The position numbers were made by a program, and so were the translations under genes. 21,938 nucleotides of DNA from IMG/VR virus record IMGVR_UViG_3300009537_000203, positions 1 to 21,938 of that record; one strand, written 5' to 3'. The notes under the pieces are model-generated. The model had not been told where the DNA came from. It saw only the letters and a list, made by a program, of their open reading frames with translations, and did no database searches. Source of the DNA: a virus. Each line of letters opens with the position of its first letter. Within the stretch, counting starts at the first letter, position 1. This document shows, piece after piece, positions 1-21,938 of this stretch.

Positions 1-22
1 CGTGCCCCCGCTTCCCGTCCCA

Positions 23-48
23 CATTCGGCCAGGGCCATGGCCGAATG
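23..48. repeat. Perfect 10-bp inverted repeat with 6-nt loop
   Basis: Arms CATTCGGCCA (23-32) and TGGCCGAATG (39-48) are exact reverse complements around the loop GGGCCA. The core includes GGCCATGGCC. No T-run follows, so it does not look like a standard intrinsic terminator. It could be an operator, a terminase-binding site or the end of an upstream transcript. Confidence 0.6.
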
Positions 49-50
49 GC

Positions 51-74
51 CACGCCCCCGGACACGCCCCCGGA
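51..74. repeat. 12-bp direct tandem repeat, two copies
   Basis: CACGCCCCCGGA occurs twice in a row (51-62 and 63-74), immediately after the inverted repeat. Direct repeats upstream of a small terminase gene can be terminase-binding iterons, but two GC-rich copies alone are weak evidence. Confidence 0.5.
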
Positions 75-318
75 CGCCGTCCAGATCTCGAGACGCCGAC
101 CCCGATCTAGGCTCCGACTATACAGAACATGGGTTATGCGACGTAGCCGTTCGGTCGATGTTAGTGTCCGGGTCCGTGGACGGTAGTGCCTCCCCCTCCC
201 TACCTGCCGCCGGCAGCACGGCCGGGACGCTTTCTTGGGCCGCTCCTACCATAGAGAAAAATTTGGCAACTTTAGAATGGACTTGGCCTCGACCCGTCCC
301 CTGGGCTATGCTGCGATC

Positions 319-861
319 ATGTCCACTCTCTTCAAGAGTTTGAGATCCCGCGTACCAGAAGAGGTACCGGAGCGATCTCCAAGCCCTGAGATCCTCGACA
401 TCACGCGGTATCTGTCCGCGCATCAGGTCGAGGCCCTCTCGTTCCTCCTGCAGGGCAGCACGCCCCGGCAGGTCGCCTCGAAGATGGGCGTCAAACTCGC
501 CACCGTCCGCAGTTGGATGACGGACGACGATTTCAAGTGGGCCATGAACTACTCCCGCGCGGAGATCATGCAGCACTCTGTCGATGCCTTGCGTGTTGCA
601 CAGAACGCGGCCGTTACCCTCATGCTCGACGTGATCCAAGACCCCTCAGAGCCCACCACCACGCGCATACGAGCCGCAGGGAAGGTGCTCGACATCACCA
701 CCAAACACGGCGGCATGCCCACGCTCCCGACCGAGGACTCCGCGCGCAGTGTCGAGGAGGAACTCCGGGCCCTTGCAGACAAGGACCCGGATGTGACCGA
801 GCTCCTGCTCGCGCTCGACGAGCGGATGCAGGCCGCACGGGATGAGGCCGGCAGTGGGTAG
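319..861 (+). CDS. Putative terminase small subunit
   Basis: A 180-aa protein directly before the large terminase, the usual place for the DNA-recognition subunit that selects the packaging site and recruits the motor. Residues about 46-67 form a helix-turn-helix-like segment (STPRQVASKMGV..ATVRSW), as in small terminases and other DNA-binding proteins. The following helical part would be the oligomerisation region, and the C-terminus (about 145-180) is acidic and helical. The frame is open from 235, but I chose ATG 319 because the 28 residues before it look non-coding; the ribosome site is weak with either start. The 3' end overlaps the large terminase start by 20 bases, indicating translational coupling. 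The function rests on position plus the HTH; sequence similarity is not strong enough to be sure. Confidence 0.7.
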   Translation: MSTLFKSLRSRVPEEVPERSPSPEILDITRYLSAHQVEALSFLLQGSTPRQVASKMGVKLATVRSWMTDDDFKWAMNYSRAEIMQHSVDALRVAQNAAVTLMLDVIQDPSEPTTTRIRAAGKVLDITTKHGGMPTLPTEDSARSVEEELRALADKDPDVTELLLALDERMQAARDEAGSG

Positions 862-3169
862 CCCCCTGCGCGATGCGGCCGAGAAACTCGGAGCCATCGC
901 CACCCCCGATCGCATGGCAGCCCGCACGGGCGCGTTCATCCGCCACCCGATGGCAGTCCATGTGGGCGAGCAGATCGCGGCTCATGTCAAGGAGGGCAAG
1001 CGCACGGGTGATCCGTGGTATCTCATGCTCGAGGCCCCTCCCAGGCACGGGAAATCCATGCTCGTGTCCCACAAGACACCCCCATGGTTCCTGCAAGACT
1101 GGCCGGGGGGTCATGTCGGGATCGTCACCTACGAGGCCAACTTCAGTGCGTCCTGGGGGCGCAAGGTACGCGACGACATCGAGGAGTACGGAGGGGACTA
1201 CGGGCTCGCCGTGCGCCGGGATTCGCGCTCCATCAGCGACTTCCATCTCACCAACGGCTCCAACGTCTTCTGCACGGGAGTGGGCGGTCCCCTGACGGGT
1301 CGGGGTTTCCATCTGCTCGTGATCGACGACCCCATCAAGAACGCCGAGGAGGCCGCGTCCCCCACGATCCGCGAGAAGCACTGGGACTGGTGGCAATCGA
1401 CCGCATCGACCCGTATCGAGCCAGGCGGCGGCGTGGTGCTGATGATGTGCATGACTGGAGACACTTCAGTGCTCATGGCAGACAGCACCGAACGCCCGTT
1501 GCGAGACATCCGGCCGGGGGATCAGGTTGCCACGTACGATGCCGGCAGGTTGGGCACCTCCACCGTCAGGAACCACAAGAGCAATGGTCCTGATTTCATC
1601 CATGAGATCAAGACGACTTGTGGTACTACTGTCCGTGCAAACGCGCGCCACCCCTTCCTAGTGCGCGAGAACGGACAGGTGCGGTGGACCCGACTGAGAG
1701 ACTTGAGGCCCGGCCAGAAAATCGTAACCGCAAGGGGCGGTGGGGGAAGTGGCGCGGTGTGGTGTGCGGCATCGACGAGTGCGACGAGCCGGTCAGCGCG
1801 CGGGGGTACTGCAAGAAGCACTATGGCAGGAAGTACTGGGCAGATGGCAATCGCCCTCCCTCGACAAGACCCCGAGCCCAACGGAACGCTAAACTCAAGC
1901 ACCTATACGGAATCACCCTGGCTGAGTACGATGCCATGTTCCTGTCTCAGGGTGGGGTGTGCGCGGTGTGCGATCAGCCCCCAGGCGATAACGTACCAGC
2001 GAAGTGGCGGGGGAAGCTCGCCGTCGACCACTGCCACGACACCAACGTCGTCCGGGGGCTGCTGTGCAACCACTGTAACCTTGCCGTCGGGTACGCCAAG
2101 ACAGAGGCCACAGCCAGAGCAATCGTGGAGTACTTCAGACTTCACCACGGCGCAGATTGAGAGCATCACCCCCGCGGGGGTCGAGGAAGTCTTCGACGTC
2201 CAGATCGACCGGACGGAGAACTTCATCGCCAACGGCTTGGTGAGCCACAACACCCGCTGGAACGAAGACGACCTCGCCGGGCGGCTGCTCAAGGCCGCGA
2301 AAGAAGACCCCAAAGCGCCCCAGTGGCACCGCTTCCGCTACCCCGCGATCTGCGAGAGCGACGACGATCCGCTCGGCAGATCCCCCGGTGAGGCCCTCTG
2401 GCCGGACCGCTACGACATCGAGCAACTCGATCAGACCCGCCGGCGCTCGGGTGTCTACTACTGGGCCGCGATGTACCAGCAGCGCCCCGCCCCTCTCGAG
2501 GGCGGGCTGTTCGAGCGCCGTTGGTTCATCCCCGTCGAGGCCCCCTGCCAGCCCCATCTCCCCCGCGTGCGCGCGTGGGACCTCGCCGGCGGATCTCGCC
2601 GCGGCGCAGACTGGTCCGCGGGCGTGCTCTGGGCCCGGAGCCCGACGTCCCCACACCACGTCCGCCTCGAAGACATCAACCGCTTCCAGGGCCGCCCGCG
2701 TGACGTCGAGGAAGAGGTGCTGGCCACCGCGCAGAGCGACGGCCCGTCCGTGGTCATCCAGATCCAGCAGGACCCCGGGCAGGCCGGTCTCGCGCAGGTC
2801 GAGGCCCTGCAGCGGCTGCTGCGGGGGTATCGCGTCGAGGTCTACCGCCCCACGGGCGACAAGGAGACGCGCGCGATCCCGCTTTCCGCAAAGGCCATGG
2901 GCGGCTTCGTCGAGTACGTTCGCGGAGACTGGAACGACAACTTCTTCGCCGAGGGCGCGATGTTCCCCAACGGGGCCAACGACGACCAGATCGACGCCGC
3001 CTCCGCAGGGCTCCAGCTCATCGAGACCATGGCCCCGCGCTCGTTCTTCTATCTCCCTGAAGATACGTATGCCCCCATTCGCCGGCAGACTGCTACACTG
3101 CTCGGCGACATGACCCCCCGCTCCGGCCGCTCCCGTGGCGACTACCGTAAGGTCTTTCGGGATTGGTGA
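842..3169 (+). CDS. terL: Terminase large subunit, interrupted by an intein
   Basis: Packaging motor ATPase and nuclease that translocates DNA into the prohead. The N-extein (residues 1-202) carries Walker A APPRHGKS (65-72) and Walker B LLVIDD (158-163). The C-extein starts with TRWNEDDLAGRLL and holds the RNase H-like nuclease signatures RAWDLAGG, QQDPGQAG and NDDQIDAAS, with their acidic residues. Removing residues 203-470 (1448-2251) joins ..GGVVLMM to TRWNEDD.., restoring the motif expected in uninterrupted terminases. The spliced product would be 507 aa, a normal size for the family. ATG 842 overlaps the small terminase; GTG 854 is an alternative start. In the unspliced frame, residues about 297-430 are low-complexity Ser/Thr/Gly-rich text because the true coding there is an HNH gene in another frame. 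Activity should depend on splicing, since the intein breaks an essential ATPase motif. Confidence 0.93.
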   Translation: MRPAVGSPLRDAAEKLGAIATPDRMAARTGAFIRHPMAVHVGEQIAAHVKEGKRTGDPWYLMLEAPPRHGKSMLVSHKTPPWFLQDWPGGHVGIVTYEANFSASWGRKVRDDIEEYGGDYGLAVRRDSRSISDFHLTNGSNVFCTGVGGPLTGRGFHLLVIDDPIKNAEEAASPTIREKHWDWWQSTASTRIEPGGGVVLMMCMTGDTSVLMADSTERPLRDIRPGDQVATYDAGRLGTSTVRNHKSNGPDFIHEIKTTCGTTVRANARHPFLVRENGQVRWTRLRDLRPGQKIVTARGGGGSGAVWCAASTSATSRSARGGTARSTMAGSTGQMAIALPRQDPEPNGTLNSSTYTESPWLSTMPCSCLRVGCARCAISPQAITYQRSGGGSSPSTTATTPTSSGGCCATTVTLPSGTPRQRPQPEQSWSTSDFTTAQIESITPAGVEEVFDVQIDRTENFIANGLVSHNTRWNEDDLAGRLLKAAKEDPKAPQWHRFRYPAICESDDDPLGRSPGEALWPDRYDIEQLDQTRRRSGVYYWAAMYQQRPAPLEGGLFERRWFIPVEAPCQPHLPRVRAWDLAGGSRRGADWSAGVLWARSPTSPHHVRLEDINRFQGRPRDVEEEVLATAQSDGPSVVIQIQQDPGQAGLAQVEALQRLLRGYRVEVYRPTGDKETRAIPLSAKAMGGFVEYVRGDWNDNFFAEGAMFPNGANDDQIDAASAGLQLIETMAPRSFFYLPEDTYAPIRRQTATLLGDMTPRSGRSRGDYRKVFRDW
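1448..2251 (+). other. Intein in the large terminase, 268 codons in the host frame
   Basis: The intein starts at Cys (TGC 1448-1450) with block A CMTGDTSV. Block B is GTTVRANARHPFLV, with the expected His at intein residue 68 but Asn in place of the usual Thr at 65. Block F is VEEVFDVQ...NFIANG, and block G ends SHN at 2251. The +1 extein residue is Thr (ACC 2252). The insertion point is the conserved TRW motif of the terminase ATPase domain. Between about 1735 and 2157 the host frame has no recognisable DOD or HNH domain; it is a shadow of the endonuclease VII-type ORF in the -1 frame. The splicing domains look complete, so protein splicing is predicted. Confidence 0.9.
1684..2160 (+). CDS. 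HNH endonuclease (endonuclease VII family) nested out of frame in the terminase intein
   Basis: Frame -1 relative to the terminase. The product has a Cys/His cluster (CGIDECDEP, then GYCKKHY) followed by a recombination endonuclease VII-type core: LKHLYGITLAEYDAMF, a CAVCDQPP zinc-binding pair, the catalytic VDHCHD motif, and LLCNHCNLAVG supplying the second Cys pair and the HNH Asn. It would nick or cut intein-less terminase alleles, so acting as the homing enzyme. The start is unresolved: the frame is open from TTG 1618; GTG 1684 has a weak GGACAGG upstream; GTG 1759, just before the first zinc Cys, has GGGGGAAG at 1742-1749. The stop TGA 2158-2160 falls exactly where intein block F begins. 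Alternatively it is expressed as a frameshift product of the terminase, or two sequencing indels have displaced an originally in-frame domain. Confidence 0.8.
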   Translation: MDPTERLEARPENRNRKGRWGKWRGVVCGIDECDEPVSARGYCKKHYGRKYWADGNRPPSTRPRAQRNAKLKHLYGITLAEYDAMFLSQGGVCAVCDQPPGDNVPAKWRGKLAVDHCHDTNVVRGLLCNHCNLAVGYAKTEATARAIVEYFRLHHGAD

Positions 3170-3172
3170 CGC

Positions 3173-4615
3173 ATGAGTGACACATCAGGCGGCGGCGGAA
3201 ACTTCATCTTCTCCCGCGGAGTCAACGCAAGGCTCTACGCCCACGCGCTCGCTGCGGCCTACCGCAACGGCATCGAGATCTGGGACCCGGACTACTCGCT
3301 CGCGCGAGATCCCGAGTTCTGGGAGAAGGTCCAGCGCGATCCCAAGATCAAGGGTCCGATGGACAAGCGCTTGCACAGCGTCGCCGGCCGTGACTGGCAG
3401 GTCAACCCCGGCGCCCGGAACCCCGAGAAGCGCGATGAGAAGGCCACGGACGTGGCCGAGCGCATCCTCGAGCACCTCGACAACTTCATCGAGGGCCGCT
3501 ACAACCTCGCCAAGGGCGTCTTCCAGGGCGAGTCGTGGTCGTACATCGAGGGCGAGCACAAGACGCTCGACATCGGCGGGAAGAAGCAGAAGTGGTGGGT
3601 CCCGGTCCGACTCAGGTCGATCGACAAGCGGCGTATCCGGCAAGTACCTGTTTGGGTTCCCGGCGCAGGCGGCAACGACTCGTTGCAGATGCACTACGAA
3701 CTCAGCAACATCAACTCAGCGGGTCTCTGGACCCCCATCCGGTCGGATGCGCCGCTCATCCACTTCACCTACGACAACGAAGAGTCCCGCATGGGACACG
3801 GACGCGGCATCGCCGAGGCCATCTACTTCTACCACTACGCCAAGGGCGTCGTCTTCACCGAGGGCCTCGAAGGACTCGAGAAGTGGGCGCGCGGCATGGT
3901 CGTCGCCAAGATGGACCGCATGGGCACGGGCGCGACCACGAACGAGGACACCGCCCAGGCATACCTGACCCAGCTCGAGCGCCAGCGCACGGGCGGGATC
4001 ATGGTCATCGACGACAAGGACGAGGTCGAGGTCCACTGGCCCAACGGCAAGGGCGGCGAGATGGTCTTCGACTGGCTGCACTACCTCGATGCAGCCATCG
4101 CCGAGGTCATCATGGGCCAGGTCATTCCCTCGGTGGGCGGCTCGGTCATCGCGACGGAGATCACCCGCGGCCGTGAGGAAGGCTCCGCCACCGAGACGCT
4201 GCTCGGCTACGACCGCGCGCTGATCTACAACTGCCTCACGCGTGATCTGCTCGGGCACATCTGGTACTGGAACCAGATCCAGCTGCGCGAGATCGGTCTC
4301 GGCGACGCACGCATGCCCAAGCTGAGCCCCGTCAGTGTGGACGACTCCAAGCCCAAGGAAGCGATCGACATCATCTCCGCGGCAGCCACGATCGGCATTC
4401 CGCTCATCCGCAAGCAAGTCTACGACCGCATCGGCTTCGGGATGCCCGGCGAGAACGACGACGTCTTCGAAGGCGTTCTCGCGCCCGGCAGCCAGGCCCT
4501 CGATCAGAACGGGGTTCCCATCAACAACCAGGCCATGACCGGAGACGCGACCGGGAACGCGAAGGGGCCGGTCAAGGGCGCGTCCCCGCCCCCGTCCCGA
4601 CCATCTGACAACTAG
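3173..4615 (+). CDS. Portal protein, DUF935 / Mu gp29-like
   Basis: A 480-aa protein that should form the dodecameric portal at one capsid vertex, through which DNA enters and to which the tail attaches. The N-terminal text (DPDYSLARDPEFWEKVQRDPKIKGPMDKRL) and the segment with GRDWQV, WVPVRLRSIDKRR and LIHFTYDNEESRMGHG match the Mu gp29-like family. The helical region with ITRGREEGSATETLLGYDRALIYN and the final domain with DIISAAATIGIPLIRKQVYDRIGFGMP also fit. Length is in the family range. It starts 3 bases after the terminase stop, and its start has only a weak purine-rich leader, suggesting coupling. The C-terminal 30 residues are Gly/Pro/Asn-rich and probably disordered. Confidence 0.88.
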   Translation: MSDTSGGGGNFIFSRGVNARLYAHALAAAYRNGIEIWDPDYSLARDPEFWEKVQRDPKIKGPMDKRLHSVAGRDWQVNPGARNPEKRDEKATDVAERILEHLDNFIEGRYNLAKGVFQGESWSYIEGEHKTLDIGGKKQKWWVPVRLRSIDKRRIRQVPVWVPGAGGNDSLQMHYELSNINSAGLWTPIRSDAPLIHFTYDNEESRMGHGRGIAEAIYFYHYAKGVVFTEGLEGLEKWARGMVVAKMDRMGTGATTNEDTAQAYLTQLERQRTGGIMVIDDKDEVEVHWPNGKGGEMVFDWLHYLDAAIAEVIMGQVIPSVGGSVIATEITRGREEGSATETLLGYDRALIYNCLTRDLLGHIWYWNQIQLREIGLGDARMPKLSPVSVDDSKPKEAIDIISAAATIGIPLIRKQVYDRIGFGMPGENDDVFEGVLAPGSQALDQNGVPINNQAMTGDATGNAKGPVKGASPPPSRPSDN

Positions 4616-4625
4616 GAGATGAACC

Positions 4626-4871
4626 ATGGACAAGCCCGTCTTCACCCACTCGCCCGATGCGGTGCTCGATGCATTGCAATGGCTCGCCGAGGGCCACACA
4701 GTCACCCTGGGTAATGTGTTCCATTCAGCCTTGGGCGCTTGGCGTTGCATCATCGTCCCCTACAAGGGCGACATCGGTACCCCAAGCGTGGGGGGTACCC
4801 CTCAAGAAGCGCTCTACAACCAGTTGATGGAGCGGGACATCCCTTGGCCTCCCCCGGACTCGGATGCCTGA
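4626..4871 (+). CDS. Small protein of unknown function
   Basis: An 81-aa protein I do not recognise. It starts with a good ribosome site (AGGAG 4614-4618, spacing 7) that overlaps the portal stop codon, and ends overlapping the next gene by 8 bases, so it is clearly within the head operon. The N-terminal half is helical and acidic (SPDAVLDALQWLAEGHTV), followed by a strand-rich segment (AWRCIIVPYKGDI) and a Pro-rich tail (PWPPPDSDA). No transmembrane segment or signal peptide is visible. Its position between portal and head morphogenesis protein suggests a small accessory head factor, but that is inference. Confidence 0.75.
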   Translation: MDKPVFTHSPDAVLDALQWLAEGHTVTLGNVFHSALGAWRCIIVPYKGDIGTPSVGGTPQEALYNQLMERDIPWPPPDSDA

Positions 4872-6636
4872 CGACCCCCTGCCGAAGCGCAACCCGCTCG
4901 AGCCCTCGTTCCTCGAGATCCTGCGGTCCTTCGTCATGGGCAAGGACTACCCCGAGGCCGAGCTCAACCTCGCGGTCAACGCGTACCTCGAAACCCTCCG
5001 CGCGTACCTGCTCGGGGTACGCAAGACCATCAGGGCGGCCAAGATCGTGGCCCCGTCCGCGGTGCTGGCCTTCTTCAGCCAACTCCCCAAGCCCGACTTC
5101 AAGCGCACCGAAGAGATCGTCCTCGGGCACGCCCCGATGCCCGCCCGGCTCACCCCCGCGCTCAACAACCTGCTCAGCCGGGACCCGTATCTCGCGCAGA
5201 CTGCCGAGGAAGCCGCTGCGACCTTCCGCGCAGGGGGCATCTCGTTCGCTCGCGCGGGCACGACCAGGGTCACCCAACACGTCCAAGAGGTCATCGGGGC
5301 TGCCATGGAGGCCGGCGTGCCCGGCGTCGAGGGCCGGGACATCGTCGCGCAGGCCACGGGCTGGACCAAGGGCTACGCAGAGACGGCGTACCGGACCACG
5401 GCCATGTCCGCGTACACGGGCGGGACCATCGACACGCACCAGAAGCCGTTCATCAGCAGCATCTTCCCCGGCTTCGAGGTCATCGGGTCCAATGACGCCG
5501 ACACCCGCCGCGGGCGCCCCGAAGACCGGGGGGAGAACCATCTCGCCACGCTTCACCTCGTCGCGGAGACGAATGACCCCATCTGGCAGACCCATACGCC
5601 GCCCTTCGGATTCTCGTGCGTCGCGGGGGATACGCGGGTCTCCGGCAGGACCCTCGCCATTACGCGGTCACTCTATGAGGGTCCAATGGTCGAGGTACTC
5701 GTGGGGGGCGGCACGCGGCTTTGCGTAACCGTCAATCACCCCATACCGACCTCCTCCGGGTGGAAGCCTGCGCACCTTGTCGGTCCAGGCGATCGCGTAC
5801 TCCGCGACCGTAGGGTAGTCGATGCGCTCGATCGCGACCCCCGTGCGCGAGTCCCGGGCGCGGATGTGAGGGCACACGACGACAAGGATGTCCCACCCAC
5901 GGCCGAAGAGGTATTCCGCGCGCTCTCGCTTCAGGGAGTACGGGTTAGCTGCCGTCAGGTGCTTCCGGACGATTTCGATGGCGACGGGAGCCGCATGCAA
6001 GGCGATGTCGAGGTTGTAGCGGCCGACAGCCAACTCCTCGGTCGCTGGGTAGCCGCGCGAACGAAGGCACTCAGCGACCTCGTGGTTGTGGAACACACTG
6101 GCACGGTGCCCGACAACTTGAACACCGCGCGCGGTTCGGCAAGCAGCCTCCTCGCTGTTGGGGCACCCGGCCTTGGCGGTCCAGGCTCGTCTGGTGATCC
6201 GGTCTATCATGTCATCGAACTTCCCGGCTTCTCGTGCGCGCTGCCAGCGCAGTTTGCCGGCATCGGACCCACCGCGAGGTTGGATTCCGCGCTCTCCCAA
6301 GCGTGCGATGAAAGTGGGGCGCGAGACCCCTGCTTCGCGAGCAATCTTCAAGACAGATTCCCCCGCGAGGTAGCGTTCGATGAGGTCGTCGAGGTTCGGT
6401 ATCTCGATGCGAGTCCATGTCATGTCTACGACCTTATCACGGACGTTGGCTGGTTCACCGCTAATTCTATTGCTGTCAGCAACTGCAGGCACACTTTGCG
6501 GTCGATCTCTCGCTTCGAGGCCAAGGACCGCGGCTGGCTCAACGCAGACGGCCGTCTGGTGCGCCAGGAGCCCCCAGACTTCGCTGACTACAGTCCGAAA
6601 GAAGGTTTTGGTGGGAAACCTGCATTCAGGACTTGA
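4864..6636 (+). CDS. Mu gpF-like head morphogenesis protein, interrupted by an intein
   Basis: A minor head protein bound near the portal in Mu-like and SPP1-like phages. The N-extein (residues 1-251) is helical, with the family text IVAQATGWTKGYAETAYRTTAMSAYTGG, then EVIGSNDADTRRGRP and HTPPFGFS. The C-extein begins CRHTLRSISRFEAKDRGW. Excising residues 252-540 (5617-6483) recreates PPFGFSCRHTLRSIS, the conserved metal-ligand-like motif of the Mu F domain, and gives a 301-aa protein. ATG 4864 overlaps the preceding gene by 8 bases. The unspliced in-frame linker (about residues 325-500) is not a recognisable domain and lies antisense to an endonuclease gene. The C-extein is only 50 residues, so the intein sits close to the C-terminus. 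Confidence 0.88.
   Translation: MPDDPLPKRNPLEPSFLEILRSFVMGKDYPEAELNLAVNAYLETLRAYLLGVRKTIRAAKIVAPSAVLAFFSQLPKPDFKRTEEIVLGHAPMPARLTPALNNLLSRDPYLAQTAEEAAATFRAGGISFARAGTTRVTQHVQEVIGAAMEAGVPGVEGRDIVAQATGWTKGYAETAYRTTAMSAYTGGTIDTHQKPFISSIFPGFEVIGSNDADTRRGRPEDRGENHLATLHLVAETNDPIWQTHTPPFGFSCVAGDTRVSGRTLAITRSLYEGPMVEVLVGGGTRLCVTVNHPIPTSSGWKPAHLVGPGDRVLRDRRVVDALDRDPRARVPGADVRAHDDKDVPPTAEEVFRALSLQGVRVSCRQVLPDDFDGDGSRMQGDVEVVAADSQLLGRWVAARTKALSDLVVVEHTGTVPDNLNTARGSASSLLAVGAPGLGGPGSSGDPVYHVIELPGFSCALPAQFAGIGPTARLDSALSQACDESGARDPCFASNLQDRFPREVAFDEVVEVRYLDASPCHVYDLITDVGWFTANSIAVSNCRHTLRSISRFEAKDRGWLNADGRLVRQEPPDFADYSPKEGFGGKPAFRT
5617..6483 (+). other. Intein in the head morphogenesis protein, 289 codons
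   Basis: The intein starts at Cys (TGC 5617-5619) with block A CVAGDTRVSG. Block B is CVTVNHPIP, with Thr 38 and His 41 in the TxxH arrangement. A GPGDRVL segment follows at 56-62. The C-terminal part has block F CHVYDLITDVGWFTANS and ends AVSN, followed by Cys +1 (TGC 6484). The penultimate residue is Ser where most inteins have His; other residues are known to substitute there, sometimes with slower splicing. There is no in-frame endonuclease: the linker is the sense-strand shadow of a - strand endonuclease gene. The flanking extein motif is restored exactly on excision, which supports functional splicing. Confidence 0.87.
5668..6423 (-). CDS. Antisense homing endonuclease, HTH plus Vsr-like nuclease, nested in the intein
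   Basis: A 251-aa protein encoded on the strand opposite to its host intein and wholly inside it. Residues about 12-47 form a resolvase-type helix-turn-helix (LIERYLAGESVLKIAREAGV..PTFIARLGERGI), the DNA-binding module often attached to phage homing enzymes. Residues about 111-185 resemble the Vsr/DUF559-like PD-(D/E)xK fold: HNHEVAECLRSRGY, then GRYNLDIAL with Asp 139, then PVAIEI with Glu 150, and a GRGWDILVVV strand. The usual Lys of ExK is not present. The frame is open from 6492, but ATG 6423 is preferred: AAGGT lies 7 bases upstream on this strand (6435-6431) and the start falls at the inner edge of block F. The C-terminal about 45 residues are antisense to block B. Codon phases of the two strands coincide. 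Confidence 0.82.
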   Translation of the reverse strand: MTWTRIEIPNLDDLIERYLAGESVLKIAREAGVSRPTFIARLGERGIQPRGGSDAGKLRWQRAREAGKFDDMIDRITRRAWTAKAGCPNSEEAACRTARGVQVVGHRASVFHNHEVAECLRSRGYPATEELAVGRYNLDIALHAAPVAIEIVRKHLTAANPYSLKRERAEYLFGRGWDILVVVCPHIRARDSRTGVAIERIDYPTVAEYAIAWTDKVRRLPPGGGRYGVIDGYAKPRAAPHEYLDHWTLIE

Positions 6637-6678
6637 CTTCTAATGGTTAGCACCCCAGACTTTCCACGAGAGTCTTGA

Positions 6679-6697
6679 CTGCAGCCCTCGGGCGCAG
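6679..6697. other. Small hairpin in the gap before the protease gene
   Basis: CTGC (6679-6682) pairs with GCAG (6694-6697) and GCC with GGC around a CTCG loop, with one bulged A. It lies in the 83-base gap (6637-6719), otherwise featureless; a TTGACT hexamer at 6675-6680 has no convincing -10 partner. No T-run follows, so terminator function is doubtful. It could be a processing or regulatory hairpin separating the head morphogenesis and protease genes. Confidence 0.3.
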
Positions 6698-6719
6698 AGT
6701 TCGGCTCGTCCTCTAAAAG

Positions 6720-8039
6720 ATGACGACGAACTCCCTGCCGACCGACTACGAAGCAGTCAGCAACCCTGACGGTACGTGGACCATTCTGGACGTGCCCATC
6801 TTCGGGGAAATCCCCGCGAAGACGCCCGGCGCGACCCCGATCGTGTCCCGGGAATGGCTCGAGACAGCCGTTGCCAAGGACCAGGCCCGGCGCGCGGGCG
6901 GGTTCGCTTCCCCCCTCCACATCCACCACCACGAGCACCACGCCCCCGGCAAGAAGCCCGAGCGTGCGGGTCAACTGAAGCTCAAAGAGGTGCGTGGAGC
7001 CCACTACGACGGGGCCGAGGTCGGGATCGTGTTCGCAGACCTCGAGAAGGTCCCCGACTCGATCTACCAGCGCATCAAGCGCGGGGCACTGCCCTACCGC
7101 TCGGTCGAGATCCTCGACATGAAGGAGAACGAGATCTCCTCATGTGCGCTGCTCGACTCAGAGGTCCCCTTCTTCCGGTTCCCCAACCTCACGGTGTCGA
7201 TCGAGCGCCCCAACTTGCGCTTTTCGGCACCCTCGAGGCTTCTCAATTCGCCTGTGACGGCGTGCGTCAAGAGTGGTCGCACCCGAGGTTTCCTGTTCAA
7301 CGCCATGGGAGTCACCCTGATGGAAGACACCGCGACCACCGAGACAGAGGTCGAGACCGCCGAGATCCCCGAGATCGAGGCCGAAACGCCCGAGAACCCC
7401 TCCGACGCCGCGGTCGAGACAGCCGCCGAGCGCATGTTCAGCCTGCTCGAGACCTTCGCGGCGAAGGTCGAGAAGGTCGAAGCGCGACTCGACGAGCTCT
7501 CGCAGATGCCCACGCCCGACATCACGCCGGACTCCCCGGTGATCGGCGAGGAACTCAACGAGACCCCCGCCGTCATCGAGGAGGTCACGACCTTCGACGC
7601 CGGCAGCGCCGCGCTTCATGGACGCCTGATGGCGCTCGAGGAGAAGCTCGCCGCGCAGGACGCAGAGAAGCGCACGGCAGCGAGCTACTCGGCTGCGCTC
7701 GCCGCGCTCGAGGGCTACACCCTCTCTGAGAAGAGCAAGGAGACGCTGCGGAAGTTCGCCGCGATGGGCCAGGACCCCCTGGACACCGTCGTCGAGACCT
7801 TCCAGGCGTCTCTCCCGCAGACTCCCCCGCCCACCATCGAGGCTTCCGCCTCCGGCCCGGCCCACGCCGAGACCGACGAGGTCGCCGCCTACTCCGCCGA
7901 CACCAAAAAGCACGCCCGTGCGCGTGCTCTCGCGCTGCAGTTCGAGTCGCTCAAGCCGGTCGGCCTGAGCTGCTCACTCGCCGAGTTCATCGAATCCAAC
8001 ATGGACCGAGCCCCCACGGCTCCGGCCCCGAAGGAGTAG
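6720..8039 (+). CDS. Prohead protease with C-terminal scaffold domain, Mu gpI-like
   Basis: A 439-aa protein. Residues 1-160 form the protease part: VPIFGEIP near the start, a dense His cluster (67-74, LHIHHHEHHA), VGIVFADLEKVPDSIYQRI, and ALPYRSVEIL, where Ser 128 is the candidate nucleophile by analogy with Mu-type and S78-like head maturation proteases. Residues about 200-430 are acidic and helical, rich in Glu/Ala/Thr with coiled-coil-like stretches (MFSLLETFAAKVEKVEARLDEL and LMALEEKLAAQDAEK), as expected for scaffold. The protein sits just before the decoration and capsid genes, as in Mu. An in-frame TAA lies at 6714-6716, so translation starts at or after 6720; no clear Shine-Dalgarno is present. 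It should drive prohead assembly, then digest the scaffold. An internal start is described separately. Confidence 0.8.
   Translation: MTTNSLPTDYEAVSNPDGTWTILDVPIFGEIPAKTPGATPIVSREWLETAVAKDQARRAGGFASPLHIHHHEHHAPGKKPERAGQLKLKEVRGAHYDGAEVGIVFADLEKVPDSIYQRIKRGALPYRSVEILDMKENEISSCALLDSEVPFFRFPNLTVSIERPNLRFSAPSRLLNSPVTACVKSGRTRGFLFNAMGVTLMEDTATTETEVETAEIPEIEAETPENPSDAAVETAAERMFSLLETFAAKVEKVEARLDELSQMPTPDITPDSPVIGEELNETPAVIEEVTTFDAGSAALHGRLMALEEKLAAQDAEKRTAASYSAALAALEGYTLSEKSKETLRKFAAMGQDPLDTVVETFQASLPQTPPPTIEASASGPAHAETDEVAAYSADTKKHARARALALQFESLKPVGLSCSLAEFIESNMDRAPTAPAPKE
7320..8039 (+). CDS. Internal in-frame scaffold protein, nested in the protease gene
   Basis: ATG 7320 is codon 201 of the protease gene and is preceded by GGGAG (7307-7311) at an 8-base spacing, a much better ribosome site than that of the full-length gene. 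The resulting 239-aa product contains only the acidic, coiled-coil scaffold region. Mu (I/Z) and lambda (C/Nu3) both make a separate scaffold from an in-frame internal start, so the arrangement is known in principle; here it is inferred from the site and the domain boundary. Confidence 0.6.
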   Translation: MEDTATTETEVETAEIPEIEAETPENPSDAAVETAAERMFSLLETFAAKVEKVEARLDELSQMPTPDITPDSPVIGEELNETPAVIEEVTTFDAGSAALHGRLMALEEKLAAQDAEKRTAASYSAALAALEGYTLSEKSKETLRKFAAMGQDPLDTVVETFQASLPQTPPPTIEASASGPAHAETDEVAAYSADTKKHARARALALQFESLKPVGLSCSLAEFIESNMDRAPTAPAPKE

Positions 8040-8045
8040 AGCGCC

Positions 8046-8489
8046 ATGGCACTCTCTGCCAACGCCAACTACGTCACCCAAGAGGTGACGAAGATCAACA
8101 CAGTGACCATGGTCGTGAACTCGGCCGCGGTCATCTACAACGGAAGCCTCTGTTCCCTCGACACGACCGAGGGCGAGGTCAAGCCGTTCGACGGCACCCA
8201 GGCGGATCGCCTGGTCGGCTGGCACTTCGGTGACAGCGTGACCGGCAACGCCGCGGGCACCATCTACGCGACGATTTGCGCGGGTGGGTTCATCATCAAG
8301 GACCTCACGGTCGGTGGACTGCTGAACACGACCGCCGACTACGGCGCGGACGTGTACGCCACCGATGACGGCACCTACACGGTCACGGACCCGGGCTCGG
8401 GCGTGGTCGTCGGCCGCATCCTCGCGCAGGACGACAACCGTGCATCGGGCACGGCTCACGTTCTCTTCCACAACCTGAACCAGCGGTAG
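8046..8489 (+). CDS. Capsid decoration / head stabilisation protein (DUF2190-like)
   Basis: A 147-aa Gly/Thr/Val-rich, beta-strand-rich protein lying between the protease/scaffold and the major capsid gene, the standard place of cement or decoration proteins. The text ADRLVGWHFGDSV, FIIKDLTVGGLLNTTADYGADVYATDDGTYT and GRILAQDD resembles the small beta-barrel head proteins of this family. There are no Cys clusters or membrane segments. AAGGAG at 8031-8036 precedes ATG 8046 and overlaps the end of the protease gene. It would bind the outside of the expanded capsid at trimer positions. Assignment is by context and general character, so moderately sure. Confidence 0.7.
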   Translation: MALSANANYVTQEVTKINTVTMVVNSAAVIYNGSLCSLDTTEGEVKPFDGTQADRLVGWHFGDSVTGNAAGTIYATICAGGFIIKDLTVGGLLNTTADYGADVYATDDGTYTVTDPGSGVVVGRILAQDDNRASGTAHVLFHNLNQR

Positions 8490-8501
8490 AAGGAGTAAAC
8501 C

Positions 8502-9488
8502 ATGGCAGGACCAACTGTCCTCACCGGCCAGACTCTCACGGCTGGCATCAGAAGCGACTTCTGGAACTCGTACCAGACAACCTACAGCGGCGTTCTCGCA
8601 CAGCTCGCAACCGCCATGCGTCTCGACGTTCCGTCGGACAAGCGGACCGAGATCTACGGTGCGCGTCGCACCATGCCCTATCCGGAGCGCTGGATTCAGG
8701 GCGACCCGATCCCGACCGAGGGCACGGACTCCGTGCAGTTCTCGGTCACCAACTTCCAGTACGGCAAGCGCATTCAGTGGCACCGCAACGACCGCATGGA
8801 CAACCTCGTCGGAGATCTCTTCGGTGAGGCCCGCGTCCTCGGCTCGAACTTCGCGTCACTGCCGTCACGCCTCTTCGTCGAGGTGCTGACGAACTCCGCT
8901 TCGCTGTTGCCGGCGATCCCGACATGCCCTGACGGCGCGGCGCTCTTCGCCACGACGGCCGGCGGTGTGGCGCGCTTCGGCGTGACCTCGGGCAACCTGC
9001 TCACGGGCTCGGGCGTCACCACGGTGGCCCAGATCCAGACCGACTTCTACGCCGGTCTCGAGCAGTTCGCCAGCTTCCAGAACACGAAGGGCGAGCCCTT
9101 CTTCGAGCCGGACGTCAACGACATGTCGATCCTGGTCTACGCCGCAGTGGCGGACGCCAAGATCTTCTCCGAGGCGTTCAACAGCCATCTGGTCCACAGC
9201 GTCGTGTCCTCGACCGGCGCCGCGATCAGCAACGTCATCCTGAATTCGGGCGTGCCGGTGGAGTTCCGCTTCACGAGCCGCCTGGCGACGGGCGACTGGT
9301 ACATGATCCGCAAGGACGCCCCGGTCAAGTCCATCTTCCTCCAGAGGCGTGAGCCCCTGCGCGAGGCCGTGGCGACCGAGGAGAACTCGGATCAGAGCCG
9401 CGACACGGGCGTGGAGTACATCCAGTTCGTCGAGCGTCTCGGCATCGGGGTCACGGACCCCTACGCGATGATCAAGATCGACAACTAG
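8502..9488 (+). CDS. Major capsid protein, Mu gpT-like
   Basis: A 328-aa HK97-fold candidate. The N-terminus (LTAGIRSDFWNSYQTTYSGVL), the segment PYPERWIQGDPIP, the strand NFQYGKRIQWHRNDRMDN and the C-terminal KSIFLQRREPLREAVATEE with YIQFVERLGIGVTDPYAMIKI follow the Mu gpT family pattern. Length is typical. Translation should be strong: AAGGAG at 8490-8495 with a 6-base spacer to ATG 8502. It follows the decoration protein and is followed by a structured non-coding gap, as expected for the most abundant virion protein. No long N-terminal scaffold domain is present, consistent with the separate scaffold upstream. Confidence 0.87.
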   Translation: MAGPTVLTGQTLTAGIRSDFWNSYQTTYSGVLAQLATAMRLDVPSDKRTEIYGARRTMPYPERWIQGDPIPTEGTDSVQFSVTNFQYGKRIQWHRNDRMDNLVGDLFGEARVLGSNFASLPSRLFVEVLTNSASLLPAIPTCPDGAALFATTAGGVARFGVTSGNLLTGSGVTTVAQIQTDFYAGLEQFASFQNTKGEPFFEPDVNDMSILVYAAVADAKIFSEAFNSHLVHSVVSSTGAAISNVILNSGVPVEFRFTSRLATGDWYMIRKDAPVKSIFLQRREPLREAVATEENSDQSRDTGVEYIQFVERLGIGVTDPYAMIKIDN

Positions 9489-9604
9489 AGCTCCCTCGCC
9501 GCAAGGCGCGGAGGTTCCTCTCCCTGGGGGGGCGGCGGCAGTGGGACGGGCTGCAAGTCGTCCCCCCTACCCAAATTTCAAACATCCCGTCACTGGAGAC
9601 GAGA
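9489..9604. other. Structured non-coding gap after the capsid gene
   Basis: Two hairpins can be drawn. At 9491-9513, CTCC/GGAG enclose CGCC-GCAA-GGCG, which has a stable GNRA tetraloop. At 9543-9564, GGGACG pairs with CGTCCC around a 10-base loop. The second lies within a larger possible pairing between the G-run at about 9536-9542 and the C-run after 9562. Neither has a T-run, so they may stabilise the capsid transcript or attenuate readthrough rather than act as classic terminators. GGAG at 9595-9598 serves the next gene. Confidence 0.45.
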
Positions 9605-10174
9605 ATGCCCACCGAAAGCAGCACGAGCCTGCCGGTGGCGACCGTGGAGAAGAAGACTCCCCGCGCCGCCCCCGCGACTCCTCAGACGACCCGCAACGCC
9701 TTTGACGCCGGCACCCGCTCTGACGGGACGCTGACGATCTCTGCGCCCGACCTTGCCCAACTCTCCGAACACCAGAACACGACCGAATACTGGTGCGGCG
9801 CCACGATGGACAGCCTGATCCAGACGATCGACGTCAAGGGCGTGTCCTTCCCCCGCTGGACGAACATCCGCGAGGTCTCCGACAAGCTCGACCCCTCCGG
9901 CCAGCCCGTGTTCCTGGGCGGGCAGCCCGACCTGGGCACGTTCGTTCGCCTGACCGACCAGCAGGTCGCCGCGTTCATCAAGGCCGTGCAGCGGCGGGTA
10001 CTCCGGCGCTTCGGCAAGAGCCGGGGCCAGATCATGGACATCGACCATCAGGGCTACCGCGCCGATTCCAAGCGCGACCGCCCGCTGGGCGAGGTCCTCT
10101 ACATGGTTCCGGTGGAGCAGATGACGGGCAAGACCCGCCTCAAGTGCCCCACCCCGCTGATCTCCAAGGAGTAA
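9605..10174 (+). CDS. Putative virion structural protein of unknown function
   Basis: A 189-aa protein not recognised as a known family. The first about 40 residues are Ser/Thr/Pro/Ala-rich and probably disordered. The rest contains PDLAQLSEHQNTTEYWCGATMD, FPRWTNIREVSDKLD, and a basic segment with RRVLRRFGKSRGQIMDIDHQG. GGAG (9595-9598) precedes ATG 9605. It is the first gene after the capsid gap and is followed 3 bases later by the next, so it is coexpressed with head genes. A role as head accessory or internal protein is possible from position only. Confidence 0.75.
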   Translation: MPTESSTSLPVATVEKKTPRAAPATPQTTRNAFDAGTRSDGTLTISAPDLAQLSEHQNTTEYWCGATMDSLIQTIDVKGVSFPRWTNIREVSDKLDPSGQPVFLGGQPDLGTFVRLTDQQVAAFIKAVQRRVLRRFGKSRGQIMDIDHQGYRADSKRDRPLGEVLYMVPVEQMTGKTRLKCPTPLISKE

Positions 10175-10177
10175 CCA

Positions 10178-11464
10178 ATGGCAACCCCGAGCGAAGCACA
10201 GATCCAGAGCCTGATCCTCAAGGCATGCACGATCCTCGACGACGCTCGGAGTGACGCCGCCACGAACTTCGTCCCCAACCACGAGGCATTCCTCGCGGAT
10301 GCGGGGGCGTACTCGACGGGGTCCCTGATCGCTGCGTTCGGCGCGGCGGAGGCAAACCGTTCCAGGCAGTCCGCGGTCGTCAGCGTGTCGGCCGCGGACT
10401 CCATCCTGCGCCCGCTCTGGGAGACCTACTTCGAGGTCAAGGGCTTCCAGCAGCAGGCGTTCCAGCGCAGCATGCAACTGCTGCGCGAGGCGTACACGAC
10501 CGCGGGCGACTCGGTCAAATCGCGCGGGATCTCCTACGCGGCTGCTTCGGCCGGCGGCAGTAACGTCGGCAACGGCACCATCTATCGCTGCACCGTGGAC
10601 AAGGACGGCGAACCGCTCGAGGCTTGCTTCATCGAGACCAAGACCTTCCGCTGTGTCTCCGACCAGCAAGGGCAGGGCGGCGGTTCGCGGCACCAGGAAC
10701 GCTTCCTCGTCACGGGTGCCCCGGTCGCGCAGGACCAGATCACGCGGGCGGGTTCGGGCGGCAACGCGGTCCTCACCTGTGCATCGGCCCGCAACTCGCT
10801 GCTCGGCAATGCGTCGTTCGACTCGTGGCAGGGGTCAGCGGCAGTGCCCACGTCCCTTGCGAACTGGACGATCAACACGATCGCCAACACGCAGATGGAC
10901 GGGACCAACTACTACCGCACGGCGGGGGGTAACACGGCACCCACCCCCTACGGCTACCGTCTCGACGGCGCGGTGACCGTGATCCAGAAGCTCTCGGTCA
11001 AGAACATCCAACTCGATCCCCGCAGGCCGACCTATCTCGGCGTGCGCTACAACCGCTCGGTCGGTTCGGGCACGGGCATCCTGACGCTGAACCTGGGCAG
11101 CCAGTCCGTGGCCGTGGCGGATCTCTCCGCCGCGAGCGCAGGGTGGCAGTTGCTGCAGATCCCTCTCGACGCGAACTGCTACTTGACGAACTTCGACGAG
11201 GACGAGATCGACATCAAGATCGAGCTCTCGGGAAGCCCGACCGGGTACACGATCATCGACGACGTGATCTTCAACCAGATGCAGCCGCTCGACGGCACGT
11301 ACTGGCTGATCGTGGGCGGTGCGACGCCGTTCCAGCTCGACGACTCGTTCACCGTCACGGACACGGGCACGGACACGAGCATCGTACAGAAGTGGCTCTG
11401 GCGTACCTTCGGCGAGTACCTCCCGAGCGATAACGCGGGCTCGGAGACCTGGGCTGGGAGCTGA
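10178..11464 (+). CDS. Virion structural protein with a carbohydrate-binding-like C-terminal domain
   Basis: A 428-aa protein. Residues 1-115 are helical (SLILKACTILDDARSDA, then QQQAFQRSMQLLREAY). Residues about 120-205 form a strand-rich segment. Residues about 208-370 start with LLGNASFDSW..LANWTI and end TIIDDVIFNQM, a pattern like carbohydrate-binding-module jelly rolls, which often open with a N-x-SF..W motif and end with an IDDV strand. The C-terminus (370-428) is a further strand-rich tail. AAGGAG (10166-10171) precedes ATG 10178. Its placement between capsid and connector genes suggests a head fibre or surface-exposed decoration that binds glycans, though a neck or tail role cannot be excluded. 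Confidence 0.72.
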   Translation: MATPSEAQIQSLILKACTILDDARSDAATNFVPNHEAFLADAGAYSTGSLIAAFGAAEANRSRQSAVVSVSAADSILRPLWETYFEVKGFQQQAFQRSMQLLREAYTTAGDSVKSRGISYAAASAGGSNVGNGTIYRCTVDKDGEPLEACFIETKTFRCVSDQQGQGGGSRHQERFLVTGAPVAQDQITRAGSGGNAVLTCASARNSLLGNASFDSWQGSAAVPTSLANWTINTIANTQMDGTNYYRTAGGNTAPTPYGYRLDGAVTVIQKLSVKNIQLDPRRPTYLGVRYNRSVGSGTGILTLNLGSQSVAVADLSAASAGWQLLQIPLDANCYLTNFDEDEIDIKIELSGSPTGYTIIDDVIFNQMQPLDGTYWLIVGGATPFQLDDSFTVTDTGTDTSIVQKWLWRTFGEYLPSDNAGSETWAGS

Positions 11465-11467
11465 TCC

Positions 11468-11908
11468 ATGTCAACGCTCGGTGACGCGGTCACAGCCCGC
11501 TACAACAACGATGAGCTGATCTCTCTGACGCGCTCGGGAACGAACACGTCACTGACGACGATCAACACCACGCGGCTCGAACTCGCCGTGGATGACGTCA
11601 CGGGCGCCTTCCTGACGCCGCACGGCATCACGTTCGATGCCACGGACGCGCAGCACCTCGAGGTCGCGTGCGACGGCGTCATCCTCCGGCTCAAGTGCTT
11701 CGGCAAGGCGATGGATCGCCAGGTGCGCGATGACTGGCGTCGGTGGCGGAAGGAAGACATCGAACGGCTCGCGCAGTACGTGCAGCGTCGGCGCATCCAG
11801 CCCAAGACATCGTCCTCGAACATCTCCGACGTGCCCGAACGGCTCGACTACACGCGCTTCGACGACATGGTCCCGGACAAGCCTCCCCTGCGTAGCGAGA
11901 CGACGTAA
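11468..11908 (+). CDS. Head-tail connector, Mu gp36-like (DUF1320-like)
   Basis: A 146-aa protein whose N-terminal part (DAVTARYNNDELISLTRSG) and following helices (RLELAVDDVTGAFL and AQHLEVACDGVILRLKCFGK) match the plan of gp36-like adaptor proteins: a short DELxxLT segment, a D-D helix, then a helix near the end of the bundle. The C-terminal 45 residues are basic and then disordered. GGGAG (11456-11460) precedes ATG 11468. The stop codon overlaps the next start (TAATG). It should form the ring joining portal to tail. Similarity is at pattern level, supported by the Mu-like order of the neighbours. Confidence 0.68.
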   Translation: MSTLGDAVTARYNNDELISLTRSGTNTSLTTINTTRLELAVDDVTGAFLTPHGITFDATDAQHLEVACDGVILRLKCFGKAMDRQVRDDWRRWRKEDIERLAQYVQRRRIQPKTSSSNISDVPERLDYTRFDDMVPDKPPLRSETT

Positions 11909-12510
11909 TGGTGGTCGAGATCGTCATTAACGGTCCGGACGATCTCGAGGCACTGCGGGGGCGTCTGAGCGACTTCACGCCCATCTTCGAGGGCATCGCC
12001 AAGCAGTTGATCTCGACCGCGCAGCGGTCCTTCGAGGATCAGCAGTTCGGTGGCGTCAAGTGGCCCAAGCGATACCCGTCGCAGGACAGCCCCTCCCTCA
12101 ACATCGCCGGCCTGATCTCGGACTTCAACGCAGGCAAGGAGCCCCCCCAGCGCCGCTTCGAGGATCGTCCTGTGGGCATCGACAGGGGAGACCTCGCAAG
12201 CAACTACCAGTGGAAGACGGACGGGCCGTTCGCGTTCGATGTGGGTGCCTACCAGAGTTACGCTCAGGCGTTCCACGAGGGCGGCGAGTTCAGCATGCCC
12301 GTGCTGCCCGAGACCGTGGACCGGCTGCGGGATTTCGTGCGTAAGCACCCGCAGTACGATGCCGCGCTCGCGCGCTTCACGGGGGAAGAGCCTGACGAGG
12401 AGTACGCGAGCCGCTTCGCCCGGCGCCCGCTGATGGGCGTCACGGAGGTGGACATCCCACGCATCATCGCGATCGTCGAGGAGCACCTCGGGGGGGCCTC
12501 CAGTGGCTAG
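11908..12510 (+). CDS. Tail completion / virion morphogenesis protein, Mu gpG-like
   Basis: A 200-aa protein. The N-terminus (IVINGPDDLEALRGRL, then FEGIAKQLISTAQRSFEDQQFGGVKWPK) is the hallmark of the phage virion morphogenesis family: an amphipathic helix, then F....F....W. The middle includes YQWKTDGPFAFDVGAYQSYAQAFHEGGEF, matching the family's strand and H-x-GG segment. The C-terminus (about 170-200) is helical. The start overlaps the connector stop by one base, and the end overlaps the next gene by 8. It likely acts in joining heads to tails or finishing tail ends. Length is in the family range. Confidence 0.72.
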   Translation: MVVEIVINGPDDLEALRGRLSDFTPIFEGIAKQLISTAQRSFEDQQFGGVKWPKRYPSQDSPSLNIAGLISDFNAGKEPPQRRFEDRPVGIDRGDLASNYQWKTDGPFAFDVGAYQSYAQAFHEGGEFSMPVLPETVDRLRDFVRKHPQYDAALARFTGEEPDEEYASRFARRPLMGVTEVDIPRIIAIVEEHLGGASSG

Positions 12511-12997
12511 TGCGACTACTGCGGTTCGTCTGCCGGGTTCGCTCTCGTGGGACGGGGCTGCGCTCGGGCTGACCTACCGCATGCGCTGGCTGCCCAACGT
12601 CCGCACGGTGGACGAGACCGCCGAAGAGTTCGGTAGCATCGCTGTGAACACCTTCTACGTCGGTGAGTCCCCTGTGTTGCTCGGGCTGCTTCGGGCATGG
12701 GACTCGACCGCGGTCGGGGCCATCTTTCCAATGGGCTCGGGCGCGGTGGTGTCGGGTGACGTGCGCTCGGGCTCGACCCGGCCCGGGGCGGAACTGTCCG
12801 AGAGCAAAGGGGGGGTCCTGCTCTTCACCCCCCAGGACTCCACGATGCCGAGCGTGCGGCTTTACCGTGCCGTGCCACTGCCCCAGCTCGCCGCGCAGAT
12901 GACCTTCCGCGCAGATGAGGATCTCGGCTTCGGGTTCGCGTTCCGTGCGACCCCGGACTCCCGCGGCCGGACCTACAAGGTCGGGGTGGGCGCATGA
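12503..12997 (+). CDS. Unknown protein, possible neck or tail component
   Basis: A 164-aa protein with a GTG start at 12503, preceded by a G-rich stretch (GGGGGG at about 12491-12496) inside the end of the preceding gene. The text is strand-rich with many Gly, Ser and Val (ALGLTYRMRWLP, SGAVVSGDVRSGS, SLYRAVPLP-like segments near residues 118-126, DLGFGFAFRATPDS), suggesting a beta-sandwich. No known family recognised. It overlaps the next gene by 4 bases (ATGA). Position between tail completion and tail terminator genes points to a neck or tail tube role. GTG as start is inferred because the first ATG in frame (about residue 27) would discard conserved-looking strands. Confidence 0.65.
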   Translation: MASATTAVRLPGSLSWDGAALGLTYRMRWLPNVRTVDETAEEFGSIAVNTFYVGESPVLLGLLRAWDSTAVGAIFPMGSGAVVSGDVRSGSTRPGAELSESKGGVLLFTPQDSTMPSVRLYRAVPLPQLAAQMTFRADEDLGFGFAFRATPDSRGRTYKVGVGA

Positions 12998-13278
12998 CCG
13001 AGCCCCTCGACCTCGGAACCGTCGCCACCCCCGAGGAGGCCACGGTCCTCATGGAGGAGTCCATCGCGAACTTCCTCCGGGCCGGCGGGCACTTCTCGTG
13101 GGGCGAGTGGGTGCAGATGGACGACATCACTCGGGAGGTTGCAGTCGTAGCGGGCGATCTGGTGGCCGAGGAGCGGGTCGAGATGCTCGTGGACGCTGCG
13201 GTGGACCGACTGAACGCCTCGGACGAGGAGAGCCGTGCAGAGGCCATTTTGGACGAAGCAGAGGCACTTCTGGCATGA
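12994..13278 (+). CDS. Small acidic protein of unknown function
   Basis: A 94-aa, strongly acidic, helical protein (PEEATVLMEESIANFLRAGG, then VAEERVEMLVDAAVDRLNASDEESRAEAILDEAEALLA). It shares ATGA overlaps with both the preceding (12994-12997) and following (13275-13278) genes, a sign of tight coupling. A purine-rich AAGGTCGGGG leader lies upstream. It resembles no family I can name; a chaperone-like or assembly role in the neck/tail region would fit its size and charge but is inference. Confidence 0.75.
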   Translation: MTEPLDLGTVATPEEATVLMEESIANFLRAGGHFSWGEWVQMDDITREVAVVAGDLVAEERVEMLVDAAVDRLNASDEESRAEAILDEAEALLA

Positions 13279-13757
13279 ACACCAAGACACTGCTCGAGCA
13301 GATCCAGACCACGCTCCGTGCGGCGACGTGGACGGGCGGGGAGCCGGTGTTCGCGTCAGAGTCCGTGATCGTGACCATCGTCGCGCCCGAGGCCGTGTAC
13401 GAGAACTACCGCAGCCCGCAGGCCCACATCTCGCCGGGGGGCATGCAGGCCGACCCCGACAGCACCCCGCGGCTCATCTCCCAAGAGGTGGTGGTGCGGC
13501 TCGTGGTGGTCTCGGCGAGCGACGGCTCTGGCGAGGGCGCGCTGCTCGGAGCCCACCGCACGGCGAACACGTCGAGGAACGCGGGGCTGCTCGAAGTCGA
13601 GATCAAGATGATGGACAGCCTTGCGTTGATGCAGAACGACGAGAGCGTGTCGATCCTTCTGCGGTCGAGTTCGGCGGGGAAGGCTGCTCCCATGTCTGAC
13701 GGCCGCTATGTGGCGGTCAGGGACTACAATTTCACGGCACGCATCACTACGATCTGA
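13275..13757 (+). CDS. Tail terminator-like protein (Mu gp37-like position)
   Basis: A 160-aa protein starting at ATG 13275 in an ATGA overlap. The same frame is open from 12915, but the upstream portion overlaps a better gene and is Arg/Gly-rich shadow. The product begins with a helix (TKTLLEQIQTTLRAATW), then strands SVIVTIVAPEAVYENYRSPQAHIS, RLISQEVVVRLVVVSAS, and a helix-strand segment LEVEIKMMDSLALMQNDESVSILLRSS with a final YNFTARITTI strand. This alpha/beta layout and the place after the tail completion gene fit tail terminators, which cap the tail tube at the head end. The family assignment is by architecture and position only. Confidence 0.62.
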   Translation: MNTKTLLEQIQTTLRAATWTGGEPVFASESVIVTIVAPEAVYENYRSPQAHISPGGMQADPDSTPRLISQEVVVRLVVVSASDGSGEGALLGAHRTANTSRNAGLLEVEIKMMDSLALMQNDESVSILLRSSSAGKAAPMSDGRYVAVRDYNFTARITTI

Positions 13758-13772
13758 CCTTGCGGAGGCTAA

Positions 13773-14756
13773 ATGGCCGGCACCTTCATCGGAGACGCGA
13801 TCATCAAGATCGTCGTGGACCCTTCCGCGGCGAATGCGTCTGTTGATGGACAGAAGGGCAACGAGAAGCCCCGCCCGGCCGAGAAGTCTCCCAAGCCCCG
13901 CAAGCGCACGGACGGTGAGGGTTCGGAGACCCAGACTCCCGACACCGCGCCCCCTGAGGAAGAGGCCGTTCGAGTCAGCGCCGAGGATGAGCGCAGGCTT
14001 CGTGAGGACCTGCGCGAGGAAGTTGCGGCCAAGCGAGAGCGGAAGAAGCGAGTCAAGGCCGGCGAGACAGAGACGAAGCGAGCCACTAAGGAGACTCAGA
14101 GGGCCGCGCTCCGGGGCAGGGCAGCCCGCATGGCAGTTGCGGGCCGCGCCACCCGCCGTTTGCTCAATCGCACGGTCCCCACGGTCGGGCGCGCAGCCAC
14201 GATCGGGAAGCAGGCCGCACAGACTGTAGCGCCCGCAGCGGGCCTTGCGAAGGCGGGCCCTATCGGCGCTGCCGTGGGCGCGGCTGCGGGGGTTGTCACA
14301 GGGGCCACGGTCTACGGGCATCAAATCAACCAGCTCCTCGCGGGGCTTACGGGCACGGACGTGGGGAACGCGGTCGAGATCGCGGTGCTCTCGGGGATGT
14401 TCCCGCTGTTCAACGTGCTCCGGTTCGCGGCCCCCGAGACAGCAGACGATATCGCTGGCGAGGTCTTCGGCACTGCGCGCACACTCATGGATATCAAGGG
14501 CGCGGTCGGGGCAGGACTCGGTGCGGCAGGGAACTACGCCAAATCCGCCGGCGTGATCGCGTCCCTCGGCGGGCAAACCCTCGACGGCGAGCACACCGCG
14601 ATGATGTCGGGCCGCGCCGGGCGTAACGCGGCCTGGAAGAGCATGCACCAGAAGGGCATGGAGCGCACGATAGAGGGCATGGGTGCCAAGGGCACCGGCT
14701 CTGCCCTCAACGACATGTTCACGAAGATGCTGACCAGCGGGAACGCACAGAGGTAA
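13773..14756 (+). CDS. Charged protein with central hydrophobic glycine-zipper, candidate short tape measure
   Basis: A 327-aa protein with strong GGAGG (13764-13768) before ATG 13773. Residues about 25-115 are extremely charged (Lys/Glu/Arg/Pro), helical or disordered. Residues about 145-185 contain an Ala/Gly-rich hydrophobic run (GPIGAAVGAAAGVVTGATVYG), like a membrane-inserting glycine zipper. The rest (190-327) is helical and Gly/Ala/Met-rich. It sits after the tail terminator, where a tail tube or tape measure gene would be expected, and combines helical and membrane-active features seen in tape measure or ejection proteins. No long tape measure is otherwise found in the window. Function is therefore a hypothesis. 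Confidence 0.7.
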   Translation: MAGTFIGDAIIKIVVDPSAANASVDGQKGNEKPRPAEKSPKPRKRTDGEGSETQTPDTAPPEEEAVRVSAEDERRLREDLREEVAAKRERKKRVKAGETETKRATKETQRAALRGRAARMAVAGRATRRLLNRTVPTVGRAATIGKQAAQTVAPAAGLAKAGPIGAAVGAAAGVVTGATVYGHQINQLLAGLTGTDVGNAVEIAVLSGMFPLFNVLRFAAPETADDIAGEVFGTARTLMDIKGAVGAGLGAAGNYAKSAGVIASLGGQTLDGEHTAMMSGRAGRNAAWKSMHQKGMERTIEGMGAKGTGSALNDMFTKMLTSGNAQR

Positions 14757-14759
14757 ACG

Positions 14760-16208
14760 ATGCCACGAGGAGTCACCCGCGAATACACGGTCACGTACAA
14801 CACCCTGACGATGGGCGGTTCGGACGAGAAGTACCGCGTCACCGGGTTCACGCGTATCCGGCAAGAACCCGAAGTTGGTCAGGTCGAGTGGGACGTGCTC
14901 GTCGTGGGATCGACCGAGGCAGCGTTCTCAGCGAACTGCCGTGACTTCGAAGAGAAGATGTCCGAGCCCTGGAACGACTTCAGTTTCAAACAAGGCAACT
15001 CCTCGTTGGTCGATGTTGCGGTCAGCGACAACACCGCGCTCAACCCCGAGGTCACTGTCCAGAAGGTCGGCACGACCACGGACACGGGCCGCACGCGGCG
15101 ATACCACTGCAGCGCGACGTGGGGGCGCCCGGCGGACTATCCCAACGCCGAGTCGGTCGGACTGCGGGACTACGATGTGCAGGTCTCGTTCACTCCCGCA
15201 CGTCGGCGTTCGGTCAGTATCGTCGGCACGTACACTGCAGTCACCGACAACCTCGCTCGGGCGCAGTACGAAGCCAAGATCGAGGCATTCGCCACGGCGG
15301 TGCTGACCGCGATCGACGCCGCGGCGACGTTCGAGATCGTCGAAGAGGACGCCTCCCACGACATCAACAACAAGACGCTCACATTCTCGCGGATCTATGA
15401 CGAGGTGATCTTCGGCCAGGGGGGCAGCTCGAAGGCCAATGTCAACATCGTCAGCCAAACGCTTGAGATCTCCGCCGGGCGTCTCGGGGCCGAGGCGCAC
15501 CCGAACCATACCTCCGCAGAGGCACTCGGCAACATCTCGTTGCGTTACTCGGCCTGGTTCGACAAGGATCAGACCACGAGCCTCGAAAGTCAGTATGACA
15601 GCATCAAGGAGTGGCTCATCACGCAGGCCGAGGAGTATGCCTCTGGGTCGTATTCGTTGGCGCTCGTAGAGGAGACCCCGGCTTACGATCCGGTCGAGAA
15701 CAAGATTTCGGTCACCATGCGGTTCCGGGCCGGCAACGATTACGGTGCGTACTTCGAGGTGCGCTTCACGACCGAGGACAACGTGGACTACGGCCTCGCA
15801 GCGGTGCATGCCTGGGGCGGGGGCGCGTTCGACAAGTACATCTATCAGGCCGAAGCGAACGTGTTCCGCACGATCCGCATGACGATGCTCAAGTCAGGAG
15901 AACTCGATCGAGGCAATGCGGAATCCGAATTCGTGAGGTTTGCGGGCAGCGAGAGCGCAGCGGGGAGCGGGGGCGGAGGCAACGGAAATACCCATACGCC
16001 CCCCTCTACAGACCCGATTGCTTCTGCCGGGGGCAAGTGGTTCTCGCAGGGGCGAAAGGTATCGGCCGACCCATACTTCATCGGGATCTCTGGGAACCAG
16101 ATCAAGCTCACGCGCATGACGGGCGAAGCCGTGCGCTTCTGGGCCAAGCCGATTGAGGACAGTCCGATCACGGGCGGGGGTGGAGGAGGCCCGATCACGC
16201 CATCATGA
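14760..16208 (+). CDS. Tail protein with duplicated alpha/beta domains
   Basis: A 482-aa protein. Residues about 150-220 and 258-330 align as two copies of one domain: a strand (SVSIVGTYT vs NISLRYSAW), a helix starting at QYEAKIE vs QYDSIKE, then FEIVEED..NNKTLTF vs LALVEET..ENKISVT and a final strand. A third, more divergent copy may occupy residues about 41-125 (VEWDVLVV..FSANCRDFEEKM). A Gly/Ser linker (about 399-410) connects to a C-terminal 70-residue domain that ends in another Gly run. It begins 3 bases after the previous stop and overlaps the next start by ATGA. It is probably a tail structural protein, perhaps distal tail or tube-associated; no named family recognised. Confidence 0.72.
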   Translation: MPRGVTREYTVTYNTLTMGGSDEKYRVTGFTRIRQEPEVGQVEWDVLVVGSTEAAFSANCRDFEEKMSEPWNDFSFKQGNSSLVDVAVSDNTALNPEVTVQKVGTTTDTGRTRRYHCSATWGRPADYPNAESVGLRDYDVQVSFTPARRRSVSIVGTYTAVTDNLARAQYEAKIEAFATAVLTAIDAAATFEIVEEDASHDINNKTLTFSRIYDEVIFGQGGSSKANVNIVSQTLEISAGRLGAEAHPNHTSAEALGNISLRYSAWFDKDQTTSLESQYDSIKEWLITQAEEYASGSYSLALVEETPAYDPVENKISVTMRFRAGNDYGAYFEVRFTTEDNVDYGLAAVHAWGGGAFDKYIYQAEANVFRTIRMTMLKSGELDRGNAESEFVRFAGSESAAGSGGGGNGNTHTPPSTDPIASAGGKWFSQGRKVSADPYFIGISGNQIKLTRMTGEAVRFWAKPIEDSPITGGGGGGPITPS

Positions 16209-18424
16209 GCGGCATATCGGTCAAGATCGACGGCAAAGAGGCACTCGCTACGTCCGAGGTAGCGTGGGCGTTGACGCAAGGGGTGCTGCCTCATATCGGG
16301 CGGTTCGAGATGCCCGAGTTCGTCGTTCGTGATTTGCGTAGGAGGGCCGCTCCCGTAGAACTCGAGATCAGTGACGGAAACGCCACGATCAAGATCGAGC
16401 GGCTTTACATCATCGGTGACGCGCCGGGGCCGAACCCCGAGATCGAGACGATCATCCTCGCAGATCGACGGTATTGGTGGGGCTACGGCCACGTCCTACG
16501 GCGGTACAACAAGCGTCGGCACATCGGGCACAAGCGCATCAAGGCAGATGACGATCATGTCCTTGAGCATGCCTCGGTAGAGCCCAACGTGTGGTACGCG
16601 CCCTATTCACTCCCTGGGGGGGACCCGGGTGCGGAACCGTGGAAGGCCAAGGTCGCGCTCACGGATGTGCTTCGTGAGGTGATCAAGTCAGAGCCCGGCG
16701 AAGGTGCGGGGGATAGTGGGTTTGACATCAAGTCGTTGCCGGGGATAGACGACCTCCCGTTCGAAAACGTGGAGATCGACGACAACGGCGCGGACGCCAT
16801 CCGCCGCATGTTGGACTACCTGCCCGGGGTCGGGTTGACGGTCAAGGCGAACGGTGCCGTGGTCATCTACAGCCGGGTGGACGGCGCAGAGAAGCGCCCT
16901 GTGGACGAGAAGTGGCGGGAGTACAAGAACTTCGGCCACCTCAAGGAGGTTTCCAAGGCACTCGTGCGTCCCGAGGAGATCCACGTCCTGTTCAGTCGGG
17001 AGTTCGAGGTCAAGGCCGAGTTCGAGGATCTCGGTGTCGGGGGAACGACCGACCGCGGCGTTGATGACATCTGGGCCGACAACGTGATGCCGCTGCCGGA
17101 TTACCAAGCGACCATTCGCAGCGCGATCGTCCCGCGGGGAACGTGGGTCTCATTCCAAGACGCTCTTGGTGCATGGAATGACGCGGGGGGGATGCCGGGC
17201 GGTATCAAGATCACGACAGATATGATCAGGCAGTCGATGGTCCCGTACAACGGACTCTGGGCACACTACGGGGACCCCGGCAAGGCCGATCCCGACAACG
17301 ACTGGGGCAGTCGTATCAGCGCGATCCAAGCACATTGGCGTACTACGTTCCGGCTCAACCGCCGCTTCATCGACCGGACCTACGGCATCTATGCGTACCG
17401 CCTTGCGACGATCAACCCCGAAACGGGCACGCGTGCGCCGGCGATCTGTTACAGCGACTACTGCGTGATCCCCGGCCCCCGCATGAATATGCAAGTCGAG
17501 GGCACAGAGACGCACTATGCGATGAACTTCCGGGGCTATCCCACGGGAGGGTTGCTCGACTCCACCGCCAAGCCCGCTCCCGCGATCGTCAAGGTGATCG
17601 ACAAGGATCAGGGCATCGTCCATGTGGATTGGAAGATCGACCCCCTGCGTACATTCGAGCAGATCATGCCCGGGTTCATCGAGAACCCGGACGGCCCCGG
17701 TTCGCCGGGGGTCAAACCCAAGAACCCCGGGCCCGTGGCGGATCTCTCCGATCGCACATCCTCGATCACGTTCAACTCCCTGGTCAAGGACGGGCTCTCG
17801 ACGATCACGCAGATGAGCACGAGCTACAAGTGCGTCATGTTGCTCACTGCCGTGCCGGCGTCACCGAACAACGACGCTCAACTCCAGCGTGTAGTGATCA
17901 AGCCCGATAACGTGCGGGACCTTCTCCCTGACGCGATGGAAGAGGGACTCAATCAGGCCCACGGTCCGATCATGGAGATCCGCATCGGGCCTGGCATCGA
18001 GACGGCGCGCGTGCGTTGGGATGATGACCGGCAGAAAGACATCTACCGCGCACTGGGCATCGACAACGACCTGGAGGGGGGCGAAGAGGAAGTCAATATC
18101 GACGACCTCATCATCAATCTCGAGGTCGGGGGCGAGTCCAGCGGCAACGCCGCATCCCTCACGGCAATCGCTCGGGCTGCGGCTGCTCAGATGTATGCTA
18201 CCTTTGCCGATCGTACCGAGGGCTCGGCCGGGTACGCCATACGCCCGGAATACTACCCGGAGGGCCGCATTGACTCGGTCTCCTTCGGCGTGACGTCCCA
18301 GGGCATCCCGCACATCTTGGTCACGATCCCGGAGGACTTCCCTGTGATCGACTTCCGTTCGCTGCTCCCGGCCTCAGACCGGAACCTGATCGCCAAGATC
18401 GCGCAGCCGGGGAAGGAGAACTGA
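16205..18424 (+). CDS. Putative tail hub / baseplate protein
   Basis: A 739-aa protein. The N-terminus (ISVKIDGKEALATSEVAWALTQGVLPHIGRFEMP, then VELEISDGNATIKIERLYIIGD) has the strand pattern of tail hub N-terminal domains. The middle has LREVIKSEP, DDLPFENVEIDDNGADAIRRMLDYLPGVGLTVKANGAVVIYSRV, a segment like those in gpD/gp44-type hubs where a small helical domain feeds a strand domain. Residues about 330-560 and the C-terminus are mixed alpha/beta with no enzymatic motif visible. It starts by ATGA overlap with the preceding gene and ends by a TGATG overlap with the fibre-like gene, so it is in the tail tip module. Moderately sure of tail, less of hub. Confidence 0.65.
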   Translation: MSGISVKIDGKEALATSEVAWALTQGVLPHIGRFEMPEFVVRDLRRRAAPVELEISDGNATIKIERLYIIGDAPGPNPEIETIILADRRYWWGYGHVLRRYNKRRHIGHKRIKADDDHVLEHASVEPNVWYAPYSLPGGDPGAEPWKAKVALTDVLREVIKSEPGEGAGDSGFDIKSLPGIDDLPFENVEIDDNGADAIRRMLDYLPGVGLTVKANGAVVIYSRVDGAEKRPVDEKWREYKNFGHLKEVSKALVRPEEIHVLFSREFEVKAEFEDLGVGGTTDRGVDDIWADNVMPLPDYQATIRSAIVPRGTWVSFQDALGAWNDAGGMPGGIKITTDMIRQSMVPYNGLWAHYGDPGKADPDNDWGSRISAIQAHWRTTFRLNRRFIDRTYGIYAYRLATINPETGTRAPAICYSDYCVIPGPRMNMQVEGTETHYAMNFRGYPTGGLLDSTAKPAPAIVKVIDKDQGIVHVDWKIDPLRTFEQIMPGFIENPDGPGSPGVKPKNPGPVADLSDRTSSITFNSLVKDGLSTITQMSTSYKCVMLLTAVPASPNNDAQLQRVVIKPDNVRDLLPDAMEEGLNQAHGPIMEIRIGPGIETARVRWDDDRQKDIYRALGIDNDLEGGEEEVNIDDLIINLEVGGESSGNAASLTAIARAAAAQMYATFADRTEGSAGYAIRPEYYPEGRIDSVSFGVTSQGIPHILVTIPEDFPVIDFRSLLPASDRNLIAKIAQPGKEN

Positions 18425-21171
18425 TGTCGAGGATCAACGACTCCTTCACCCCCGGCGGTCTGGGCATCCTCGCGCCGCAGGACCACGGGGACCTCGCATC
18501 CTCAGACGCTCCCCACTTCCGTTCGATCGCGGCCGGCGTGCGGGTCATCGACCGGCTCACGGACAAGGGCGAGGGCCTTCAGTGGGTCGAGGACCCCGAG
18601 ACGCGTGGAGACTACTCGGGCTTCTGGTACTGGGACCGGGACAAGGACTCGAGGCCCATCGGCTCATGGCGTGAGGCGTTTGCCGTCCTCACGCCGCGCA
18701 AGGAAGGGCCGATCACCTACGGGGGCGGGCCCGGCGGCGAGATCACGCCGGGGTCGCGCACCCCCTTCGGCGCCACCGCAGGGGGCTTCGAGGGGGTCCC
18801 GATGGGGGGCGGGACGAACAACGAGACGATCTACGGGGGCGTGCGTAAGCCCGGCGCCGCGATCGGTGGCGACGGGTTCGACATGGCCCCGTGCCCGGCC
18901 CGGGACATTCCGTTCACGGAGCCCCGGGTCTTCGGGTTCCCGATCCTGAGTGAGGAGTTCGATGAGGATCGGAGATACGCCCACAAGGACGTGATCTTCC
19001 CCCCGGGGCTTGCGGGGGACGCGTGGCCCTCGATGCCGGGAGGGGGCGTGACGCTCGCCGTGGCAGGTACGTCGGAGTCTTCGCAGGAGGAGCTCTTCCT
19101 CCATGTCGATCCCCGGCTCGTGGCACCGCACGTCGGGGGGTCCCCCTTCCACGGAAGCATCGTCAGCGATCTGACGGCCAAGGGAGACTTCGACGATCGC
19201 CGCACCGCCCGGCTGCAGACCCTGATGCGGGTCATTCGGGACCCGAGCGGGAACTGGTCGTGGTCCGGGGGCAGGGAGAACACGCTCGCGCTCAACATCG
19301 GCAAGACCGGACTCGATGACGGCAACGGGGGTCTGGTTGCCGATGTCTGTGACAGCCAGATCCGGCTGGGCCATCTGTCCGTGCGCGACGGGGGGTTCCT
19401 CGATGTGGGTGGCGGGGACAAGGACGATCACGTCTACGCCCAGGACTCGGACGGCAACTGGATACACCCGGCGCATCTTTCGGGGCTCGCGCTCTGGCGC
19501 ATCCACAAGCGCGATGGCCCGATGCTCTTTGACCGGGACCCGTATGAGATTCCGCATAAGTTCCCGTACTACGCCGAGACGTTCCTGCGGTGGGACCGCG
19601 GGGCGCCCTACATGCTCCCTCGAGACGCTCCCTCGGCGGGGTACTCTGGGATGTGGCGCTGGGAGACCAAGGTTCCGATCGGTTCCACGGAGGGCCCCCA
19701 GACCCCCAATACCCTCGAACCAGAGCACCCCAACCCAGTCACCCCGGGCGGGGGCGGTGGCCCTACGACGGGCGGCGGCGGCGGTGGGGGCGGGCCCCCT
19801 ACCGGTGGCGGGCCGGGCGGCGAGAACTACAACGTAGCCAACGGGTCCTACGTCGGTGGCGGTCCCAGGCCCGGGGCCGGCCCGGGGAATTACGGCACAA
19901 CGTATTACCCCAACGACGGCCTCGGGATCGGCCCTCCGATGCCTTGGCAGGAAGGCCCATTCCCGCCGGCATCCAATCCAATAGACGGCGGCGATGATGA
20001 CGACGACGGCATCAGGGGGGGCCTCATCTTCCGCTACCCGCCCGCGACTCCGTATTACCCGGGGGATAGGCCCCCGGATGACGGCGGGGGCGGTGAGGAC
20101 GAAGGCGGTGGAGGTGTTGTCCCGGAACCGGATAAGGAGCCGGACGACGGCGATAAGGGAGGCGCCGGCGGAACCGAGAAGGGCGGCGGCGGGGGGCTGT
20201 ATCGCCAAAAGGACGAGATCAAGTGGGGTCCTGGTGGTTGGGGACCTGACGGAGACCGCGGAAAGAAGCGCAAGGACCGGAACAAGAAGGCACGCGAAAA
20301 GGACAAGCCCCCCCGGCCTCCCAAGCCCAAACGCGATGGGCCCAAACCCCCCGGCGCTGGTTGGGGAGGAGGGAATTTCTCTGATCCGTTCCGTAAGGGG
20401 CGAGCGAAGTGGGACCCTCGCGGCTTCTGGGTCTCTAGCCTCGCTGCTTCGATCATATCAGCGGATGACCCCAACAACCTCATCAAGCACACGCTGATCA
20501 CGCACCGGGAACTCGCGTTGCCGGGGATCTCCATCAAGCCCCAGTTCATTCGCGAGGGCGAGCTGGACCTGCGCTACACGACACACCCGGGCAGTGACGG
20601 TATGTATCGGGTGATGAATGACTCGCCCGTGACGTTGCGGATCGAGGGCTTCGGGAAGCAGGAGCCCGGCAGCACGGAGTGGTCGTTCGTTCAGACTCCG
20701 GGCGACAGCCGGTCTCGAGGGGGTATTGGACTCGGCGGCGTGGCGTTCCTTCAGCCAGGGCTGGACATGAGCGACTCGCTCAACTCGTTCGCAAACGAGT
20801 CAGCGTCGCTCTCACACGTCGTCATGGGCCCCGGCGTCAATCTCTCCTTCGGCATGCCCGACACGGCCGCGGGGGCGATCCTCAATGGCATCTCAATGAG
20901 CCGCGACGGCGCGGGGGACATGTCCTGGGCCAAGTACGATGCCGCCGGCGCGATCACCACAGACATCCTCAAGTTGTCATCGGCCGGGGTCCTGACGGCC
21001 ACGGGGAAGGTGAAGGGCGATACGCTCGCTACGGCGCAGACCGAGACCTACTCGGTCACGAACGTGACCCCGACCCGGTCGTATGACGCGCCCACGGCCT
21101 CTCTCGCGGAGGTCGCCGATGCCCTGGGTACGTTGATCGACGATCTCAGGAATGGGAAGTTGCCTGCGTGA
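18424..21171 (+). CDS. Large tail fibre-like / tail tip structural protein
   Basis: A 915-aa protein. Residues 1-430 are an aromatic and Gly-rich globular region (WVEDPETRGDYSGFWYWDRD near 55-75; EELFLHVDPRLVAPHVGG mid-region). Residues about 440-655 are low complexity: a run of Gly (440-467), an acidic Asp/Gly/Pro stretch (about 520-580), then a Lys/Arg/Pro-rich stretch (about 611-640). Residues 655-915 are strand-rich and end in TYSVTNVTPTRSYDAPTASLAEVADALGTLIDDL, a terminal motif I recognise from many phage tail fibre and appendage proteins. The start overlaps the hub gene stop (TGATG). It is a likely receptor-binding or fibre protein, with the low-complexity part acting as a flexible hinge. 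Confidence 0.75.
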   Translation: MSRINDSFTPGGLGILAPQDHGDLASSDAPHFRSIAAGVRVIDRLTDKGEGLQWVEDPETRGDYSGFWYWDRDKDSRPIGSWREAFAVLTPRKEGPITYGGGPGGEITPGSRTPFGATAGGFEGVPMGGGTNNETIYGGVRKPGAAIGGDGFDMAPCPARDIPFTEPRVFGFPILSEEFDEDRRYAHKDVIFPPGLAGDAWPSMPGGGVTLAVAGTSESSQEELFLHVDPRLVAPHVGGSPFHGSIVSDLTAKGDFDDRRTARLQTLMRVIRDPSGNWSWSGGRENTLALNIGKTGLDDGNGGLVADVCDSQIRLGHLSVRDGGFLDVGGGDKDDHVYAQDSDGNWIHPAHLSGLALWRIHKRDGPMLFDRDPYEIPHKFPYYAETFLRWDRGAPYMLPRDAPSAGYSGMWRWETKVPIGSTEGPQTPNTLEPEHPNPVTPGGGGGPTTGGGGGGGGPPTGGGPGGENYNVANGSYVGGGPRPGAGPGNYGTTYYPNDGLGIGPPMPWQEGPFPPASNPIDGGDDDDDGIRGGLIFRYPPATPYYPGDRPPDDGGGGEDEGGGGVVPEPDKEPDDGDKGGAGGTEKGGGGGLYRQKDEIKWGPGGWGPDGDRGKKRKDRNKKAREKDKPPRPPKPKRDGPKPPGAGWGGGNFSDPFRKGRAKWDPRGFWVSSLAASIISADDPNNLIKHTLITHRELALPGISIKPQFIREGELDLRYTTHPGSDGMYRVMNDSPVTLRIEGFGKQEPGSTEWSFVQTPGDSRSRGGIGLGGVAFLQPGLDMSDSLNSFANESASLSHVVMGPGVNLSFGMPDTAAGAILNGISMSRDGAGDMSWAKYDAAGAITTDILKLSSAGVLTATGKVKGDTLATAQTETYSVTNVTPTRSYDAPTASLAEVADALGTLIDDLRNGKLPA

Positions 21172-21203
21172 TCCCAAGCAGGGCGGTAGACTAGGAGGCC
21201 ATC

Positions 21204-21596
21204 ATGGGCACTGAATACAGGCTCGCGCAGCAGTACGACACGGCCTACCTCGGCTACCGTCATACCTGGCGCTTCCTCGTCGAGGAGGTGCTCAACGACT
21301 CCGTGACCCCGCTCGATCTCACGGCCTATGACGCGGTCAAGCTCCAGACCTACCTCACGAGCGCGAGTGCGTCGCTGATCGACAACCTTGCTTGTACGGT
21401 GCTCGACAACGCCACGGACCATGAGGACTCCGTCGCGGCGAGGTGCCAGATCCAGTGGACCCCGGCCACGGACTCGTACACGGCCGGCACGACCTACATC
21501 GCCAGGCTGATCGGGTTCACGACGAGTGGCTCGGTGACGGAGATCTTCGAGAAGCCGTGGCGATTCGAGGCGTTCGCGGCGGGACCGACTTCATAA
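21204..21596 (+). CDS. Small tail/baseplate protein, BppU N-terminal-like
   Basis: A 130-aa beta-sandwich-like protein. The text YLGYRHTWRFLVEEVLNDSVTPLDLTAYDAVKLQTYL, followed by ARCQIQWTPATDSYTAGTTYIARLIGFTT and FEKPWRFEAFAA, fits the Ig-like N-terminal domain of baseplate upper proteins, where 'DLT..d.v.l.l' and a 'G.Y.A.i......G' pattern are typical. AGGAGG (21193-21198) precedes ATG 21204, an optimal site. It follows the fibre-like gene by 32 bases. It would anchor or accompany the fibres at the tail tip. Confidence 0.65.
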   Translation: MGTEYRLAQQYDTAYLGYRHTWRFLVEEVLNDSVTPLDLTAYDAVKLQTYLTSASASLIDNLACTVLDNATDHEDSVAARCQIQWTPATDSYTAGTTYIARLIGFTTSGSVTEIFEKPWRFEAFAAGPTS

Positions 21597-21626
21597 GCGC
21601 TTTCATGTTTCTGATAGGAGACTGAC

Positions 21627-21938
21627 ATGGCATCAACGACCCGACTCAACGCCGCCGTGCGGAGCGCAGCCGCAGACGCAATCGTAGACCTGATCGACGC
21701 GGGCTCCGGCGCGGGCACGATCAAGGTCTACACCGGAGCGCAGCCTGCGACGCCTGCGACCGCCGCGAGCGGCACGCTGCTCGGGACGCTGACGTTCTCC
21801 GATCCCGCGTTCGGCGCGGCGTCGAGCGGCGTGGCGACGGCGAGCGCGATCACGAGCGACACGAGCGCGGACGCGAGCGGGACAGCGGGCTGGTTCCGCG
21901 TTCTCGACTCGGACTCGGTCGCCATCTTCGACGGCAAC
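21627..21938 (+). CDS. Phage structural protein of tail-appendage type, truncated by the window end
   Basis: ATG 21627 follows AGGAG (21616-21620, spacing 6). The frame runs open to the last base, giving 104 residues without a stop, so the 3' end lies outside the window. The N-terminus TTRLNAAVRSAAADAIVDLID and the segment GTIKVYTGAQPA, then GTLLGTLTFSDPAFG, are familiar from small phage structural proteins usually found near tail fibre genes. The product is Ala/Ser/Thr-rich and strand-prone after the first helix. Its exact role is unknown. Confidence 0.8.
   Translation, partial: MASTTRLNAAVRSAAADAIVDLIDAGSGAGTIKVYTGAQPATPATAASGTLLGTLTFSDPAFGAASSGVATASAITSDTSADASGTAGWFRVLDSDSVAIFDGN

Follow-up and report, generated by a model that had tools for sequence, protein, structure and literature searches.

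A phage terminase intein with a probable homing endonuclease encoded in an overlapping reading frame

In canonical LAGLIDADG inteins, a Hint domain is split by an in-frame endonuclease region that belongs to the spliced polypeptide itself. Group I introns with a free endonuclease ORF combine a self-removing element with an independently started endonuclease gene, and their removal takes place at the RNA level. Out-of-frame HNH insertions that come without a splicing domain are known from the methylases of phages ShiLan and Pacc40 (PMC11855218); there, an HNH with a GTG start occupies an alternative frame, the host frame is open through the insert and the spread of the element is apparently selfish, but a splicing domain has not been found in these inserts, which remain part of the methylase, and they lack a detected ribosome-binding site. 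In the terminase large subunit (TerL), the TerL6-f intein of mycobacteriophage Chandler splices readily (Kelley et al. 2016, PMC5050341), and in that study TerL1-b and TerL1-c, both in-frame LAGLIDADG inteins, are the only ones with demonstrated endonuclease activity. TerL6-f is reported there only as a splicing-competent intein, and we found no mention in that paper of an HNH in TerL6-f. In the papers we read, no intein is described whose endonuclease is encoded in an alternative frame; a 2025 preprint by Gosselin et al., cited by the group that described the methylase insertions, reportedly deals with actinobacteriophage inteins of "non-canonical architecture" and may already describe overlapping-frame inteins in actinophages.

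The locus described here lies in a virus sequence of 21,938 nt (IMG/VR record IMGVR_UViG_3300009537_000203, positions 1–21,938), which is referred to below as the window. Its TerL reading frame is without stops over 797–3166, with an ATG at 842 and a stop codon at 3167–3169, and matches terminase families on both sides of an insert (phrog_38, 5.8e-77; Pfam Terminase_6C, 1.4e-09). The insert, TerL residues 203–470, is in all likelihood a mobile intein in which two overlapping frames encode splicing and a separate HNH homing endonuclease, the latter with an internal start at GTG 1684. The features are as follows.

842–1447, plus strand: TerL N-extein (ATPase part), from PHROG terminase matches and extein alignments
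1448–2251, plus strand: intein of 268 aa in the terminase frame, Cys1 to His267-Asn268, then Thr+1, from the Intein_splicing match, the member alignment (A2) and AlphaFold2
1448–1741, plus strand: N-half of the splicing domain, residues 1–98, with blocks A and B and invariant Gly76 and Trp80, from pLDDT mostly >90 and alignment A2
1673–1679, plus strand: weak Shine-Dalgarno-like site GGACAGG, whose GGA encodes invariant Gly76, from the Gly codon bias among members
1684–2160, plus strand: hidden HNH endonuclease of the endonuclease VII type, 158 aa, frame -1, predicted from Pfam, PHROG and PDB profile matches and the conserved start
1742–2134, plus strand: intein linker in the terminase frame, residues 99–229, disordered and stop-free, from pLDDT ~33 and the open frame in 119/119 members
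2135–2251, plus strand: C-half of the splicing domain, residues 230–268, with blocks F and G, from pLDDT ~90 or more and alignment A2
2252–3169, plus strand: TerL C-extein with the TRW coupling motif and the nuclease domain, from Terminase_6C (1.4e-09)

The Cys1 codon occupies 1448–1450, and the terminal His267-Asn268 pair ends at 2251, directly before Thr+1. Blocks A (CMTGDTSV) and B (VRANARHPF) are followed, beyond the linker, by blocks F and G (VFDVQIDRTENFIANGLVSHN, then Thr), and the terminase-frame translation matches Pfam Intein_splicing (4.9e-14). In alignment A2, which holds 16 members, C1, RANxRHPF, TxNFIA and N268 are invariant; the window and this alignment together display the class 1 features C1, H68, H267 (in at least 90% of members) and N268, and Thr+1 is found in 120/120 members. 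AlphaFold2 gives confident Hint parts (residues 1–98 and 230–268, pLDDT ~90 or more) and leaves the overlapped part, where the terminase frame at about 1742–2134 reads as Ser/Thr/Gly-rich text, disordered (pLDDT ~33). The model has the Hint fold and resembles DnaB mini-inteins, for example 4o1r, with a TM-score of 0.88 by target length, and a search of 1200–2600 for an intron RNA core gave no Rfam match up to E = 1. By its splicing features, TerL 1448–2251 is thus a true intein of the class 1 type. It departs from a canonical bifunctional intein in its endonuclease, which is not in the intein frame: the HNH is in frame -1 both in the window and in 123/123 distinct inteins. The Chandler intein, which is one base apart from that of phage Phlyer, also carries the hidden HNH, and since it splices, it provides experimental support, from one member, for splicing with this linker in place.

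Frame -1 is open over 1606–2157 and ends in TGA at 2158–2160. The protein it encodes matches Endonuclease_7 (Pfam, 2.9e-18, above the curated cut-off; PHROG endonuclease VII, 3.8e-29) and contains two CxxC pairs and the motif VDHCHD; in the alignment of hidden HNH proteins, C93, C96, D115, H116, C128, C131 and N132, which include the zinc residues and the catalytic DH, are invariant. A PDB profile search with the hidden HNH found T4 endonuclease VII (1.9e-07), and the structure model has a mean pLDDT of 83.5, with a weak fold match to endonuclease VII (best E 4e-03). The hidden HNH is probably the DNA-cutting enzyme that spreads the intein. A preliminary description of this DNA had pointed out the terminase frame that remains open through 842–3169 with intein blocks A, B, F and G, its low-complexity Ser/Thr/Gly text in mid-intein, the -1 frame protein of endonuclease VII type with its Cys pairs and VDHCHD up to TGA 2158–2160, and a run of five G at 1742–1746; coordinates and motifs were correct in each case. 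Its statement that standard inteins carry the endonuclease in frame also applies at this very TerL site, as documented below.

Set beside the described systems, the TerL intein has the split Hint domain of canonical LAGLIDADG inteins, but its endonuclease would be a separate protein from another frame. It differs from group I introns in that the host frame is open throughout. The out-of-frame HNH and the open host frame are shared with the ShiLan and Pacc40 insertions, yet here a Hint domain is present that would remove the insert, and a Shine-Dalgarno-like site is conserved, so that the intein appears to work like the ShiLan type without being the same element. Chandler TerL6-f, together with inteins of other B3/B4 mycobacteriophages, has the same coupling-motif site, splicing domain, hidden HNH and HNH start, and is a member of the group to which the window belongs.

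That group was assembled from several sources. Scanning IMG/VR with the HNH yielded nine close loci (L002–L010), and scanning it with the terminase added L040 and L041; in all of these, at 42–61% identity, the HNH occupies frame -1 and whatever intein parts are present read in the terminase frame. In a collection of phage records, hits H1–H36 all fall within terminase genes of Gordonia and Mycobacterium phages, and seven isolate phages inspected singly (Angelicage, Phlyer, phi1_186018, Vivi2, Vincenzo, Keitabear and Chandler) have the same offset. Profile scans brought the set to 179 loci and 123 distinct inteins, drawn from IMG/VR, bacterial genomes and Gordonia and Mycobacterium phage isolates; all have an offset of 2 modulo 3 with both intein halves in one open frame, in a sample gathered with profiles made from hidden-HNH members, in which other arrangements may be under-sampled. 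Members include contigs of genomes labelled Anaerolineae, Bradyrhizobium and Sulfuritalea (L208, L209 and L211). All 120 intact inteins are directly followed by T-x-W (TRW in 101, TWW in 17), and this insertion site in the coupling motif is the TerL6-f site of Kelley et al. (PMC5050341).

Several loci stand apart from this uniform picture. At exactly the same TerL site, L042 (6421–7503), as well as L043 and L044, carries a canonical in-frame LAGLIDADG intein, and one TerL site is therefore used by two endonuclease types. In L187 (1942–2740), the HNH shares the frame of the N-half of the intein and the C-half is in another frame, which is probably a lone frameshift or an assembly error. In L083 (2063–2974) and in L210, there are stops in the HNH frame and the terminase frame is still open; these are possibly decaying endonucleases, or else sequence errors, and the pattern is the one expected if the splicing and endonuclease functions decay separately. 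Three other loci (L008, 4848–5423; L009, 2147–2773; L052, 1824–2405) have a longer HNH N-terminus with a seemingly duplicated CxxxxC...C zinc-finger-like unit.

Both frames of the overlap bear marks of constraint, of different kinds. When the HNH is recoded with synonymous codons, a mean of 2.5 stops is expected in the terminase frame, and none is observed in 119/119 intact members; for the window alone, the terminase frame remains open in 4.6% of such recodings. The third frame has a mean of 10.7 stops. Across 31 non-overlapping pairs, 864, 592 and 1895 differences fall on HNH codon positions 1, 2 and 3, respectively, and the amino acid identity is 79% in the HNH frame vs 58% in the terminase frame, the HNH frame being the higher in 31/31 pairs. 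The third HNH position coincides with the second position of the terminase codons, so that amino acids of the terminase-frame text can change freely within the overlap. Judged by these patterns of substitution, it is the HNH frame on which protein-level selection acts, and the terminase frame is kept stop-free.

The isolate phages offer a view of the intein's distribution. Exteins of Gordonia phages are up to 98.7% identical between records with the intein (18 records) and those that lack it (Brandonk123 and others). The sites at which intein-plus and intein-less alleles differ crowd most densely beside the junction: for Vivi2, 7 of 23 fall within 60 nt on either side, and for Keitabear, 10 of 50 fall in the 60 nt upstream of the junction. 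The inteins of Vivi2 and Angelicage are only 65% identical despite closely similar TerL genes. The occurrence of the intein in some Gordonia phages and its absence from near-identical ones indicate mobility, and presence and absence together with junction-centred divergence fits homing with co-conversion; the junction-centred divergence could also stem from ordinary recombination with another phage. It is conceivable that the HNH is real and expressed and serves the phage, for example in packaging or junction resolution, instead of homing: its nearest solved relative, T4 endonuclease VII, is a resolvase, and HNH proteins have been reported in phage packaging in work cited in PMC12613952. We regard this as improbable, since the HNH sits inside an intein at a single position in TerL, phages that are nearly identical do without it, and the pattern of presence, absence and divergence around the junction resembles homing.

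How the endonuclease is started can be read from the 120 intact members, in which the HNH start (ATG in 98, GTG in 22) is always at one place, formed by the last base of the codon before an invariant Trp and the TG of the Trp codon TGG; in the window, GTG 1684–1686 shares its TG with the Trp80 codon TGG at 1685–1687. Among four-fold degenerate codons before Trp, 33/33 have a purine as their last base vs 45% elsewhere in the splicing domain (p 3.6e-12), and GGA or GGG serves as the near-invariant Gly codon at -11 to -9 in 83% of members vs 34% elsewhere in that domain (p 1.9e-24); both biases hold among 31 representatives with <60% identity (p 2.2e-4 for the purine and 1.2e-7 for the Gly codon), and it is only through this thinning that the p values take kinship into account. 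Shine-Dalgarno-like matches of at least 4 bases are found at 53% of HNH starts vs 6% of other ATG or GTG codons in the inteins; the site in the window, GGACAGG, is weaker than in most relatives. Further upstream in the HNH ORF there is no ATG, GTG or TTG in 108/120 members, and a stop lies at most six codons upstream of the HNH start in 52/120. The bias at synonymous sites of the start codon and of the Shine-Dalgarno-like site favours internal initiation over frameshifting, and the best account is that the HNH would be translated by internal initiation at GTG 1684. Separate initiation at 1684 would uncouple production of the endonuclease from splicing.

Programmed -1 frameshifting from the terminase frame, which would produce a TerL-intein-HNH fusion ending at TGA 2158, has in its favour that the HNH lies in the -1 frame throughout, that the five-G run is present, and that slippery heptamers occur in 39/120 members. 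It is nevertheless very unlikely: the other 81/120 members have no slippery site, the positions are scattered where one is found, and the conserved synonymous start codon and Shine-Dalgarno-like site would be left unexplained. A slip at the G5 run or at another slippery site was set aside for this lack of conservation, and GTG 1759 was rejected as a start because it would cut into the conserved WGKWxGxxC motif and because the start that is conserved corresponds to 1684. The preliminary description had offered GTG 1684, GTG 1759 and frameshifting as routes to the endonuclease; the first, conserved in 120/120 members, is the one favoured. It had also raised the alternative of an in-frame domain displaced by two indels. 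That the HNH is such a decayed or displaced domain, through indels or sequencing error, is hardly credible, for against the HNH-frame stops in L083 and L210 and the frameshift in contig L187 stands a single offset that 123 distinct inteins share, those of isolate genomes among them. This makes the reading fail and speaks for a conserved design, along with invariant zinc and catalytic residues and protein-level selection on the HNH frame.

With internal initiation at GTG 1684 as the preferred reading, the element could operate as follows. The terminase frame would encode a Hint splicing domain whose two halves are separated by a long disordered linker, and the intein would splice itself out to leave an intact TerL. 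Frame -1 over the linker would give rise to a separate, internally initiated HNH protein, whose start codon and Shine-Dalgarno-like site sit within codons of invariant splicing-domain residues. The HNH would cut or nick an intein-less terL close to the insertion site, and the intein would be copied in during repair. Translation from 1684, cutting of DNA by the hidden HNH and its part in homing are what we infer.

The window holds a second intein. A MuF-like head-protein gene on the plus strand (4864–6636) contains it at 5617–6483 (CVAGDTRV ... AVSN, then Cys), and nested there on the minus strand is an antisense ORF (6492–5668), which has weak matches to a helix-turn-helix and to the MTES_1575 nuclease family (the latter 3.5e-05, below the Pfam cut-off). 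Homologous antisense ORFs with 28–35% identity were found by tblastn against phage records in head-gene inteins of Gordonia, Pseudomonas and Cronobacter phages; most of them match the MTES_1575 family weakly, and in each of the eight examined, the window included, the ORF keeps codon register with a head-gene frame that is open. For a single member, such an open frame across the antisense ORF is not significant (P ~0.25–0.3) and is insufficient by itself; the evidence lies in the conservation of a nuclease-like antisense ORF across distant phages. Both hidden types, the TerL HNH and the head-gene antisense ORF, occur together in the Gordonia phages Vivi2 (L225), Keitabear (L226), Fosterous (L228) and Angelicage (L230) and in the window.

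It is probable, then, that these loci represent a widespread class of inteins in which the in-frame endonuclease has been replaced by a separately initiated overlapping gene, with its ribosome-binding site and start inside invariant splicing codons and with mobility and splicing expressed independently, and that a second, antisense form exists in the same phage. Such an arrangement would separate splicing from endonuclease production, unlike in canonical inteins, and each could decay alone. It would also be a clear case of an overprinted gene, the start site being embedded in essential codons. The natural pairs of intein-plus and intein-less phages that grow on one laboratory host make the proposal directly testable. 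Inteins of this sort look endonuclease-free when annotated, and the mobility of many phage inteins is therefore probably underestimated.

Follow-up and report, generated by a model that had tools for sequence, protein, structure and literature searches.

Separate out-of-frame and antisense endonuclease genes as probable partners of two phage inteins

Intein endonucleases are translated as a fusion with the intein, according to PMC3943268. A different arrangement was described by Arsenault, Gosselin and Gogarten in 2025 (PMC11855218), who found ‘hidden HNH’ insertions of the ShiLan-domain type in phage methylases, encoded out of frame on the same strand; neither a splicing domain nor a ribosome site was detectable in these insertions. 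Another out-of-frame HNH in a methylase is mentioned in PMC12613952. Same-strand hidden HNHs are already published. Actinobacteriophage inteins with a ‘non-canonical architecture’ are the subject of a preprint by Gosselin, Arsenault and Gogarten (bioRxiv 10.1101/2025.01.02.630785), which PMC11855218 cites for overlapping reading frames; judged from its title and this citation, the preprint may describe inteins of this kind with out-of-frame endonucleases and may cover part of the finding presented here. Our literature search, whose coverage mostly did not extend to subscription papers and bioRxiv, found no antisense endonuclease in an intein, and the available excerpts of PMC5050341, PMC9957025 and PMC10448857 contain no antisense case.

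We analysed the GC-rich IMG/VR virus record IMGVR_UViG_3300009537_000203, positions 1 to 21,938, here called the window (21,938 nucleotides in full). Two of its genes, a terminase large subunit (TerL) gene and a MuF/gpF-like head protein gene, each contain an intein whose linker also carries a nuclease gene in another reading frame. Mobile inteins with separate out-of-frame or antisense homing endonuclease genes are the best explanation of both loci, to which we assign a probability of about 85%.

Two interrupted genes and their nested nucleases

The features of both loci in window coordinates are:

842–3169, plus strand: TerL ORF, host of the first intein (PF17289, E 1.4e-9; phrog_38, E 5.8e-77)
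1448–2251, plus strand: TerL intein of 268 aa, CMTGDT...VSHN followed by Thr (PF14890, Intein_splicing, E 4.9e-14; alignment with six GenBank TerL inteins)
1684–2160, plus strand: nested endonuclease VII-type HNH gene in the -1 frame relative to TerL, with a probable GTG start and a TGA stop (PF02945, E 2.9e-18; phrog_2914, E 3.8e-29; conserved start column; codon-position test)
4864–6636, plus strand: MuF/gpF-like head protein ORF, host of the second intein (phrog_15127, E 2.6e-26; phrog_220, E 1.8e-6)
5617–6483, plus strand: MuF intein of 289 aa, CVAGDT...AVSN followed by Cys (alignment of a 46-intein family; model with intein-like splicing halves)
5668–6423, minus strand: antisense gene of 251 aa for an HTH and Vsr-like nuclease, codons back to back with the host frame (PF18741, E 3.5e-5; profile match to I-Bth0305I, 3r3p, E 8.5e-7; model pLDDT 87.2)
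6421–6435, minus strand: probable ribosome site (AAGG, 6432–6435) and ATG (6421–6423) of this nuclease; the plus strand encodes intein block F, His-Val-Tyr-Asp-Leu
5884–6096, both strands: possible double-coding core, nuclease residues 110–180 (minus) and intein residues 90–160 (plus) (fourfold-site test; confidence of the sense model)

Both insertions carry the motifs of an intein, namely Cys1, the block B His, a C-terminal Asn and Thr or Cys at +1. The TerL intein starts with Cys1 at 1448, has a block B reading ARHPF with Asn in place of Thr three residues before the His, and ends in VSHN (last Asn 2249–2251) before Thr. The MuF intein has Cys1 at 5617, TVNHP in block B and AVSN at its end (last Asn 6481–6483) before Cys; C1, H41, N289 and the +1 Cys are invariant in 46 aligned inteins of the MuF type. 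Intein_splicing was matched at E ≤0.01 by 43 of these 46 inteins; the window’s own lies outside the 43, with a weak match at E 0.12. Neither host frame contains a stop across its nuclease gene. These stop-free frames and the intein coordinates had been proposed in an earlier note made from the sequence alone, and both were borne out when Cys1, last Asn, +1 residues and frames were checked.

The HNH ORF clearly passes the curated cut-off of Endonuclease_7 (PF02945; 66 bits versus 23.6). The minus-strand ORF stays below that of MTES_1575 REase (PF18741; 24.2 bits versus 38.2), a family matched at E ≤0.01 by 29 of 57 nuclease family members, and also gives weak Pfam matches to HTH domains. NCBIfam gave no match for either protein. 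A PDB search with the single antisense nuclease protein yielded chance-level matches only, and a profile of its family found I-Bth0305I as the best PDB profile match. By Foldseek, the nuclease model matched Vsr (1vsr) first and I-Bth0305I (3r3p_B) second with a probability of 0.99, at E values of only 0.02–0.03 and with no match reaching 0.001; VIA Z scores were 9.3 (3hrl), 9.0 (Vsr) and 8.5 (I-Bth0305I). Foldseek probability and VIA Z thus place the model among Vsr-like catalytic folds. Asp139 and Glu150 are kept throughout the family and Glu112 in at least 90% of its members, the His-Asp part of the EDxHD motif not being located. The retained invariant residues suggest that the window’s MuF nuclease is active. 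Pfam, profile and fold matches agree with the earlier reading of two different nuclease types, HNH endonuclease VII and Vsr-like with HTH. A canonical in-frame endonuclease is ruled out for both inteins by the -1 frame in TerL and the antisense orientation in MuF.

Related loci and the open host frame

A tblastn search with the minus-strand protein matched 38 GenBank phage records. In the nine regions opened from these (L002–L010) the match lies antisense inside a MuF-like gene, always in the same phase, and a gene of this kind is hidden in two Guernseyvirinae head genes reached via the sense protein. The back-to-back phase has a long open run in the window’s MuF intein and in all 21 GenBank MuF inteins fetched, from phages of Pseudomonas, Cronobacter, Salmonella/Escherichia, Vibrio, Gordonia, Mycobacterium and Haemophilus/Aggregatibacter. 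The gene tables of these 21 phages list no minus-strand gene over the antisense frame. The ‘head protein’ profile phrog_15127 matches all 46 sense inteins scanned (5617–6087 in the window). The match takes in the part that mirrors the nuclease core; a public profile thus appears to hold the mirror image of an unannotated gene.

IMG/VR scans yielded 86 antisense nuclease loci, of which 76 were examined after ten near-identical ones (L109–L113, L115, L116, L118, L119, L125) had been left out; an alignment of 12 diverse nucleases was set aside as scan query because it was too diverse. All 76 loci, at GC contents of 36–70%, lack stops in the back-to-back frame over the match, compared with up to 46 stops in other frames; this frame is also free of stops in three further genome-contig loci. 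Both intein halves lie within the one back-to-back ORF in 73 of the 76, the others (L151, L187, L189) stopping at contig ends. Among 20 host ORFs scanned, Phage_Mu_F was found in 11 (five below the Pfam cut-off), uracil-DNA glycosylase in two and a portal domain in one; in six no host domain was found. The two glycosylase genes (L168, L170) contain the same antisense nuclease-intein type, and that of L168 runs on into DNA polymerase A. A portal domain and a nuclease-bearing intein share one long ORF in L156 (2216–5257), perhaps a portal-MuF fusion, and a MuF-like ORF with nuclease-intein in L015 (1–2976) also matches an ADP-ribosyltransferase domain near its end (PF03496, E 1.7e-11).

The HNH gene occupies the same -1 frame in the GenBank phages Affeca, Vivi2, Keitabear, Angelicage, Rofo and Phlyer, which include two pairs with nearly identical inteins. 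We further examined the best 80 of 562 IMG/VR relatives. Across these best 80 the host frame is stop-free over the HNH match in every locus, with 1–22 stops in the third frame. An intein N half was recognised in 78 loci, 77 of which have it in the host frame; all 79 C halves recognised are in the host frame, and in 76 loci a single ORF contains both halves. One half is absent at a contig end in L033, L052 and L075, and L029, L034 and L104 have one stop each inside the HNH match. In L049 (1900–2760) the N half is in the HNH frame and the C half in the other; this switch amounts to a one-base change near a G run, either real or an error. The insertion site, an Asn before Thr-Arg/Trp-Trp, is shared by 84 of 85 TerL loci.

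Sequencing error at 1742 or 2150, together with a survey finding no other out-of-frame nuclease inteins, had been named in the earlier note as what would undo its reading. The proposed shift does lie near a G-rich run (about 1736–1746), as the N-half shift of L049 lies near a similar one. A sequencing or assembly error as the source of the TerL frame change is nevertheless contradicted already by the -1 layout with open host frame in the six GenBank phages and the 80 IMG/VR loci, and can practically be dismissed.

Both layouts are carried together by the window, Affeca, Vivi2, Keitabear and Angelicage. Gordonia phage Sampson has the antisense layout in its MuF intein; its TerL gene (L019, 491–3136) is interrupted elsewhere, between GK and ST, by a canonical intein with an in-frame LAGLIDADG domain (PF14528, E 5.6e-8), which means that the TerL gene does not demand decoupling from the nuclease. 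The earlier note had raised a possible benefit of decoupling: strong late production of packaging and head proteins might not bring equal amounts of a DNA-cutting enzyme, and the antisense gene could have its own timing. With the Sampson TerL intein as a counterexample, such a benefit would not be a general requirement of TerL inteins. The search for further out-of-frame nuclease inteins found both layouts in many phages. The common principle put forward earlier, with in-frame splicing halves, a nuclease gene of its own nested between them and an open host frame, is strongly supported by the two surveys, in 76 of 76 antisense loci and in all of the best 80 of 562 HNH loci. Both surveys started from these two families, and the HNH set is the best 80 of 562, so their counts apply to these families and do not give the frequency of the layout among all inteins.

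After synonymous recoding of the nucleases with the window’s codon usage, the host frame was still free of stops in 34% of the HNH trials and 52% of the antisense trials. As open frames are so common by chance, the window alone proves little and the case rests on its relatives. We derived expected sense stops from the Leu and Ser codon usage of flanking ORFs, some of which may be spurious in GC-rich loci. Flanking codons were sufficient in number for 59 of the 76 nuclease loci, and 49 remained after dereplication. About 264 sense stops were expected in these 49 and none was seen. The 15 loci below 50% GC account for about 150 expected and no observed stops (TTA/CTA/TCA 53/30/66 expected, 0/0/0 seen). 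Other A-ending codons also fell below expectation in these 15 loci (ATA 48 of 96, GTA 20 of 47, GCA 33 of 79), others exceeded it (AGA 143 of 64, CAA 112 of 73). A general shortage of A-ending codons could make the expected stops about twofold too high, but could not explain zero. In 50 dereplicated HNH loci from the best 80 of 562, 128 host-frame stops were expected and none seen, compared with 468 expected and 432 seen in the third frame. At the level of sequence, these counts show that the host frame is kept open by selection on synonymous codons. A codon-matched control, as suggested in the earlier note, has a split outcome: openness is unremarkable in the window (P 0.34 and 0.52), and the stop-free frames of the relatives are beyond chance.

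Coding frames, gene starts and possible double coding

We counted nucleotide differences by codon position in 20 pairs of MuF loci, which overlap and include three pairs without intein differences. By sense positions 1/2/3 the counts were 1152/828/2798 for the exteins and 204/73/262, 902/293/575 and 38/32/106 for the N half, the linker and the C end, respectively; the N half gives a mixed signal because the end of the nuclease overlaps it. In the linker the maximum falls on sense position 1, which is nuclease position 3; this peak recurs in all 17 pairs differing there, barely holding in the most distant one (92/59/91). Linker identity between sidste and SE1 is 0.78 in the nuclease reading and 0.52 in the sense reading, and a second set of 26 pairs agrees with constraint on the nuclease frame. 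In TerL, differences within the HNH region are most frequent at host position 2, equal to HNH position 3, in 10 of 10 pairs (4/23/1 for Affeca/Angelicage), and those within either splicing half at host position 3; identity is highest in the HNH frame, and the exteins of the seven distant pairs show no clear peak. The window enters four of the TerL pairs and none of the MuF pairs, as its MuF nuclease is without a close relative. The nuclease frames are the constrained ones in both linkers.

Both gene starts are conserved as well. At the HNH start column, the TGG codon of a conserved intein Trp is preceded by A in 72 loci and by G in 11, giving ATG or GTG in all 83 scorable loci of 85, compared with a purine before 58% of other Trp codons. 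An SD-like tetramer accompanies it in 67 of the 83. From this predicted start, 78 loci can be read through to the HNH without interruption, four run into a stop, and L049 is off frame. In 74 of 74 scored loci, which include near-duplicates, the block F His codon (CAT in 61, CAC in 13) read on the opposite strand supplies the start of the antisense nuclease, with an SD-like tetramer in 72; 17 more nuclease loci fall outside this start pattern. At 60% GC or more, block F uses CAT in 18 of 28 loci, some of them near-duplicates, versus 9.5 expected. Each nuclease start codon thus lies within an intein motif, and the gene starts had to be amended, most likely to GTG 1684 for the HNH, and to ATG 6423 on the minus strand instead of 6492 for the other nuclease. 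A simple sigma-70 promoter and terminator scan of 6300–7000 found none.

The HNH might alternatively be made by a programmed -1 ribosomal frameshift and be fused to the intein N half. Such an origin would agree with the -1 frame of the HNH in all of the best 80 of 562 loci, L049 being exceptional for its N half only. It is at odds with the ATG/GTG column and its SD-like sites, and visual inspection of the alignment with the six GenBank TerL inteins revealed no common slippery site; we regard a frameshift origin as unlikely. That the nucleases are recent relics, formerly active and now without expression, would fit the three HNH loci with internal stops and the four predicted-start frames that meet a stop. 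Conserved starts and the constraint on nuclease amino acids in close pairs make this quite improbable.

Long antisense ORFs are frequent in GC-rich genes. The antisense ORF could accordingly be a spurious shadow of a conserved sense linker from which no nuclease is made, as its openness in the window alone is expected by chance and the sense core is predicted to fold and looks selected (see below). The substitution peak at nuclease position 3, the persistence of the layout at 36–50% GC, the conserved start with its SD-like site and the resemblance to a known homing endonuclease in both sequence and fold render a mere shadow highly improbable.

The sense strand may nevertheless contribute to the antisense inteins. 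In the sense intein model the splicing halves are confident and residues 155–233 unstructured, and an unexpected confident stretch at about 91–140 mirrors the nuclease core, with sense Phe120 opposite nuclease Glu150; Foldseek matches of the whole sense model are mainly inteins. Fourfold sites silent for the nuclease changed at 57 of 268 positions in the core compared with 162 of 396 elsewhere in the linker (12 pairs), and at 36 of 154 compared with 114 of 235 in seven non-overlapping pairs (Fisher p 5e-7), six of which were lower in the core. This suggests, from substitution patterns, that the sense strand is also under selection in the nuclease core. We therefore tentatively consider, at somewhat less than even odds, that the antisense inteins are true two-strand genes: some 70 codons would specify the catalytic core of the nuclease on the minus strand and a folded, selected part of the intein on the plus strand, block F would double as ribosome site and start of the nuclease, and the unit would move between host genes (MuF, uracil-DNA glycosylase) as one bidirectional piece.

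Probable mobility and comparison with described elements

Intein-free alleles exist for both insertion sites, with VLVM directly followed by TRWHEDD in Kewpiedoll TerL and VVN followed by CRCT in Rofo MuF. The inteins of Affeca and Keitabear TerL are identical (0/795) in exteins differing at 55 of 1593 positions, as are those of Fosterous and Affeca MuF (0/948; exteins 106/2283); sidste and E2010 differ at 25 of 816 positions in the intein versus 261 of 1044 outside. Affeca and Vivi2 TerL present the reverse case (inteins 261/793, exteins only 65/1593). Identical inteins in diverged host genes suggest homing, and recombination without homing could also yield such contrasts.

The nucleases might instead serve the phage, in packaging or in the exclusion of competitors, rather than mainly homing. 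The location of both inteins in packaging and head genes would suit such a role, as would the HNH enzymes aiding terminases noted in the discussion of PMC11855218. Given the intein-free relatives, the sharply different divergence of intein and host gene, and the occurrence of the nuclease-intein in uracil-DNA glycosylase genes as well, we consider it improbable.

Under the preferred reading, both elements would be mobile inteins whose homing endonuclease is a separate gene placed across the linker in another frame instead of a fused domain. The host gene would be read straight through because the linker is kept stop-free, and the splicing halves, as predicted from their motifs, would remove the insert. 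The HNH would be translated from its conserved internal start on the host mRNA, and the Vsr-like nuclease, at its conserved ribosome site, from a putative minus-strand RNA; ribosome site and start codon of the latter would be the reverse complement of block F. Each nuclease would then cut intein-free alleles of its host gene, and repair would copy the whole intein, consistent with identical inteins in diverged host genes. In this recurrent arrangement a homing nuclease would be carried along by an intein yet stay separate from the intein protein, and it would offer a natural, testable case of back-to-back double coding. As both layouts recur in many phages, standard annotation may miss a class of mobile genes, and all frames of seemingly empty intein linkers are worth searching.

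Full-length inteins with a fused homing endonuclease, such as PI-SceI, resemble the two elements in blocks A, B, F and G, in their insertion into conserved genes and in a nuclease located between the halves; unlike in the PI-SceI type, the nuclease here is encoded in the -1 frame or on the opposite strand, which excludes it from the intein protein. The antisense nuclease resembles I-Bth0305I and the Vsr-like (EDxHD) homing endonucleases in its best PDB profile match, its top fold matches and the joining of the nuclease to DNA-binding parts, but I-Bth0305I is encoded by a group I intron, whereas the window’s nuclease is antisense inside an intein and has its HTH at the N terminus. Homing endonuclease ORFs of group I introns are likewise separate genes nested in a splicing element. 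Introns are excised at the RNA level, so that an intron ORF need not keep the host frame open; unlike such ORFs, the nuclease codons here must also avoid host-frame stops. The ShiLan type shares with the TerL element a same-strand out-of-frame HNH, a stop-free host frame and mobility. It differs in that intein halves flank both nucleases of the window, SD-like starts are common and one nuclease is antisense.
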